The notes under the pieces are model-generated. The model ran no database searches. It was not told where the DNA came from and saw only the letters and a list, made by a program, of their open reading frames with translations. Below, piece after piece: positions 1 to 64,000 of a stretch of 64,000 bases of DNA. The translations under genes were made by a program, and so were the position numbers. Source of the DNA: Tannerella serpentiformis. GTDB taxonomy: Bacteria; Bacteroidota; Bacteroidia; Bacteroidales; Tannerellaceae. Location: positions 1,054,001-1,118,000 of the forward strand of contig NZ_CP028365.1 of the NCBI RefSeq assembly GCF_003033925.1, read 5' to 3'. Each line of letters starts with the position of its first letter. Position 1 is the stretch's first letter.

Positions 1-1433
1 GGTACGGCCTGATTGCGGACGACCTTGGGGCGATCTTTCGCGTTATCGTCGTTGACGACCGTCCAGCCGGGGCTGAGCGCCAGTATGAGGTCGCCGCGAC
101 GGCCGTGATAGGTGCCGCGACTGAGATCAATCACGTTCTCGTTCCACACACCGGAGCGCAGCGTCATGTCGGTCGTAACGCGCTCCACGCCACTGAACTC
201 CTGCAGGAAAGTGGCGGCTCGTGCTTGTATTTCGCCCAGGTCGATCTTGGCTTCCTCGATCGCTTTGCGGTTGAGGTAGACTTGATTGTTGTAGAACTCG
301 CGCACCCAATTCTTCTGCCCGTAGATGGCCATGAGGTACATGTTCAGCAGCGCCATGCAACGCTTGGGGTGGAACTCGCCGCCGACCCAACGGGTGCCTT
401 CGGGGCGGACCTCCTCGCTCGTAAAGTGGCCCGTACCGGTGAGCACGAAAAGCACGTACTGCAGCCCGACTTTCTTCTCGACGGCATCGATGAGTCGCTC
501 TAACTCTTTGTCCAAGCGGTGATAGAGGTCTTGAATCTCACGCGTGTTGCCGGAGTAGCGAATGCCACGGTAGTTGCCAGCGTAAAAGGTGAGCGCCACG
601 AAGTCGGGCGTGGGGCGGGTGCCGAGGGCACCGTACTCGAGGAATTGGTTGAAGAGGCGGCTGACCTCCTCGTTGCCGAAGGGCGATGTCTTGAGGTCGG
701 GGTAGCAGCCGGCGGTGTTGGCCTTGAAGGTGTACTGGAAAGTGTTCGACCCCGAAAGGCAGGGCAGGGCGTCGTATTTGTCAGCCGAGAGGGCGGGTTG
801 CCAGACACGCGTGCCAAGTCGGGCTGGCAGCGATTCGTTGCCGTTGTTGTACTTCTCGACGTACCAGGGTACCCCTTTATAATAAGTCGTGGTGGCCCAG
901 CGGCCGTTGTAGTTGTCGATCCAGAAAGCACCGTTGGCGGCATGACCTGCGGAGAGGATGGCGGCTTCGGCGTCGGGGGCGATGGCGTAGACCTCGCTGC
1001 GTCCGCCGGAGACAATCTTCAGTTCGTCGCCGATCGTGGCGGCCAGCAGGTTGCGGGGGGAATAATTGTCGCGGGTGAAGTTGCCGAGATAGTCGGCGTC
1101 GTAGAGTTGGGAGACCTCTTTGGCCATCTCGAAGCTGTAGGTCCTGAGGCCAGTGACGCCATGAACCGATGGATAGGCGCCGGTGAAGAGGGTAGCGAAG
1201 GCGGAGGCTTGGTTGAGATTGGCGAAGCCGTAGCGGACATTGTGGCAGACGGCACCCTCAGCCAACAGGCGCTTGAAGCCGCGCTCGCCGAAGGTGTGTT
1301 GGAAATATTCGATGTAATCGCCCCGCAACTGATCGACCGTGATGAAGATGACCAACTTGGGCGCGCGCTGTTGTTGCGCCTGAATCTGCGTGACGGCCAG
1401 TAGGGTGAGTAGGGAGGATAGGATTCGCCTCAT
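1..1433 (-). CDS. PafA-like alkaline phosphatase-superfamily protein, probable pseudoenzyme (3' end outside window)
   Basis: The reading frame runs from ATG at 1433 off the left edge (477 codons seen). The N-terminus MRRILSSLLTLLAVTQIQAQ is a signal peptide, so the product is exported. The fold family is clear: VDQLRGDY near residues 33-40, a segment reading SPRNLLAATIGDEL, and AGHAANGAFWIDN, all as in Bacteroidota PafA-type phosphatases. The catalytic Thr/Ser region reads NLNQASAFATLFTG. The usual Asp/His metal-binding stretch (like DYVGHxxGP) reads AGNYRGIRYSG, and the usual TADHG reads TGTGHF. Asp34 is kept but most other zinc ligands are missing, so hydrolysis is doubtful. It lies 3 bases downstream of the DUF4105 gene and is probably co-transcribed with it. 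A binding or chaperone role is possible but unproven. Confidence 0.8.
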   Translation of the reverse strand, partial: MRRILSSLLTLLAVTQIQAQQQRAPKLVIFITVDQLRGDYIEYFQHTFGERGFKRLLAEGAVCHNVRYGFANLNQASAFATLFTGAYPSVHGVTGLRTYSFEMAKEVSQLYDADYLGNFTRDNYSPRNLLAATIGDELKIVSGGRSEVYAIAPDAEAAILSAGHAANGAFWIDNYNGRWATTTYYKGVPWYVEKYNNGNESLPARLGTRVWQPALSADKYDALPCLSGSNTFQYTFKANTAGCYPDLKTSPFGNEEVSRLFNQFLEYGALGTRPTPDFVALTFYAGNYRGIRYSGNTREIQDLYHRLDKELERLIDAVEKKVGLQYVLFVLTGTGHFTSEEVRPEGTRWVGGEFHPKRCMALLNMYLMAIYGQKNWVREFYNNQVYLNRKAIEEAKIDLGEIQARAATFLQEFSGVERVTTDMTLRSGVWNENVIDLSRGTYHGRRGDLILALSPGWTVVNDDNAKDRPKVVRNQAV

Positions 1434-1436
1434 TGA

Positions 1437-2660
1437 TTATTCAAACCGGATTTTCTTTCTTCTCGTCAAATATCTTCCCGAGCGCATGAGCAGGGTCAGC
1501 ATCAGGGGGAAAAAGGCGGCGTTGAAATGCTGCGGGACGATGACGTATCCGACCCCTGCCGCCAAAAGCGCGGCGAATGTAAGCAAATGATACACATAGC
1601 TCAGGCGTTTACACCGCTTCACGGCCATGCAGACGGCGCCGATGAGATGGAGCGGATGAAGCCAAAGGAGCGTCACATTGGGCCACATGGCGGGGTGAAC
1701 CGAAAAGAAGGCCAAGAAGGCCAGAACGCAGCCGGCCATCCCCGCCACGAAGAAGAGCAGGAAGTCCAGCCAACGGAACGAGGCCTCGCGCCGCACCTCG
1801 ATGAGGGTCAGCAGCGCCACGACGATGAAGAGCAGCAGGCTACACACGAGCGGCGTGAAAAAGTCGGGCACGATCTCCGGGGCGGTACGCTCCGAGAGCA
1901 GACGGGTGGAGGAGACTAAGCGACGCTTCGACCCGTCGGGCGTGATGATCCATGCGCCGTCGAACGACTCGCGCAGCCGCTCAGGAATGAAGAATGATTC
2001 GCGCAGGTGCATCGGCCGATCGGCGGGAGCACCCACCACGAGGTCGCAGCCGAAAGTGAGCCAGGGATGGCGACGGGTGCAGCCGTTGATCAGGTCGCGA
2101 AACGTCTCCACCTCGCGCCGCTCCTCATAAGCGATAGATCCGTTGACGGCGCGCTCAATCATCGCGGCCGGACGCGTCGCGCAGTTATCGAAGAAGAAGT
2201 TGTAGCGATACGTGCGATTCTCCGGCAGGGCGTTCTCCACGAGGGCATCCAGGAGGCGTTGCCGCTCGGCGGAGTCGAGGGCCAGCGTCTGCTCGCAGAC
2301 CTCACTGCCGCGGGCACGGTAGGCGGCCAGGAACTGCTCAAAATCGTTTCCTCCGAGCATATAATCCGTCTCACCGCGGGCAAAGCGGTAGATGAAATGG
2401 GGCTTGGAGAAATCGAAAAGGCCGTAGTTGAACACGAAGTCGATCGGGCGCATAGAGTCGCTCGCAGGGTGGGGGTCACGCACTCGGATGGCGGTGTGGC
2501 CATAGAGCGTGTAGGCCTCCTCGTCGGAGGGTGAACAGGTCAGGAGGCTGATCTCAGCGGCGTCGCTCAGCCGCACGTTCTGCCCGGAAGCGCTGAAGGT
2601 GATGGCTGTAAGGAGGCCTATCAGGATCGTCTGCCATCGATGGAAAAATCTCATTGTCAT
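1437..2660 (-). CDS. DUF4105 / Lnb-type periplasmic domain protein with C-terminal membrane helices
   Basis: This 407-residue protein has a signal peptide (residues 1-26), a periplasmic domain and about five hydrophobic helices after residue 290. The start MTMRFFHRW at 2660 is preferred because the upstream extension reads through non-coding sequence; ATG at 2654 is an alternative. The domain carries the family motifs YGHTAIRV (His55) and FFFDNCATRP (Cys160). DUF4105 is the family of Lnb, a lipoprotein N-acyltransferase first described in Gram-positive bacteria. A Cys/His pair would suit thioester acyl transfer, so a lipoprotein-modifying role is a reasonable inference but not shown here. The gene leads a two-gene operon with the phosphatase-like gene 3 bases downstream. 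A TACTTTTG -7 element lies upstream at 2757-2764. Confidence 0.75.
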   Translation of the reverse strand: MTMRFFHRWQTILIGLLTAITFSASGQNVRLSDAAEISLLTCSPSDEEAYTLYGHTAIRVRDPHPASDSMRPIDFVFNYGLFDFSKPHFIYRFARGETDYMLGGNDFEQFLAAYRARGSEVCEQTLALDSAERQRLLDALVENALPENRTYRYNFFFDNCATRPAAMIERAVNGSIAYEERREVETFRDLINGCTRRHPWLTFGCDLVVGAPADRPMHLRESFFIPERLRESFDGAWIITPDGSKRRLVSSTRLLSERTAPEIVPDFFTPLVCSLLLFIVVALLTLIEVRREASFRWLDFLLFFVAGMAGCVLAFLAFFSVHPAMWPNVTLLWLHPLHLIGAVCMAVKRCKRLSYVYHLLTFAALLAAGVGYVIVPQHFNAAFFPLMLTLLMRSGRYLTRRKKIRFE

Positions 2661-2756
2661 CGTTTCGTTTTTGTGGGGGAAAGTTGCGTCCGGAGGGTCT
2701 GAGCCGTGACCAGCGCATGGGTTGATGCATGAATGTGCCTTGAAATCAAGGCGCGG

Positions 2757-2764
2757 CAAAAGTA
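2757..2764 (-). promoter_or_regulatory. Putative Bacteroidota -7 element upstream of the DUF4105 gene
   Basis: On the minus strand the bases read TACTTTTG, matching TAnnTTTG, about 100 bases before the start at 2660. No good -33 TTTG is present at the right distance. Confidence 0.4.
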
Positions 2765-2789
2765 ATACACCCCCATCACCTCGCATGAT

Positions 2790-3130
2790 GGGAGCCATTT
2801 TCACGATCACACCCTTATCCCCTCAGGGGATGAGGCGTTATTTCACGATGACACCCCTATCCCCTCAGGGGATGAGAGCCATTTTCACGATGACACCCCT
2901 ATCCCCTCAGGGGATGGGAGCCATTTTTACGATTACACCCCTATCCCCTCAGGGGATGAGAGCCATTTTCACGATGACACCTCTATCCCCTCAGGGGATA
3001 AGGCGTTTTTTCACGATGACACCCTCACCCCCTCAGGGGACGAGGCGTTTTTTCACGATGACACCCCTATCCCCTCAGGGGACGAGGCGTTTTTTCACGA
3101 TGACGCCCCTATCCCCTGAGGGGACGAGGG
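2790..3130. repeat. Array A: eight 42-bp tandem repeats with CCCCTCAGGGG core
   Basis: Eight units of about 42 bp fill the gap between the DUF4105 gene and marC. Each has the interrupted palindrome CCCCTCAGGGG (first at 2819-2829, second at 2861-2871) followed by a spacer such as ATGAGAGCCATTTTCACGAT. Spacers vary by a few bases and the core is nearly invariant; the last core reads CCCCTGAGGGG, which keeps the symmetry. Because 42 is divisible by three, the array reads open as a 14-residue repeat on the plus strand, but nothing supports translation. No terminator with a T-run is visible. The array sits downstream of marC and upstream of the DUF4105 gene. Confidence 0.95.
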
Positions 3131-3192
3131 TGTACCCGCAGAAAAACGACTCGACGACAATCTATAACGAGAGTCTCAGCGTCTGGGCACAG

Positions 3193-3840
3193 CTATCTGA
3201 GGCCTTCTCGCAAGATTTCGACCAAGATCGGCCGGGCACCACCCACGAAACACTCCACAGCGATGACCATCAGTATCAGGCCCATGAGTCGCATCATGAC
3301 GTTGTTGCCGGTCTCCCCCAGAAAACGCACCAAGTGGGTGGAGAAGCCGAGGATGATGTAAGCAAAGAGGTAGATGAAGGCGATGACGCCGATCAGCACG
3401 CCTTTCATCTCGAGCGTGTGGGCGTCTTGCATTAGCACGATGGCGTTGGCGATGGCACCGGGGCCACAGAGTATGGGGATAGCCAGCGGCGTGATGGAGA
3501 TATCGTTGGCGTAGGTCTTGATTTCCTCCTTTTTGAGGCGCAGCGAGGTGTAGCGCGCTTGGAGCATGTCGAACCCGACTTTGAAGATGATCACGCCACC
3601 GACTATACGGAAGCCGTTCGTGGAAATACCGAAGAATTTGAAGAGGAATTGGCCCGAAAAGGTGAAGACCAGCACGGTGATAAAGGCTACGATGGTGGCA
3701 CGACGGACGATAGCGCGGCGCTGACGCTCGTCCAGACCGTTCGTCATGGTCAGAAAGACAGGCATGGTGCCCAACGGGTTCGTCAGCGTGAAGAACGATG
3801 TAAAGCAGAGCAGTGCGAAGGAGAGCAGTGAAGTATCCAT
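3193..3840 (-). CDS. MarC family integral membrane protein
   Basis: This 215-residue protein has about six hydrophobic segments and the MarC/UPF0056 signatures: an N-terminal NPLGTMPVFLTMT stretch (residues 21-33) and a mid-protein TPLAIPILCGPGAI (about 117-130), which form the family's two inverted repeats. The length is typical. The family was once linked to multiple antibiotic resistance, but its substrate is unknown. The start at 3840 opens directly on a membrane helix without a cleavable signal. It is transcribed away from the tRNA pair and ends just before array A. Confidence 0.88.
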   Translation of the reverse strand: MDTSLLSFALLCFTSFFTLTNPLGTMPVFLTMTNGLDERQRRAIVRRATIVAFITVLVFTFSGQFLFKFFGISTNGFRIVGGVIIFKVGFDMLQARYTSLRLKKEEIKTYANDISITPLAIPILCGPGAIANAIVLMQDAHTLEMKGVLIGVIAFIYLFAYIILGFSTHLVRFLGETGNNVMMRLMGLILMVIAVECFVGGARPILVEILREGLR

Positions 3841-3944
3841 GAGGGGCGTTGTTTGATGATTTTCTCTGGCTGTATTTCGTGCGGATCGGCCTGAGGGTAG
3901 TTGCTCTGTGCTCAGGCGGAAGGTCGGGCTATGATCTGGACACT

Positions 3945-3986
3945 AAAAAAACAGAGGCTCTACAAAATCGTTTTGTAAAGCCTCTG
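3945..3986 (-). terminator. Rho-independent terminator of the tRNA operon
   Basis: On the minus strand a stem CAGAGGCT(T)TACAAAA / TTTTGTA(G)AGCCTCTG with a tight loop is followed by seven T residues. It lies about 25 bases after the tRNA-Gly gene. Confidence 0.85.
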
Positions 3987-4011
3987 CCACCCAAATCTAT
4001 TAAACTTAAAG

Positions 4012-4084
4012 AGCGGAAGACGGGGCTCAAACCCGCGACCCTCAGCTTGGAAGGCTAATGCTCTATCAACTGAGCTACTTCCGC
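4012..4084 (-). tRNA. tRNA-Gly (anticodon TCC)
   Basis: The 73-nt minus-strand sequence folds as a cloverleaf. The acceptor stem is GCGGAAG/CTTCCGC, the D arm contains AGCTCAGTTGATAGAGC, the anticodon loop is CTTCCAA (anticodon TCC) and the T arm contains GGTTTGAGCCCC-like sequence. The discriminator base is T. No CCA is encoded. It is the second gene of a tRNA-Tyr/tRNA-Gly operon. Confidence 0.95.
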
Positions 4085-4122
4085 ATGGTTGCATTGCGAC
4101 AGCTTTTCATTCCCCAGTGGGG

Positions 4123-4205
4123 TGGGCAGTGATGGATTCGAACCACCGAAGGCGTAAGCCAGCAGATTTACAGTCTGCCCCATTTGGCCACTCTGGTAAC
4201 TGCCC
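4123..4205 (-). tRNA. tRNA-Tyr (anticodon GTA)
   Basis: This is an 83-nt class II tRNA on the minus strand. The acceptor stem is GGGCAGT/ACTGCCC, the anticodon loop centre is CTGTAAA (GTA), there is a long variable arm (GGCTTACGCC) and the T arm contains GGTTCGAATCC. The discriminator is A. It is followed after 38 bases by tRNA-Gly. Confidence 0.95.
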
Positions 4206-4226
4206 GTTTTTCTGTCAAATGCGGCG

Positions 4227-4257
4227 CAAAGGTAGATCTATTTTCGAGCCGTGCAAA
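4227..4257 (-). promoter_or_regulatory. Consensus promoter of the tRNA-Tyr/tRNA-Gly operon, overlapping the end of ribH
   Basis: On the minus strand TTTG (4257-4254), exactly 19 bases, then TACCTTTG (4234-4227) match the Bacteroidota -33/-7 consensus. The -33 part lies inside the last codons of ribH (stop at 4238). Transcription would begin about 15 bases before tRNA-Tyr. Confidence 0.8.
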
Positions 4258-4741
4258 TCCGGCGAGCGAAATCGACCATTTTAATGGCGGTCACCGCCGC
4301 CTCATCGCCTTTATTGCCGTAGCGACCGCCACAGCGATCTTCGGCTTGCTTGAGGTTCTCGGTCGTAAGCATGCCGAAGATGAAGGGGATGTCGCCCTCG
4401 AGGTTCAGCCCAGTGACACCCTGTGTCACCCCCGAACAGACGTAGTCGAAATGCGGCGTATCACCCCGAATGACGCAACCGATGACAATCACGACGTCGA
4501 CGTCCTGCGACTGGGCCATCATCTTGGCGCCGAAAGTGAGCTCAAAGCTACCAGGCACGCGCTCGATGTGAATGTTTTCCTGCTTGGCGCCATGACGCTC
4601 CAGCGTGTTGCAGGCGCCTTCCAAGAGTTTTTCGGTGACGTTCTGATTCCACTCTGAGGCCACGATCCCGAAGCGCATTTCGGAGGCATCGGGGACGGTC
4701 TCGAAGTCGTATTCCGACAAGTTGTGATAGATAGTTGCCAT
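4238..4741 (-). CDS. ribH: 6,7-dimethyl-8-ribityllumazine synthase
   Basis: Lumazine synthase condenses 5-amino-6-ribitylamino-uracil with 3,4-dihydroxy-2-butanone 4-phosphate, the penultimate step of riboflavin synthesis. The 167-residue protein shows the family motifs in order: [14 protein letters not shown] (substrate pocket), [30 protein letters not shown] with the catalytic His, and [17 protein letters not shown] near the end. The length is normal for subunits of the icosahedral enzyme. It follows the TPR gene by 12 bases on the same strand, an arrangement common in Bacteroidota, so the two are probably co-transcribed. Its 3' end carries the tRNA promoter. Confidence 0.95.
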
Positions 4742-4753
4742 GCTTCCGGTGTC

Positions 4754-5446
4754 TTATTTGGATTCGGAGAGGAGTTTGACGCGAGTGATGTACTTATCGA
4801 TGTCCATTGCCTCCATCGACTGGTTGTATTTGTCGCGGATGGTCTCGTAGGCCTTCAGGGCGTTGGGGTATTGCTTGAGGGACTCGTAGGCGAGGCCGGC
4901 CTTCTTCAGATAGATGGGACTGATCAGGTCGTTATTGGCTTTCGAGGCAGCTTTCTCGAAGTAGCTGATACCTTCCTTCGTGTTGCCCGTGGTGACATAG
5001 CAATCGCCAATCAGTCCGATGATGGTGGGGGCTATTTGGGCGTCGTCACCCTTGTAGGCTTTGAGTCGCTGAATGGCTTTTTCGGGATCACCGAGGTGGT
5101 AGTAGCAGATGCCGGCGTAGGCCTTGGCCAGATTACCGGTCTTGGTGCCACCAAAGCGATCGATAATGGCCTCGAAACCGTCGTAGTCGACACCGTTTCC
5201 GTTCAGCGCCAAGGCGAAAGAGTCCATGGCCAGATATTGCTCGCCCTTGAAGATGGCCAGCTTAGCCTTCTCGGCTTGTGGCTTGGCATAGAGGTAGTGG
5301 TAGGCCAAAATGAGGCCGACCACAACGGCTATGGCCGACACTCCGGCGATGATTTTCTGCTTATGCTTTTCAATAAACTGTTCCGATCGGGAAACGATTT
5401 CTTCTACTTCTATTTCCTTCTCCTCGTTTGTTGTCTTTTTCGCCAT
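4754..5446 (-). CDS. Membrane-anchored tetratricopeptide repeat protein
   Basis: This 230-residue protein has an acidic N-terminal tail, one transmembrane helix (about residues 31-53, KIIAGVSAIAVVVGLILAYHYL) and a periplasm-facing region of TPR-like helices (AKAYAGICYYHLGDPEKAI, ISYFEKAASKANNDLI, YPNALKAYETIRDKY). This layout resembles YfgM-like proteins, which work with periplasmic chaperones at the translocon; that role is inferred. The start MAKKTTNEEKE at 5446 is chosen because the longer frame runs back through the divergent promoter region. It is divergent from recF and is followed by ribH. Confidence 0.8.
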   Translation of the reverse strand: MAKKTTNEEKEIEVEEIVSRSEQFIEKHKQKIIAGVSAIAVVVGLILAYHYLYAKPQAEKAKLAIFKGEQYLAMDSFALALNGNGVDYDGFEAIIDRFGGTKTGNLAKAYAGICYYHLGDPEKAIQRLKAYKGDDAQIAPTIIGLIGDCYVTTGNTKEGISYFEKAASKANNDLISPIYLKKAGLAYESLKQYPNALKAYETIRDKYNQSMEAMDIDKYITRVKLLSESK

Positions 5447-5503
5447 AACGATCCTTTTTTCTTTCTGTTTACTATTCGTTTTTGCTTCTTGAAATTCGAG
5501 GCG

Positions 5504-5511
5504 CAAAAGTA
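5504..5511 (-). promoter_or_regulatory. Putative -7 element of the TPR-ribH operon
   Basis: The minus strand reads TACTTTTG, a match to TAnnTTTG, 58 bases before the TPR start codon. A -33 match is not evident. Confidence 0.45.
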
Positions 5512-5551
5512 ATTTTTTACCCGAAAGGCCTACTTCGGTCTCTCCCCAATT

Positions 5552-5559
5552 TATTTTTG
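5552..5559 (+). promoter_or_regulatory. Putative -7 element of the recF operon
   Basis: TATTTTTG matches TAnnTTTG and lies 46 bases before the recF start. It is divergent from the TPR promoter. Confidence 0.4.
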
Positions 5560-5605
5560 CCCCCGCACACAGCACCCTCCACATTCCCCCTACCTATTTA
5601 TTCGT

Positions 5606-6712
5606 ATGATATTGAACAAGCTCTCCGTCCTGAACTATAAGAACATCCGGCAGGCTGACATCGTTTGCTCGCCGAAGATCAACTGCTTCTTCGGCAATAA
5701 TGGTATGGGCAAGACCAATCTGCTCGACGCCATCTATTATCTCTCCTTCTGCAAGAGCCACGTCTACACCACCGAAGAGCGACTCCTCCGACGAGGCGAG
5801 GATCTCTGCGTCCTACAAGGTGAGTACTTCTTTGGCGACCGCACAGAGTCCATCTTTTTCGCCCTCCCACGCGGCCAACGCAAGCAATTCAAACGCAACC
5901 AAAAGCCTTACCCACGGTTGTCGGACCACATCGGGCTGCTGCCGCTCGTCATGATCTCGCCGTCGGATGCGGAGTTGATTCGCGGAGGGAGCGACGAGCG
6001 GAGACGGTGGATGGATATGATCCTCTCGCAATATGACGGTCTTGCCATGCATGCCCTCATCCGCTACAACAAGGCGCTGCAACAACGCAACCGTATGCTC
6101 CGCGAACAGAGCACCGACACTGCCCTTTACGAGGTGCTGGAGATGCAACTCGCGCAACACGGCCAACAGATTTTTGATGCTCGCACCCGCCTCATTGAGG
6201 AGTTCCTCCCCTTCTTCGACGAGTACTATCGCGCCATCGGGCGGGACGACGAGGCCGTGGGGCTGCGCTACATCTCGCAGTTGCAGACGGTCGATTTGGA
6301 GGCGGAGCTGGCACGCCACCGCGAGCGTGAGCGGCGTGAGGTAGGCTATACCACGACGGGTGTCCACAAGGACGATCTGGAGATGACGCTCGACGGCCTG
6401 CCCATCCGTCACCTCGGTTCACAGGGACAGAACAAGACGTGCCTCGTGGCGCTCAAGCTCGCGCAATACTCCTTCCTCTCGGCCAAGAACACCACGCTAC
6501 CGATTTTACTGCTCGACGATATATTCGACAAGCTGGATGCCACGCGTGTGGAACACATCGTCCGGCTTGTTGGCGAGGAGCGATTCGGGCAGATCTTCAT
6601 CACCGACACCAACCGCAAATACTTAGACAGCATCCTCGAGTCTATCCGTAAGGAATACGCCATGTTCCACGTCGACGTTGGAATGGTGACCGCCATGGAG
6701 GAAGGCCGATGA
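5606..6712 (+). CDS. recF: DNA replication and repair protein RecF
   Basis: RecF is an SMC-like ATPase that loads RecA at gaps during recombinational repair. The 368-residue protein begins MILNKLSVLNYKNIR, carries the Walker A GNNGMGKTN at residues 30-38, the middle MISPSDAELIRGG segment, the GSQGQNKTCLVALKLAQ signature region and the Walker B LLLDDIFDKLD near residues 304-314, followed by the D-loop-like ITDTN. The length and motif order are normal. It overlaps the following DUF721 gene by four bases (ATGA), so the two are translationally coupled. The order TPR / recF / DUF721 is a familiar Bacteroidota neighbourhood. Confidence 0.96.
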   Translation: MILNKLSVLNYKNIRQADIVCSPKINCFFGNNGMGKTNLLDAIYYLSFCKSHVYTTEERLLRRGEDLCVLQGEYFFGDRTESIFFALPRGQRKQFKRNQKPYPRLSDHIGLLPLVMISPSDAELIRGGSDERRRWMDMILSQYDGLAMHALIRYNKALQQRNRMLREQSTDTALYEVLEMQLAQHGQQIFDARTRLIEEFLPFFDEYYRAIGRDDEAVGLRYISQLQTVDLEAELARHRERERREVGYTTTGVHKDDLEMTLDGLPIRHLGSQGQNKTCLVALKLAQYSFLSAKNTTLPILLLDDIFDKLDATRVEHIVRLVGEERFGQIFITDTNRKYLDSILESIRKEYAMFHVDVGMVTAMEEGR

Positions 6713-7002
6713 AACGCGTCAACGCCCAATCCATCGGCGATATTCTCCGTGAATTTTTTACCCAAAATCCCGAGATCGGTCGTCGATTGGATGAGGTACG
6801 CATCATCCATGCCTGGCGAGAAGTGCTTGGCCCGGGCGTGGCACAGGCTACGCGCGAAGTCTACGTGCGAGGCGCCACGCTGCACGTTGTGCTCGACTCC
6901 GCCGTCCTACGCAGCGAACTGATGATGTGGCGCGACCGCCTCGTCCATGCCCTCAACGAGCGGGTGGGTACCGACGTCATCCGAGAGATCCGTTTTCGGT
7001 AG
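6709..7002 (+). CDS. DUF721 (DciA-like) protein
   Basis: The 97-residue protein has the compact DUF721 pattern: an N-terminal SIGDILREFFTQNP helix, the IIHAWREVLGPGVAQATREVYVRGATLHV core and VLDSAVLRSELMMWRDRLVHALNE. DciA, a member of this family, loads the replicative helicase in bacteria lacking DnaC or DnaI. The Bacteroidota versions are shorter and their function has not been shown directly. The start overlaps the recF stop by four bases. It is followed by a shared hairpin terminator. Confidence 0.85.
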   Translation: MKRVNAQSIGDILREFFTQNPEIGRRLDEVRIIHAWREVLGPGVAQATREVYVRGATLHVVLDSAVLRSELMMWRDRLVHALNERVGTDVIREIRFR

Positions 7003-7016
7003 CCCCCACCCAACAC

Positions 7017-7062
7017 AACGCCGGCTGCCCTCCCCTTCTCAAGCGGAAAGCAGCCGGCGTTT
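7017..7062. terminator. Bidirectional hairpin between convergent genes
   Basis: Inverted repeat AACGCCGGCTGC / GCAGCCGGCGTT with a 21-base loop and short A/T ends. It lies between the DUF721 gene and the convergent dehydrogenase gene. Confidence 0.75.
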
Positions 7063-7082
7063 GATGAACGCTCCCAAAGAGA

Positions 7083-8042
7083 TCAGTTCACGCGATCAAT
7101 CTTCCGATCCCCGCGTAGGAAGCCGATGACGTTGTTACACAGCTCATGCACCATCTCCACGCGCGAGTCGTACGTCTGCGTGCCAATGTGCGGCGTGAGC
7201 GAGACGTTCTCCAGCTCGAAAAGCTCGGGCGAGGGCACGTCGTTCTGCTCGAACACATCGAGACCTGCGGCGGCTATCCGCCCATCCTTGAGCGCTGCCA
7301 CTAACGCCGGCTCGTCCACCACAGCTCCACGCGCCGTATTGATTAGGATCGCCGTAGGCTTCATCATCGCCAGCTCGCGGGCGCCAATCAGGTGACGCGT
7401 CTCGGGCGTCAGCGGCGTGTGAAGCGACAGCACATCGGCGCGACGGATCACCTCGTCTTTCTCCGCATACGTGATGCCCCGTTCACGCTCCTCCGCCTCA
7501 CCGTAGCGGGTGCGTTTGTTGTAGAGCACCGTCATGCCGAAGGCCTGACAACGCCGCGCCACCGCCGCACCGATATTGCCATAGCCCAGGATGCCGAGCG
7601 TTTTACCGTAGAGGTTGACGCCGAGTCGGCAGAGTCGTCCGTGCTCGATCGCATCGCGATCACGGCGGAAGGCGCGATCCCACTCCGCGATGCGCCGCGA
7701 GCAGCTCAGCAGCAGCGCCAGCGCCAAGTCAGCCGTTGGTTCGATCACCGACCGCGGCGTGTTCGTCACCACGATCCCCTTCTCGGCCGCATAGGCCGTG
7801 TCGATGTTGTTGTAGCCCACGGCGTAGTTCGCAATCAGCTTGAGCGAATGGCCGCAGTCGATCAGGTCACGGCCGACGGGGATGTCAAAAACGGAGCAGA
7901 GCACATCGCAATCGCCAATGCGTTCGGCGATCTCGGCCTGCGTAAAGTCGCGCCCACGAGGCGGAAAAATCACTTCATGTTCAGAGGTAAGCGCTTCGAA
8001 GCCTTCGCTTACCGTGTCGAATGCCACTAAAATCTTTGCCAT
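7083..8042 (-). CDS. D-2-hydroxyacid dehydrogenase (NAD-dependent)
   Basis: This 319-residue protein has the two-domain fold of the D-isomer 2-hydroxyacid dehydrogenases, which reduce 2-oxoacids with NAD(P)H. It shows ANYAVGYNNID, the dinucleotide-binding GILGYGNIG (residues 150-158), NTARGAVVDE with the substrate-binding Arg239, Glu265 in LDVFEQ, and the catalytic His285 in TPHIG. This makes the active-site triad complete. The substrate cannot be fixed from sequence: the best fits are glyoxylate/hydroxypyruvate or phosphoglycerate-type substrates, without the ACT domain of full-length SerA. It stands alone, convergent with recF-DUF721, with array B upstream. Confidence 0.85.
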   Translation of the reverse strand: MAKILVAFDTVSEGFEALTSEHEVIFPPRGRDFTQAEIAERIGDCDVLCSVFDIPVGRDLIDCGHSLKLIANYAVGYNNIDTAYAAEKGIVVTNTPRSVIEPTADLALALLLSCSRRIAEWDRAFRRDRDAIEHGRLCRLGVNLYGKTLGILGYGNIGAAVARRCQAFGMTVLYNKRTRYGEAEERERGITYAEKDEVIRRADVLSLHTPLTPETRHLIGARELAMMKPTAILINTARGAVVDEPALVAALKDGRIAAAGLDVFEQNDVPSPELFELENVSLTPHIGTQTYDSRVEMVHELCNNVIGFLRGDRKIDRVN

Positions 8043-8204
8043 TTTCTTTCTTGTGTTTATCGGTCAAACCATCTGTTTTCTGTCCACGCAAAAGAAGCAG
8101 AAAAGTGCTAGCTCTGCACACTTCTTACTCTTAATGTGAGTTCGATGTAAGCATACAGTCAGCAGAGAGCCTCTACGGAGGCTACGCGAGGGCCAAAACG
8201 CTTT

Positions 8205-8525
8205 TGGAAACGCTTGCAGAAGTCCTGCAAAGGCCATTTTCTCCATTTTGACGCTTGCAGAAGTCCTGCAAAGGCCATTTTCTCCATTTTGACGCTTGCA
8301 GAAGTTCTGCAAAGGCCATTTTCTCCATTTTGACGTTTGCAGAAGTTCTGCAAAGGCCATTTTCTCCTTTTTGGCGTTTGCAGAAGTCCTGCAAAAGCCA
8401 TTTTCTCCATTTTGACGTTTGCAGAAGTTCTGCAAAGGCCATTTTCTCCTTTTTGGTGTTTGCAGAAGTCCTGCAAAAGTCATTTTCTCCATTTTGACGT
8501 TTGCAGAAGTTCTGCAAAGACCTTC
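8205..8525. repeat. Array B: eight 41-bp tandem repeats with TTGCAGAAGTYCTGCAAA core
   Basis: Eight units of 41 bp contain the dyad TTGCAGAAGTTCTGCAAA followed by GGCCATTTTCTCCATTTTGACG-like spacer. Units differ at a few positions (CTCC followed by ATTTTGA or TTTTTGG). As 41 is not a multiple of three, the array is open in all three minus frames, which explains several long but meaningless reading frames. It fills the gap between the divergent dehydrogenase and T9SS plug genes. The rest of 8043-8629 shows no gene. Confidence 0.95.
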
Positions 8526-8629
8526 TCCAGGGGCAAGACGCCTCATGCCTTCGTCGAACTCACGTATCGAAGAGGCAGAAGCCGTCTGCGACGGAGGTTA
8601 TCTTTGGCGCCGATTCCAAACGATGACAG

Positions 8630-9877
8630 ATGAAAAGATGGATTACGGCTGCGATGATCGTGTGTGCGATGGCGGCAAAAGGACAGATATATGAGACGGC
8701 CGTGCGGTCGAACCGTGTGGGGGCGCTCGAGGTGCGAGTGGCTGGGGAACGGCTGTCGGAGCCCTATGTGGAGCTGGGCGGAGAGCGGCAGATCGAGGTG
8801 ACGTTTGACATGCTGAACCCGGAGCCGGGCGAGCGGCTGGCCTATTCGGTGGTGCATTGCGACGCGGACGGCCGACGGTCAGCGCTGGTGCCGATGGAGT
8901 ATATGGATGGCTTCGACGGGATGGAGGTGGACGACGCATCGCCTTCGTTCAACACCACCGTGCCGTACATGAATTACCGCCTGAGGCTACCTAACGAGCA
9001 GGTGCGGCTGAAGGTGTCGGGGGTGTATGCGGTGGAGATCTACCCCGAGGGGCGGCGCAATGAGGTGCTGCTGACGGCGCGTTTCAACGTGGGCGAAGGG
9101 CTGGTGGGGATCAGCGGCGAGGCAACGGCAAATACGGACGTGGCGCTGAACCGGGGTGTGCAGCAGGTGAACTTCGCAGTGGACACGAAGGCGCTGACGG
9201 TGAACTTTCCGCAGCGGGAGCTGAAGGTGTTTGTAGAGCAAAATCGGCGGCCGGACACACGGGTGGGCGACCTCCAACCGACCTCCATCGGAGGCACGAG
9301 GTTGGGCTACGAACACGACCGGCGACTGATCTTCGAGGCCGGAAACGAATATCGGCGGTTCGAGTGCCTGACCTACCGCCACGCGGGGATGGGCGTGGAG
9401 CGGATCGGCTTCCACAACCCGTATTACCACGTAGATCTGCGGCCAGACGGGCCGCGGCGGGCGTACGTCTACGACGAGGATCAGAACGGGCGCTACTTCA
9501 CGGCGTGCAACGGCTGCGGAGAGCCGGCGCGAGAGGCTGATTATGGCTTGGTACACTTTTCGTACGTCTCGGAGCGCCTCCCAGGCGGGGAGGTCTACGT
9601 CATGGGCGACCTGACGCAGAACGTCTTCGATGAGCGCAGTCGGATGCAGTACAACGAGGCTTCGAGCTGCTACGAGGTGGCGCTGATGCTCAAGCAGGGG
9701 TATTACAATTATGGCTACGTGTTCGTGCCAAACGGCGAGCGGCGCGGTCGGATGCCGGCGGGGGACGAGAGCCTGTTTGAGACGGAAAACGAGTACACCG
9801 TCTCCGTCTTCTACCGCCCAGCAATGGGTCGCTACGATCGGCTTGTGGGGCGACTAACGATCGGGGGACGGAGATAG
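8630..9877 (+). CDS. Type IX secretion system plug protein (DUF5103)
   Basis: The 415-residue protein has a short signal peptide (MKRWITAAMIVCAMAAKGQ) and then a beta-rich architecture typical of DUF5103: VGALEVRVAGERLSEPYVELG near the start, a central FNTTVPYMNYRL segment, GEATANTDVALNRGVQQVNF, and a C-terminal RDxD-like FHNPYYHVDLRPDG followed by DYGLVHFSYVSERLPGGEVYVMGDLT. In Flavobacterium this family seals the periplasmic side of the SprA translocon, and the members I know occur in T9SS-bearing Bacteroidota. The call fits the T9SS cargo at 45.6-47.0 kb. The start is the first ATG in frame, with no strong ribosome site. It stands alone between array B and a hairpin repeat. Confidence 0.85.
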   Translation: MKRWITAAMIVCAMAAKGQIYETAVRSNRVGALEVRVAGERLSEPYVELGGERQIEVTFDMLNPEPGERLAYSVVHCDADGRRSALVPMEYMDGFDGMEVDDASPSFNTTVPYMNYRLRLPNEQVRLKVSGVYAVEIYPEGRRNEVLLTARFNVGEGLVGISGEATANTDVALNRGVQQVNFAVDTKALTVNFPQRELKVFVEQNRRPDTRVGDLQPTSIGGTRLGYEHDRRLIFEAGNEYRRFECLTYRHAGMGVERIGFHNPYYHVDLRPDGPRRAYVYDEDQNGRYFTACNGCGEPAREADYGLVHFSYVSERLPGGEVYVMGDLTQNVFDERSRMQYNEASSCYEVALMLKQGYYNYGYVFVPNGERRGRMPAGDESLFETENEYTVSVFYRPAMGRYDRLVGRLTIGGRR

Positions 9878-9891
9878 GAGTCTCCCTTCCC

Positions 9892-9975
9892 CGACTTTTC
9901 TTTCCTTGATGAAAGAAAGGTCGGCCAAAAGAAAATCAAGGCCCCACCGGGGCCGGGGAAAATCAAGTCGGGCAT
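9892..9975. repeat. Hairpin-bearing intergenic repeat element
   Basis: A 13-bp stem CGACTTTTCTTTC / GAAAGAAAGGTCG with loop CTTGAT (9892-9923) is followed by GGCCAAAAGAAAATCAAGGCCCCACCGGGG. It lies 15 bases after the T9SS plug gene and may act as its terminator. A diverged copy in the opposite orientation lies at about 27778-27860. Confidence 0.6.
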
Positions 9976-10021
9976 GAGCGCCCGGCCATAGTTATTCAAA
10001 CATCATTCAAATCATAGAGAA

Positions 10022-10279
10022 ATGAAACGTATCACATTGTTTTATCTGGAGAATTGCCCGTTCTGCAAGAAGGCGCGGGCGGCGATCGATGAGCTGAAGA
10101 AGCAGGATCGGTATAAGGACATCGAGATCGAAATGATCGAGGAGTCGAAGCAGCCTGAGGTGGCCGACAAGTACGATTACTACTACGTGCCGACGTTCTA
10201 CATCGACGGCCGCAAGGTGCACGAAGGCGGCATCTTCCCCGACGAGGTGAAGGCCGTCTTAGAGCAGGCGTTGGAGTGA
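10022..10279 (+). CDS. Glutaredoxin-like small thiol-disulfide protein
   Basis: This 85-residue protein has the thioredoxin fold pattern of glutaredoxins: a first beta strand KRITLFYLE, the redox motif CPFC at residues 12-15, a helix, and the cis-proline loop YYVPTFYIDGRKVHEGG. It lacks a signal peptide and so is cytoplasmic. The length is at the low end for glutaredoxins. The CPFC motif differs from the classic CPYC only at one middle residue. It is probably monocistronic and is followed by a strong hairpin shared with the convergent helicase gene. Confidence 0.85.
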   Translation: MKRITLFYLENCPFCKKARAAIDELKKQDRYKDIEIEMIEESKQPEVADKYDYYYVPTFYIDGRKVHEGGIFPDEVKAVLEQALE

Positions 10280-10334
10280 GCGAGCACGCATAAGAGGCAT
10301 CACGCTTCACATGCGACCCTAAGGCGCCAAAATG

Positions 10335-10368
10335 AAAGCGGGCGGACACATCGGTGTCCGCCCGCTTT
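10335..10368. terminator. Bidirectional terminator between the glutaredoxin-like and helicase genes
   Basis: A perfect 15-bp stem AAAGCGGGCGGACAC / GTGTCCGCCCGCTTT with a four-base loop lies between two convergent genes. A/T ends on both sides allow use in either direction. Confidence 0.85.
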
Positions 10369-10413
10369 GTATTTCGCCCCTATCCGTGGGGGGAGCAGGG
10401 AGATCATTGGCCA

Positions 10414-12693
10414 TTAATCAGGTAGCACCATGATCCACTGTTTCATGGTGTCGACGTCGAGGACACCGTAGGCAAAGCCTTTGCGGGTGAGCGAGGCGGG
10501 GAGTGTCTCGTCGTACTTGTCGAAGATGGGTATCTCGTTGGGGTAAAGGAGATCCATCGGGTCGAGCGGACGGGCGATCTCTTCGCGCAGGATACGATAG
10601 AAGTCCGCCGAGGGGACTTGCATGGTGAAGCGCATGTAGTACGGCCGGAAGGAGTCGAAGTCTTTCGACAGGCCAAGGTGCGTGGCACAACGCAGGCGGA
10701 GGAAGCGCTCGAGAGCCAGGAAGGCGTAGCTGCCAAGCCAAGGGGTGAGGCTGTACATATCGCCACCGAGCGGGACGAGCGGACGGAGGCCAAGGCCAGC
10801 GCGGGCAGCCAAGCGACGGGTGTCGGCCAAACGAGCGACAGCGTTGGGCAGGAGGTAAGCGTAGCTATCCGTCTGGAGAAGCAGGAGGCGCATGCGCTCG
10901 AGCACCCGGTTGTCGATGTCGCCCGGTTCCTCGCCAAAGTAGGCGTGAACGACGCCGCCGACACGATGGCAATAGACGATGTGGTGCTTATAGTCCACCT
11001 CCTCCACCTCCCAGACGTGTCCGGCGATGGCAATCTTGCTCATCACGGGCGGCGGCTTGACGATGGTACCAAGCTCCTCGGAATCGCAGCGGACGGTGTA
11101 TTCCTCATTCTCACGAAAGACGGCGTAGAACTTATAGTCGTTGACGACACGCTCGCCAGCCAAACCGATAAGGAGTCCACCGCGGTCGGTGCGCTGGATG
11201 TGGTCGATCTCGAGCAGGTGGAGGAGCAGGGTGCGGAAGTCGTCCTGCGAAACATTGCGAAAGGGCGGCAGCGTCAAGACACGCGCAGCCAGCTCGGGCG
11301 GCAACATCTCGCCACCAGACGCCAGCGTGGCCATCGTCTGATGATAGAGCAGACTGTAGGGCAATCGGCGTTTGTGCGGCGCCTCGACCCAGCGATCCTC
11401 CAGATAGAGCTGCACCACAGCAATGCCTTGGAGCAACTCCCAAGGTATCGTCTCCGGGAGCAGAGCGCGCGGCTCCGTGTGATTCTCCCGCATGACGAAC
11501 CACATTTCGGCTGGTGCTCCCCTGCGACCCGTACGCCCCATGCGCTGGAGGAAGGAAGAAACGGTGGCGGGAGCATCGATCTGGAAAGCGCGTTCAAGCC
11601 GACCGATGTCAATGCCTAACTCCAGCGTAGACGTGGTGCAGACCGTCAGCGCCGCCTCCGATTGTCGCATGCGCTCTTCGGCCTGGCGACGGATGGAATA
11701 AGAGAGGTTGCCGTGGTGGATCAGGAAGCGATCGGGCTCGTGACGCGCCTCGCAATAGCGGCGCAGTGTGGCCGTGACCGTCTCACACTCCTCGCGGGAG
11801 TTGGAAAAGATGAGGCACTTGCGACCGCGCGTATGCTCAAAGATGTAGGCCAGTCCGGGGTCGGCCACCACGGGCGCTGTGTCCGTGGGCTGTTCGTCAA
11901 CGGGGAGCAGGTCAGCCGTGCTGTCCGACACTTCTACCGCAGGCTTCGGCGCAGAATCGGCCGTCGACTGATCCGTATCGGTCGCCTGCGGACCGTTATT
12001 GAAGAAGTGCTGCATGGATAGGCGCCACTTGATCGGCGTGCTCTGTATGCGGGGAATGATGGTGCGCCGTTTCGTGCCTGCGGCAAGGAACTCCCCGACT
12101 GAATCGGGATCGCCCACCGTGGCCGACAGTCCGACGCGCCGCGGGTTGACCCCAGCCGCACGCGAGAGTCGCTCGATGAGACAGAGCGCCTGCCCACCAC
12201 GATCGCCACGCAGGAAGGCGTGGATCTCATCGATGACGATGAAGCGCAGATCGCCAAAGAGGGAGGCCACGTGTGCGTGGCGGTTGAAAAGCATGGCCTC
12301 GAGCGATTCGGGCGTAATCTGAAGGATGCCCGATGGGCGGCGCATGAGTCGCTTCTTCTCTCGGTCGGAGACGTCGCCATGCCAATGCCAGACCGGGATG
12401 TTGCATTCGGCACAGACGTCGTTGAGGCGCAAGAATTGGTCGTTGATGAGGGCCTTGAGCGGCGCGATGTAAAGGCAACCGATGGAGGTCGGAGGCTGCT
12501 CTTGCATGAGCGTGATGATGGGGAAGAGGGCTGCCTCCGTCTTACCGGAGGCGGTGGAAGCGCAGAGCAACAGGTGGGCGTCGGTGCCAAAGAGCACGTC
12601 ACCAGCAGCCGACTGTACGGCGCGGAGCGTGTCCCAGCCGCTGCGGTAGATGTAGTCGCGAATGGCTGGGGAATAGCGAGCGTAGACGTCCAT
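10414..12693 (-). CDS. Lhr-like superfamily 2 DEAD/DEAH helicase (BrxHI-like)
   Basis: This 759-residue helicase has an N-terminal Q-like region, Walker A ASTASGKT (residues 45-52), motif Ia APLKALINDQ, Walker B DEIH (155-158), motif III SAT (190-192), TSTLELGIDIGRL (about 354-366) and motif VI QRMGRTGRRG (383-392). A Lhr-like C-terminal region of about 360 residues follows, reading RVLTLPPFRNVSQDDFRTLLLHLLEIDHIQ. Between the two RecA lobes is an unusual acidic, low-complexity linker (about 232-280, rich in D, T, A and P). Proteins of this type (BrxHI) occur with BrxD-like ATPases in BREX-related islands. It starts 3 bases after the ATPase gene stop and is the last gene of the operon. No nuclease domain is visible, so it is expected to be a DNA translocase or helicase. 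Confidence 0.88.
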   Translation of the reverse strand: MDVYARYSPAIRDYIYRSGWDTLRAVQSAAGDVLFGTDAHLLLCASTASGKTEAALFPIITLMQEQPPTSIGCLYIAPLKALINDQFLRLNDVCAECNIPVWHWHGDVSDREKKRLMRRPSGILQITPESLEAMLFNRHAHVASLFGDLRFIVIDEIHAFLRGDRGGQALCLIERLSRAAGVNPRRVGLSATVGDPDSVGEFLAAGTKRRTIIPRIQSTPIKWRLSMQHFFNNGPQATDTDQSTADSAPKPAVEVSDSTADLLPVDEQPTDTAPVVADPGLAYIFEHTRGRKCLIFSNSREECETVTATLRRYCEARHEPDRFLIHHGNLSYSIRRQAEERMRQSEAALTVCTTSTLELGIDIGRLERAFQIDAPATVSSFLQRMGRTGRRGAPAEMWFVMRENHTEPRALLPETIPWELLQGIAVVQLYLEDRWVEAPHKRRLPYSLLYHQTMATLASGGEMLPPELAARVLTLPPFRNVSQDDFRTLLLHLLEIDHIQRTDRGGLLIGLAGERVVNDYKFYAVFRENEEYTVRCDSEELGTIVKPPPVMSKIAIAGHVWEVEEVDYKHHIVYCHRVGGVVHAYFGEEPGDIDNRVLERMRLLLLQTDSYAYLLPNAVARLADTRRLAARAGLGLRPLVPLGGDMYSLTPWLGSYAFLALERFLRLRCATHLGLSKDFDSFRPYYMRFTMQVPSADFYRILREEIARPLDPMDLLYPNEIPIFDKYDETLPASLTRKGFAYGVLDVDTMKQWIMVLPD

Positions 12694-12696
12694 ACG

Positions 12697-14037
12697 TTAC
12701 AGGGTAAACTCGGCAAATTCGGCGTCGATGTCCTTCTCCTCCAGCTCGGGTTTGGCATAGTTGAAAGTCTCGGACTGTAGAAGACTGTCCAGCGTCAAGT
12801 CGGCATGCGTAAAGAGCAAATCGAGCAACTCGATAAAGTCGCGGATCACTTCACGGGGCGTGATGTGCGTATCAGCGCCAATGCGGGCGTACTCGGTGCG
12901 AATGAAGGCCACGAGATCGTCGTCCGTGAGCCGCGGCTCATACTCGTACAATCCGGCGTGAATGAGGGCGATCTTCTCCGTGAGCACAGTCATCTCTTCC
13001 GCCGTCAGCGGCCGCAGCTTGATGACGGGCGCAAGGAGATCCGACACGCCCTGTTCACGCGTGAATTTGCCCTCTTGTAGACGCGACCGGAGCGCCTCGT
13101 AGCTGTATAGCCCGCGGCGAGGATCAGCGATGCTCTGCGGGGTGCCACTCATCAGTGTGCCGATGTATCGCGCTTTGCCTTGCAGGGCATCGTTGTACAT
13201 AGCCAGCAGCTTCTCGTAGTTGTACTGGCGGGCTATGCTGTTGGGGATCTTGTAGAGGTTCACCAGCTCATCCACGAGGATGATCAGGCCGCTGTAACCC
13301 GCGCTGTGGAAGAAGAAGGCGAAGAGCTTGAGGTAGTCGTACCAGTTGTCGTCCGTGATGGCCACGTTCACACCCAGATCGGCGCGCGCCTCGGACTTAT
13401 TGGCGTATTCTCCGCGGAACCAGTTCAACACCTTCCCCTTCAGCTCGTCGTCACCCTCGGCAAAGGCACGATAGTAAAGGCTGAGCAGACGGGCAAAGTC
13501 GAAGCCGTGCACCAAGTCGTGCATCGTGCGCACCACAGCGAAGATCTGTTGCTCTACACGCTCCGCAAACTCCGGGCTATCCGTGCTGCAGCCCGCCGTT
13601 TCAGCCGTCTGCATCTGCACCGTGCTGATCCATCGATCAAGCACATTGGCCAGCGCTCCACCCTCGGGCTGCGTCTTTATGCTGAGGTTCTTGATCAGTT
13701 CGCGATACGTTGCCAAGCCCTGTCCCTGATTGCCATAAAGGCGTCGCTCAGGCGAGAGGTCGGCGTCCATCACCACAAAATTTCGGTCCATCACATAGTT
13801 GCGCATCGTCTGCAGCAGGAAGGACTTCCCGCTGCCATAGTTCCCCGCGATGAAGCGGAACGCTGCGCCGCCCTCGCTGACAATATCTACATCGCGGAGC
13901 AGCGCCTCGATCTCTTGCCTTCGCCCCACCGTGATGTAGGGCAGTCCCACGCGAGGCACCACGCCTCCCTTGAGTGAGTTCACAACCGTCTGCGCTATGC
14001 GCCGCGGAATCTTCGTCGGTTTGTTATCCATATTCAT
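12697..14037 (-). CDS. BREX-type ATP-binding protein (DUF2791 / BrxD-like)
   Basis: This 446-residue AAA-type ATPase begins with IPRRIAQTVVNSLKGGVVPRVGLPYITVGRRQEIEALL, the hallmark entry of the DUF2791/BrxD family. It carries Walker A GNYGSGKS (65-72), a following FVVMDADLSPERRLYG strand, and Walker B LIILVDELVNL with the acidic pair at 256-257. Near residue 300 lies a GTLMSGTPQ sensor-like segment followed by GLYSYEALRSRL. The C-terminal part is helical. It has no membrane segment. It is the middle gene of the operon TerB-type protein, ATPase, helicase, and lies 3 bases from the helicase. BrxD and BrxHI are paired in some BREX types, but no PglX, PglZ or BrxA/B is present here. Confidence 0.88.
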   Translation of the reverse strand: MNMDNKPTKIPRRIAQTVVNSLKGGVVPRVGLPYITVGRRQEIEALLRDVDIVSEGGAAFRFIAGNYGSGKSFLLQTMRNYVMDRNFVVMDADLSPERRLYGNQGQGLATYRELIKNLSIKTQPEGGALANVLDRWISTVQMQTAETAGCSTDSPEFAERVEQQIFAVVRTMHDLVHGFDFARLLSLYYRAFAEGDDELKGKVLNWFRGEYANKSEARADLGVNVAITDDNWYDYLKLFAFFFHSAGYSGLIILVDELVNLYKIPNSIARQYNYEKLLAMYNDALQGKARYIGTLMSGTPQSIADPRRGLYSYEALRSRLQEGKFTREQGVSDLLAPVIKLRPLTAEEMTVLTEKIALIHAGLYEYEPRLTDDDLVAFIRTEYARIGADTHITPREVIRDFIELLDLLFTHADLTLDSLLQSETFNYAKPELEEKDIDAEFAEFTL

Positions 14038-14060
14038 GTAAGTAGTTAGAGTTAGAAGTG

Positions 14061-14180
14061 CTCGTGGTCATAGCAAGCAGCCCTTCGGGGCCGTCTTGCC
14101 TGTCCCCGTAAAATAGGTAGCTCGTGGTCATAGCAAGCAGTCCTTCGGGGCCGTCTTGCCTGTGCCCATAATATAATAGG
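14061..14180. repeat. Two tandem 60-bp repeats with a TTCG hairpin, between TerB-type and ATPase genes
   Basis: The sequence CTCGTGGTCATAGCAAGCAG, then (C/T)CCTTCGGGGCCGTCTTGCCTG and an A/T-rich tail, occurs twice with a 60-bp period. GCCC-TTCG-GGGC in the plus-strand reading forms a tight tetraloop hairpin in copy 1. Copy 2 has one stem change (GTCC), which leaves a G-T wobble. Both lie in the 160-bp gap inside the operon. Confidence 0.8.
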
Positions 14181-14197
14181 TAAGAAGTGCGGGCTTC

Positions 14198-15796
14198 TCA
14201 TATCCTGCGAACCAAGTCGTCCAGATAATCGTCGATCACCTCCGGCCCGTTTCCACGGTCGGCAATGACGACGTCCTGCACCGCCTCCATCATTTTCTCG
14301 TTAATCCCATCCACCATCACGCCCATAGGCACACGGATGTCGCGCAGATAACCCGCCCAGTCGCCCCCCTCAATCAGCAGATGCAGGAAGCGTCGCTCTT
14401 GATCGGTAAAGGCGGACACTGCCGCAGGCTCCGGTTCAGGCGACGGCTGAGGGATCGGTTCAGGCGACGGCGTATGCGTCACCGCCGTCTCCGCGCGATC
14501 ATCGTCCGTCAATAGCGCCTCACGGACCACGTCGGCATCGCTGCGTATCCGGTCAAACCGCGAACGATCCACCTTCACCGCGTCGAGCTTAGCCTGCCGC
14601 TCAGCCTCCTGCTGTTCGGCCCAGTAACGCTCCACCTCCCTTTCGACCACCGCCTCCAGCGTCCGGTCGTTGATGCGCTTCGTGAGCTTGCCCTCCCCCT
14701 TCATCCTTGCTCGCAGCTGCCGATCCATCTCTTGCATCAGCCGCCCGAGCACCTCGCCTCGCCTCTCGCCATCCAGCGCGTTGCAAAACGTCTCCTTCGT
14801 CCATGATCCCTTGATGCAAGTGAAATAGCGGTTCTCCGTGAACGGATAATAGCGCTTGCGATAAGGGTAGCGACGATAGAAGACAGCCGAGTAGAACATC
14901 GGCCTGGGCAGATACTTCCGCAGGCCCACCAGCACACGGCGGATCGACTGCCCATAGCGCTCCTCGAGGATCGGCGCCGCCTTCCGGATAATGCGCCCCC
15001 CGATCGTTGTCACCAGCTCCTCGTGCCGCTTGTAGAGTCGTGAGTCCTTGATGTGATACGCCGAGAGCGGCGCCACGGCCTCAAACAGCTCCACGTCGTC
15101 CGAGTCATCCAGATTCTCCAGCACTTCCACCGCCACGTCCTCCGCTTGCTCCTCAGCGAAATACGTCTCCGCCATGTCGATCATCCCGTAAAACGTGACG
15201 TAATCCTTCAGCCATTCCTTCATATTCCGCAGCAGTTTCGCGTCCAACGGGCCATAATTGTCGCGGATCTGTTCGAGCTTCTTCAGCCCATCGTCCGGCA
15301 GCCATGTACCCACCTGCATCAGCAGCTCGTAGACGTAGACATAGACGTACGATATCGAAATATTCTGGGGGTATTCGCCGCGGCGCCACCCCGCCCGTAG
15401 CGTGAAATAGCTGCGCATCTGCGCCAAGTTCATATCTTGGTAAACAGGGTTGTAAGCGAAAAAGAGCTCGATCCTCGACACGTTGTCTTCGCAATCGGAA
15501 GCGTAGATGGCTTGGCTGTAGAAATCGCGGTTACGCGTCGGTGACCACTGTGTCCGTCGGCAGATTCGCCACAGCTCAAGGATCTTCTCCGGCGCCTTAT
15601 TCACATCCTCCAGACTGGGCATCTCGAGTCCCGGAGTCCACGACACGCTCCCCAGCATTCGCCCCACCTCCTGCTGCACCTCCTCCAAAATCGCGGCCCG
15701 CTTTTTTGATTCCTCTTCGGTCAACGCGTTTTCCGGCACCGTTTCTTGCGGTAGCGGCTGATCCGTGTAATAATTTCCGTCTGAATACTCGTCCAT
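14198..15796 (-). CDS. TerB_N / TerB_C domain protein
   Basis: This 532-residue soluble protein leads the three-gene operon. After an acidic tail, residues about 70-260 match the TerB_N pattern: RDFYSQAIYASDCEDNVSR, AYNPVYQDMNLAQMRSYFTLRAGWRRGEYPQN and the helical YVYVYVYELLMQVG. The C-terminal 75 residues match TerB_C: TDQERRFLHLLIEGGDW, then MGVMVDGINEKMMEAVQDVVI and GPEVIDDYLDDLV. A charged linker with two near-identical SPEPIPQPSPEPEP stretches joins them. TerB domains are associated with Ter stress-response systems and are thought to bind metals or membranes. Linkage to a BrxD-like ATPase and Lhr-like helicase points to a DNA-linked stress or defence function. That is inference. Confidence 0.85.
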   Translation of the reverse strand: MDEYSDGNYYTDQPLPQETVPENALTEEESKKRAAILEEVQQEVGRMLGSVSWTPGLEMPSLEDVNKAPEKILELWRICRRTQWSPTRNRDFYSQAIYASDCEDNVSRIELFFAYNPVYQDMNLAQMRSYFTLRAGWRRGEYPQNISISYVYVYVYELLMQVGTWLPDDGLKKLEQIRDNYGPLDAKLLRNMKEWLKDYVTFYGMIDMAETYFAEEQAEDVAVEVLENLDDSDDVELFEAVAPLSAYHIKDSRLYKRHEELVTTIGGRIIRKAAPILEERYGQSIRRVLVGLRKYLPRPMFYSAVFYRRYPYRKRYYPFTENRYFTCIKGSWTKETFCNALDGERRGEVLGRLMQEMDRQLRARMKGEGKLTKRINDRTLEAVVEREVERYWAEQQEAERQAKLDAVKVDRSRFDRIRSDADVVREALLTDDDRAETAVTHTPSPEPIPQPSPEPEPAAVSAFTDQERRFLHLLIEGGDWAGYLRDIRVPMGVMVDGINEKMMEAVQDVVIADRGNGPEVIDDYLDDLVRRI

Positions 15797-15904
15797 TTCT
15801 TACCCTTTTCGGATGATCGGCGCAAAAATAAGCCGGAAATCTCCTCCGCGAGGTTTCGGTCAGCCTTTCGCCCCCGGCTTTCGACCTCTCCGTCATTTTT
15901 CAAC

Positions 15905-16600
15905 TTCTTCCTGCCTCCACAAGCATAAGGAAGGATGGCTTTACGCTTCTTCGTGACATCAGGAAGATATCATCATCAAGTATCCACACACAAATCCACG
16001 CACGACGATATGAAAACATAATCATCAGCTCACCACGCCACCCACATCCTGTCTATCCTCATTGTCATCATATCAAAGTGCATGCACATGATAAAGAACA
16101 ATACGCAAATTAAATCGTGCCATCATGTCATAGAGAACATCCTCACAAATAGAGATGATCCTGACCGCACAAATTCATATAGATAATTAGAAACAATACT
16201 ACGTGCCATCATCATCCTATGAATAACACGCTATCAATCCATCACCACCACACAAATGAATGTCACATTATGTATAAATAGATCGTGCATGGACTTTTAT
16301 ATGAAAATATGATTTACGGCATTCTGTGCACACATGTAAATACAAACACAATCATATCACATCATCCCGTACGCCATATTACAATAGAAATAGGCAGAAA
16401 ACACATCCTGCTCACACAAATTATAGGCGACATAGAGAGATAGACTCCATCATGCAGTCACGAAACATAGAAAAAAGCGGCGCCGTGTCCTCGATCATCC
16501 ATAAAGGCGACGCGCTGTCCTCCGACACAGCTTTGCAGGTTGATTCTTCGCCCTCCACATCGCGGTTGGCCTCTGTGCACACGGTAGCAAGGCTCAGCCA
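15905..16600. other. AT-rich, C-rich/G-poor stretch without recognisable gene
   Basis: This approximately 700-base stretch differs sharply from the GC-rich neighbours. The plus strand is rich in A, C and T with few G, full of CATCAT, CACAAAT and ATCATC words. Short plus and minus reading frames exist (up to 122 codons) but none shows a protein-like pattern or ribosome site. Nothing is called in it. It lies upstream of the TerB operon and could hold its promoter or be the remnant of a transferred sequence. Confidence 0.6.
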
Positions 16601-16611
16601 GATTTCCGGCA

Positions 16612-16654
16612 TAAAAAAACCTTCCGCCTCTCCCATCAAGGAAAAGCGAAAGGT
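16612..16654 (-). terminator. Terminator of the RRM gene
   Basis: On the minus strand ACCTTTCGC / GCGGAAGGT (one G-T wobble) forms a stem with an 18-base loop, followed by seven T residues. It lies about 80 bases beyond the RRM gene stop. Confidence 0.7.
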
Positions 16655-16731
16655 ACTATCCGATCTTGTGGTAAAGTGTCCAGCGTTCGTTTGAAACGTA
16701 TGCTACGGAGGAACGCCCCCACCGGAGATTT

Positions 16732-16977
16732 TTAGGGGCGAGGCAGCGCCACTTTAGCTACCAACCGACGTCCTTCGAACGTCTGGTCATTGAGCTCGGC
16801 AATTGCCCGGTTCGCCTCTTCGTCGTTCGGCATTTCAGCGAAGGCATAGCCGCGTGAACGGCCCGTTTCCCGATCCTTAATGACCCGGACAGAATCCACT
16901 GCCCCGTACTCTTCCAATCGTTTCTGCAAATCTTCTTCCTGAACGCGATAATTCAGGTTACCCAAGTAAATATTCAT
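16732..16977 (-). CDS. Small RNA-binding protein with one RRM domain
   Basis: The 81-residue protein is essentially a single RNA recognition motif. RNP2 reads IYLGNL (residues 3-8) and RNP1 reads RGYAFAEM (about 43-50), with the typical VDSVRVIKDRETGRSRG loop between them. Its length and lack of a C-terminal Gly-rich tail make it a short version of the Bacteroidota RbpA/RbpB-like proteins, which bind single-stranded RNA and affect gene expression. The ATG at 16977 is chosen because the 24 upstream in-frame codons encode a non-conserved leader. It is monocistronic with its own terminator. Confidence 0.9.
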   Translation of the reverse strand: MNIYLGNLNYRVQEEDLQKRLEEYGAVDSVRVIKDRETGRSRGYAFAEMPNDEEANRAIAELNDQTFEGRRLVAKVALPRP

Positions 16978-17381
16978 AAGTTGTAAATTAAAAAGAATGT
17001 TGTAACCAGTGAAAGGCAAGAATTTCGCGAGTTCATAACAATACTCCAATCATCGGCTAATTGACAGCTGCAGAATAGGTTGTTAAGTACATTCGATATA
17101 TACTTTCTTTCATGGCCGCAAAGAAAGGGATAAAAGATTGATATATGCAAGACTTTTTTACCGTGATTTTAGTCCAACAAAAGAGCGTCTCCGTCCTCCA
17201 CTCGATGCGTTTTCGGAACGAATTTCAGGGAGAGACTCCCACCGTAAGAGACCCTATTATATAGGTACAGCAGAGGGGTATCTGAGCGCCCTAAGAATAG
17301 AGGGAAAATTGAGCGGTAAAAAACGCCCAAAACTGGCTTCAGCAGCTGTTTTAAGCACCTTTTTATGGCCCTCCGCACTCA
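16978..17381. other. Intergenic region between the divergent RRM and tig genes
   Basis: About 400 bases without a convincing gene. Short frames on either strand (up to 89 codons) lack recognisable features. The region must contain the RRM promoter, but no clear TAnnTTTG match was found on the minus strand. Confidence 0.5.
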
Positions 17382-17412
17382 TTTGTTGGATTGAAATTAT
17401 AGTCTAATTTTG
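17382..17412 (+). promoter_or_regulatory. Consensus promoter of tig
   Basis: TTTG (17382-17385), 19 bases, TAATTTTG (17405-17412) is an exact match to the Bacteroidota -33/-7 consensus and spacing. It lies about 55 bases before the tig start and probably drives tig-clpP-clpX. Confidence 0.85.
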
Positions 17413-17467
17413 CACCCTGCAAAATAAAAGGGCAGACCTAATAGATTAATTATTAAGATAGAACAGT

Positions 17468-18865
17468 ATGAATATTTCGTTGACGAGCGATGACTCCATC
17501 CGCGGTATCATCACAGTGGCAATAGAAAAAAAGGACTACGAGAAGGACGTGGATAAGAACCTGCGTCTGTACCGCCGGAAGATGACATTGCCCGGCTTTC
17601 GAAAGGGCACGGCCCCCATGGGTATGATCCGTAAAGTGTACGGCAAGCGCGTGTTGGCCGATGAAATCAATCGGCTCACGTCGGAGCACCTCTTTAAGTA
17701 TATTCGTGACAACCGACTCGGTATAATGGGCGAACCGCTCCCCAAGGCGGACCAAGAACCGATCAATTTCGACACGCAGGAAGAGTTTAAGATCCAATTC
17801 GACGTGGCTCTGGCTCCGAAGATGACGGATGTCAAGCTGACCAAAGAGGATCACCTGAAATGGTACGACATCCGTGTGGACGACGCGCTGTTGGATAAGC
17901 AAATCGATGCCTATCGCCAGGATCAAGGGACGACAGAAACACCGGAGACGGTGGAGCGTGAGGATTGGCTGAGAGGCAAACTCGTGGAAATGGAAAATGG
18001 CGAGCAGAAACCTGGCGGTGTCTGGGTGGAAAACTCCGTGCTCTTTCCGAATATCATTAAGGACGAAGCGCTGTTGGCTAAATTCATCGGCGCCAAGGTG
18101 GGCGACCAGATCGTTTTTAACCCCAAAAACGCCTATGGCAATACGCCACGTGCTGTCGCCTCACTGCTCAACATGGATCAAGCAACAGCAGAACAATTCA
18201 CGAACGATTGTCGCTATGAAATCACCCACATCTCACGCCTCAAACCGGCCGAGATGAATCAGCAGCTGTTTGATCGGGTGCTGGGCCCCAACAAGGTGAA
18301 AGACGAAGCGGAATTCCGTGACGAAATAAGAAAGCTGATGAAAGCTCCGCTCAACCAACGGAGTGAAGTGGGCTTCGAGCGTGATCTGCGCGCCTTGTTG
18401 ATTCGCAAAGTGGGAGACGTGCCGCTGGCTGACGACATCTTGAAGCGCTGGCTTTTGCTGACCAGCGACAAGGTAAATCCCGAAGATCTGGATCGAGACT
18501 ACCCCATCCTCGTGGAGGATATGAAGTATCACGTAGCCAGAGAGTACTTCATGGCTGAAAATGGATTAAAGGCAGAAGACTCTGACATCGAGGAGGTAGC
18601 CAAACTATTGGCGCGCTCGCATTTCATGCAGTATGGTATACTCTCTGCATCGGATGATCTGGTGGGCCCATTTGTCAGAGACCTCCTCAAAGATGAAGCG
18701 GCCCGACGCAACTTGATCAACCGTGCCGCAGATCGGAAATTCGCTGAGTGGGCCAAGGGACAGATCACGGTCGAAACCGTTGAGGTATCGCCCGAAGAAT
18801 ATGAGAAGGCTTTAGCCAGCGAGACTGCTAATAACAACGATGCCGTAAAAGAAGAAGGAAAGTAA
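17468..18865 (+). CDS. tig: Trigger factor, ribosome-associated chaperone
   Basis: Trigger factor binds nascent chains at the ribosome exit tunnel. The 465-residue protein opens with the N-terminal ribosome-binding domain, including the signature LPGFRKGTAP (residues 41-50) that docks on ribosomal protein L23, and EEFKIQFDVALAP at its end. A divergent FKBP-like middle region follows (about residues 155-235) and then a long helical C-terminal domain ending in an acidic tail. The PPIase region is weakly conserved, as is usual in Bacteroidota. It is followed after 6 bases by clpP and then clpX, a widely conserved protein-quality operon, and has a consensus promoter upstream. Confidence 0.95.
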   Translation: MNISLTSDDSIRGIITVAIEKKDYEKDVDKNLRLYRRKMTLPGFRKGTAPMGMIRKVYGKRVLADEINRLTSEHLFKYIRDNRLGIMGEPLPKADQEPINFDTQEEFKIQFDVALAPKMTDVKLTKEDHLKWYDIRVDDALLDKQIDAYRQDQGTTETPETVEREDWLRGKLVEMENGEQKPGGVWVENSVLFPNIIKDEALLAKFIGAKVGDQIVFNPKNAYGNTPRAVASLLNMDQATAEQFTNDCRYEITHISRLKPAEMNQQLFDRVLGPNKVKDEAEFRDEIRKLMKAPLNQRSEVGFERDLRALLIRKVGDVPLADDILKRWLLLTSDKVNPEDLDRDYPILVEDMKYHVAREYFMAENGLKAEDSDIEEVAKLLARSHFMQYGILSASDDLVGPFVRDLLKDEAARRNLINRAADRKFAEWAKGQITVETVEVSPEEYEKALASETANNNDAVKEEGK

Positions 18866-18871
18866 TCGCAG

Positions 18872-19537
18872 ATGGAAAACGAATTCAAGAAATACGCTAC
18901 CAAGCATTTGGGCATGAGCTCTACAGCGCTGGAGAGCTATATGAACATCACCAGCAGCTACATCTCTCCGACGATCATTGAAGAGCGCCAATTAAATGTC
19001 GCCCAAATGGACGTCTTCTCGCGGTTGATGATGGATCGCATCATCTTCCTCGGCACACAGATAGACGACTATACCGCCAATGTTATTCAGGCGCAGCTCC
19101 TCTACTTGGATTCGAGCGATCCGGGTAAGGATATCTCCATCTATATCAACTCACCTGGAGGATCCGTCTATGCTGGGCTGGGGATTTACGACACGATGCA
19201 GTTCATCGGCAGTAAGGTGGCCACGATCTGTACCGGCATTGCGGCCTCTATGGCATCGGTGCTGCTGGTGGCTGGAGAGAAAGGCAAACGTTGCTGCCTG
19301 ACCCACTCGCGCGTGTTGATCCATCAGCCGATGAGCGGTGTGCAAGGGCAGGCTTCAGACATGGAAATTGCTGTACGCGAGGTATTGAAGGTGAAGGATG
19401 AACTCTACCGCATCATCTCCGAACATTCAGGCAAGCCTTACGAGGTAATTGCCCGCGACAGCGACCGCGACTATTGGATGAACGCCCAGGAAGCGCTGGA
19501 ATACGGCATGGTTGACGAAATCATGAAACGTAAGTAA
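18872..19537 (+). CDS. clpP: ATP-dependent Clp protease proteolytic subunit
   Basis: ClpP forms the tetradecameric serine protease chamber fed by ClpX. The 221-residue protein shows the catalytic triad in standard contexts: Ser126 in TGIAASMASVLL, His151 in SRVLIHQPMSG and Asp200 in DSDRDYWMNAQEALEYGMVD. YINSPGGSVYAGLGIYDTMQ forms the family's first signature. The N-terminus carries about 30 extra residues compared with the Escherichia coli mature protein, as often seen in Bacteroidota. It begins 6 bases after tig and ends 6 bases before clpX, so the three are one operon. Confidence 0.97.
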   Translation: MENEFKKYATKHLGMSSTALESYMNITSSYISPTIIEERQLNVAQMDVFSRLMMDRIIFLGTQIDDYTANVIQAQLLYLDSSDPGKDISIYINSPGGSVYAGLGIYDTMQFIGSKVATICTGIAASMASVLLVAGEKGKRCCLTHSRVLIHQPMSGVQGQASDMEIAVREVLKVKDELYRIISEHSGKPYEVIARDSDRDYWMNAQEALEYGMVDEIMKRK

Positions 19538-19543
19538 GAGACG

Positions 19544-20773
19544 ATGTCAAAAGGGGTAGAGAATACTTGTGCCTTTTGCGGCAAGAGTGGCAAAGACGTA
19601 GGCATGCTGATCACGGGGCTTTCCGCTGCGATCTGTGACGAATGTGCGACACAAGCGTATCACATCGTGCAACAGGGGCGTGCAGTGGGAAGCAGCTTCC
19701 TGCCTAAAGGCGAGGAAGTGCCTAAACCCAAAGAGCTGAAGGAGTTTTTGGATCAGTATGTCATCGGACAGGAAACAGCCAAGCGCTACCTGTCCGTGGC
19801 TGTCTACAACCACTATAAACGATTAATGCAGAAAACGACTGCTGATGACGTGGAGATTGAGAAATCCAACATCATCATGGTCGGTGCCACGGGCACGGGC
19901 AAGACCTTGCTGGCGCGTACCGTGGCACGCAAGCTGCACGTGCCCTTCTGCATAGTCGACGCCACCGTACTGACCGAAGCGGGCTATGTGGGAGAAGACA
20001 TTGAAAGCATCCTGACACGCCTGCTGCAAGCGGCCGATTATAACGTTGAGGCCGCTCAGCGAGGCATTGTTTTCATCGATGAGATCGATAAGATCGCCCG
20101 TAAGAGCGACAACCCTTCCATCACGCGTGACGTGAGTGGCGAGGGTGTGCAGCAAGGACTTCTGAAATTGCTCGAAGGATCGATCGTGAACGTCCCGCCC
20201 CAAGGTGGACGCAAGCATCCTGAGCAACGCATGATCCCCGTGGACACACGCAACATCCTTTTCATCTGCGGTGGTGCTTTCGACGGCATCGAAAAGAAAA
20301 TAGCCCAGCGACTCAACACACGCGTCGTGGGTTACGCTGCCAGTCGAGATACATCCGTCGTAGATCGGGAAAACCTCATGCAATACATCACGCCGACTGA
20401 CCTCAAGGCCTTCGGTATGATTCCTGAGATCATCGGTCGATTACCCATCTTGACCTACCTTGATCCGCTGGACAGAAAGGCGCTGCGGCAGATCCTGACC
20501 GAACCCAAAAACTCCATCATCAAGCAATACATCAAGCTGTTCGACATGGACGGCATCAAACTCACCTTCAGCGAAGAGGTTTATGAATACGTCGTCGACA
20601 AGGCGATCGAGTTCAAGCTCGGAGCACGAGGATTGAGGTCGATTGTGGAAGCTATTATGATGGACGCCATGTACAGGCTGCCTTCTGAGAACAGGAAGAA
20701 GATGGCCGTCGGGCTGAGCTACGCCAAAGAGCAGTTCGAAAAGATGGATCTCAGCCGTTTGCAACGAGCATGA
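19544..20773 (+). CDS. clpX: ATP-dependent Clp protease ATP-binding subunit ClpX
   Basis: ClpX is the AAA+ unfoldase partner of ClpP. The 409-residue protein starts with the zinc-binding domain (Cys9, Cys12, Cys31, Cys34 in CAFCGKSG and CDECA). Walker A GATGTGKT is at 114-121, followed by [17 protein letters not shown], Walker [12 protein letters not shown], the RGGxxP-like pore region [15 protein letters not shown], and the C-terminal [12 protein letters not shown] sensor 2. All expected motifs are intact. It follows clpP by 6 bases, and a 57-base gap then leads to recQ on the same strand. Confidence 0.97.
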
Positions 20774-20830
20774 GGGCGTCACACGAGAGTGAAGAGAGTA
20801 TGGCAATAGATATGTCTAAAAGGAAGAAGC

Positions 20831-23140
20831 ATGGCCGAAGAATTACCGAAAGCTGAAAGCAGCAAAAAGCCGTCAGAAGAGAGAAAGCCGGGAGTGGCGC
20901 CGAGAAAAACTGCCACAGCTACACCACGCACCAAGTCGCCTGCCAAAGGCGCCACGTCCAAAGGGGACATGAACGTCACCGAGGCCCTAAAAAAACATTT
21001 CGGATTTGATTCCTTTAAGGGAGACCAGAAAGCCATCATTGAGACGCTGCTTTCCGGTAAAGATGTGTTTGTGCTTATGCCTACGGGCGGCGGCAAATCG
21101 CTCTGTTACCAGTTGCCCTCGCTGATGATGGAAGGTACGGCGATCGTCATCTCCCCCCTCATCGCACTGATGAAGAATCAGGTGGATGCTATGCGCAACT
21201 TCAGCGAGGCGGACGGCGTGGCACACTTCATTAACTCGTCACTCAACCGTACCGCCATCGAGCAGGTGAAGCAGGACATCCTATCCGGTCTTACCAAACT
21301 GCTTTACGTGGCACCCGAATCATTGACGAAAGAGGAGAACGTCGAGTTTCTGCGTCAGGTGAAGATCTCGTTTTACGCCGTCGACGAGGCGCACTGTATC
21401 TCGGAGTGGGGGCACGACTTCCGACCCGAATACCGTCGCATACGACCCATCATCAACGAGATCGGCAAGCATCCCCTCATCGCCTTGACGGCTACGGCCA
21501 CACCGAAGGTGCAGCACGACATTCAGAAGAACCTCGGCATGCTGGATGCCACGGTCTTCAAGTCCTCCTTCAACCGCTCCAACCTCTACTACGAGGTGCG
21601 GCCGAAGGGTAAGGATGTAGATCGCGAGATCATCAAATACATCAAAGCCAACGAGGGCAAGTCGGGCATCGTCTATTGCCTCAGCCGAAAACGGGTGGAG
21701 GAGTTCACCGACATTCTCTGCGCCAACGGTATCAAGGCTCTGCCCTACCATGCAGGTATGGACTCGCAAGCGCGATCGAGGAATCAGGACGCCTTCCTGA
21801 TGGAAGAGGCTGACGTCATTGTGGCCACTATCGCCTTCGGTATGGGTATCGACAAGCCCGACGTACGCTATGTGATCCATTACGATATTCCCAAAAGTCT
21901 CGAGGGGTATTACCAAGAGACGGGGCGTGCCGGACGTGACGGTGGCGAGGGCCGATGCCTGGCTTTCTACGCCTACAAAGACCTTCAGAAGCTGGAGAAG
22001 TTCCTGCAAGGCAAGCCCATCATCGAACAGGAGATCGGTAAACAATTGCTGCTGGAGACGGCTGCCTATGCCGAGTCCGCAGTCTGCCGACGTAAAGTGC
22101 TGCTGCACTACTTCGGCGAAGAGTTTACGGAGGAGAACTGCGGCAGCTGCGACAATTGCCTCACGCCGCGCACTACGGTCGAGGGCAAAGAGTTGCTCGT
22201 AACGGCGCTGGAAGCCATCGACCTCCTGCGTGAACGTTACAAGGCAGAACACATCGTCGACTTCCTGATGGGTAAAGAGACGGCCGACATCGTCTCCTAT
22301 CAGCAAAACGAAATGGAGCAATTCGGTAACGGACAAGAGGAGGACGACAAGACTTGGAACGCAGTGCTTCGTCAGGCCCTCATCGCAGGCTATCTAACGA
22401 AAGAGATCGAGAACTACGGCACCCTCCGAATCACCCCTCAAGGACGGGAGTTCATGGAGCACCCCACCTCATTCCGCGTCGTGAAAGACAAGGAATTCGA
22501 GGAGGACGAAGGCGCAGACATGCCGATGCGTGGCAGCGGTGCGAGCGCCGTCGATCCAGCCCTTTTCTCGATCATGAAAGACCTCCGGAAGAAGCTCTCT
22601 AAACAGCTCGATGTGCCTCCCTTCGTCATCTTCCAAGATCCCTCGCTCGAGGCGATGGCCACCACCTATCCCGTCACACTGGAGGAGCTACAGAACATCC
22701 CTGGCGTAGGATCCGGCAAGGCCAAACGCTACGGTACGGAGTTCGTGGCCCTGATCAAGAAATACGTCGAGGAAAACGAGATCGAACGCCCCGAAGACAT
22801 GCGTGTGCGCACCGTGGCCAACAAATCGAAGCTGAAGGTCTACATCGTGCAGAGCATCGACCGCAAGGTGGCCCTCGACGACATCGCCTCGTCTAAAGGA
22901 CTGGAATTTTCCGAGCTGCTGGACGAGATCGAATCCATCGTCTACTCCGGCACCCGGATCAACATCGACTACTTCATCTTCGACGCCATCGACGAGGATC
23001 GCGTGGACGACATCTATCAATACTTCAAGGAGTCAACCACGGACAGCCTCCAGGAGGCCATCGAAGAGCTCGGTAGCGACTATACCGAGGACGAGATCCG
23101 GCTTGTCCGCATCAAGTTCCTCTCCGAAATGGCCAACTAA
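20831..23140 (+). CDS. recQ: ATP-dependent DNA helicase RecQ
   Basis: RecQ unwinds DNA in a 3'-5' direction during recombination and fork repair. The 769-residue protein has a basic Lys/Pro-rich tail (residues 1-45), Walker A MPTGGGKS (83-90), the aromatic loop following DEAHCISEWGHDFRPEYRRI, motif VI YYQETGRAGRDGG, the RecQ zinc ligands (CRRK, then NCGSCDNC), and an HRDC domain (ALFSIMKDLRKKLSKQ to KAKRYGTEFVALIKKY). Beyond HRDC there is a further approximately 110-residue C-terminal region (DKRKVALDDIAS-like winged helix), as in longer Bacteroidota RecQ proteins. The neighbouring order clpX, recQ, PPIases resembles that in Porphyromonas. Confidence 0.95.
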   Translation: MAEELPKAESSKKPSEERKPGVAPRKTATATPRTKSPAKGATSKGDMNVTEALKKHFGFDSFKGDQKAIIETLLSGKDVFVLMPTGGGKSLCYQLPSLMMEGTAIVISPLIALMKNQVDAMRNFSEADGVAHFINSSLNRTAIEQVKQDILSGLTKLLYVAPESLTKEENVEFLRQVKISFYAVDEAHCISEWGHDFRPEYRRIRPIINEIGKHPLIALTATATPKVQHDIQKNLGMLDATVFKSSFNRSNLYYEVRPKGKDVDREIIKYIKANEGKSGIVYCLSRKRVEEFTDILCANGIKALPYHAGMDSQARSRNQDAFLMEEADVIVATIAFGMGIDKPDVRYVIHYDIPKSLEGYYQETGRAGRDGGEGRCLAFYAYKDLQKLEKFLQGKPIIEQEIGKQLLLETAAYAESAVCRRKVLLHYFGEEFTEENCGSCDNCLTPRTTVEGKELLVTALEAIDLLRERYKAEHIVDFLMGKETADIVSYQQNEMEQFGNGQEEDDKTWNAVLRQALIAGYLTKEIENYGTLRITPQGREFMEHPTSFRVVKDKEFEEDEGADMPMRGSGASAVDPALFSIMKDLRKKLSKQLDVPPFVIFQDPSLEAMATTYPVTLEELQNIPGVGSGKAKRYGTEFVALIKKYVEENEIERPEDMRVRTVANKSKLKVYIVQSIDRKVALDDIASSKGLEFSELLDEIESIVYSGTRINIDYFIFDAIDEDRVDDIYQYFKESTTDSLQEAIEELGSDYTEDEIRLVRIKFLSEMAN

Positions 23141-23178
23141 CGGCCTCACAGATCAATCATCAACCAATCAACGATAGA

Positions 23179-24783
23179 ATGAAAAGAAGGCTTTTATGGG
23201 TCGCCCTGTGTTGCGCCATGCCCCTCAGCGGAGCGTTCGCACAGAAAAAGGCAGCTGACGACCCGACGATCATGACCGTGGCAGGGAAAGACATCCCCGT
23301 CTCGGAGTTCCTCTTCATCGCCCAAAAAGACAGCGGCGTGGACCTGAACAACAAGAAGTCGCTCGACGACTTTGTGACGCTTTTCAAGCACTTCAAGCAA
23401 AAGGTGGCCGACGCTGAAGCCGCCCAGTACGACCAAACGGAAAACTTCCGCAACGAACTGCGCGACTATGAGTTGCAGCTGCGTGCCGGCTTCCTCTCCG
23501 ACAAGCGGGGCGAGGCCGAAGCCATCCGCACCGTCTATAACCGGGGCAAGATGCTCCCCTCGTTCAGCGACATCGTCTTCCCCCTGCCTGAGAAAACGGT
23601 ATCGAAAGACACCGTAGCCGTCTATCGCCGCGCCAAAGCCGCCTACGACCGCATCAGCCGAGGCGAGAACTACGATAAAGTAGCCCGTGAGCTGGCCCCC
23701 GGACGAGACGACGACTCCGTCTTCTTCGACCACGTGGAGTACATCTACCCCTTGCAGCTCATGAAGTCACTCGAGAATACCGTCTTCAATATGAAGGTCG
23801 GACAGATCGTGGGCCCCGTGCGTTCCCCGGCCGGATACCACATCCTGCGCCTGGATCAACTCACGCCCAATCCCGGACGCCGCCGCGTGGCCCATATCCT
23901 GATCGGATCTGACGAAGATCATCAGGACACCGTAGCCCTGCTCCGACGCGCCAATGAGGTCTATGACTTGCTGAAAAAGGGCGAGAGCTTCAGCTCACTC
24001 GTCAACACCTACTCCACCGACGGACGCACCCGCAACAGCGGTGGCATTCTGCCCTATTTCTCCCTCGGTGAGATGGTGCGCCCCTTCGAGGAGGCCGCCT
24101 TTGCCCTCAAAGACACGGGCGATTTCACCCGCCCCGTCCGCACCCGCTTCGGATACCACATCATCAAGCTGCTGGATAAGCGCCCCATGCCCCCTTACGA
24201 GGAGATGGAAAAGAGCTACTACACGACCATGCGTCAGGGCGACCGCAACTTCGAACTCTTCAAGACGTATGACGACATGATGAAGCAGAAGTACGGCTAC
24301 GTCTTCTATCCCGAGGCCTACGAAGAGCTCCAGCGCCTTTGCGACAACTATTTCCCCACCGATTCGGACTTCCATAAGCAAGCCCGACAGATGCACAAGA
24401 CGCTGCTCCGCATCCACGACACGGACATCCCCCAGAGCGAGTTCGCCGAATACCTCCGCCTCTATCCCTTCTCCACCAAAACCTATTCGGGCGACTTCAT
24501 GAGCGAAGTCTATCAGCTTTTCGTCCGCGACATCACGAACAACCTCGAACGCCGCGAGCTGGACGCCAACCACCCCGAGTTGGAAAAACTGATGAAGGAA
24601 TATCGTGACGGCATCCTGCTCTTCAACATCAGCAACGAGCGCGTCTGGAGCCATCCCGTCGAGGAGCAGGCTAAACTGGAGGCCGACTGGCTGAAGGAGC
24701 TCGACCGGAAGTATGCGGTCAAGATCAATCGCAAGGTGCTCAGCAACCTCAAGCAATACATCGCGCCAACGTCCAAGAAATGA
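23179..24783 (+). CDS. Periplasmic PpiC-type peptidylprolyl isomerase with two parvulin domains
   Basis: The 534-residue protein has a signal peptide (MKRRLLWVALCCAMPLSGAFA) and two parvulin-like domains. The first lies around residues 120-230 (ending VGPVRSPAGYHILRL), the second around 235-335 (RRVAHILIG, LVNTYSTDGRTRNSGGILPYFSLGEMVRPFEEAAF, TRFGYHIIKLLDKR). A helical C-terminal region follows, probably for client binding. This is the SurA/PpiD style of outer-membrane-protein chaperone. It is the first of three related genes in a row; a 41-bp repeat array separates it from the next. A weak hairpin (GGACAGG/CCTGTCC, 24837-24859) follows the stop. Confidence 0.9.
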   Translation: MKRRLLWVALCCAMPLSGAFAQKKAADDPTIMTVAGKDIPVSEFLFIAQKDSGVDLNNKKSLDDFVTLFKHFKQKVADAEAAQYDQTENFRNELRDYELQLRAGFLSDKRGEAEAIRTVYNRGKMLPSFSDIVFPLPEKTVSKDTVAVYRRAKAAYDRISRGENYDKVARELAPGRDDDSVFFDHVEYIYPLQLMKSLENTVFNMKVGQIVGPVRSPAGYHILRLDQLTPNPGRRRVAHILIGSDEDHQDTVALLRRANEVYDLLKKGESFSSLVNTYSTDGRTRNSGGILPYFSLGEMVRPFEEAAFALKDTGDFTRPVRTRFGYHIIKLLDKRPMPPYEEMEKSYYTTMRQGDRNFELFKTYDDMMKQKYGYVFYPEAYEELQRLCDNYFPTDSDFHKQARQMHKTLLRIHDTDIPQSEFAEYLRLYPFSTKTYSGDFMSEVYQLFVRDITNNLERRELDANHPELEKLMKEYRDGILLFNISNERVWSHPVEEQAKLEADWLKELDRKYAVKINRKVLSNLKQYIAPTSKK

Positions 24784-24939
24784 AGCGTTGACGCCACTCA
24801 TGTCTTTTGTCACAACCGCCTTTAAGGACAGGACCCCCGCAGCGTCGGGAGCCCTGTCCCGTTGTATTTGACGAGCGCCTCAAAAGGTGGGCACACTCCG
24901 CGAGGCGAAAGGCTGGTCTTGCTTTTCGAAAAGGAGCGC

Positions 24940-25425
24940 CGACACTTCAGAGTTCAGGGCTGCTTGAAAAAAAGAAGGGCTAAACCCTCAGGGTTCAGCG
25001 TCACTTGAAAAAAAGAAGCCTCAAACCCTCAGGGTTCAGGGCTGCTTGAAAAAAAGTAGGGCTAAACCCTCAGGGTTCAGCCTTACTAGAAAAAAAGTAG
25101 TCCCAAACCCTCAGGGGTCAGCGTCACTTGAAAAAAAGTAGGGCTAAACCCTCAGGGTTCAGTGCTACTTGAAAAAAAGAAGCCCTAAACCCTCAGGGGT
25201 CAGTGCTACTTGAAAAAAAGAAGGGCTAAACCCTCAGGGGTCAGCGTCACCCAGAAAAAAAGTAGTCCCAAACCCTCAGGGGTCAGCGTCACTTGAAAAA
25301 AAGTAGGACCAAACCCTCAGGGGTCAGTGCTCCTTGAAAAAAAGTAGAGCTAAACCCTCAGGGGTCAGCCTCACTTAGAAAAAAGTAGGGCTGGAACGCT
25401 CAGGGGTTAGCGCCGCTCAGAAAAA
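24940..25425. repeat. Array C: about twelve 41-bp tandem repeats with CCCTCAGGG core
   Basis: About twelve units (ten well conserved) with a 40-42 bp period. Each has the dyad AACCCTCAGGGKT and a spacer reading CAGCGTCACTTGAAAAAAAGTAGGGCTA. An invariant A-run precedes each GTAG/GAAG. The core is close to that of array A but the spacers are unrelated. The array fills most of the gap between two PPIase-family genes; no gene is seen in 24784-25496. Confidence 0.95.
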
Positions 25426-25496
25426 ATTTGAACCCCAGCGCCTCTGTATATGTTTCAAGGTCATCGATTCGTTTCATTCATCAAACAAGATCCTCC

Positions 25497-26396
25497 ATGC
25501 TTATGACAAAGAAGAACCTGCCCCGACTGTTGCTGGGCCTCGCACTCTGCTGCGCGCTCACGGCCTGCAAAGGATCCGCCGTCAAAGAAGAAGCCGACAC
25601 GCTGGTGCAGATCGACAAATACACCCTGACCCGCAGCGAGGTGACGAAGCTCATCCCTGAGGGTAGCTCGCCTGCTGACAGCCTGCTCATCGCCGAGAAT
25701 TACATCAAGAAGTGGATCACGGACGTGCTGATCTACAAGGTGGCCGAGCGCAACATGGGCAACGGGGGCGAGGAGATCGAGCGCCTTGTGGAGGAGTATC
25801 GCCAAGCCCTACTGCGGCAACGTTACCTCGACATCATGGTGCACGACAAGCTCTCGGCCCAGATCAGCGAGAAGGACAAACAGGCCTATTACCGCGAGGA
25901 CAGTCAGCGCTTTGTGCTCAAGACGAACCTTATCCGCGGACTCTTCGTCAAGGTGCCCGCCGATGCTCCGGGGCTCGACAACGTGCGCAAATGGTACCGC
26001 TCAGAAAAGACCGACGCCGTCGAAAACATTGAGAAGTACAGCCTCAGTAACGCCGCCGTCTATGAGTATTTCTACGACCGCTGGATGGATCTGGACGAGG
26101 TGCTCCAAAAGATGCCCATTCAAGTCACGGACAAAGCCCAATTCCTCCGCACCAACCGCGCCATCGAAACCACCGACAGCACCTATTGCTACTTCCTCAA
26201 CATCTCGCGCTATGTAACCGCTGGCAGCATCGCCCCCTACGACTATGCCCGGCCCGAGATCGAGGAGACGATGATCAACCAGCGCAAGGTGGACTTCCTG
26301 CGCAACTTCGAGGAGGAACTCTATCGCGACGCCGTCCGTAAGGGCGACGTGACGTTTTTTTACGACACCAAACAGGATAACAATAAGAAGAAATGA
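25497..26396 (+). CDS. Lipoprotein with SurA/PpiD-like N-terminal domain, no PPIase domain seen
   Basis: This protein of about 300 residues has a lipoprotein signal ending in LCCALTAC with an invariant Cys, so it is probably attached to a membrane in the periplasm. The segment VQIDKYTLTRSEVTKLIP followed by ADSLLIAENYIKKWITDVLIYKVAERN resembles the SurA_N chaperone region of the PpiC proteins on either side, but I see no parvulin motif (no GYHI or GG..G pattern). The ATG at 25497 or 25503 is preferred over 25428, which lies in repeat DNA. It overlaps the following SurA-like gene by four bases. A client-binding chaperone without isomerase activity is the best guess. Confidence 0.7.
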   Translation: MLMTKKNLPRLLLGLALCCALTACKGSAVKEEADTLVQIDKYTLTRSEVTKLIPEGSSPADSLLIAENYIKKWITDVLIYKVAERNMGNGGEEIERLVEEYRQALLRQRYLDIMVHDKLSAQISEKDKQAYYREDSQRFVLKTNLIRGLFVKVPADAPGLDNVRKWYRSEKTDAVENIEKYSLSNAAVYEYFYDRWMDLDEVLQKMPIQVTDKAQFLRTNRAIETTDSTYCYFLNISRYVTAGSIAPYDYARPEIEETMINQRKVDFLRNFEEELYRDAVRKGDVTFFYDTKQDNNKKK

Positions 26397-27757
26397 AGAG
26401 AATAGCATGCTTGAGTCTGCTCGCCGTCTGCCTTGCGGGCACGGCTTACGGACAGGATAACGTGGTGGATGAGATCGTCTGGGTGGTGGGCGACGAGGCC
26501 ATCCTCCGCTCCGACGTGGAGACGCAACGCCTCTATATGCAGAACGAGGGCCAACGCTTCGACGGCGATCCCTACTGCATCATCCCCGAACAGATCGCCA
26601 TCCAGAAGCTCTACCTCAACCAAGCCAAGATCGATAGTATCGACGTGAGCGAAAGCCAGGTCTTGCGCTCCGTGGATCAGTGGATCAACATGGCCATCAA
26701 TCAGGTGGGCGGACGCGAAAAGCTCGAAGAGTATTTCAATAAGAAGCTCTCGCAGATCAAGGAAGAGCGCAAGACGATGGTGCGCGAACAGCAGATCGTG
26801 CAGGAAATGCAGAAGAAGCTCGTGGGCAAGATCAAGCTCACGCCCTCGGACGTGCGCCACTATTTCCAGAACGTGCCACAGGACAGCCTGCCCATGATCC
26901 CCGCCACCGTAGAGGTGCAGATCGTGACTCTGGAGCCGAAGATCCCCTTCGAGGAGACGGACGCCATCAAGGCCCGTCTGCGTGAGTTCACCGAGCAGGT
27001 GAACAACGGCAAGATGGAGTTCTCGACCCTCGCCCGACTCTACTCCCAAGATCCAGCCTCGGCCTCGCGCGGCGGTGAGATGGGTTTTGTGGGCAAGTCG
27101 AGCCTCGTGCCCGAGTTTGCCAACGTGGCCTTCAACCTAACCGACCCCAAGCGCGTTTCGAACATTGTGGAGACGGAGTATGGTTACCACATCATCCAGC
27201 TGATCGAGAAGCGTGGCGACCGAATCAATTGCCGCCACATCCTGCTCCGCCCCAAGGTCTCTGACAGAGAACTCGAGGAGGCTACCGCGCGCTTGGATTC
27301 GATCTACACCGACATCGAGGCCGGCAAGCTCACCTTCGAGGACGCCGCGACCTACCTCTCCGCCGACAAGGACACGCGCAACAACAAGGGCCTCATGGTG
27401 AACCAGAACTATGAGAGCTCGCATGTGGGCACGCCCAAGTTCGAGATGCAGGAGCTGCCGCAGGACATCAGCAAGGTGGTCTACGGCATGAAGCCGGGCG
27501 ACATCTCGAAGCCTTTCCGCATGCTCACCGACAAGCAGCGCGAGGTGGTAGCCATCGTCAAACTGAAAGCGCGCACCGACAGCCACCGCGCCAATCTGGC
27601 CGACGACTATCAGGTGATGAAGACGATGGTGGAGAACCACAAGCGCGAAGAGTTGCTCAACGACTGGATCACCAAGCAGCAGAAGACCACCTACGTCCGC
27701 ATCGCAGACGGATGGCGGAACTGCGACTTTAAGTTCCCGGGCTGGATCAAGAAATGA
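26393..27757 (+). CDS. SurA-like periplasmic peptidylprolyl isomerase
   Basis: The 454-residue protein has a signal peptide (MKRIACLSLLAVCLAGTAYG), a SurA_N-type region (residues about 25-170) and two parvulin-like domains: one with YSQDPASASRGGEMGFV and GYHIIQLIEKRGDRI, and a second beginning CRHILLRPKVSD with LSADKDTRNNKGLM. This is the SurA layout; SurA escorts unfolded outer-membrane proteins to the BAM complex. The start codon overlaps the stop of the preceding lipoprotein gene (ATGA), and its own stop overlaps the start of the OstA-like gene, so the three are tightly coupled. This supports a joint outer-membrane biogenesis role. Confidence 0.92.
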   Translation: MKRIACLSLLAVCLAGTAYGQDNVVDEIVWVVGDEAILRSDVETQRLYMQNEGQRFDGDPYCIIPEQIAIQKLYLNQAKIDSIDVSESQVLRSVDQWINMAINQVGGREKLEEYFNKKLSQIKEERKTMVREQQIVQEMQKKLVGKIKLTPSDVRHYFQNVPQDSLPMIPATVEVQIVTLEPKIPFEETDAIKARLREFTEQVNNGKMEFSTLARLYSQDPASASRGGEMGFVGKSSLVPEFANVAFNLTDPKRVSNIVETEYGYHIIQLIEKRGDRINCRHILLRPKVSDRELEEATARLDSIYTDIEAGKLTFEDAATYLSADKDTRNNKGLMVNQNYESSHVGTPKFEMQELPQDISKVVYGMKPGDISKPFRMLTDKQREVVAIVKLKARTDSHRANLADDYQVMKTMVENHKREELLNDWITKQQKTTYVRIADGWRNCDFKFPGWIKK

Positions 27758-29496
27758 TGAAGCCTGCCGTGTACTCGGCCTTCTTGGCCGGCGCCCCTGG
27801 CGCCTTGATCTTCTTTGGCCTCCTTTTCTCCCGTCAAGGGCAGAAAAGGGGGTGGGGGATTGGGTGCAACGCCCCCGAGGTCTGCTCGGTCGGACGCCTG
27901 CCATTCCTTCTCCTCCTGTTCCTCCTGCCCCTCACCCTCACAGATTCCCTGTCGGCGCAGACACCCCTCGCCTCGCCTCCCGGTAAAACGAAAGTCTTCT
28001 TGGAACATGCCGACGTGCAATCTTTCGACAAAGAGGTCAGCGCCGACCGGCAAGTGCTCTCAGGCGACGTCTGCTTTCGCCACGACAACTCCTACATGTA
28101 CTGCGACAGCGCCTACTTCTACGAGGCCAACAGCTCGCTCGAGGCCTTCGGTGAAGTGCGCATGGAGCAGGGAGACACGCTCTTCGTCTACGGCGATTAC
28201 CTCTACTACGACGGAAACATACGCGTGGCGAAGATGCGTGACAACGTCCGTATGGAAAGTGTCCGCGCCGATGGTTCCATTGTCACCCTCTTCACCGACA
28301 GCCTCAACTACGACCGCGTCGCCAACATCGGCTATTACTTCGATGGCGGCACGATAGTAGACGATGCCAACGAGCTTTCCTCCTACTACGGCCAGTATTC
28401 GCCCGCCACGCGGATCGCCATCTTCAACGACAGCGTGCGAGTCTTCAACGACAAGTTCACGCTCTACTCCGACACGCTGCAATACAGCACCCAGACGAAG
28501 GTGGCCACCATCCTCGGCCCTTCAGTCATCATCTCCGACAGCGGCAACATCTACACCTCCCGCGGCTGGTACAACACGGTGCAGAACACCTCCCTACTGC
28601 TCGACCGCTCGCAGGTCACGTCCGGCAACCGCATCCTCGTCGGCGACACCATCGCCTATGATCGTGACAGGGGCTTCGGGGAGGCCTTCGGACGCGTTGT
28701 CCTACGCGACACGACGGAAAGGGTGATGCTGGAAGGTAACTACGGCTCGTACGACGAGCGTTCCGGCCACGCTCTGGCCACCGACAGCGCACGCTGCATG
28801 GAGTACTCGCAGGGCGACACGCTCTATATGCACGCCGATACGTTCGAGATGATCTCCATAGACTCCACTGCTCGGCAGGTGAAGGCCTACCGCGGCGTGC
28901 GATTCTTCCGCGCGGACTTCCAGGGCATCTGCGACTCGATGCAATTCAACACCGTCGACTCCACGCTCTACTTCTACCTCGACCCAGTGCTCTGGAACAA
29001 CCGGAACCAGCTTTACGGCGACACCATAGTCGTCCATATGGCCGACACGACCATAGACTTTGTGCACGTCATCCGCCTCGCCTTCTCCATTGAGCAGGTC
29101 GACACGAGTCACTTCAACCAACTCAAAGGCAACGACCTCAAGGCCTACTTCGAAGGCCGCGAAGTACGACGCATTGACATAGACGGCAACGCGGAATCGA
29201 TCTTCTTCCCCCTCGAGGACGACGGTAGCATGGTGGGAATGAACGAAACGAAGAGCAGTTACCTCACCATCTGGATCAAGGATCGGAAAATCGAGAAGCT
29301 CCGCCTCTGGCCCTCGCCGCAGGGTACCCTCACCCCGCTGCCCGACCTCTCCCCGGACCGGATGACTCTCCGCGACTTCCACTGGTACGAAGACCTCCGC
29401 CCCCGAGATAAGGACGACATCTTCCGCAACGCCCGCCGCTCAATCGAAGCCGACGCCCCCTCGAAACGCAGCAACAAGTTCCGCAGCATAGAGTGA
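27754..29496 (+). CDS. OstA/LptA-like LPS transport protein
   Basis: The 580-residue product is dominated by OstA-like beta repeats (SGDVCFRHDNSYMYCDSA, DTLFVYGDYLYYDGN, DSLNYDRVANIGYYFDGG and similar), the fold of periplasmic LPS bridge proteins such as LptA. The only in-frame ATG codons are the first two (27754, 27757), overlapping the surA-like stop. The hydrophobic export signal, LPFLLLLFLLPLTLTDSLSAQ, comes only at about residues 49-69. The preceding residues are encoded by a diverged copy of the intergenic repeat seen at 9892-9975, so the N-terminus looks extended by a repeat insertion, or a non-ATG start is used. The core family assignment is firm. Confidence 0.85.
   Translation: MMKPAVYSAFLAGAPGALIFFGLLFSRQGQKRGWGIGCNAPEVCSVGRLPFLLLLFLLPLTLTDSLSAQTPLASPPGKTKVFLEHADVQSFDKEVSADRQVLSGDVCFRHDNSYMYCDSAYFYEANSSLEAFGEVRMEQGDTLFVYGDYLYYDGNIRVAKMRDNVRMESVRADGSIVTLFTDSLNYDRVANIGYYFDGGTIVDDANELSSYYGQYSPATRIAIFNDSVRVFNDKFTLYSDTLQYSTQTKVATILGPSVIISDSGNIYTSRGWYNTVQNTSLLLDRSQVTSGNRILVGDTIAYDRDRGFGEAFGRVVLRDTTERVMLEGNYGSYDERSGHALATDSARCMEYSQGDTLYMHADTFEMISIDSTARQVKAYRGVRFFRADFQGICDSMQFNTVDSTLYFYLDPVLWNNRNQLYGDTIVVHMADTTIDFVHVIRLAFSIEQVDTSHFNQLKGNDLKAYFEGREVRRIDIDGNAESIFFPLEDDGSMVGMNETKSSYLTIWIKDRKIEKLRLWPSPQGTLTPLPDLSPDRMTLRDFHWYEDLRPRDKDDIFRNARRSIEADAPSKRSNKFRSIE
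27778..27860 (-). repeat. Diverged copy of the 9.9-kb intergenic repeat inside the 5' end of the OstA-like gene
   Basis: The minus strand reads CTTTTCTGCCCTTGACGGGA, then GAAAAGGAGGCCAAAGAAGATCAAGGCGCC, which aligns by eye with 9896-9950 over about 50 bases at roughly three-quarters identity. It overlaps the first 35 codons of the OstA-like frame. Confidence 0.55.
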
Positions 29497-29562
29497 TCCG
29501 ACGCCCGCAATGGCGCCCTCCTTCACCAGATATTTCAACAACCTATCACAGCAAGACCGATC

Positions 29563-29871
29563 ATGGGAATGTTTTCTTTCTACAACATGCGCAAACCACG
29601 CCAGTTCGAGCACAAGCCTATCTACTGGGATCCCCGCAAGGAAAAGCTCGAGCAGCGCATCCACAAAGTCAAGATGGAAATGGGCGTGGAGGAGACGGAC
29701 TACGAACAATACAAAGACGCCATCCGAGGCAGCTTCGTCGAGGGTACGCACCACCTGAAGAAGAGTAAGGATAAGGGCGACGATGCTCGCGACCGCCTCT
29801 ACCGCAACATGCGCCTCATCCTCCTCCTGGCCCTCCTGGCCGCCATCTACTGGTTCCTTTACCTCCGGTGA
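29563..29871 (+). CDS. Small membrane protein of unknown function
   Basis: The 102-residue protein has a conserved-looking N-terminus (FSFYNMRKPRQFEHKPIYWDPRKEKLEQRI), a charged helical middle and one C-terminal transmembrane helix (MRLILLLALLAAIYWFLYL). Such C-tail-anchored proteins sit between lpt or surA genes and mutL in other Bacteroidota as I recall, but no function is known to me. Reading frame and codon use match the neighbours. It is followed by mutL after 92 bases. It is probably part of the long plus-strand operon. Confidence 0.75.
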   Translation: MGMFSFYNMRKPRQFEHKPIYWDPRKEKLEQRIHKVKMEMGVEETDYEQYKDAIRGSFVEGTHHLKKSKDKGDDARDRLYRNMRLILLLALLAAIYWFLYLR

Positions 29872-29963
29872 CCCCGGACGCACACACCGCTAACTTCCTC
29901 GGCCCAAGGCCCCATAACGACCGGGTGCACACTGCGCGCCCCCACTATCCCCAACCACACAGA

Positions 29964-31784
29964 ATGAGCGACATCATCCACTTACTCCCCGACCACATCG
30001 CCAACCAAATCGCCGCCGGAGAGGTCATCCAGCGACCCGCCTCCGTCGTCAAGGAACTGATGGAGAACGCCGTCGATGCCGGCGCCGACCAAATCACTGT
30101 CATCATCAAGGATGCCGGACGGACGCTCGTGCAGGTGATCGACAACGGCAAGGGCATGTCAGAGACCGACGCTCGCATGGCTTTCGAACGGCACGCCACG
30201 TCGAAGATCGCTGCCGCTGAAGATCTCTTCTCCCTCCGCACGATGGGCTTCCGCGGCGAGGCGTTGCCCTCCATCGCGGCCGTGGCACAGGTGGAACTCC
30301 GTACCCGCGTCCGAGGGGCCGAGCTGGGAACGCGCCTCGAAATAGACGGCTCCGAACTGGTCGACCTCGCACCCGATGCCTGTGCCGAAGGGGCCATCTT
30401 TTCCGTCAAGAACCTCTTCTTCAACATCCCCGCGCGCAGAAAGTTCCTCAAGTCAAACGAAACCGAGTTCCGCAACATCCTCACCGAGTTCGAGCATGTC
30501 GTCCTCGCTCACCCCGAGATCACCTTCCGCCTCGTGCATGGCGACACCGAAGTGATGAATCTGCCGGCCGCCCCCCTGCGACGGCGCATTGTGGACGTGT
30601 TTGGCAAAAGTTTCAACCGCCGACTCCTGCCTGTCGAAACGGATACGTCGCTCGTAAAAATTGAAGGTTTCGTCGGCCGAATCGATGCCGTGCGCCGCCG
30701 CGGCTATCGCAACTATTTCTTCGTCAACGGTCGTTACATGCGCCACCCCTACTTCCACAAGGCCGTCATCCGCGCCTACGAGAACCTCACGCCCCCCGGC
30801 GAACTGCCCGATTACTTCATCTACCTCACCTTAGATCCCGCCACGATAGACGTCAACATCCACCCGACCAAGACAGAAATTAAGTTCGAAAACGAACAGC
30901 CCATCTGGCAAATCCTCTCCTCAGCCGTCCGCGAGACGCTCGGAAAGTTCAACGCCGCACCCAGCATCGATTTCGACACCGAGGGAGCCATCGACATCCC
31001 AGTCTATAACCCCGCGGCCGATCGCACAGCCGTCCGGCAGCCATCCGTCGAGGTCAATACGCGTTACAACCCCTTCCGTGCCGCGCCGCCCCTCGCTGCC
31101 GACCGCAACTGGGAGAAGCTCTACCAAGACTTCGAACGCGACGGCCGACCCGCCCTCCCGGAGGTCGACCCGCCCACGGCCCCGTCCACGACGGCGCCCC
31201 TCTTCCCCGAACCTACGCCTGCGGCCTCCAACTGCTTCCAGTTCCGCAACCGATACATCCTCACCGCCCTCAAATCCGGACTGGTCATGATCGACCAGCA
31301 CCGCGCGCACGTCCGCATCCTCTACGACCGCTACCTCCGCAACGTCCGCCAGCACACGGCCGCCTCCCAGCAGCTCCTCTTTCCCGAACTCGTGGAGCTC
31401 ACCGCCTCCGAGGCCGCGCTCCTGCCCAGCCTCCTCGACGACCTGCACCGCCTCGGCTTCGAGCTAAGCCCCATGGGCGGCAACAGCTTTTCCGTGACCG
31501 CCCTCCCCACCGGCCTCCCCGACACGGATCCCAAGCGCCTGCTCAAAGAGCTGCTCGACAGCGCCGCCGACGCCCTCCCCGCCGCCTCCGACGCCTTGAC
31601 CGAAAGGCTGGCCCTCGCCCTGGCCCGATCCGCCGCCATCCGCCCCGGCCGACCGCTCTCGGCCGAAGAGATGGAGGAGATGGTCGCCACGCTCTTCTCC
31701 ACCGACTCCAACCAGCTCACACCGGACGGCAAACCGGTGCTTATCCTCCTCACCGACGACGAATTGGCCACGCGATTTAAGTAG
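29964..31784 (+). CDS. mutL: DNA mismatch repair protein MutL
   Basis: MutL couples MutS mismatch recognition to strand removal. The 606-residue protein (start MSDIIHLLPDHIANQIAAGE at 29964; the upstream frame is non-conserved) has the GHKL ATPase motifs ELMENAVDAGA, DNGKGM and GFRGEALPSI, the transducer domain with INIHPTKTEIKFENE, and a C-terminal dimerisation domain. The metal-binding endonuclease motif DQHA(X)2E(X)4E of nicking MutL proteins appears as DQHRAHVRILYD, which lacks the canonical acidic residue at the first Glu position. Nicking activity is therefore uncertain. The linker is Pro/Thr-rich. It is followed by hemW on the same strand. Confidence 0.95.
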   Translation: MSDIIHLLPDHIANQIAAGEVIQRPASVVKELMENAVDAGADQITVIIKDAGRTLVQVIDNGKGMSETDARMAFERHATSKIAAAEDLFSLRTMGFRGEALPSIAAVAQVELRTRVRGAELGTRLEIDGSELVDLAPDACAEGAIFSVKNLFFNIPARRKFLKSNETEFRNILTEFEHVVLAHPEITFRLVHGDTEVMNLPAAPLRRRIVDVFGKSFNRRLLPVETDTSLVKIEGFVGRIDAVRRRGYRNYFFVNGRYMRHPYFHKAVIRAYENLTPPGELPDYFIYLTLDPATIDVNIHPTKTEIKFENEQPIWQILSSAVRETLGKFNAAPSIDFDTEGAIDIPVYNPAADRTAVRQPSVEVNTRYNPFRAAPPLAADRNWEKLYQDFERDGRPALPEVDPPTAPSTTAPLFPEPTPAASNCFQFRNRYILTALKSGLVMIDQHRAHVRILYDRYLRNVRQHTAASQQLLFPELVELTASEAALLPSLLDDLHRLGFELSPMGGNSFSVTALPTGLPDTDPKRLLKELLDSAADALPAASDALTERLALALARSAAIRPGRPLSAEEMEEMVATLFSTDSNQLTPDGKPVLILLTDDELATRFK

Positions 31785-31882
31785 CCCCCACCGACGAAGC
31801 TCCCCGCCGGATCGCCCACTGCGCCTCACGCCGCGGCCAGTCCAAACGTTTCGTCCCTCACGCCTCACCCCTCCTCCACCCC

Positions 31883-33019
31883 ATGGCCGGCCTCTACGTC
31901 CACGTCCCCTTCTGCACCCAGCGCTGCAGTTATTGCGACTTCTACACCCAAACCGACAGCCGTCTCCGCACCGATTACCTCCGCGCCCTCCGACGCGAGC
32001 TGGCCGAACGCGCCGCAGAGCTGGACCATGAGCCGCTCGACACCATCTACTTCGGCGGCGGCACCCCCTCGCAGCTCCCCATCGATGCGCTCCGCGCCAT
32101 CTTCCGCACCATTCGCGCCCACTACGACGTCTCATCCTGCCGCGAGATCACCCTGGAGGCCAACCCCGACGACCTCTCCGCCGACTACCTCCGCCAGCTC
32201 CACTCCCAGCTCCCCATCCGCCGCATCAGCCTCGGCGTGCAGAGCTTCGACGACGCCGACCTCCTCCGCCTCCGCCGCCGCCACGACTCCCAGGGCGCCA
32301 TCCGGGCCGTCGGCCGCTGCCTCGAGGCGGGCTTCACCGACATCAGCATCGACCTCATCTACGGCCTCCCGGACCAGACCCCGGAAGCTTGGGCGCGCAA
32401 CCTCGACGTGGCCTTCCGCCTCGGCGTCTCCCATCTTTCGGCCTACCATCTGACCTACGAGGCAGGCACACCCCTCCACCGGCAGCTCCTCAGCGGACGC
32501 ATCCACGCCATCAGCGAGGACGTCAGCGTCCGCCTCTACCGCCTCCTCATCGAGCGCGCCGCCCGCGCCGGTTGGGAGCACTACGAGGTGTCGAACTTCA
32601 GTCTCCCCGGCCGCTTTGCCCGACACAACTCGGCCTACTGGACCGGTGCGCGCTACATCGGCGTAGGCCCCTCGGCACACTCTTACGACGGCCGCGCCCG
32701 CAGCTGGAACGTAGCCTCGCTCCCCGCCTACGTCACCGGCAACCTCTCCGGCCGCCCCGACCGAGAGCGCGAAGTGACGGACGACGATATGCGTTACAAC
32801 GAGTACCTCATGACCCGCCTTCGCACCATGTGGGGCATCAGCCTGCCACACCTCCGCGACACGTTCGGCCCCCGCCGCCTCGCCCACTTCCTCCGCCACG
32901 CCACGCCCTACATCGCCTCCGGTCGCCTCGTCCGCCTGCACGACCCAGCCGACACCATTCGCCTCACCGAGGAAGCCTTTTTCGTCTCCGACGGCATCAT
33001 CTCCTCCCTCTTCGCCTGA
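31883..33019 (+). CDS. hemW: HemW-like radical SAM protein
   Basis: The 378-residue protein begins MAGLYVHVPFCTQRCSYCDF with the radical SAM cluster ligands Cys11, Cys15 and Cys18. It continues with YFGGGTPSQLP, the substrate region EANPDDL, LGVQSFDD and DLIYGLPDQTPEAWARNLDVA, then SAYHLTYEAGTPL and the C-terminal HemW_C domain (NEYLMTRLRTMWGISL). These are HemW features: a heme-binding chaperone that was long annotated as oxygen-independent coproporphyrinogen oxidase. The N-terminal signature CxxxCxYC rather than the HemN form supports HemW. It is the last gene of the long plus-strand run. A repeat-rich gap follows. Confidence 0.92.
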   Translation: MAGLYVHVPFCTQRCSYCDFYTQTDSRLRTDYLRALRRELAERAAELDHEPLDTIYFGGGTPSQLPIDALRAIFRTIRAHYDVSSCREITLEANPDDLSADYLRQLHSQLPIRRISLGVQSFDDADLLRLRRRHDSQGAIRAVGRCLEAGFTDISIDLIYGLPDQTPEAWARNLDVAFRLGVSHLSAYHLTYEAGTPLHRQLLSGRIHAISEDVSVRLYRLLIERAARAGWEHYEVSNFSLPGRFARHNSAYWTGARYIGVGPSAHSYDGRARSWNVASLPAYVTGNLSGRPDREREVTDDDMRYNEYLMTRLRTMWGISLPHLRDTFGPRRLAHFLRHATPYIASGRLVRLHDPADTIRLTEEAFFVSDGIISSLFA

Positions 33020-33054
33020 CCCAAATCCTCAGGGCGTAATCTTTGCTTTGTCCT

Positions 33055-33555
33055 CCAATCCCCTATTGTCTCAGACAATAAGCGATTCCTGTATGTAAAA
33101 GTCCCTATTGTTTGAAGCAATAAAAAACGCCTATACATGGAAAGTCCCATTGCCTGAAGTAGTAAGCGATTTCTGCATAGAGAATCCTTTATTGTCTAAA
33201 GCAATAAGCCCCTCCCCGAACAGAAAAATCCCATTGTCTCAGACAATACTAAATACCTGATCGAGGCATTCATTGTTGTCTCGATCAATAACAAATACAC
33301 GCAATCTCATTTGTTATCTTCTCAATAAATAATAAATGGATTGATTCTTATTCACGATCGCCTTGGATAATCGTGAATCCATAGACAAGGTGTTTAGTAT
33401 TGTCTGAGACAACGGTTCATTTATGGCATAGGAACGCGCCACCGCCTAGGACATGGAGCGCTTCATGGTGCATGAATTGGCTATCGACTGAGACATGAGA
33501 GGCTTCCATATTGATGACTCTGCCATTGTGTGAGACATAGAGAGGATCCACGCGT
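33055..33555. repeat. Array G: 42-bp repeats with ATTGTCTCAGACAAT core, decaying to the right
   Basis: Dyads of the type ATTGTCTCAGACAAT occur at about 33064, 33107, 33149, 33191, 33233 and 33275, with a period of 42-43 bp. After 33330 the cores are degenerate (ATTGTCTGAGACAAC near 33400, ATTGTGTGAGACAT near 33525) and spacing is lost. Spacers are AT-rich. It lies between hemW and the EF-G paralogue. The rest of 33020-33868 has no credible gene. Confidence 0.85.
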
Positions 33556-33868
33556 ATAAGTCCATTGCGAAAAACGACAAGTATCGCTTCAGTGTATCGC
33601 CTTTTTACCCTGTCTGAGGGGATTAAACATGCGGGGCATTACCCCACGTTGTCGTCTGAAATAGATACACTTTCCACCGCCACACCCTCCACCTTCCGTT
33701 ATATGCCCAGACGAGCGTGGCCGACCCTTTTCACACCGAATTGCACACCCCAAAACACCTCCCTATCCCCATTCACAACAAACCTGCTTTCTTTGCCGTC
33801 GCCACCGATAAAAAGGCGGCATGGAAGTGACAATTCTCGATTATCCATCACTCAAAAACACTTTTACG

Positions 33869-36025
33869 ATGAAAGTTTATCAGACAAACGAAATCAAGAA
33901 CATCTCCATCCTGGGGAGTTCAGGATCGGGTAAGACCACCCTGGCAGAGGCCATGCTCTTCGAGGGTGGAGTGATCAAGCGCCGTGGCACGGTGGAAGCC
34001 GGCAACACGGTCAGCGACTATTTCCCGGTAGAGAAGGACTACGGTTACTCCGTCTTCTCCACTGTATTCAGCGTCGAATGGAACGGGCTGAAGTTGAATT
34101 TCATCGACTGCCCCGGATCGGACGACTTCATCGGAGGCGCCGTCTCGGCCCTCAACGTCACCGACACGGCCCTGATGGTCATCAACGCCCAGTACGGCGT
34201 CGAGGTGGGCACCATCAACCAGTTCCGCTACACCGAGCAGTTTCACAAGCCCGTCATCTTCGTCGTCAACCAGCTGGACAACGACAAGGCCGACTTCGAC
34301 AACACCGTCCATCAGCTCCGCGAAAACTACGGCGCCAAAGCCGTGCAGATCCAGTATCCGGTGCAGACCGGGGCCGCGTTTAACGCCGTGGTGGACGTGC
34401 TGAAGATGAAAATGTATCGCTGGAAGCCGGAGGGCGGCAAACCAGACGTGCTCGACATCCCCGCCGAGGAGATGGACAAGGCCACCGAGCTCCACAAGGC
34501 GCTCGTCGAAGCCGCCGCCGAGCATGACGACACGCTGATGGAGAAGTTCTTCGAAGAGGGCACCCTCTCCGAGGACGACATGCGCGCAGGCATCCGCGCA
34601 GGCCTCGTCAGCCGCGGTATGTTCCCCATTTTCTGCGTTTGCGCAGGGAAGGACATGTGCGTTCGCCGCACACTGGAGTTCCTCGGCAACGTCGTCCCCT
34701 GTACCGACAAAATGCCGCGCCCCGTCACCACGGAAGGTATCGAAGTCACGGCCGATCCCGCGGGCCCGACCAGCCTCTTCTTCTTCAAGACCACCATCGA
34801 ACCGCACATCGGGCAGGTGTCTTACTTCAAGGTCGTTTCGGGCAAAGTCAAGGTGGGCGATGATCTCACCAACGCCGACCGTGGCTCAAAGGAGCGCATC
34901 GCACAACTCTTCGCCGTCGACGGCCAGATCCGCAGCGAAGTCAGCGAGATGGAAGCGGGCGACATCGGCGCCACGGTCAAGCTCAAAGACGTCCGCCGCG
35001 GCAACACCCTCAATGGCAAAGGCTGCGAGTATCGCTTCGACTTCATCAAGTACCCGGAGCCCAAATTCCGCCGCGCCATCAAGCCGGTCAACGAGGCCGA
35101 CGCCGAGAAGCTGAGCGAGATCCTCTCCCGCATGCACGAGGAGGACCCGACGTGGATCGTCGAACAGTCCAAAGAACTGAAGCAGACCATCGTCTCAGGT
35201 CAAGGCGAGTTCCACCTCCGCACCCTCAAGTGGCGCATCGAGAACAACGACAAGCTGGCCATCGAGTTCCTCGAGCCTAAAATCCCCTACCGCGAGACGA
35301 TCACCAAGTCCGCCCGGGCTGACTATCGCCACAAGAAACAGTCTGGCGGCGCCGGACAGTTTGGCGAGGTGCACCTCATCATCGAGCCCTACTACGAGGG
35401 CATGCCAGCCCCCGGCACCTACCGCTTCGGCGGCCAAGAGTATCGCATGAACGTCCGCGACACGCAGGTTTACGACCTCGAGTGGGGCGGCAAACTCGTC
35501 TTCGTCAACTGCATCGTAGGCGGCGCCATCGATGCTCGCTTCCTCCCGGCCATCCTTAAAGGGATCATGGGCCGCATGGAGCAGGGTCCGCTGACCGGCT
35601 CCTACGCCCGCGATGTCCGCGTCTGCGTCTATGACGGTAAGATGCACCCCGTGGACAGCAACGAAATCTCCTTCATGCTGGCCGGACGCAACGCCTTCAG
35701 CACCGCCTTCCGCGATGCTGCGCCGAAGATCCTCGAGCCGATCTACGACATCGAAGTGCTCGTCCCCGGCGACTACTTGGGCGACGTGATGAGCGACCTT
35801 CAGGGCCGTCGTGCCCTGATCATGGGCATGAATAGCGAGCGCGGCTGTGAGAAATTGATGGCCAAGGTGCCGCTCAAAGAGATGTCCAGCTACTCCACGT
35901 CGCTGAGCTCCATCACCGGAGGCCGCGCCTCGTTCACAATGAAGTTCTCCGGCTACGAGCTCGTCCCCACCGACGTGCAGGAGAAGCTGCTCAAAGAGTA
36001 CGCCGCTACGCAGACCGAGGAGTAG
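33869..36025 (+). CDS. Elongation factor G paralogue (EF-G2 type) lacking the catalytic His
   Basis: The 718-residue protein has the five-domain EF-G layout: P-loop GSSGSGKT (residues 16-23), G3 region FIDCPGSDDF, G4 NQLD (134-137), beta-barrel domain II from about residue 290, and C-terminal domains IV-V with GGGAGQFGEV-like SGGAGQFGEVHL and the final MSSYSTSLSSITGGRASFTMKFSGYE. Normal EF-G has DTPGHVDF; here Ser84 replaces the catalytic His, the switch I RGITI motif is absent and NKxD is NQLD. This matches the Bacteroidota EF-G2 group reported to support translation without GTP hydrolysis during starvation. The start at 33869 removes a non-conserved leader. It is monocistronic with its own terminator. 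Confidence 0.88.
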   Translation: MKVYQTNEIKNISILGSSGSGKTTLAEAMLFEGGVIKRRGTVEAGNTVSDYFPVEKDYGYSVFSTVFSVEWNGLKLNFIDCPGSDDFIGGAVSALNVTDTALMVINAQYGVEVGTINQFRYTEQFHKPVIFVVNQLDNDKADFDNTVHQLRENYGAKAVQIQYPVQTGAAFNAVVDVLKMKMYRWKPEGGKPDVLDIPAEEMDKATELHKALVEAAAEHDDTLMEKFFEEGTLSEDDMRAGIRAGLVSRGMFPIFCVCAGKDMCVRRTLEFLGNVVPCTDKMPRPVTTEGIEVTADPAGPTSLFFFKTTIEPHIGQVSYFKVVSGKVKVGDDLTNADRGSKERIAQLFAVDGQIRSEVSEMEAGDIGATVKLKDVRRGNTLNGKGCEYRFDFIKYPEPKFRRAIKPVNEADAEKLSEILSRMHEEDPTWIVEQSKELKQTIVSGQGEFHLRTLKWRIENNDKLAIEFLEPKIPYRETITKSARADYRHKKQSGGAGQFGEVHLIIEPYYEGMPAPGTYRFGGQEYRMNVRDTQVYDLEWGGKLVFVNCIVGGAIDARFLPAILKGIMGRMEQGPLTGSYARDVRVCVYDGKMHPVDSNEISFMLAGRNAFSTAFRDAAPKILEPIYDIEVLVPGDYLGDVMSDLQGRRALIMGMNSERGCEKLMAKVPLKEMSSYSTSLSSITGGRASFTMKFSGYELVPTDVQEKLLKEYAATQTEE

Positions 36026-36069
36026 CCCTCCCCCATCCGCGTCGTCCGATCGCACAGATCAACGTGAAG

Positions 36070-36092
36070 AAGGCACCCCGCAACGGGTGCCT
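36070..36092 (+). terminator. Terminator of the EF-G paralogue gene
   Basis: Stem AAGGCACCC / GGGTGCCTT with a short loop is followed by a T-run. It lies about 45 bases after the stop. Confidence 0.88.
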
Positions 36093-36216
36093 TTTTTCGT
36101 TCCCCTCTCCTCCAACGGTAGCCACTTTGGAATAAGATTTGCCGAAAGCTCCAGCGCCCTATGCAGCGAACCCGCTGCCGTTTCCCTCTCATTATTGCAC
36201 CATAAACATTCAGATA

Positions 36217-36579
36217 ATGACGCCCTGCATTCAAATCAAACGCGTTTACGAGGCTGCCGATCCCGCTGACGGCTATCGCATTTTAGTCGACCGGCTGTGG
36301 CCGCGTGGTATTCGTAAAGACGCCCTGCCCTACGACCTCTGGCCCAAAGATCTCACCCCAAGCCCTGCACTCCGCCGTTGGTTTCACGAAGATCCCAACG
36401 GACGTTGGGCTGAATTTAGCCAGCGCTACCGATCAGAGCTCGCCACCGCCCCCAGCGTGGACGAAGTGATCAGCCGCATACGGCCATACGACACCGTCAC
36501 GCTGCTCTCCGCCGCTAAGGCGACAGACCACAACCACGCACTCATTCTGCGCGACTTTTTGACCCAGAGGATGGGCTAA
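36217..36579 (+). CDS. DUF488 family protein
   Basis: The 120-residue cytoplasmic protein shows the DUF488/YeaO pattern: IKRVYEAADPADGYRILVDRLWPRGI near the start, LWPKDLTPSPALRRWFHEDP and the C-terminal VTLLSAAKATDHNHALILRDFL. The family's function is not established. The start at 36217 is preferred because the upstream in-frame residues are not conserved. It follows the EF-G terminator and so likely has its own promoter. It is not coupled to the next gene. Confidence 0.88.
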   Translation: MTPCIQIKRVYEAADPADGYRILVDRLWPRGIRKDALPYDLWPKDLTPSPALRRWFHEDPNGRWAEFSQRYRSELATAPSVDEVISRIRPYDTVTLLSAAKATDHNHALILRDFLTQRMG

Positions 36580-36650
36580 AACGTGGCCAGCCGAAAGCGT
36601 TCGGGTTGTTAAAGTATATCGGCCTGCAAAACCGCCCTCCGAAAGATGCG

Positions 36651-36658
36651 TACGTTTG
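36651..36658 (+). promoter_or_regulatory. Putative -7 element of the Ser/Arg-rich protein gene
   Basis: TACGTTTG matches TAnnTTTG and lies about 100 bases before the start at 36760. A -33 TTTG at 19 bases is not seen. Confidence 0.45.
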
Positions 36659-36759
36659 TCTCTCGTAAGGAATCAACGGTTTAGCAGCCACTTAAACTTC
36701 AGCAATGTACCCCGTCAAACGGGGACAAGAACCACACATTAATCAACGAGGAGATTACG

Positions 36760-38247
36760 ATGATGAAAACGATGAAATCAGTCTACCTGACCAGCCTCTT
36801 GCTGCTCGCGGCCATCAGCGCCACGGCCCAAGAGGACTACTACGACGACGTGTATTTCTCCACAAAGAGCAAAAAGAGAGAACGCACGGACGAACGACGC
36901 ATGTCGGCCTCTGACCGGCCCGCGTCACGCCAGCGCTACGATCGGGATCGCGACAACTTCGACAGCGATCGCGATGTGGATGCCTACAACCGCCGCTACA
37001 CCGACAGCTCGACGGCGGATTATAACGACTACGACCGTGACGCTCGCGACGACAACCGCAAGGCCAAGGCGAGCGAACGCCGCGGCGACAATGAGTACTC
37101 CGAACGCATCATTCGCTACCATTCCCCGAGCAAAATCACCATCACCGGCGCCGACAACGTGGATCTCAATCTTAGCGACGGATACTACTCCTACAGCTAC
37201 GATACCGACTACTCCGGCGGCCGCACCAACGTGAATATCAACGTAAACGTCGGCAATGGCTGGGACGCTTGGTATTCATGGTACGACCCATGGTTTTACG
37301 GCGGATTCTACTCGCCCTGGCGATCAGCCTGGCGCTGGCGCAACGCCTACTGGGGGTGGAGCTTCGGCTGGGGGGGATTCTACGCCAGCTGGTATGATCC
37401 CTGGTACGACCCGTGGTATAGCGGCTGGAGCGGATATTATGGCGGCTACTGGGGGTATCGCTGTGCCGACTATTACTATCCCTACTCGTCCACAACCAAC
37501 AACTACTATTACGGTTGGGACAACGGAAACCGTGACACCCGCCGCGACTACTCATCGCGATCGACCACCTACCGCAGCTCTTCTGACGGCGGCAACTACA
37601 GCGACGTCTATTCCACGCGCTCGACCTCCACACGCTCCTCATCCGACGGATATACCCGGAGCGGCCGCGACGCCTCGAGCCGAAGCTCCAGCTACAGCCG
37701 CACGGCGGACGACATCTACAGCAGCCGCAGCTCATCCTCACGCAGCTCATCCAGCTACGACGGCAGCAGCACGCGCTCTTCCTCGCGCAGCTCCGACAGC
37801 TTTTACGACGGCGGCAGCTCACGATCCTCGTCCCGCAGCTCGTCCGGCGGATACTACGACGGCGGCAGCAACGGCTCCTCCTCACGCAGCTCGTCAGTGT
37901 ACGAAGGCAGCAGTCGCAGCGCCTCGTCACGGAGCTCATCCGGAGGCTATTACGACGGCGGCAGCAGTCGTTCGTCCAGCATCTACAGCGGCAGCAGCAC
38001 CCGTTCGTCGGGCTCGTACAACGGCAGCAGCACCCGCTCCTCCGGCTCCTATAGCGGCAACAGCTCACGCTCCAGCAGCTACGACAACAGCTACGGCAGT
38101 TCGCGCTCGAGTAGCTCCAGCAGCTTCGGTGGAAGCAGCACACGCTCCAGCAGTTCGGGCAGCTTCGGCGGTGGCGGAGGCAGCTACAGCGGCGGTGGCG
38201 GAGGCGGCGGAAGCAGTCGCTCCAGCAGCGGCGGCGGAAGGCGCTAA
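36760..38247 (+). CDS. Secreted low-complexity Ser/Arg/Gly/Tyr-rich protein
   Basis: This 495-residue protein has a signal peptide (residues 1-23, cut after ISATAQ) and three zones. Residues 24-130 are charged with RDRD and DYD runs. About 130-260 are aromatic and glycine-rich (YSWYDPWFYGGFYSPW and repeats of WYDPWYD). From 260 on it is almost purely S, R, G, Y and D, with GGYYDGGSSRSSS-type repeats and a poly-Gly end. No enzyme domain is visible. Composition resembles surface fibrous or adhesive proteins; it could form a matrix or scaffold. The Ser codons are mixed, so the repeats are not simple DNA slippage. No function is known to me. Confidence 0.75.
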   Translation: MMKTMKSVYLTSLLLLAAISATAQEDYYDDVYFSTKSKKRERTDERRMSASDRPASRQRYDRDRDNFDSDRDVDAYNRRYTDSSTADYNDYDRDARDDNRKAKASERRGDNEYSERIIRYHSPSKITITGADNVDLNLSDGYYSYSYDTDYSGGRTNVNINVNVGNGWDAWYSWYDPWFYGGFYSPWRSAWRWRNAYWGWSFGWGGFYASWYDPWYDPWYSGWSGYYGGYWGYRCADYYYPYSSTTNNYYYGWDNGNRDTRRDYSSRSTTYRSSSDGGNYSDVYSTRSTSTRSSSDGYTRSGRDASSRSSSYSRTADDIYSSRSSSSRSSSSYDGSSTRSSSRSSDSFYDGGSSRSSSRSSSGGYYDGGSNGSSSRSSSVYEGSSRSASSRSSSGGYYDGGSSRSSSIYSGSSTRSSGSYNGSSTRSSGSYSGNSSRSSSYDNSYGSSRSSSSSSFGGSSTRSSSSGSFGGGGGSYSGGGGGGGSSRSSSGGGRR

Positions 38248-38311
38248 AACGATGTAACCGTAGGAAAAAGTTTGAGCTATAAGCTCTCATCACCATCCAT
38301 CATAGCAAAGC

Positions 38312-38360
38312 AAAGAGCGTGTGGCGGCGGTTCATCCCGTTCGGCACACACTCTTTTTTT
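38312..38360 (+). terminator. Terminator of the Ser/Arg-rich protein gene
   Basis: AGAGCGTGTG / CACACACTCT (one mismatch) around a 20-base loop is followed by seven T residues. It ends 36 bases before the FadL-like gene start. Confidence 0.75.
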
Positions 38361-38395
38361 ATGACACGTTAAACCAAAAAAGAAGAACAAAGCAG

Positions 38396-40021
38396 ATGAA
38401 GATGAAAAGGATCTATGTGGCAGCGCTGCTCAGCCTGAGCGCCGCCACACTTTGGGCACAGCAGGAAATGGACGCCTACCGCTACTCGCCGATGGATCTC
38501 AATGGCACGGCCCGATCTATCGGTATGGGGGGTGCGTTTGGCGCATTGGGCGGAGATATGTCCGCTATGTCGCACAACCCGGCCGGAATAGCCGTCTACC
38601 GCAGCTCCGAGCTCCAGACCACGCTCGCCCTGACCCGAACCGACGCCGACGCCACCTGGACGGGTGTGAAGGACAGCAAGGGCCTGGTGCGGATGCGCTT
38701 CGACAACTTCTCGTACGTCGGCTATGTGCCCACGGGCTACGACAGCGGCATCAAGGCCTGGAACTTCGGCGTGGCCTACAACCGCGTGCGCGACTACAAC
38801 CGCGCCTATCACGTGACGGGCCGCCCCACGCGGTCGCTGGCCGACTACGCCGCGATGCGCACCTCCACCGCGCGCGAACAAAACGGCAGGATTTTCGGCC
38901 TTTCAGAAGACAAATTGGCAGCCAACTCCGCGTATAACGACCTCACCGGCGATTGGCTCTCCGTCCTCGGCTACAAGGCGGGCTTTTTCGGAACCAGGTA
39001 CAAAGATCTTAACGACGTCTACGGCAGCAGTTTTGGTGCCTACAACAGCAGCGGCATTTGGACCTCGAACTCGCCAAGCCAATCGACGATGGAGATTAAC
39101 GAAAGTGGACAAATCGTGGAGTACAATTTCTCGGGCTCGATGAACATCTCCGACCGCGTCTTCCTCGGCGCCACCGTCGCCGTGACCGACATCACCTACC
39201 ACCTCAATTCGGCACAGCGCGACGACTTCGGCGCTAATAATTACGCCGCCCTCCAAAACGCGCTCGAAACCGACGGCTCGGGATACTCCATCAACCTCGG
39301 CGCCATCATCCGGCCCATCGACGAGCTCCGTTTGGGCGTGGCTTACAACTCCCCCAAATGGTACCGCATGACGGACTACTACTACGCCTCGGCCCAAAGT
39401 TATTCCTCCGCTGACGCCAAGAAGCCGCTGATGTCCAGCTCGACGCCGCAAGACAAGGGCTCGTTCAGCTACGCCTTCCGATCGCCAGACCGCTGGATCT
39501 TCAGCCTGGCGGGCGTGGTGGGGCAAACGGCCCTTTTGAGCCTGGATTATGAGCTGACCGACTATCGAAAGATGCGCCTCGGGAACCGCGACGACGACAC
39601 CTATTACAGCGACATCACGCAGCAGGCGGAGCGCGATTTCAAAGTTGGGCAGACGCTCAAGCTGGGCGCCGAATACCGCGTCACACCCCAGTTCTCGGTG
39701 CGCGCCGGCTACGTCTGGCAGGCCTCGCCGATGCAGGGACGGCTCACCGCGGGCGGCGAAATCTTCACCTCCGGGACCGTCACCCACTACTCCACCGTCG
39801 GCACCGCCAACACCTATACCGTAGGCCTCGGATACCGCTTCACGCCTAACTTTTACGTGGATTTGGCTTGCCTCTACCGCAGCGCCGCGGAGCAGCTGCA
39901 CCCCTTCTCCGACCTGCCCATCACCGACGCCTCGCGTCACCTCAGCGCCCTCAGCGCGGACGTAGCGTCGACGCAAATCAAGACCACGCGCACGCTCCTG
40001 ACCTTCGGCTATCGCTTCTGA
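38396..40021 (+). CDS. OmpP1/FadL-family outer membrane transport protein
   Basis: The protein of 541 residues has a signal peptide (MKMKRIYVAALLSLSAATLWAQ) and the FadL/TodX N-terminal hatch signature RSIGMGGAFGALGGDMSAMSHNPAGIAVY, followed by a long beta-barrel pattern with alternating residues ending in a C-terminal aromatic (FGYRF). FadL-type channels let hydrophobic molecules such as fatty acids cross the outer membrane; the substrate here is unknown. The start MKMKRI at 38396 is chosen since the longer frame runs back through the preceding terminator. It is followed by a strong terminator. Confidence 0.88.
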   Translation: MKMKRIYVAALLSLSAATLWAQQEMDAYRYSPMDLNGTARSIGMGGAFGALGGDMSAMSHNPAGIAVYRSSELQTTLALTRTDADATWTGVKDSKGLVRMRFDNFSYVGYVPTGYDSGIKAWNFGVAYNRVRDYNRAYHVTGRPTRSLADYAAMRTSTAREQNGRIFGLSEDKLAANSAYNDLTGDWLSVLGYKAGFFGTRYKDLNDVYGSSFGAYNSSGIWTSNSPSQSTMEINESGQIVEYNFSGSMNISDRVFLGATVAVTDITYHLNSAQRDDFGANNYAALQNALETDGSGYSINLGAIIRPIDELRLGVAYNSPKWYRMTDYYYASAQSYSSADAKKPLMSSSTPQDKGSFSYAFRSPDRWIFSLAGVVGQTALLSLDYELTDYRKMRLGNRDDDTYYSDITQQAERDFKVGQTLKLGAEYRVTPQFSVRAGYVWQASPMQGRLTAGGEIFTSGTVTHYSTVGTANTYTVGLGYRFTPNFYVDLACLYRSAAEQLHPFSDLPITDASRHLSALSADVASTQIKTTRTLLTFGYRF

Positions 40022-40098
40022 GCCACAAGCCGTTGGCCGCTTTGAGCCACATCGATTAAACCGTACACAGCGCGCCTCGATGGCGCCGCGAAAACCGT

Positions 40099-40134
40099 AA
40101 GGAGCCGGATGACAACCTCATCCGGCTCCTTTTT
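40099..40134 (+). terminator. Terminator of the FadL-like gene
   Basis: Perfect 14-bp stem AAGGAGCCGGATGA / TCATCCGGCTCCTT with a five-base loop and a T-run. Confidence 0.9.
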
Positions 40135-40199
40135 TCATTCTGCCACCTTCAGCCCAAAGCCGCAGCGCATCGTCTTCCCCTAACGCCCGTTCCCCTTCG

Positions 40200-40870
40200 G
40201 ATAAGTATCGCTTCAATACGTGATACACAAAAAACCTCAGGCGGACAGAAAAATCAATTCGTCGAGGTTCCATAGCTTTAGAAAACGTATCCTTTCAATA
40301 TGTGATACGAGAGAAATCCTCAAGCAAACGAAAGAATCAACTCGTCGAGACCTCATAGCTTCAAGAGATATATCTCTTCAATACGTAATACGAGAAAAAG
40401 CCTCAGGCGGACGGAAGAATCAATTCGTCGACGCTCCATCGCTTTAAGAAATGTATCCCTCCAATATGTGATATGATAGAAAGCCTCAGGTAGACGGAAA
40501 AATTACTTAGTCTGCATCCAATTGCCTAAGGAAAATGAGTGATTTCACCGTCGAGAGCAAAAAGCCTCAGGCAAATTGAAGAATCACGCTGGAAAAATCA
40601 ATTTGCCTGAGGCAATTTCGCATTTCCAGTGAAGAACATCAATTTGCCTAAGGCAATCCGGAATTTCCAGTGTGATTCTTCAATTTGCCTGAAGCAATTT
40701 CGTCTCGCCAGCGTGATTCATCCTTTAGCCTAAGGCAAATTGCTCTCGACAGTGATAAGCTCCAATTTTCCTTAGGCTTTTAAGTCTTACATTTTTCAGA
40801 TTACGCATCTCTCAGCTTCCTGCGGACAATTCAACAGTTGAAGGGTATTTGCCTTAGGCTTTTGAGAGGT
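40200..40870. repeat. Array H: 83-bp repeats followed by 41-bp repeats with TTGCCTNAGGCAA core
   Basis: From 40206 four units with an 83-bp period (starts near 40206, 40289, 40371, 40454) carry TATCNCTTCAATACGTGATAC and GCCTCAGGCGGACGGAAGAATCAATTCGTCGA. From about 40560 the period becomes 41-42 bp with dyads ATTTGCCTGAGGCAAT at roughly 40602, 40643, 40685, 40726 and 40768. The second part belongs to the same family as the array at 57.4-57.8 kb. The array fills half of the gap between the FadL-like gene and the sigma factor gene. Confidence 0.88.
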
Positions 40871-41228
40871 GTATTTTTTCAGATTCTATCTGTTTAAGGC
40901 TTTGGAAGAGTAGCAATCTATGACGTGTAATTCCTCAACTCTCTCGACCGTGTCTCTATATGTATTATCCTTTTGCTTAAGGTTTTACACGAATAACCCC
41001 AAGCGGAAACAGCCTACTATAAACTACGTACAGCTTCGAGAGAACAAACCTTTGATTGCGTATGGCAATGGACATAGCTCAGCAACGAACGACATCACAA
41101 ATAGCAATATTTGTCTATTTTTCCCGCCTCCATCAGCCCACCTTCCGCCTTTGGGCCATTGATCTGAAAACGAAGCCACGGGTTTTGTACAAAATAAGCC
41201 GCATTGCGCGCGCGAACGCCGGCCGAGG
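40870..41228. other. Intergenic region upstream of the sigma factor gene
   Basis: About 360 bases between array H and the sigma factor promoter. Short reading frames (72-80 codons) on both strands show no protein-like features. Nothing else is recognised. Confidence 0.5.
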
Positions 41229-41261
41229 CTTGGCCAGCAAGGCCTTTCTGCGTTACTTTGC
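41229..41261 (+). promoter_or_regulatory. Putative promoter of the sigma factor gene
   Basis: CTTG at 41229-41232, 20 bases, then TTACTTTG(C) at 41253-41260, close to the -33/-7 consensus with one mismatch in the -7. It lies about 95 bases before the start. Confidence 0.5.
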
Positions 41262-41356
41262 AGCCGTCAAATAACAAAAGAATCCATCTATTAATCCCCC
41301 CAAATCCCCCGCTGCCTATTGCAAGACATTACTCTTAAACCAAAACTAAAGACGTA

Positions 41357-41953
41357 ATGAGTAAAATGAAATCGGAGACCGACGAGACGTTGGTTGCGAT
41401 GTATGCGAACGGGAATAACGACGCTTTCGACGCGCTATTGGAGCGCTATAAACAAACGATCCACTCGTACATTTATTTCAGCGTGCGTGATTATGATTTG
41501 ACGGAAGATCTCTTTCAAGAGACCTTCATGAAGGTGATCACGACCATCCGCCAAGGGCGATACACCGAATCCGGCCGCTTCAAGGCGTGGATCACGCGTA
41601 TCGCACACAACCTCATCATCGATCACTTCCGCCAAGAGCGCAACGAGAACACCATCTCGAACGACGAGGTAGCCGTGGATCTTTTCAACGATATGCGCTT
41701 CAGCGACAAGACGATAGAGGAAATGTTGGTCAACAAACAGGTGTTCGAAGACGTCAAGAAGATGATCCGCTTTTTACCCGCTAATCAGCGCGAAGTCTTG
41801 GAAATGCGCTACTATGAAGAGCTGAGTTTCAAGGAGATCGCGGCCCGCACAAGCGTCAGCATCAACACGGCCCTCGGCCGCATGCGTTACGCCATCCTGA
41901 ACATGCGACGGATGATGGCCGAAAACCGCATCGAGCTTTCGCTCTGCTCCTGA
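41357..41953 (+). CDS. Sigma-70 family RNA polymerase sigma factor (ECF-like)
   Basis: The 198-residue protein has sigma region 2 (DAFDALLERYKQTIHSYIYFSVRDYDLTEDLFQETFMKV, then GRFKAWITRIAHNLIIDHFRQER) and region 4 (VFEDVKKMIRFLPANQREVLEMRYYEELSFKEIAARTSVSINTALGRMRYAI) with no region 1 or 3, the ECF layout. No anti-sigma gene or FecR-like partner lies beside it. Such stand-alone ECF factors in Bacteroidota often have broad housekeeping-like roles. It is read toward the triplicated rsmF-like end region and shares that region's first terminator. It has a plausible promoter upstream. Confidence 0.92.
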   Translation: MSKMKSETDETLVAMYANGNNDAFDALLERYKQTIHSYIYFSVRDYDLTEDLFQETFMKVITTIRQGRYTESGRFKAWITRIAHNLIIDHFRQERNENTISNDEVAVDLFNDMRFSDKTIEEMLVNKQVFEDVKKMIRFLPANQREVLEMRYYEELSFKEIAARTSVSINTALGRMRYAILNMRRMMAENRIELSLCS

Positions 41954-41964
41954 GCGCAGCCACA

Positions 41965-42374
41965 GGTCGGGAGGAAACGCCTTCGTGGCAACACAAAAAA
42001 GTCCTGCCGGACGAGAAGAGCCCACTTGCTCCTTTCGTCCGGCAGGACTTTTTTTCACGTCAATTATTTCGTTCTAAATCAACTTCTTACGGATTCTCCA
42101 CTCATCTGGGAAGAGGTTGTTCGCCCGCGGCCCAAGCTGCTTCATGAATCCCAGCGGCAGGCCGCCGTAGGCGGCCAGGACGTATCCGCGCGGCACATCG
42201 GCCGAGAGCGAGAGTGCCTCGCGCCGCAGGTATCGGAGGGCCTCCGGCCGCGGGAGGTCGACCGTCGCAAACGCCTCCGGACGCAGCGCCGTGCTCAGCG
42301 CCAACGCCGCCGATGGCACGGCGTCACGGCCCTTGACCTCACCCAGCGGAACGCCCGCAGTAAGCACATGGATA
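41965..42374 (-). pseudogene. Duplicated 3' end of the rRNA methyltransferase gene, copy 1 (410-bp unit)
   Basis: This 410-bp unit repeats the terminator and the C-terminal codons (about 100 codons) of the methyltransferase gene whose intact copy ends at 42894. It keeps the reading frame (minus strand 42074-42373, ending GPRANNLFPDEWRIRKKLI) with a few substitutions, for example a Lys instead of Glu near the end. It lacks the catalytic part and any plausible start. It is the most diverged of the three copies. Confidence 0.9.
41995..42055. terminator. Hairpin terminator in copy 1
   Basis: 14-bp stem GTCCTGCCGGACGA / TCGTCCGGCAGGAC with A-run before and T-run after, so usable from both sides. 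It lies about 45 bases past the sigma factor gene and also ends copy 1 on the minus strand. Confidence 0.85.
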
Positions 42375-42784
42375 GGTCGGAAGGAAACGCCTTCGTGGCA
42401 ACACAAAAAAAGTCCTGCCGGACGAGAAGAGCCCACTTGCTCCTTTCGTCCGGCAGGACTTTTTTCTTCTCACCTATTTCGGCCTAAATCAACTCCTTAC
42501 GGATTCGCCACTCATCCGGGAAGAGGTTGTTCGCCCGCGGCCCAAGCTGTTTCATGAATCCCAGCGGCAGGCCGCCGTAGGCAGCTAGGACGTATCCGCG
42601 CGGCACATCGGCCGGGAGCGAGAGTGCCTCGCGCCGCAGGTAGCGGAGGGCCTCCGGCCGCGGGAGGTCGACCGTCGCAAACGCCTCCGGCCGCAACGCC
42701 GAGCTCAGCGCCAACGCCGCCGATGGCACGGCGTCACGGCCCTTGACCTCACCCAGCGGAACGCCCGCAGTGAGCACATGGATA
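42375..42784 (-). pseudogene. Duplicated 3' end of the rRNA methyltransferase gene, copy 2 (410-bp unit)
   Basis: This second 410-bp unit is more similar to the intact gene end than copy 1. It carries its own terminator hairpin (42412-42459) and the C-terminal codons on the minus strand (42484-42783, ending GPRANNLFPDEWRIRKELI, identical to the true C-terminus). Its left junction follows CACATGGATA, where the intact gene continues as CACATGGACGTG. Confidence 0.9.
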
Positions 42785-42821
42785 GGTCGGAAGGAAACAC
42801 CTTCGTGGCAACACAAAAAAA

Positions 42822-42869
42822 GTCCTGCCGGACGAGAAGAGCCCGCTTGCTCCTTTCGTCCGGCAGGAC
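42822..42869. terminator. Hairpin terminator of the intact methyltransferase gene
   Basis: Same GTCCTGCCGGACGA stem as in copies 1 and 2, 25 bases past the stop at 42894 on the minus strand. Confidence 0.85.
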
Positions 42870-42893
42870 TTTTTTCTTCTCACCTATTTCGGC

Positions 42894-44264
42894 CTAAATC
42901 AACTCCTTACGGATTCGCCACTCATCCGGGAAGAGGTTGTTCGCCCTCGGCCCAAGTTGCTTCATGAATCCCAACGGCAGGCCGCCGTAGGCGGCCAGGA
43001 CGTATCCGCGCGGCACATTGGCCGGGAGCGAGAGTGCCTCGCGCCGCAGATAGCGAAGGGCCTCCAGCCGCGGGAGGTCGACCGTCGCAAACGCCTCCGG
43101 ACGCAGCGCCGAGCTCAGCGCCAACGCCGCCGATGGCACAGCGTCACGCCCCTTGACCTCACCCAGCAGAACGCCCGCAGTGAGCACATGGACGTGCGCC
43201 TCGAGCTCCGTCACCACGTCGCGAAACGCCCGCGGAAGGGCCCGCACACGTCCGTCCGCCGTGCGTTCCAGGGCGTAATCCTCCGGCGCCACAAGCCACC
43301 GCTTCATCTCCTCGGGCACAGCCGCCGCAGGCTGACGGCGTGTCGGTCGCAAACGCGTAGCGCGCAGCGGACCGTCGTCCGGTTTTCGGATCACAGCCAG
43401 CGTAAATCCCTCGCCACGTGTGCGATGGGGCCAAAACCGACAGATAGGCAACGTCCCCGTCAGCGCACCGCCGACAGCCCACGCCTCGGGCGTATCGACC
43501 GGCAGCACCTCGGCGCCGAAGGCGTCCGCGAAGGCGTGGAGATTGTCCTCGTTCTCCTCCGTATTGAACGTGCATGTCGAATAAACGAACAGTCCGCCCG
43601 GGCGAAGCGCCGGCCAGACGTCATGCACAATGCGACGCTGCCGAGCGGCGCAGAGCCTCACCGCCTCCAGACTCCACTCCGCCCGCGCCGACGGGGTCTT
43701 ACGAAACATCCCCTCGCCCGAGCACGGCATATCGGCCACAATGAGGTCGAAACGGTGTGTCAGCCGACCGAAATCCTTCGCGTCAGCCTGGGTCACGACC
43801 ACGCTCGGGGCACCCCACTTGGCCATGTTTTCAGCCAAAATGCGACTGCGGCTGCGGATCGTTTCATTACTTATCAGCAGACTACCCTCGGGCAACGTGC
43901 TGATCAGGTGCGTCGACTTGCCACCGGGCGCAGCACAGAGGTCAAGCGCCACGACCGGCTCCGTCACGTAACGGCCGACGGCCCTCTCGAGGAACATAGA
44001 GGCTGCCTCCTGAACGTAATAGGCGCCCGCATGGAGCAGCGGATCGAAAGTGAAGGCGGGCCGCTCCGTGAGGTAACGCCCTGTCTCACACCACGGCACA
44101 CGGTCCCCCACCGGTAGATCTTGCCCGTCCGTCGCCTTCCGAGGGTTCACACGCAAGCTGACCGTGGGCGCGCCCTCTAATGCCCGCTCAAAGACCTCGT
44201 AATCGTCGCCCAGCAGCCGGCGCATGCGCCCTGCAAAGACGTTGAGTAAGGACTCTTGACTCAT
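42894..44264 (-). CDS. NOL1/NOP2/Sun (RsmF-like) rRNA/tRNA cytosine-C5 methyltransferase
   Basis: The 456-residue protein uses S-adenosylmethionine to methylate cytosine C5 in RNA. It shows the SAM-binding VALDLCAAPGGKSTHLI, the catalytic PCSGEGMFRK, the second Cys in STCTFNTEENE, and a C-terminal RNA-binding tail ending GPRANNLFPDEWRIRKELI. The layout is RsmF/NOP2-like. MSQESLLNVF at 44264 is preferred; ATG codons at 44285 and 44300 are in frame upstream. Its last 100 or so codons and terminator are duplicated twice downstream in direct orientation. It is convergent with the sigma factor gene and downstream of asd. Confidence 0.9.
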   Translation of the reverse strand: MSQESLLNVFAGRMRRLLGDDYEVFERALEGAPTVSLRVNPRKATDGQDLPVGDRVPWCETGRYLTERPAFTFDPLLHAGAYYVQEAASMFLERAVGRYVTEPVVALDLCAAPGGKSTHLISTLPEGSLLISNETIRSRSRILAENMAKWGAPSVVVTQADAKDFGRLTHRFDLIVADMPCSGEGMFRKTPSARAEWSLEAVRLCAARQRRIVHDVWPALRPGGLFVYSTCTFNTEENEDNLHAFADAFGAEVLPVDTPEAWAVGGALTGTLPICRFWPHRTRGEGFTLAVIRKPDDGPLRATRLRPTRRQPAAAVPEEMKRWLVAPEDYALERTADGRVRALPRAFRDVVTELEAHVHVLTAGVLLGEVKGRDAVPSAALALSSALRPEAFATVDLPRLEALRYLRREALSLPANVPRGYVLAAYGGLPLGFMKQLGPRANNLFPDEWRIRKELI

Positions 44265-44301
44265 TTTGTCGCTATCAAATGACATTTTGTCCGAACACAA
44301 A

Positions 44302-44334
44302 ACGGGGAGAACGAATCGCGTCCGTTCTCCCCGT
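44302..44334. terminator. Terminator between asd and the methyltransferase gene
   Basis: ACGGGGAGAACG / CGTTCTCCCCGT stem with a short loop, followed on the minus strand by TTTTGTG. It lies 20 bases past the asd stop, so the methyltransferase gene probably has separate transcription. Confidence 0.8.
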
Positions 44335-44354
44335 AACTTTCGGCTATCGATCGA

Positions 44355-45368
44355 TCACTTTCCGATGTTTCCAGCCTGGATCAAATATTCGGCAATTTGC
44401 ACTGCATTGAGCGCTGCACCCTTCTTGATTTGGTCACTCACAGTCCAGAATATCAAGCCATTCGGGTTAGCGAGGTCCTTGCGTATTCGGCCGACGTAAA
44501 CCGGATCATGTCCGGCCACGAAGAGTGGCATGGGGTAGTCCTTTTTGGCGGGATCGTCCTGCAACACGATGCCCTTGTCAGCTGCAAACGCCGCGCGCGC
44601 CTCTTCGACAGACACGGGCCGCTCCGTCTCTACCCAAATCGCCTCGCTGTGTGCACGCATTACCGGCACCCGCACGCACATGGCGCTCACTTCGACGTCG
44701 GAGTGCATGATTTTGCGCGTTTCATGATACATCTTCATCTCCTCCTTCGTATATCCGTTGTCGGTGAAGACGTCGATCTGCGGGATCAAGTTGTAGGCCA
44801 GTTGGTAGAAGAATTTCTCTACCACCGGCTCCTCTCCTTGTGCCAACTGCATGTATTGCGTCCGCAACTCGTTCATCGCCTCTGCACCCGCGCCACTGGC
44901 CGCCTGGTAAGTCGACACATGCACACGCCGAATGTGCGACAGCTTCTCGATCGCATTCAGCGCCACAACCATTTGAATCGTTGAACAGTTCGGGTTGGCA
45001 ATGATTCCCTTCGGACGTTTGAGCGCATCCTCCGGGTTGATTTCGGGCACTACCAACGGAACGTCCGCATCCATACGGAATGCGCTGGAATTATCGATCA
45101 TCACCGCACCGTGCTTCGTGATCGTCTCCGCAAAAGCTGTGGACGTTCCTCCTCCAGCTGATACGAAAGCCACGTCGACTCCACGGAAATCGTCGTTATG
45201 CTTCAACTCTTTTACTGTGTATGCTTTCCCGCGGAATTTATATTCGCGCCCCGCGCTACGCGACGAACCAAAGAGCACAAGCTCATCCACCGGGAAGTCT
45301 CGTTCTTCGAGTACCCGAAGGAATTCTTGTCCCACTGCGCCACTGGCTCCAACAATTGCCGTTCTCAT
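44355..45368 (-). CDS. asd: Aspartate-semialdehyde dehydrogenase
   Basis: The enzyme reduces aspartyl phosphate to the semialdehyde, feeding lysine, threonine and methionine synthesis. The 337-residue protein begins with the nucleotide-binding [11 protein letters not shown], has the catalytic Cys128 in [21 protein letters not shown] and the acid/base His240 in [11 protein letters not shown]. The length and motifs match the Gram-negative/Gram-positive type II enzymes. It has a -7 element upstream and a terminator downstream, so is likely monocistronic. Together with the nearby metA it supplies the methionine branch. Confidence 0.96.
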
Positions 45369-45447
45369 CTCTTACTCTTTTTTCTGATTAGAATATCCGA
45401 GGCGTTTAGCCACCTCTGCGTAATAATATCTGCGTTTGAAACGGCCG

Positions 45448-45455
45448 CAAAGATA
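45448..45455 (-). promoter_or_regulatory. Putative -7 element of asd
   Basis: Minus strand reads TATCTTTG, an exact TAnnTTTG match, about 80 bases before the asd start. A -33 match is not clear. Confidence 0.5.
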
Positions 45456-45631
45456 GGAAAACAGCAATGCGGCTCTCGCTCTACAACAGCACACTCTCGG
45501 ATGAATCTGCATGGTCTGTATGTATGCAACAAAGGCTCTATGGACTCTCCGACGTCCCCAAAGACAAAGGGCCCGAAGCCTTATTCAGCTCCGAACCCTT
45601 CTGTTCTAAATCTGGAATCTAATCCGTACGA

Positions 45632-47032
45632 TTAACGAACGGCCACCTTATAAGCCTTGCCGTTATTCAGCGATACAACATAGATACCAGCCGGTACAGC
45701 CACGCTCTTCGTCTCACCTGCAGAGAACGTCAGGCTACGGTTCAACTTACCAAGTACGTTGTACACGTTCGCTCTACCAGAAACAGCTGCCGTAACGTAG
45801 AGTTGTCCGTTCTCACTCCATACACGCGTTCCGGCCACTTCAGTGTTAGACTGCGTATAAGAGAGTTTCACTGTCAGATTCTCCTGAACGCGACGTACAG
45901 TATATGTGTATGAACCATCTGCATTTTTCTTCCACAATACACCTCTCGCATCGGAAATCACCTTGTCACGACTCGTTGTGACATTCGGCACATTAGATCC
46001 GGTCGGACGAACAGTGAAAGTGAAATCACTACCACTATTTATCTTGTTCTTGTACGGATCTACCGTTCCGCCATCTCCATTCTCAATGGTTACTTCTCGT
46101 GTAACTACAGGAGGATTCGGTTGACTTTGTGCTTCAATCACCTGATAGCTTCCGCATCCGTTCGGAACTCTTACCAAGACAGGTACATCCCTACCCATAT
46201 CTGCAATGTCTCGAGCATTCAGATCGACACCTTCAGACTCGCATGGCAACCATGTAGCACCGCGGTCCAAACTGTAGTATGCAGGAGCAACATAGAATAC
46301 GCTGTCTCCACTATGGATGGAAGTATCCTCCCAGCTTGACCAATGCTCGTAAGGATCGCCATTAGCACCGTTTACCAATGCTCCACTCCATTTGAAAGCA
46401 AAACGTCCAGTATCTCGAGGTGAAGGATCTACCTTCCTGAGATTCGTGATCTGAGGAAGGTTAAAGTACTGATACAAGAGAGTATCAACCTTCTCAATGG
46501 CACCTCCATAAGCTGAACCAGTCCACTCACTACCTACTTTAACCTGAAGTAGGATATCACCGAGATAGCCATCACGCAAAGTCGGCTCGCCATCACTCAA
46601 TTTGAAGTGCTTAAAGTTCATCGACAGAACAGTCTTAGCTGTATCATCCGGCAGTTTGATCGTATCGAACTCCGTATACACCTTATCTGTAACCGCATTT
46701 ACAATGTAATGCCGTCCCAGATGGTCTTTCGGCATATTCTTGTAGACGATCCGACGATTCTTTCCAGCAGGGATGATGAATGCCGTATCTACCTGTACTG
46801 CACATCCTTCATAAAGACGAATACGAGTGCTATCGAGCCAAGCAGCAGTCGGATCACTTGGGCGAGGAGCTGCTGGACGATTCGGAAGATGCCTAATTGT
46901 GGTATCATTTCCTCTCATTACCATATCCCACATGGGATTCCACGGCTGACCTGTCAGCTGTGCGCTTGCAACAGATGAAACCCCAACCAGGGCACCCGCT
47001 GCCAATAATAACGTAACAATTTTCCTGTTCAT
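45632..47032 (-). CDS. Secreted T9SS cargo-like protein of unknown function
   Basis: The 466-residue protein has a signal peptide (MNRKIVTLLLAAGALVGVSSVASAQ) and a C-terminal approximately 75-residue domain typical of T9SS type A sorting signals (GQLYVTAAVSG, VYNVLGK, then VAVPAGIYVVSLNNGKAYKVAVR). The middle reads as beta-rich and unlike any family I recognise; a bacterial Ig-like or listeria-repeat style segment (VTIENGDGGTVDPYKN) precedes the C-terminal domain. ATG at 47032 is used; the codon at 47038 is GTG. The base composition is visibly more AT-rich than neighbouring genes, which may reflect transfer or different selection. Surface attachment or secretion is expected. Confidence 0.75.
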   Translation of the reverse strand: MNRKIVTLLLAAGALVGVSSVASAQLTGQPWNPMWDMVMRGNDTTIRHLPNRPAAPRPSDPTAAWLDSTRIRLYEGCAVQVDTAFIIPAGKNRRIVYKNMPKDHLGRHYIVNAVTDKVYTEFDTIKLPDDTAKTVLSMNFKHFKLSDGEPTLRDGYLGDILLQVKVGSEWTGSAYGGAIEKVDTLLYQYFNLPQITNLRKVDPSPRDTGRFAFKWSGALVNGANGDPYEHWSSWEDTSIHSGDSVFYVAPAYYSLDRGATWLPCESEGVDLNARDIADMGRDVPVLVRVPNGCGSYQVIEAQSQPNPPVVTREVTIENGDGGTVDPYKNKINSGSDFTFTVRPTGSNVPNVTTSRDKVISDARGVLWKKNADGSYTYTVRRVQENLTVKLSYTQSNTEVAGTRVWSENGQLYVTAAVSGRANVYNVLGKLNRSLTFSAGETKSVAVPAGIYVVSLNNGKAYKVAVR

Positions 47033-47066
47033 ATACACACTTGTTTAATGGTTAAAAATTTGATGG

Positions 47067-47074
47067 CAAAAGTA
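47067..47074 (-). promoter_or_regulatory. Putative -7 element of the T9SS cargo gene
   Basis: Minus strand TACTTTTG lies about 35 bases before the start at 47032. A TTTC about 20 bases upstream could serve as the -33. Confidence 0.5.
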
Positions 47075-47189
47075 TGCCTTCGGAAGAAAACAAGGAAATT
47101 CTCGCACGAAATAATTATCGAAAGCCCTCGATAAGGAGACGTAGCAATAGGCGCATTCGCACTGTCCGTAATGCCTTTCTACCATTTGC

Positions 47190-47197
47190 TACATTTG
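47190..47197 (+). promoter_or_regulatory. Putative -7 element of metA
   Basis: TACATTTG matches TAnnTTTG and lies 45 bases before the metA start at 47243. It is divergent from the T9SS cargo promoter. Confidence 0.45.
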
Positions 47198-47242
47198 CCG
47201 CCCGATCAAAAATCACCCCAACAAGCAAGGGAAATCAAGTAT

Positions 47243-48175
47243 ATGCCACTCAATCTACAGAAGAATCTGCCGGCCGTAGAGCTACTCAAGACGGAACATA
47301 TTTTCGTGATGGACTCACTCAGAGCCAACTCGCAAGACATCCGACCTATACGGGTGGTCGTGCTCAATTTGATGCCACTCAAGATCACCACCGAGACCGA
47401 TTTGGTGCGGCTGCTGAGCAACACACCGCTACAGGTGGAGCTGGAGCTGATGAAGATCAAGGGCCACACGTCCAAGAACACGCCGGTGGAGCATATGCGC
47501 GAGTTCTACCGGGATTTCGACAATATGCGAGATGAATTTTACGACGGTATGATCGTCACTGGGGCGCCGGTAGAGCGGATGCCATTCGAGGAGGTGAGGT
47601 ATTGGGACGAGTTGACCGAGATCTTCGATTGGGGACGTACACACGTGACGTCGACCTTCTATATATGCTGGGCGGCACAGGCGGCGTTGTATCACTTCTT
47701 CGGCGTACAGAAACACGACTTACCGAGCAAGATGTTCGGCGTCTTCCGCCATACGATGAACGAGCCATTCCTGCCCATCTTCCGCGGCTTTGACGACGAA
47801 TTCTATGTGCCACACAGCCGGCACACGGAGGTGCGACGTAGCGACATGGTCGGAATACCCGGGCTGACGTTGCTCTCAGAGAGCGATGAGGCGGGCGTCT
47901 ATATGGCGATGGCGCGTGGGGGGCGCGAGTTCTTCATCACCGGGCACTCCGAGTACGCGCCCAATACGCTCGACGATGAGTACCGACGCGACCTTGCGAA
48001 GGGCTTATCCATCGCTCCACCCACGGGATACTACGCGGACAATGACCCGTCGAAGCCACCCATTGTGCGGTGGCGGGGGCACGCCAACCTGCTCTTCTCC
48101 AACTGGCTCAACTATTACGTCTATCAGGCTACGCCTTACCACCTCAACGACATCCGTCACTTAGGCGACCTCTGA
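47243..48175 (+). CDS. metA: Homoserine O-acetyltransferase (MetA family)
   Basis: MetA-family enzymes acylate homoserine, the first committed step of methionine synthesis. The 310-residue protein matches the family end to end (start MPLNLQKNLPAVELL at 47243). It has the catalytic Cys142 in FYICWAAQAA, and His235 and Glu237 in GHSEY, in the exact positions of Escherichia coli MetA. Residue 111 is Glu (GAPVERMPFEEV); in this family Glu111 goes with acetyl-CoA use and Gly111 with succinyl-CoA. So the product is more likely O-acetylhomoserine. It is followed by the U32 gene after 3 bases, so the two are probably co-transcribed. Confidence 0.93.
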   Translation: MPLNLQKNLPAVELLKTEHIFVMDSLRANSQDIRPIRVVVLNLMPLKITTETDLVRLLSNTPLQVELELMKIKGHTSKNTPVEHMREFYRDFDNMRDEFYDGMIVTGAPVERMPFEEVRYWDELTEIFDWGRTHVTSTFYICWAAQAALYHFFGVQKHDLPSKMFGVFRHTMNEPFLPIFRGFDDEFYVPHSRHTEVRRSDMVGIPGLTLLSESDEAGVYMAMARGGREFFITGHSEYAPNTLDDEYRRDLAKGLSIAPPTGYYADNDPSKPPIVRWRGHANLLFSNWLNYYVYQATPYHLNDIRHLGDL

Positions 48176-48178
48176 CCG

Positions 48179-50011
48179 ATGGCCCGACCTATCGAACTGC
48201 TGGCTCCGGCCAAGGATCTGGCGTGCGGCCGAGAGGCCATCCTGCATGGCGCCGATGCTGTCTATATCGGTGCTCCCAAATTCGGCGCACGCGCCGCGGC
48301 TGGCAACTCGCTTGACGACATCCGCGCACTCTGCGATTTTGCCCATATATATAATGTGTCGATCTACGTCGCCCTCAACACCATCCTCCGCGACGACGAG
48401 CTGAAGGAGGCCGAGCGCATGATCCATCAACTATACGACGCGGGCGTGGACGCGCTCATCGTGCAGGACTTGGGACTGACACGGCTTGATCTCCCCCCGA
48501 TCGCTCTGCACGCCAGCACGCAAATGGACAACTGTACGCCGGAGAAGGTCGCCTTTTTGGCCCAAGCGGGCTTCGAGCAGGTGGTGCTGGCACGCGAACT
48601 GACGCTCCAGGAGATCCGTCGCATAGCCGACGCCACGCCGAAGGATGTATCGCTTGAGGCCTTCGTCCACGGTGCCTTATGTGTCAGCTACAGCGGCAGA
48701 TGTTACCTCAGCTCGGCCCTCACGGGACGCAGCGCTAACCGCGGCGCATGCGCGCAGTGTTGCCGACTGCCCTACACAATGGTCGACACAGACGGACGGA
48801 CGATAGCTCAAGACAAGCACTTGCTTTCGCTCCGCGATATGAACCGTTCGGACGACCTCGAGGCTATGATTGCCGCCGGCGTTTCCTCGCTCAAGATCGA
48901 GGGCCGACTGAAAGACGTGGCCTACGTGAAGAATGTCACCGCTTACTATCGCCAGCGACTCGACGAGATTCTGGCGCGCGATCCGTCGCTCCGACGGGCG
49001 TCCGACGGACGATCCACCTACACCTTCGAGCCGCGGCCGGAGAAGAGCTTCAACCGCGGCTTCACCGACTATTTCCTCCATGGGCGCAGGCCCGACATCA
49101 CCTCGTTCGACACGCCCAAATCGATCGGCGAACCCCTTGGACGCGCCAGTGCAAATCGTGGCGGTGGACTCATCGTAGACGGCACAAAGCCGCTCCACAA
49201 CGGCGACGGACTGGTCTTCTTCAACCCGCGAGGCGAGCTCGAAGGCTTCCGAGTGAACCGAGCTGAGGGTCGGCGCATTGTCGCTGCACGCATGCCGGCC
49301 GTCAAGCCGGGCACACTGCTCTATCGCAACGTCGACAGCGCCTTCGAGGCTGTTCTCGCCAAGCCATCGGCCGAGCGCCGCATCGCCATCGACATCGTGT
49401 GGAGTGACACGTCGGACGGCTTTGTGCTCACCCTGACGGACGCCACGGGATGCGGCGTGACCGTCACGCGCACCTTCGCTGCCGAGCCAGCCGTCAAACC
49501 GCAAGGGGAGAACATCCGCACCCAACTCTCGCGCCTCGGCACCACACCTTTTGAGGCTGCGCGCGTCACCGTGGACATGCACGAGAACCTGTTCGTGCCC
49601 TCCTCACTGCTCGGTGAAATGCGTCGCGAGGCCGTCGACCGACTGCTGTCCGAACGCCTCGCTCGCCGCACACGTCGCAGGCGTCGCGCCGAATCCCCGA
49701 CCGCCGTTTACCCCAGCTCCACAGTCGATTACACGGCCAACATCAGCAACGCCAAAGCCGAGGCCTTCTATCGCAGCCACGGCGTGCGCACCGTCGAGCG
49801 AGCTTACGAAGAGCAGCCCCGCGCAGGTGTCCCACTGATGTTCACGCGCCACTGCCTGCGTTACAGCATGGGCTGGTGCCCGGTACACCAACAGGGCCGG
49901 TCACCCTTCCGCGAGCCGTATTATCTCTTGCACGAGGGGACACGCCTCCGGCTCGAGTTCGACTGCGTGCGCTGCGAAATGCGGGTCATCAACGAGCCCA
50001 CGCAGCCGTAA
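48179..50011 (+). CDS. Peptidase U32 family protein (RlhA/TrhP-like RNA hydroxylation)
   Basis: The 610-residue protein has the U32 TIM-barrel signatures: ELLAPAKDLACGREAILHGADAVYIGA at the N-terminus, HASTQMDNCTPEKVAFL, LEAFVHGALCVSYSGRCYLSS and NRGACAQCCRLPY with the Cys cluster used for an iron-sulfur centre, and SLKIEGRLKDVAYVKNVTAYYR. A second domain of about 300 residues ends in MGWCPVHQQG and CVRCEM. Members such as RlhA and TrhP carry out prephenate-dependent RNA hydroxylation. The longer form here resembles RlhA. The old peptidase name is probably misleading. It follows metA by 3 bases. Confidence 0.9.
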   Translation: MARPIELLAPAKDLACGREAILHGADAVYIGAPKFGARAAAGNSLDDIRALCDFAHIYNVSIYVALNTILRDDELKEAERMIHQLYDAGVDALIVQDLGLTRLDLPPIALHASTQMDNCTPEKVAFLAQAGFEQVVLARELTLQEIRRIADATPKDVSLEAFVHGALCVSYSGRCYLSSALTGRSANRGACAQCCRLPYTMVDTDGRTIAQDKHLLSLRDMNRSDDLEAMIAAGVSSLKIEGRLKDVAYVKNVTAYYRQRLDEILARDPSLRRASDGRSTYTFEPRPEKSFNRGFTDYFLHGRRPDITSFDTPKSIGEPLGRASANRGGGLIVDGTKPLHNGDGLVFFNPRGELEGFRVNRAEGRRIVAARMPAVKPGTLLYRNVDSAFEAVLAKPSAERRIAIDIVWSDTSDGFVLTLTDATGCGVTVTRTFAAEPAVKPQGENIRTQLSRLGTTPFEAARVTVDMHENLFVPSSLLGEMRREAVDRLLSERLARRTRRRRRAESPTAVYPSSTVDYTANISNAKAEAFYRSHGVRTVERAYEEQPRAGVPLMFTRHCLRYSMGWCPVHQQGRSPFREPYYLLHEGTRLRLEFDCVRCEMRVINEPTQP

Positions 50012-50034
50012 TTCCTATTCCGCTCGTCGGCCGG

Positions 50035-50272
50035 TAAACCCTGGCAGGCGGCCTGACAACATCGCCGGAGTGTCCGGTGGCCCCGGCAGGCGGCCTGACA
50101 ACATCACCTGAGTGTTCGATAGCCCTGGCAGGCGGCCTGACAACATCACCTGAGTGTTCGATAGTCCTGGCAGGCGGCCTGACAACATCACCTGAGTGTC
50201 CGATAGTCCCGGCAGGCGGCCTGCCAACGTCACCGGAGTGTCCGACCACTTTGGCAGGCGGCCTGCCAGACT
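50035..50272. repeat. Array D: six 42-bp tandem repeats with GGCAGGCGGCCTGMC core
   Basis: GGCAGGCGGCCTGMC recurs at 50043, 50085, 50127, 50169, 50211 and about 50251, separated by spacers such as AACATCACCTGAGTGTCCGATAGTCC. The core GGCAGGC-GGCCTGCC is nearly palindromic. The array lies between the U32 gene and clpB; the rest of that gap to 50415 shows no gene. Confidence 0.92.
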
Positions 50273-50415
50273 TCACACCTAAGAGATCAGCCTCGTCGAT
50301 CAGATCGGCGGGGCTTTGTCCTGTCATTTTGTCACCATCCATTCCACGGCACCAGATTTGACCATAGGGGGCTCCAGAAACAATCATCAAACAGTAAATA
50401 AAACGCATAACACAT

Positions 50416-53004
<2,589 letters not shown>

Positions 53005-53023
53005 CAACTAACCGTTTCAAGCG

Positions 53024-53085
53024 CAAAGTCCTGCCGGCAGGCGGAGATGGGTTTGCCCGTCTCCCCAGCCGGTGGGACTTTTCGT
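53024..53085. terminator. Hairpin between convergent clpB and mnmE
   Basis: AAAGTCCTGCCGGC / GCCGGTGGGACTTT forms a long stem with one mismatch and an inner hairpin (GGAGA / TCTCC), followed by TTCGTTTTT. It can serve both genes. Confidence 0.75.
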
Positions 53086-53097
53086 TTTTCACCGCCC

Positions 53098-54486
53098 CTA
53101 CTTCCCGATGCAGAACTTGGAGAAGATGTTGGCGAGCACCTCGTCGGTGACGATCTCGCCGCCGGTGATCTCGCCGAGCGCGTGGAGGCAGTCGCGCAGA
53201 TCCTCCGCGAGCAGATCGCCCGGCAAACCGTCGCTGAGTCCCGCCAGTACGCGTCGGATGGCCTCGCCTGCGCGGCAGAGCGCCTCGTAGTGGCGCACGT
53301 TGGTGACGATCACGTCGTGCGTGCCCACCGTAAGCGTATCGGCCAGCTCGACGATCCGCTGCTTCACACGCTCGATGTCGGCCGGCTCGCGGCAAGAGAT
53401 GTGGATCGCCTGCACGTTGTCCGTCGTGTGGATCGGGCTACGGCGGGCCAGATCGTTCTTCGTGCCGACCATCAGCACGGGCTTCTCGTAGCGCCGCAGC
53501 CAGCGGCTGGCCTCGAGCCAATCGTCGGCCGTGCTGTCGGTCAGGTCGAGGAGGTAAAGGATGATGGCGGCCTGATCGGCCTTTTCGAAGCTACGAAGGA
53601 TGCCGATCTCCTCGATGCGGTCCGTCGTGCGATCGCGTAAACCGGCGGTGTCGATGAAGCGGAAAAGTCGGCCGTCGAGGGTGAGTGTCTCCTCGATCGT
53701 GTCGCGCGTTGTGCCGGGGATGTCTGAGACGATGGCGCGCTCCTCGTTGAGCAGCCCGTTCAGCAGCGTCGACTTGCCCACGTTTGGTCGGCCGATAATG
53801 GCCACAGGCAACCCGTGTCGGAGTGCATTGCCGGCGGCGAACGAGGCTGCCAAGGTGTCGATGCGTCGGGCGATGCGATCAGCCAGTTCGCCAAGGCGTG
53901 TGCGGTCAGCAAACTCCAGCTCCTCGTGATCGCCAAAGTCCAGCTCCAGTTCCACGAGCGAGGCAAATTCGAGCAACTGTGCGCGTAGCGTGGCCAATTC
54001 GTCGGAGAATCCGCCACGCATTTGGTTCATCGCCACGCGATGCATACCGGCCGAAGTCGATGCGATCAGGTCGGCCACAGCCTCCGCCTGCGAGAGATCC
54101 ATACGCCCATTGAGGAAGGCGCGTCGGGTGAACTCGCCCGGTGCGGCAGCGCGCGCTCCGCCGTCGATGAGCCATTCAAGGAGGCGTTGTTGGATGAAGG
54201 TCGAGCCGTGGCAAGACAGCTCCACGGTGTCCTCACCGGTGAACGAATGCGGGGCACGGAAGACGGTAGCCACAGCCTCGTCGAGCAGTTCGCCATCGCG
54301 GACAAGACGGCCGAAGGTGGCCGTATGCGAGCGACGCTCGGCGAGCGGTACACCCGAGCGAGGTTGGAAAAAACGGTCGCAAAGCGTGACCGCCTCCGGT
54401 CCGGAGACGCGCACGATGGCCAACGCGCCACTTCCCGCAGGCGTGGACAAGGCGCAGATGGTGGAGAAATCGAGGTGGGTGTTCAT
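53098..54486 (-). CDS. mnmE: tRNA modification GTPase MnmE
   Basis: MnmE with MnmG modifies the wobble uridine of certain tRNAs. The 462-residue protein starts MNTHLDFSTICALSTPAGSGALAIVRVSGPEA, the tetrahydrofolate-binding domain. The GTPase domain has GRPNVGKSTLLNG, DTAGLRD and GTKNDL, and the C-terminus ends CIGK with the catalytic Cys, as in all MnmE. ATG at 54486 is chosen over 54504 because a TACCTTTG element at 54514-54507 would start transcription at or inside the 54504 codon. The very long upstream frame is repeat sequence. It is convergent with clpB. Confidence 0.95.
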   Translation of the reverse strand: MNTHLDFSTICALSTPAGSGALAIVRVSGPEAVTLCDRFFQPRSGVPLAERRSHTATFGRLVRDGELLDEAVATVFRAPHSFTGEDTVELSCHGSTFIQQRLLEWLIDGGARAAAPGEFTRRAFLNGRMDLSQAEAVADLIASTSAGMHRVAMNQMRGGFSDELATLRAQLLEFASLVELELDFGDHEELEFADRTRLGELADRIARRIDTLAASFAAGNALRHGLPVAIIGRPNVGKSTLLNGLLNEERAIVSDIPGTTRDTIEETLTLDGRLFRFIDTAGLRDRTTDRIEEIGILRSFEKADQAAIILYLLDLTDSTADDWLEASRWLRRYEKPVLMVGTKNDLARRSPIHTTDNVQAIHISCREPADIERVKQRIVELADTLTVGTHDVIVTNVRHYEALCRAGEAIRRVLAGLSDGLPGDLLAEDLRDCLHALGEITGGEIVTDEVLANIFSKFCIGK

Positions 54487-54506
54487 AAGAGGATATTGTT
54501 TCATGG

Positions 54507-54514
54507 CAAAGGTA
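54507..54514 (-). promoter_or_regulatory. -7 element of mnmE, deciding its start
   Basis: Minus strand TACCTTTG lies 3 bases before the upstream ATG at 54504. Transcription should start near 54500, which leaves ATG 54486 as the usable start. Confidence 0.55.
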
Positions 54515-54589
54515 GCCCCCGATATAGAAACCCCATCGGGTGCTTGTCGCACTATTGCCTCTGTTTTTCGCCCGCCACGAAGTCCATTT

Positions 54590-54985
54590 GCCCGAAAACC
54601 TCGCACAATCACTCCAACGGGAATCGTGTGGGCCGAAAGACTCGCACAAACACTCCACCGGAAAGTCTGTGGGGCGAAAACCTTGCACAATCGCCCCAAC
54701 GGAAAGTCTGCGGGCCGAAAACCTCGCACAATCGCCCCAACGAAAAGGTTGTCGGCCGAAAACCTCGCACTATCGCTCCAACGGAAAGTCTGTGGAGCGA
54801 AAGACTCGCACAATCGCCCCAACGGAAAGTCTGTGGCCTGAAAACCTCGCACAATCGGCCCAACGAGACGGTTTTGGGGCGAAATACTTGCTCAATCGCT
54901 TGCCACGAAAGTGTTTGGGCCGGTTGTCCGCCGCAGGCTTTCCGTGATTTTATGGCTGAGCCACAGCCTGAGGCTTTCGGTCGCT
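54590..54985 (-). repeat. Array E: eight 41-bp units plus a 90-bp flank, left arm of an inverted repeat pair
   Basis: Eight units of 41 bp start near 54600, 54640, 54682, 54723, 54764, 54805, 54846 and 54887, reading CTCGCACAATCGCCCCAACG then GAAAGTCTGTGGGCCGAAAA. The last is followed by a unique flank (GAAAGTGTTTGGGCCGGTTG and TCCGCCGCAGG, then TGATTTTATGG and CACAGCCTGAGGCTTTC). Array and flank recur in inverted orientation at 57878-58290. It lies upstream of mnmE. No gene is seen between 54600 and 55373. Confidence 0.9.
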
Positions 54986-55240
54986 GTTTCGGAAAGCGAT
55001 GGCCGACCGTCGGCTTGGGGTTGCCTACGCGGTCGGTGATCCAAGACCTTCGGCGAGAGATGCTCCCGTTTTGTGATCCACCATAACCTTCAGAAAAGTG
55101 CGGCTCCGTTTTTTTGATCTTCCCAAAGCCTGAGGCAATGGTGCCCCACCTATGTCTATCCTCCCAAAGCCTAAAGCGGATGGCCCCTTCCGTCGGTGGC
55201 GAAGTGCAACCTCGGGCTGCAGGCTATTTGCGGGCGCGTC

Positions 55241-55248
55241 TACCTTTG
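55241..55248 (+). promoter_or_regulatory. Putative -7 element of the ABC-F gene
   Basis: TACCTTTG(C) matches TAnnTTTG, 126 bases before the start. A TTTG is upstream but at only 10 bases, so the -33 is not convincing. Confidence 0.4.
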
Positions 55249-55373
55249 CGCGCGTTTTTTCGCTGGAGCGCCGCGGTCGATCTCTACGGAGGACGGGCGC
55301 CGCGTACCTATTATATAATGTGTAACCCAAAGTGGCGGGCGGACGTCCCGCACCGATAGATAGTTCCTTTTTT

Positions 55374-57320
55374 ATGATCTCAATCGAAGGTTTGACCGTC
55401 GAATTTGGCGGATTCACACTGCTGGACCACCTCTCGTTCGTGGTGAACAAAAAAGACCGGATCGCGCTGGTCGGAAAAAATGGCGCGGGCAAATCGACGC
55501 TGCTCAAGATCCTCGCCGGATTGCAACAGCCGACAAGCGGTGTCGTCAGCGTGCCGCGTGACACGACGATCGGCTACCTGCCGCAGCAGATGCAACTCGA
55601 GGATAAACGTACCGTGCGCCAAGAGGCAGAGCTGGCTTTTGCACATATCCACGAAACGGAGGCGGCTGTCGAGCGCCTCAATCGGGAGCTTGCGGAGCGC
55701 TCGGATTACGACAGCGAAACGTACCACACGCTCATCGAGCGCATGACTACGCTCAGCGAACGCCTTCAGCTGATCGGCGCCACGAGTTATCAGGCGGAGT
55801 TAGAGCGGACGCTGCTCGGCCTCGGGTTTGCGCGCGACGACTTCGACCGGCCCACGGCGGAGTTCAGCGGCGGATGGCGCATGCGCATCGAGCTGGCTAA
55901 GCTGCTGCTCCGGCGGCCGGACGTCTTGCTGCTGGACGAACCCACGAACCATCTGGACATCGAATCCATCCAGTGGTTAGAGCATTTTATGGCCACGTCG
56001 TCCAATGTGGTGGTGCTCGTTTCCCACGACCGAGCGTTCATCAACAACACTACGCGCCGCACACTCGAGATCGAGCTGGGGCACATCTATGACTACAAAG
56101 TGAAGTACGACGAATACGTACAGCTCCGGCGTGAACGACGCGAACAGCAGCAGCGGGCGTATGAAAACCAACAAAAAATGTTGGCCGACACGGAGGCTTT
56201 CATCGAGCGTTTTCGATATAAGGCTACGAAGGCGGTGCAGGTGCAATCACGCATTAAACAGTTGGCACGCGTGGAGCGGATTGAGGTCGACGCCGAGGAT
56301 ACGGCCATGCTCCACCTCCGCTTTCCGCCGGCGCCGCGCTCGGGCTCGTATCCCGTGATTGCGGAACATCTCACGAAACGATATGGCGACCACCTCGTCT
56401 TTTCGGACGCCACGTTTACGATTCATCGCGGAGACAAAGTCGCCTTCGTGGGGAAAAATGGCGAGGGAAAATCGACGCTCGTCAAGTGTATCATGGGCGA
56501 GATCGCGGATTATAGCGGCACGCTGCGCCTCGGTCACAATGTCCGAATTGGCTATTTCGCGCAGAATCAGGCCCAACTCTTAGACGAAACGAAGACCGTC
56601 TTTGAAACTATCGACTATGTGGCCACGGGCGACATACGGACGAAAATTCGTGACATCCTCGGGGCGTTCATGTTCGGCGGCGAGGCGTCGGACAAGAAAG
56701 TCGGCGTGCTTTCCGGCGGAGAGCGCAGCCGGCTGGCCATGATTCGGTTGCTGCTCGAACCCGTCAATCTGCTGATCCTCGACGAGCCGACAAACCATTT
56801 AGACATGCGCTCGAAGGACGTGCTCAAGGAGGCGCTCAGCGACTTCGACGGGACGCTCATCGTCGTCTCGCACGACCGCGAATTCCTCGACGGATTGGTG
56901 GATAAAGTGTACGAGTTCGGCGGGGGCCGCGTCCGCGAGCACCTCGGGGGGATCTACGACTTCCTCGAGCGCAAAAGGATCGAGAATTTGCGTGAGTTAG
57001 AGCGGCGTACGGCTGCGCCTGCCCAGTCGGTGTCGACGGAGGAAAGCGGAGCGCCGTCGGCCAAGCGATCTTATGAGGAGCAAAAGGAGCAGGCGCGGAA
57101 GATCCGCCGATTGGAGAAGGCCGTGGCCGACGTCGAACGCGAGATTTCCGATTTGGAGCGCCGCAGCGCCGAGTTGGAAGCGCAAATGAATACGCCTGAA
57201 GGTGCCGCCGATACGTCGCTTTTCGCCGCCCATAACGATCTGCAAAAAGCGCTCTCCGACGCGATGGATCGTTGGTCTGAGGCCTCCGAGACGTTAGATG
57301 CGGCCAAAAACGAGTCGTAG
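55374..57320 (+). CDS. ABC-F family ATPase with C-terminal coiled coil
   Basis: The 648-residue cytoplasmic protein has two ABC domains and no membrane segments. The first has Walker A GKNGAGKST (about 34-42), signature FSGGWRMRIELAKLL and LLLDEPTNHLDIESIQWLE; the second has GKNGEGKST, LSGGERSRLAM and LLILDEPTNHLDMRSKDVL. The interdomain linker is charged and helical (EYVQLRRERREQQQRAYENQ), and a C-terminal coiled coil (about 570-648) resembles Uup. ABC-F proteins act on the ribosome, as translation factors or in antibiotic protection; this one is not assignable further. ATG at 55374 follows T-rich sequence. It is enclosed by two inverted repeat arrays. Confidence 0.9.
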   Translation: MISIEGLTVEFGGFTLLDHLSFVVNKKDRIALVGKNGAGKSTLLKILAGLQQPTSGVVSVPRDTTIGYLPQQMQLEDKRTVRQEAELAFAHIHETEAAVERLNRELAERSDYDSETYHTLIERMTTLSERLQLIGATSYQAELERTLLGLGFARDDFDRPTAEFSGGWRMRIELAKLLLRRPDVLLLDEPTNHLDIESIQWLEHFMATSSNVVVLVSHDRAFINNTTRRTLEIELGHIYDYKVKYDEYVQLRRERREQQQRAYENQQKMLADTEAFIERFRYKATKAVQVQSRIKQLARVERIEVDAEDTAMLHLRFPPAPRSGSYPVIAEHLTKRYGDHLVFSDATFTIHRGDKVAFVGKNGEGKSTLVKCIMGEIADYSGTLRLGHNVRIGYFAQNQAQLLDETKTVFETIDYVATGDIRTKIRDILGAFMFGGEASDKKVGVLSGGERSRLAMIRLLLEPVNLLILDEPTNHLDMRSKDVLKEALSDFDGTLIVVSHDREFLDGLVDKVYEFGGGRVREHLGGIYDFLERKRIENLRELERRTAAPAQSVSTEESGAPSAKRSYEEQKEQARKIRRLEKAVADVEREISDLERRSAELEAQMNTPEGAADTSLFAAHNDLQKALSDAMDRWSEASETLDAAKNES

Positions 57321-57360
57321 ATCGCTCTAATCTTCAGGAAAATAGACATCGAAAAAAGTA

Positions 57361-57396
57361 AACGCCTGACAGCCTCGAGCCGTCAGGCGTTTTTCT
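57361..57396 (+). terminator. Terminator of the ABC-F gene
   Basis: AACGCCTGAC / GTCAGGCGTT stem with an 11-base loop and T-run, about 40 bases after the stop. Confidence 0.88.
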
Positions 57397-57404
57397 TTTT
57401 CTGC

Positions 57405-57800
57405 ACTTAAAAACCTCAGGCAATTGGGCGGAGACACCGTAAAAACACGAAAGCCTTAGGCTAAAGGCCGATTCACGCTGGCGAGAGCGTTTTGCCTCAG
57501 GCAAAAATGCATTTTCAACTGGAAACACCAATTTGCCTCAGGCAAAATGACATTTCTCGCTGGAAACATCAATTTGCTTCAGGCAAAACGCTCTCGCCAG
57601 CGTGAATCGGCCTTTAGCCTAAGGCTTTTGGCTCTCACCAGTGAAAGCGCATATTTGCCTCAGGCTTTTAACGCTATTCATTGGAAATTCCCATTTGCCT
57701 GAGGCTTTTGAACGTCGAAAACGAGAAACAGGCTTTTGCTCGAGGCTTTCTGACCCCACAGCGGCGAGTAACAATTTTCCGAAGGCTTTCTTGCGATACA
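57405..57800. repeat. Array J: about ten 41-bp units with TTTGCCTCAGGCAAA core
   Basis: Dyads lie at about 57410, 57451, 57490, 57531, 57571, 57612, 57653, 57693, 57734 and 57774, spaced 40-41 bp. Some units read AGCCTAAGGC, with symmetric change on both sides. Inside it, 57453-57505 and 57573-57625 form a 53-bp inverted repeat with two mismatches. The family is shared with the second half of the array at 40.5-40.8 kb. It lies downstream of the ABC-F terminator. Confidence 0.9.
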
Positions 57801-57877
57801 AAAATTGACAACCCAAAGCGGAAGGTTACGGTTCACCGACAAAGTCGGCGAGCGAAAGCCGAAGGCTGACCTTCATC

Positions 57878-58290
57878 TAAGCGTTTTTGGTCAGAAAGCC
57901 TTAGGCTGTGAATCACCCATAAAATCGCGGATTGCCTGCGGCGGACAACAGGCCGAAACACTTCCGTGGCGGCTGATTGTGCGAGTTTTTCGCTCCAAAA
58001 CAACCCCGTTCGGCTGATTGCGCGAGTCTTTCGAGCCACAGACTTCCCGGTGGGCCGATTGTGCGAGTCTTTCGCGCCGCAGACTTCTCGTTGGGGCGAT
58101 TGCGCGAGTTTTTCGCGCCACAGACTTTCTGGTGGGCCGATTGCGCGAGTCTTTCGCTCCAAAAACTTCCCGGTGGGCCGATTGCGCGAGTCTTTCACGC
58201 CACAGACTTCTCGGCGGGGCGATTGTGCGAGTCTTTCGAACCACAGACTTCCCGGTGGGCCGATTGCGCGAGACAATCGTTCGCCAAGAA
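57878..58290 (+). repeat. Array F: inverted copy of array E (eight 41-bp units) with its 90-bp flank
   Basis: The flank (57878-57970, CAGCCTAAGG on the opposite strand, then CCTGCGGCGGACAACAGGCC) and eight units starting at 57974 (GATTGTGCGAGTCTTTCGCG then CCACAGACTTCCCGGTGGGCC) are the reverse complement of the 54.6-55.0 kb array with roughly 80-90 percent identity by eye. The last unit breaks down after GATTGCGCGAGACAATCG. It lies about 230 bases upstream of susC. Confidence 0.9.
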
Positions 58291-58524
58291 ACCTTTTCGT
58301 GGGTGCGATTTTTCAGTTCAGTTCACCGGCTAGTGTAAAAAACAGCCATCTTTGCCACCCCGAAATTTAACAGAAGAGGGAACACGGTGAACCACACGAA
58401 TAGAAACAGCATGTTTGACGCGCCCCGCAGCTTCGCCCCTGCGGCCGGCATAATACCTGTACACTCATAAAGGTGCCCCTTCGATCCCAATAGACACTCC
58501 TTCTAAACCAATTATTATAGCAGT

Positions 58525-61500
58525 ATGAAAAAGAGATTAATGATGTTGCTGGCTCTTATCCTGATAGGGACAGGGGCCGCGATGGCGCAGACACAGGCCA
58601 GCGGCACTGTGACTGACCAGCAGGGTGAGCCCATGATCGGCGTCACCGTGCATGTGAAAGGCAATACCACGACAGGTACCATCACGGACATCGACGGCAA
58701 ATTCGCCCTCTCGGTGCCCAAGGGTAGCACGCTGGTTATTTCCTATGTGGGATACAAAACGCAAGAATTACCGGCCACGGCTGGGATGAAGGTCGTCTTG
58801 GTGGACGACAACGAGCAGCTCGATGAAGTCATCGTCGTGGCTTACGGTACCTCCAAACGATCGGCCTTTACGGGTTCGGCCACCGTGATCAATTCCGACG
58901 CATTGACCAAGAAGCAGGCTACGAACGTGGTGCAGGCCCTGGCCGGACAGGTGGCGGGCCTCCAGATGACGAGTGGCTCGGGTCAGGCCGGTGGCGACGC
59001 GCCGACCATGTTGCTCCGCGGTATCGGCTCCATCAACGCCAGTACGGGCCCGCTGATCATCGTCGACGGTGCTCCTTACGACGGCGGTTGGGACAACATC
59101 AACCCGGCCGACGTGGAGTCTATCTCCGTGCTGAAAGACGCCGCTTCTAATGCGCTTTACGGTGCACGCGGTGCCAATGGCGTGATCATCATCACGACGA
59201 AGAACGCGAAGTCGGGCGAAGCCGTCATCACGGCCTCTGCGAAGTGGGGCGCCAATACACGCGGTACGATCGACTACGATTACATCAAGGATCCCGGACA
59301 GTATTACGAGGCACAATACCGCGCACTCTACAACAAGCTCCACTACGTGGACAAGCTCTCAGCCGACGACGCCTATGTGCAGGCCAACCAGGACTTAGTG
59401 AGCGGCGTGAAAGAGAAGGGCGGCCTGGCTTACAACGTCTACAGCTATCCCGACGGGCAGTATCTGATCGGTAAGGATGGCAAGCTGAACCCGAACGCGA
59501 CGCTGGGACGTGTGGTGAACGGTCACATGCTGCTGCCGGACGACTGGACGAAAGAGGCTTACAGCACCTCGCTGCGCCAGGAGTATAACGTGAACGTGAC
59601 GGGTGGCAACGAAGCGCTGCAGCTCTACTCCTCTTTCGGTTACCTCAAAGACAATGGCGTGCTGCCTAACTCGGGCTATGAGCGCTATTCGGCCCGCGTC
59701 AAGGCTTCGCACCAAGCGAAGAAGTGGCTGAAGTATGGCATGAACGTGGGCTATGTCTACAGTACCACGCAAACGCTCTCCGAGTCAGAATCGACCGACC
59801 CGACTGCCTTCACGCAAGGCATTGCGCCGATCTACCCCGTCTACTTGCGCGACGCCAACGGCAACATCCGCACCGACGAGAACGGTAAGATGTACGACTA
59901 TGGTGTGGCTACGGCTGGCCCCAAGCTGGTGCGCCCGGCTTACTCCAACCTCTCGATCCAAACGATGATGCTCGATCTGCAACAGACCAAGGCGCACTCA
60001 CTGAACGGCAATGCCTTTACAGACATCCTCTTTTCCGACGAACTGAAGTTCACCTTCAACGCCGCTACGTCTGTCTTTGGACAGCGTTACTTCACCTCCG
60101 GAAACCCCTTCTATGGCTGGGGCATCGAAGAGAAGGGAAACATTTCGGTCTATCATTATCGCACCACCACGCTCAACCTCCAGCAGTTGCTGAACTACAA
60201 CCATACCTTCGGCGACAGCCACAACTTCTCCGCTCTCTTGGGGCATGAGTATTACAAGTACAACTACGTGCAACTCTCGGCTTCCAAGAAGAACATGTTC
60301 TCTTACTGGGGCAATCATGAGCTGGAAGGCGCCGTGATCGACGGTAAAAAAGCGGACTCTTACGCCACCAACTACAATACCGAAGGCTACTTCTTCCGTG
60401 GGCTCTACGACTACAACGGCAAATACTTTGCTTCTGCCTCCTTCCGCCGCGACGCCTCCTCACGCTTCCACCCGAAGCATCGCTGGGGTAACTTCTACTC
60501 CCTCGGTGGCGCTTACCTGATCTCGAACGAAGAGTTCTTCAAGTGCAAAGCTTTCGACATGCTCAAGATCAAGTTCTCCATCGGTCAGCAGGGTAACGAC
60601 AATATCGACGACTTCTACTACACCGACCGCTATGGCATCAACAACAACAACGACGCCCTCTCGCTCTCCTTTAGTGACAAAGGCAAAGAGGATATCACCT
60701 GGGAGACGAACACGAACGTCAACCTCGGCGCCGAGTTCGAGCTTTGGAAAGGCAAACTGACGGGCGACGTGGAGCTCTTCTATCGCAAGACGACCGACAT
60801 GCTCAACTTCTTCACCGTGCCCCCCTCACTGGGTTACAACGGCTATTACGACAACATTGGCGACATGGTTAACAGCGGTGTCGAACTCGACCTCCACTAC
60901 ACGCCCATCAAGCGTAAGGATCTGGTGTGGACCATCAACTTCAACCTGACGCACTACAAGAACAAGATCTCTTACCTGCCCGAAGAGAAGAAGACGAACA
61001 ACGAGGGCGGATACGAAGGCTATGTGAATGGCATCCGTTACTACGGTGAAGGTCTGCCCATCAACACCTGGCGCATTCATCGCTTTGCAGGTCTGTCTCC
61101 CGAAGGCAAGTCGCTGTGGTACTACACCGACAAGACGACCGGCGAAGAGAAGACGACGGACTCTTTCTCTAATGCGGACTATTACCTCTGCGGCGACCCG
61201 AACCCAGACCTCTACGGTGGTTTTGGCACCTCACTCAGCTTCCGCGGCTTCGACTTCTCCGCACAGTTCTCCTACTCCGTGGGTGGCAAGATCTACGACT
61301 ACGGCTATGCAAGCATGATGTCTAACCCGATTGCCTCTTCGGCCAGTGGCTTCCGCCTGCACAAGGACGTCTTCAACGCATGGTCGCCCGAGAACACCAG
61401 CTCTGAAATTCCTCGCTGGTACTTCAACGACCTCGACGCCGCTGGACAGTCTGACCGCTTCCTGATCGACGGTAGCTACCTCAACCTCCAGAACATTCAG

Positions 61501-61701
61501 CTCGGCTATACCGTGCCTGAAAAGCTGACTAAGCGCCTCGGTGGCGTCCGCAACCTGCGCTTCTACGTCACCTGCGACAACATCTACTACTGGTCTAAAC
61601 GCAAAGGCTTGGATCCGCGCACAACCACCACCGGTAGCACCTCCTCAGCTGGCGTGTCGCCCTATCGCACTTACTCTGCTGGCCTCAGCCTGCAATTCTA
61701 A
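58525..61701 (+). CDS. SusC/RagA-family TonB-linked outer membrane protein
   Basis: The 1058-residue protein takes up oligosaccharides or peptides with TonB energy and its SusD partner. It has a signal peptide (to AAMAQ), a carboxypeptidase-D-like domain (ASGTVTDQQGEPMIGVTVHVKG), a SusC-specific TonB box region DEVIVVAYGTSKR, the plug domain with LRGIGSINASTGPLIIVDGAPYDG and the SusC signature SISVLKDAASNALYGARGANGVIIITTK, then a 22-strand-type barrel ending YSAGLSLQF. It is followed by the susD gene after 43 bases. No sigma/anti-sigma pair or hydrolase genes lie beside it, so the substrate is unknown and it may be a RagAB-like peptide system. Confidence 0.95.
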   Translation: MKKRLMMLLALILIGTGAAMAQTQASGTVTDQQGEPMIGVTVHVKGNTTTGTITDIDGKFALSVPKGSTLVISYVGYKTQELPATAGMKVVLVDDNEQLDEVIVVAYGTSKRSAFTGSATVINSDALTKKQATNVVQALAGQVAGLQMTSGSGQAGGDAPTMLLRGIGSINASTGPLIIVDGAPYDGGWDNINPADVESISVLKDAASNALYGARGANGVIIITTKNAKSGEAVITASAKWGANTRGTIDYDYIKDPGQYYEAQYRALYNKLHYVDKLSADDAYVQANQDLVSGVKEKGGLAYNVYSYPDGQYLIGKDGKLNPNATLGRVVNGHMLLPDDWTKEAYSTSLRQEYNVNVTGGNEALQLYSSFGYLKDNGVLPNSGYERYSARVKASHQAKKWLKYGMNVGYVYSTTQTLSESESTDPTAFTQGIAPIYPVYLRDANGNIRTDENGKMYDYGVATAGPKLVRPAYSNLSIQTMMLDLQQTKAHSLNGNAFTDILFSDELKFTFNAATSVFGQRYFTSGNPFYGWGIEEKGNISVYHYRTTTLNLQQLLNYNHTFGDSHNFSALLGHEYYKYNYVQLSASKKNMFSYWGNHELEGAVIDGKKADSYATNYNTEGYFFRGLYDYNGKYFASASFRRDASSRFHPKHRWGNFYSLGGAYLISNEEFFKCKAFDMLKIKFSIGQQGNDNIDDFYYTDRYGINNNNDALSLSFSDKGKEDITWETNTNVNLGAEFELWKGKLTGDVELFYRKTTDMLNFFTVPPSLGYNGYYDNIGDMVNSGVELDLHYTPIKRKDLVWTINFNLTHYKNKISYLPEEKKTNNEGGYEGYVNGIRYYGEGLPINTWRIHRFAGLSPEGKSLWYYTDKTTGEEKTTDSFSNADYYLCGDPNPDLYGGFGTSLSFRGFDFSAQFSYSVGGKIYDYGYASMMSNPIASSASGFRLHKDVFNAWSPENTSSEIPRWYFNDLDAAGQSDRFLIDGSYLNLQNIQLGYTVPEKLTKRLGGVRNLRFYVTCDNIYYWSKRKGLDPRTTTTGSTSSAGVSPYRTYSAGLSLQF

Positions 61702-61744
61702 GCCTATCCTCACCCATGTATATCAATAAGAAAGGATGATCACA

Positions 61745-63487
61745 ATGAAAAAGATAACTCTGATCACGAAAGCCCTCGCCTGCTGCGTACTGCTCATGGC
61801 AGTCGGCCTGAACAGTTGCATCGAAGAGACTTTTCCCGAGTCGTCTACGGCCACAAAGGATCAAGTCATGAAGTCTAAGAGCGCGATGGAAGCCCTGCAA
61901 AACTCCATCGTGGGCTACATCAACGAGTACAATAGTTACGAACGTGACTTGAACTACTACAATGCCTACAACTTCGACTTCGGATACCCCGCTTGGGGTA
62001 TCATGCGCGATGTGATGTGCGAAGACTTCTACATCTACAGCTCCGACTATGACTACTTCTCCACGTACGGCCTTTGCACCAGCCTCGGTGTGAACAACAC
62101 AATGAGCTACGTGCTCTACGGCTACTACTTCAAGCTCCTCAAGCGAGCCAACGACCTCGTCGGCTTGATCGACAAAGAGACCACCGACCCGCTCCTGAAG
62201 CAGTACGCAGGCGTGGCTCACACCTGTCGCGCGCTGGCTTACCTCGATATGGCACGCCTCTACGAATACAAGAAGACGGGCATCGCCAAACTCGACAACG
62301 AAGCGGCCGCCAACAAGGTCTATGGCCTCACCACGCAGCTCGTCACCGAGAAGACCTCCGAGACCGATGCGCGCAATAATCCACGCGTCCCCTTCCAGAC
62401 GATGTACAAATACATCCTCGACGAACTGGAGACGGCCGGTAACCTCCTCAACGGCTTCACCCGGTCAGCCAAAAACCTGCCCAACTCCGCCGTTGTCGCC
62501 GGTTTGAAGGCCCGCACTTGGTTGGAGCTAGGCACACGCTTCGAGAAGTATCCCGCCGATCTGGCCGCCTTCACCGCCGTACGTTCGGACATCACCTCCG
62601 CGAAAGACTGCTACGCCAAGGCCGCACAGTTCGCCCGCGAAGCCATCACCGCCAGCGGTGCCCAGCCGTTGACGGAGAGCGATTGGTTCGGTGGCAAGAG
62701 CTACACCACGGGCTTCAACTCCATCCTCGCCTCCTCTTGGATGTGGGGTATCATAACCAAAGAGGCCAACGTCTACAGCGCCTACATCAACTTCGCTTCT
62801 AACATGTGCCCCGAACAGACCTTCGGCGTGGCTAACGCAACCTATGGAGCCACACGCACCATCAGCAAGGCTCTTTTCGATCAGATCCCCGACGCTGACT
62901 GGCGCAAAGCCTCCTGGATCGCACCCGGCGACGCAGGCAAGGCCCCGGGCTCGAAGTATCGCACCCTCCTCACCGACGACGACTTCAAAACGCTGGCTCC
63001 CTACGCTGGACTCAAGTTTAAGCCCAACGAAGGCAACATGATCGACTATAAGGTGGGCGCCGCCATGGACTATCCGCTGATGCGCGTCGAGGAGATGTAC
63101 TTCATCGAGGCCGAAGCACTGGCTGCCAGCCAGGGCGTTGCGGCGGGCGTCTCTGCCTTGGAGAGCTTCATGAAGACGTATCGCTACGACTCCTATAAGT
63201 GCTCAGCCACGACCCTGGCCGACTTCCGCAAGGAATTAATGCTCCAAAAACGCATTGAATTCTGGGGCGAAGGCATCATCTTCTGGGATTACAAACGCCT
63301 CGAGCTGAAGGTTACCCGCGGATACAAGGACACGAACTGCCCCGTAGGTTACCGCATGAACTCGATCGAGGGATACTGTGCGCCGTGGTTCAACATCTAC
63401 TTCAATAAGTACGAAACGGACCAGAACAAGGCCATCATCCTCAACCCCGATCCATCGGGCGTAATCTCCGACTGGACGGGCCAATAA
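61745..63487 (+). CDS. SusD/RagB-family nutrient-binding outer membrane lipoprotein
   Basis: The 580-residue protein has a lipoprotein signal (MKKITLITKALACCVLLMAVGLNSC) and the SusD pattern: helical TPR-like segments (AYLDMARLYEYKKTG, YKYILDELETAGNLLNGF, AVVAGLKARTWLELG) and a C-terminal region with LMRVEEMYFIEAEALAAS, LQKRIEFWGEGIIFWDYKRLEL. It forms the lid over its SusC partner. Start at 61745 is chosen because AAAGGA lies 10 bases upstream; ATG at 61736 is an alternative. A strong terminator follows, so the operon appears to be only susC-susD. Confidence 0.94.
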   Translation: MKKITLITKALACCVLLMAVGLNSCIEETFPESSTATKDQVMKSKSAMEALQNSIVGYINEYNSYERDLNYYNAYNFDFGYPAWGIMRDVMCEDFYIYSSDYDYFSTYGLCTSLGVNNTMSYVLYGYYFKLLKRANDLVGLIDKETTDPLLKQYAGVAHTCRALAYLDMARLYEYKKTGIAKLDNEAAANKVYGLTTQLVTEKTSETDARNNPRVPFQTMYKYILDELETAGNLLNGFTRSAKNLPNSAVVAGLKARTWLELGTRFEKYPADLAAFTAVRSDITSAKDCYAKAAQFAREAITASGAQPLTESDWFGGKSYTTGFNSILASSWMWGIITKEANVYSAYINFASNMCPEQTFGVANATYGATRTISKALFDQIPDADWRKASWIAPGDAGKAPGSKYRTLLTDDDFKTLAPYAGLKFKPNEGNMIDYKVGAAMDYPLMRVEEMYFIEAEALAASQGVAAGVSALESFMKTYRYDSYKCSATTLADFRKELMLQKRIEFWGEGIIFWDYKRLELKVTRGYKDTNCPVGYRMNSIEGYCAPWFNIYFNKYETDQNKAIILNPDPSGVISDWTGQ

Positions 63488-63513
63488 CCGCCCCAGCCGT
63501 CGAATCTAGACTG

Positions 63514-63555
63514 AAAGAGGCGTCCCGCACCGCAGTGTGTGGGACGCCTCTTTGC
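63514..63555 (+). terminator. Terminator of the susCD operon
   Basis: 17-bp stem AAAGAGGCGTCCCGCAC / GTGTGGGACGCCTCTTT with a tight loop. It lies 26 bases past the susD stop. Confidence 0.9.
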
Positions 63556-63616
63556 TTTGCTCTACCCGTAAATGATCGGGCAGACACCTCCTGTCAGCCC
63601 CTCCCCCACTATACCA

Positions 63617-64000
63617 TCAGCCGTAAACGATCTTCCCCGACTCGTCCTTGAACTCCTCGAAGCTCTTGCTATACTGATTCATGGCGCGGAGGCTCATGCC
63701 CATGCTCGAGAAGCCACCGTCGTGGAAGAGGTTCTGCATCGTCACTTTACGCGTCAAATCCGAGAACAGGGTCACGCAATAGTCGGCGCAGTCATCCGCC
63801 GTAGCGTTGCCTAAGGGACTCATCTTGTCGGCGAAGTCCATCAGGTGATCCATCCCCTTAATGCCGCTTCCGGCCGTAGTGAGCGTCGGCGACTGCGAAA
63901 TCGTGTTGATGCGTACACCTTTCTCGCGGCCGTAGATGTAACCGAAGCTGCGTGCGATGGACTCCAGGAGACTCTTCGCGTCTGCCATGTCGTTATAGCC
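63617..64000 (-). CDS. fabI: Enoyl-ACP reductase FabI, C-terminal part (5' end outside window)
   Basis: The visible 127 codons run off the right edge in frame and read GYNDMADAKSLLESIARSFGY, then GVRINTISQSPTLTTAGSGIKGMDHLMDFADKMSPLGNATADDCADYCVTLFSDLTRKVT. This is the C-terminal half of the FabI-type NADH-dependent enoyl-ACP reductase that completes each fatty-acid elongation cycle. RINTISQSPTLTTAGSGI is the FabI substrate-loop equivalent and CADYCVTLFSDLTRKVTMQ the helix before the end. The catalytic Tyr/Lys lie outside the window. The apparent internal ATG at 63988 is not the start. It is convergent with susD. Confidence 0.88.
   Translation of the reverse strand, partial: GYNDMADAKSLLESIARSFGYIYGREKGVRINTISQSPTLTTAGSGIKGMDHLMDFADKMSPLGNATADDCADYCVTLFSDLTRKVTMQNLFHDGGFSSMGMSLRAMNQYSKSFEEFKDESGKIVYG

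Follow-up and report, generated by a model that had tools for sequence, protein, structure and literature searches.

A putative Shango anti-phage operon in Tannerella serpentiformis whose first protein has no detectable TerB core

The window (a 64,000-nucleotide stretch of the Tannerella serpentiformis genome) contains a three-gene operon on the minus strand which is identified from its predicted proteins as the Shango anti-phage system, as the PADLOC models of SngA, SngB and SngC match its proteins over nearly their whole length and in the order sngA-sngB-sngC. The genes encode a 532-residue TerB-type protein (sngA; 14198..15796; PDLC03958), a 446-residue BrxC/BrxD-type ATPase (sngB; 12697..14037; PDLC03959) and a 759-residue SF2 helicase related to BrxHI and Lhr (sngC; 10414..12693; PDLC03960), and the ORF list places 160 bases between sngA and sngB and 3 bases between sngB and sngC. 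These coordinates agree with an earlier note on this DNA, which gave the same strand, sizes and ATPase-helicase spacing and described a self-contained module of the defence kind, in which the ATPase resembles BrxD and the helicase BrxHI. That description stands, while the idea of an undescribed BREX offshoot falls, since the Shango models match all three proteins and the named system had been overlooked. The operon is a further example of an already described system, and its first protein is simpler than that of many others.

Shango is anti-phage in Pseudomonas aeruginosa PA14, where, in the excerpted text of the study, the plating of many phages is 10-100-fold lower and protection is also seen in liquid, and where activity in E. 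coli is cited (PMC10250203). The PA14 genes in the same excerpt are PA14_RS11735 (TerB-like), 11740 (ATPase) and 11745 (helicase) (PMC10250203), and the window shares this order of TerB-type protein, ATPase and DEAD/DEAH helicase, the likeness to the PA14 and E. coli systems being judged by the PADLOC models and gene order rather than by direct alignment. An excerpt of a 2026 review enters the mechanism as unknown (PMC12926258), and the TerB core (PF05099) is given for Shango in an excerpt of another review (PMC10952713). The window copy, known here from its genes alone, differs from Shango as described in that its SngA has neither a detectable TerB core nor an N-terminal hydrophobic helix and in lying outside any defence hotspot. 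The TerB core is probably not a defining feature and is not taken as such here, as only 11 of 20 SngA proteins of another clade carry it; an island or hotspot location, which the window copy does not have, is not strictly defining either.

SngA matches PDLC03958 with 208 bits (9.1e-62; model positions 63-523 of 528), and the same model gives 95-360 bits for eight SngA proteins taken from plasmids and other clades. The TerB_N and TerB_C patterns noticed earlier are borne out by Pfam, with TerB_N (PF13208; 6.8e-21) at residues 87-280 and TerB_C (PF15615; 4.2e-15) at residues 394-528, and both domains are present in 23/23 aligned relatives. The TerB core is found at E ≤ 0.1 in 0/24 window-clade SngA proteins (the window and these 23 relatives), and no N-terminal hydrophobic helix is found in any of them. 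Among 20 SngA proteins of another clade, the core occurs in 11 and the helix in 14, the helix counts hinging on start codons, as the first possible start was used for most of the 20, and one helix (L138, with a start upstream of the annotated one) is lost at the annotated start. SngA is the most variable of the three proteins in alignments of relatives, with 22-35% identity to the window protein, whereas in wider sets SngC reaches 37-70% and SngB 39-72%. No nuclease domain exceeds its Pfam cut-off in any of the three proteins, as had been claimed, nor does a NADase or pore-like domain in SngA. In profile searches of solved structures, neither SngA nor SngB had a convincing counterpart, and the weak matches lay at 0.05-0.09.

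SngB matches PDLC03959 with 613 bits (6.6e-185; model positions 4-439 of 439) and the family BrxC_BrxD (PF10923), which we take to be the former DUF2791, over residues 10-422 (5.1e-165); TerB_N and DUF2791, two of the profiles proposed earlier for a check, both match. Walker A (GNYGSGKS, at 65) and Walker B (LIILVDE, at 251) are both intact by pattern search, in keeping with the original reading of a BrxD-type ATPase. A zeta-toxin P-loop match lies below the Pfam cut-off. The link to BREX is one of kinship only. The PADLOC BrxD model gives 161 bits (9.4e-48), and the BrxD equivalog NF033438 gives 163 bits against a cut-off of 350. In type 2 BREX (Pgl), BrxD and BrxHI form a pair (PMC12839542, in part) that has in common with the window the ATPase superfamily PF10923, a related helicase and adjacent genes, but SngB scores under the equivalog cut-off and SngA is no BREX protein. 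None of the 10 flanking proteins scanned matches PglW, PglX, PglZ or BrxC, which agrees with the earlier remark that PglX, PglZ and BrxC do not lie beside the operon. A search of 198 phylum genomes yielded no BrxD outgroup, and the control set was likewise silent; the SngB tree has no true BREX row, is rooted at its midpoint and includes L133 as its last 470 residues, on a very long branch.

SngC matches PDLC03960 with 873 bits (4.1e-263; model positions 5-717 of 720), the PADLOC BrxHI model with 397 bits (4.8e-119), and the Pfam families DEAD (8.7e-27) and Helicase_C (2.5e-17). The SF2 motifs reported for this protein are present: Ia, Ib, II (DEIH 155), III (SAT 190), IV, V and VI (QRMGRTGR 383) by pattern search, and motif I, whose pattern matched nothing, as TASGKT at 47-52 when read from the sequence, where T47, G50, K51 and T52 are invariant in 28 aligned helicases. 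The label Lhr-like holds for kinship, as the solved structures that match best in a profile search, 5v9x and 7lhl, are both titled ATP-dependent DNA helicase and are ones that we take to be Lhr proteins, but not for the Lhr winged helix (PF19306), which scores 12.2 bits against a cut-off of 27; SngC differs from Lhr also in being partnered by SngB. A match to the C-terminal part of a Cas3-like helicase lies below the Pfam cut-off. An excerpt of PMC12278908 groups SngC with BrxHI, DruE and DpdJ.

One flank of the operon carries RecF-, DUF721-, dehydrogenase- and glutaredoxin-like genes and the other RRM-Tig-ClpP-ClpX-RecQ (names by reading), a gene order that three relatives share. Eight of the 10 flanking proteins have no PADLOC match; the matches of the other two, RecF and RecQ, are regarded as helicase/ABC cross-matches, RecQ also crossing with BrxHI and SngC, and RecF with mad3. 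Codon usage and GC3 resemble those of the neighbours, and composition gives no sign of recent import. The earlier view of an island-like locus is therefore not supported, as the flanks are housekeeping-like, the codon usage is native and 8/10 flanking proteins match no defence model; a link to defence islands, for which a check had been suggested, is not supported at this locus and shows little sign in close relatives. Among the neighbours of the latter, at 1e-20, mad3 is matched by five proteins and the models of IetA, LmuB and AriA by a single protein each, in a scan of 119 of 189 listed neighbour proteins that left out L056, L063, L070, L111, the two largest ORFs and shorter ones, L054, L055, L068 and L113 being absent from the list; defence genes are hardly enriched there. 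In the comparison clade (120/200 ORFs), matches to mad3, mad2 and GajB/RTasHel are read as cross-matches. Both flanks were sought in 41 genomes of the genus, and three relatives were read, in which RRM-Tig-ClpP-ClpX-RecQ is kept (3/3). These yield no clean empty site, because the glutaredoxin-like gene is on different contigs in them and the other neighbour of RRM there (CPBP-like by reading) has no match in the genome of the window.

The AT-rich stretch and small repeat mentioned in the earlier note do exist. The former is a gap upstream of sngA with no gene assigned (15900..16420; GC 0.388 over 16000-16499), and the latter is a tandem repeat of a 60-bp unit in 1.9 copies (14060..14175, minus strand) within the long sngA-sngB gap, found at one place in its own genome. 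The repeat copy nearer sngB folds into a strong predicted RNA hairpin (-23.5 kcal/mol, z -4.0), and the other copy into a weak one (z -1.7). A putative element, TATTTTTG (15823..15830, minus strand; 34 nt before the sngA start), matches by pattern the Bacteroidetes -7 consensus TAnnTTTG. A terminator-like hairpin with a T run, located after the RRM gene and before the sng operon (16619..16654, minus strand), is weak, as the region contains 10 such sites against 6.9 expected. Rfam returned one miRNA family only, under threshold and on both strands, which was dismissed.

The operon is accessory and patchily distributed, as SngA matches occur in 6/392 genomes of the order (control set 0/14) and a complete trio is not detected in the 40 other genomes of the genus. 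Three of the six genomes with SngA carry the complete trio. With SngA in so few genomes, the operon is not a core locus of Bacteroidales, and the defence reading thus withstands the check set beforehand, under which a core locus would have spoken against it. At 1e-20, SngB is found in 16/296 genomes of the phylum (control set 1/14). The SngB tree has a clade of 29 rows that takes in the window, and 23 of its loci, among them that of the window, carry all three genes. Among 36 relatives with both junctions measured, sngA and sngB lie between -19 and +18 bases apart in 32, and sngB and sngC at most 34 bases apart in 34. SngB relatives, all below 60% identity and possibly including true BrxD, were matched in 685 plasmid records, of which 541 are predicted to be conjugative. 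All seven plasmid regions opened carry the ATPase-helicase pair, six with an annotated TerB-domain protein upstream and the seventh (L135) with an unannotated upstream ORF scoring 332 bits with SngA. SngA has no match on plasmids at 1e-5, SngB has none in 50,697 phage records, and pattern searches, whose reach is limited to close relatives, confirmed none in viral contigs.

Other gene arrangements were met in the neighbourhood reading of relatives, which left out its last five loci. Several Clostridia contain SngB with or without SngC in repeated contexts, with no SngA detected when a single sequence was used as query, a method by which divergent SngA can be overlooked (L072 starts just before SngB). 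L072 and L077 have in common two genes after SngC; in L085, L087 and L089, SngB is followed by a shared set of three genes, one of them lipoprotein-like, and these rows form tight clades in the SngB tree. In another genome of the genus (L146), as in the window, a TerB_C protein directly precedes a SngB-like ATPase (519 bits with the SngB model), but this ATPase has a bacterial PH-like extension, the third gene is TelA and no helicase is detected. Tentatively, and with less than even odds, the window may represent a soluble, TerB-core-less Shango subtype common to its order and many Bacillota, whose SngA could not work as a TerB protein anchored in the membrane. In that case SngB-SngC would be an all-purpose engine for DNA translocation with exchangeable TerB_N/TerB_C adaptors; some Clostridia would have kept the pair by itself for chromosomal surveillance, and in further genomes of the genus only the ATPase would remain, coupled to TelA in place of a helicase.

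Probably, SngB of this Shango operon loads or activates SngC on foreign DNA under the control of SngA, blocking phage by translocation. SngC would be a translocase of BrxHI/Lhr type, and SngB, a BrxD-type AAA+ ATPase, would oligomerise and load or activate it on DNA that is invading or replicating abnormally, while SngA, via TerB_N/TerB_C, would be an adaptor sensing infection or restraining the pair, and phage replication would be stopped by DNA translocation and remodelling with no nuclease of the system's own. A helicase-loader idea was proposed for BrxD/BrxHI in the excerpted text of PMC12839542. We infer that this copy would defend its host, with SngA in such a role and no separate effector.

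It is unlikely, though conceivable, that SngA or a protein it recruits is instead an abortive-infection effector, released by a SngB-SngC sensor on abnormal DNA in the manner of HamB restraining HamA; Hachiman is a precedent for helicase-gated effectors (PMC12278908, in part), and SngA varies most, as sensors and effectors often do, but it has no nuclease, NADase or pore-like domain above the Pfam cut-off and, in the window clade, no N-terminal hydrophobic helix. The pair might also survey the host's own DNA for stalled forks or damage, with phage resistance as a by-product, an explanation that we consider doubtful: the housekeeping-looking contexts and tight clades of the Clostridia and the native codon usage in the window speak for it, whereas the rarity of the trio in the order and genus is unlike that of a maintenance gene, anti-phage activity is shown for a Shango copy of another host (PMC10250203, in part), and the Clostridia argument is subject to the limits of the SngA search given above. 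The TerB_N and TerB_C domains and the TelA locus of L146 recall a Ter-kind stress or tellurite response operon rather than defence, which is very improbable, as the TerB core is found in none of the 24 window-clade SngA proteins, none of the adjoining genes that can be named by reading the ORF list is of TelA, TerC or TerD type and the trio matches Shango models throughout. Scarcely credible is a remnant of type 2 BREX retaining only BrxD and BrxHI, whose models do match, as the Shango models score far higher (613 vs 161 bits for SngB; 873 vs 397 bits for SngC), the BrxD equivalog cut-off is not reached, SngA is foreign to BREX and PglX, PglZ, PglW and BrxC are unmatched among the 10 flanking proteins scanned.

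A compact Shango operon with neither core nor anchor suggests which parts of the system may be dispensable, and provides biochemical and structural work with a convenient soluble target. The contrast of trios that serve defence with SngB(C) alone on chromosomes and with ATPases linked to TelA offers a way to separate the engine from its adaptor.

The three minus-strand genes sngA (15796-14198; 532 aa), sngB (14037-12697; 446 aa) and sngC (12693-10414; 759 aa) are identified, with very little doubt, as a Shango operon, their products matching the PADLOC models of SngA, SngB and SngC with E-values of 9.1e-62, 6.6e-185 and 4.1e-263, respectively, each over nearly the full model length. By Pfam, SngA contains TerB_N and TerB_C, SngB is spanned nearly throughout by BrxC_BrxD, and SngC contains DEAD and Helicase_C, which upholds the three-gene operon described in the earlier note, whose gene positions and 3-base sngB-sngC spacing were exact. 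The ATPase and helicase motifs of SngB and SngC are intact and sit in alignment columns conserved across relatives. The kinship of the ATPase with BrxD of BREX is real, but membership is rejected, as it scores 163 bits against the NCBI BrxD model (cut-off 350) and, in PADLOC, 161 bits for BrxD versus 613 bits for SngB. The defence reading of the earlier note was right in kind, except that the system had already been named.

The Shango operon of P. aeruginosa PA14 agrees with the window operon in gene types and gene order; it reduced the plating of many but not all phages 10-100-fold and protected liquid cultures, while a modest effect on two phages is cited there for E. coli Shango (PMC10250203). 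In a defence-helicase tree, the Shango helicase clusters with BrxHI, DruE and DpdJ (PMC12278908). Defence is probably the present role of the window operon, set against a role in genome maintenance, while a further rival is an abortive response triggered by SngA. The mechanism is listed as unknown in a 2026 review (PMC12926258), and no study of it was found in a literature search whose reach excluded most subscription journals. The likeliest mechanism, proposed tentatively and with some doubt, is that of a loader and translocase, in which SngB would load SngC onto DNA that is foreign or replicates abnormally, or activate it there, with SngA as a sensing or restraining adaptor. Loading of this kind has been put forward for BrxD-BrxHI (PMC12839542), and we infer that the idea may be carried over to Shango.

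One flank of the operon encodes RecF-like, DUF721-like, dehydrogenase-like and glutaredoxin-like proteins and an unplaced 415-aa protein, and the other RRM, trigger factor, ClpP, ClpX and RecQ (names read from sequence), the latter flank being kept in three relatives. No PADLOC match at 1e-10 was obtained for eight of the ten flanking proteins, while the matches of RecF to mad3/AriA and of RecQ to DpdF and others are read as family cross-matches. The sng genes are native in GC3 and codon usage. The locus therefore looks like a lone accessory operon amid housekeeping-like neighbours, with no visible island, and the island argument of the earlier note does not stand. Defence neighbours are also few in close relatives, among the 119 of 189 neighbour ORFs scanned. 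Elsewhere in the window, a 41-bp unit is repeated 7.6 times (92% matches) between two genes at 8210-8519, where overlapping ORFs read as peptide repeats, and at 54022-55086 repeated peptide-like stretches, read from ORFs that overlie the beginning of a TrmE-like GTPase gene, suggest another short repeat array.

The window SngA, used as query, matches two of 123 family genomes, its own included, the second match (7.8e-4) being weak, C-terminal only and from a different genus. SngB matches eight of the 123, again counting its own; in G056 and G121, from other genera, it lies beside SngA-like and SngC genes, and in the remaining five, of which three belong to the window's genus, an SngA-profile protein is encoded upstream of it. 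No SngC was found beside SngB in these five, over 9-9.5 kb in G090 and G105 and 3.3-4.3 kb in the other three; therefore none of the 40 further genus genomes showed a detectable complete trio, though many of them are incomplete (13 of 41 genus genomes reach 90% completeness with no more than 5% contamination). The SngA model matches six of 392 genomes in the order, with a complete trio in G000, G125 and G173, SngA and SngB but no SngC in the contig's final kilobase in G449, an SngA-like gene oriented away from SngB at a contig end in G171, and an SngA-like gene with no SngB within 19.9 kb in G493. The SngA-like protein of the last two genomes (L113, 8921-12557, and L114, 8653-10425) is 590-597 aa long (MTLSDLTKYAEQY...). 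Across the phylum, SngB matches 16 of 296 genomes at 1e-20. Leaving aside the window's own genome, 14 of these 15 have SngA- and SngC-profile matches on either side of SngB, no SngA match being found at the phylum locus L133.

Other operons hold SngB-like ATPases in different company. In G105, the upstream protein contains TerB_C only (61 bits with the SngA model, over the C-terminus), the ATPase is extended and the third gene is TelA, which the third genes of G090, G111 and G003 resemble. L146 and L165 (G105), L143/L164 (G090), L142, L144 and L147 represent a genus/family operon of an SngA-profile protein followed by an SngB-like ATPase with a C-terminal extension, which is bacterial PH-like in L146, where TelA is in the operon; no SngC was found in these operons. 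Ten Clostridia loci (L072, L077, L078, L080, L082 and L085-L089) have SngB, with or without SngC, and no detected SngA; downstream genes are common to L072/L077 and to L085/L087/L089, and a vertically kept chromosomal branch of the ATPase is suggested. On an Asgard archaeal contig (Candidatus Hodarchaeum MAG; L093, 11317-15752), SngB precedes a tandem pair of genes for SngC-like helicases (638 and 606 bits).

A genome-contig scan for relatives yielded 55 loci. In the SngB tree of 80 rows, the window SngB pairs with that of G125, which belongs to a different family within the order (72% identity; support 100/99), nested in a 29-row clade (97/90) of mainly Bacillota (Lactobacillaceae, Clostridia) with single Desulfovibrio, Synergistaceae, Victivallis, planctomycete and Prevotella MAGs. 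This mixture of phyla fits horizontal spread, but bins may carry stray contigs, a number of rows sit on long branches and the tree is midpoint-rooted. All three genes occur in 23 of the 29 clade loci, the window counted (L061 and L059 are cut at a contig edge); among the other six, SngC is absent from L064, where about 5 kb of sequence would have left room for it, and from the roughly 1 kb present in L111, and contig ends truncate the remaining four. SngB relatives on plasmids comprise 685 records, mostly from Klebsiella and Salmonella, 541 predicted conjugative and all below 60% identity; the ATPase-helicase pair is present in all seven regions inspected, with an annotated TerB-domain protein upstream in six.

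Of 36 relatives for which the two junctions could each be measured, 32 have a sngA-sngB junction of -19 to +18 bases; the outliers are 64, 65, 322 and 481 bases. The window gap of 160 bases contains 1.9 copies of a 60-bp unit with no other match in its own genome; the copy nearer sngB has a strong predicted hairpin (-23.5 kcal/mol, z -4.0) and the other a weak one (z -1.7). This repeat may determine how much SngA is made relative to SngB-SngC.

The window-clade SngA proteins, the window's included, contain TerB_N and TerB_C in 24 of 24 (Pfam), with the TerB core PF05099 in none at E<=0.1 and no N-terminal hydrophobic stretch in any (defined as a 19-mer among the first 80 residues that averages 1.6 or more on the Kyte-Doolittle scale). 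In the separate comparison clade, TerB_C is found in 20/20, TerB_N in 12/20, the TerB core in 11/20 and the hydrophobic stretch in 14/20, start codons there being mostly analyst-chosen. The pattern describes the window clade and not all Shango, because the 24 were picked partly by likeness to the window SngA (phmmer >80 bits); the PADLOC SngA model fits both kinds. The Shango of T. serpentiformis is a further example of an already named system, with an SngA subtype of modest interest.
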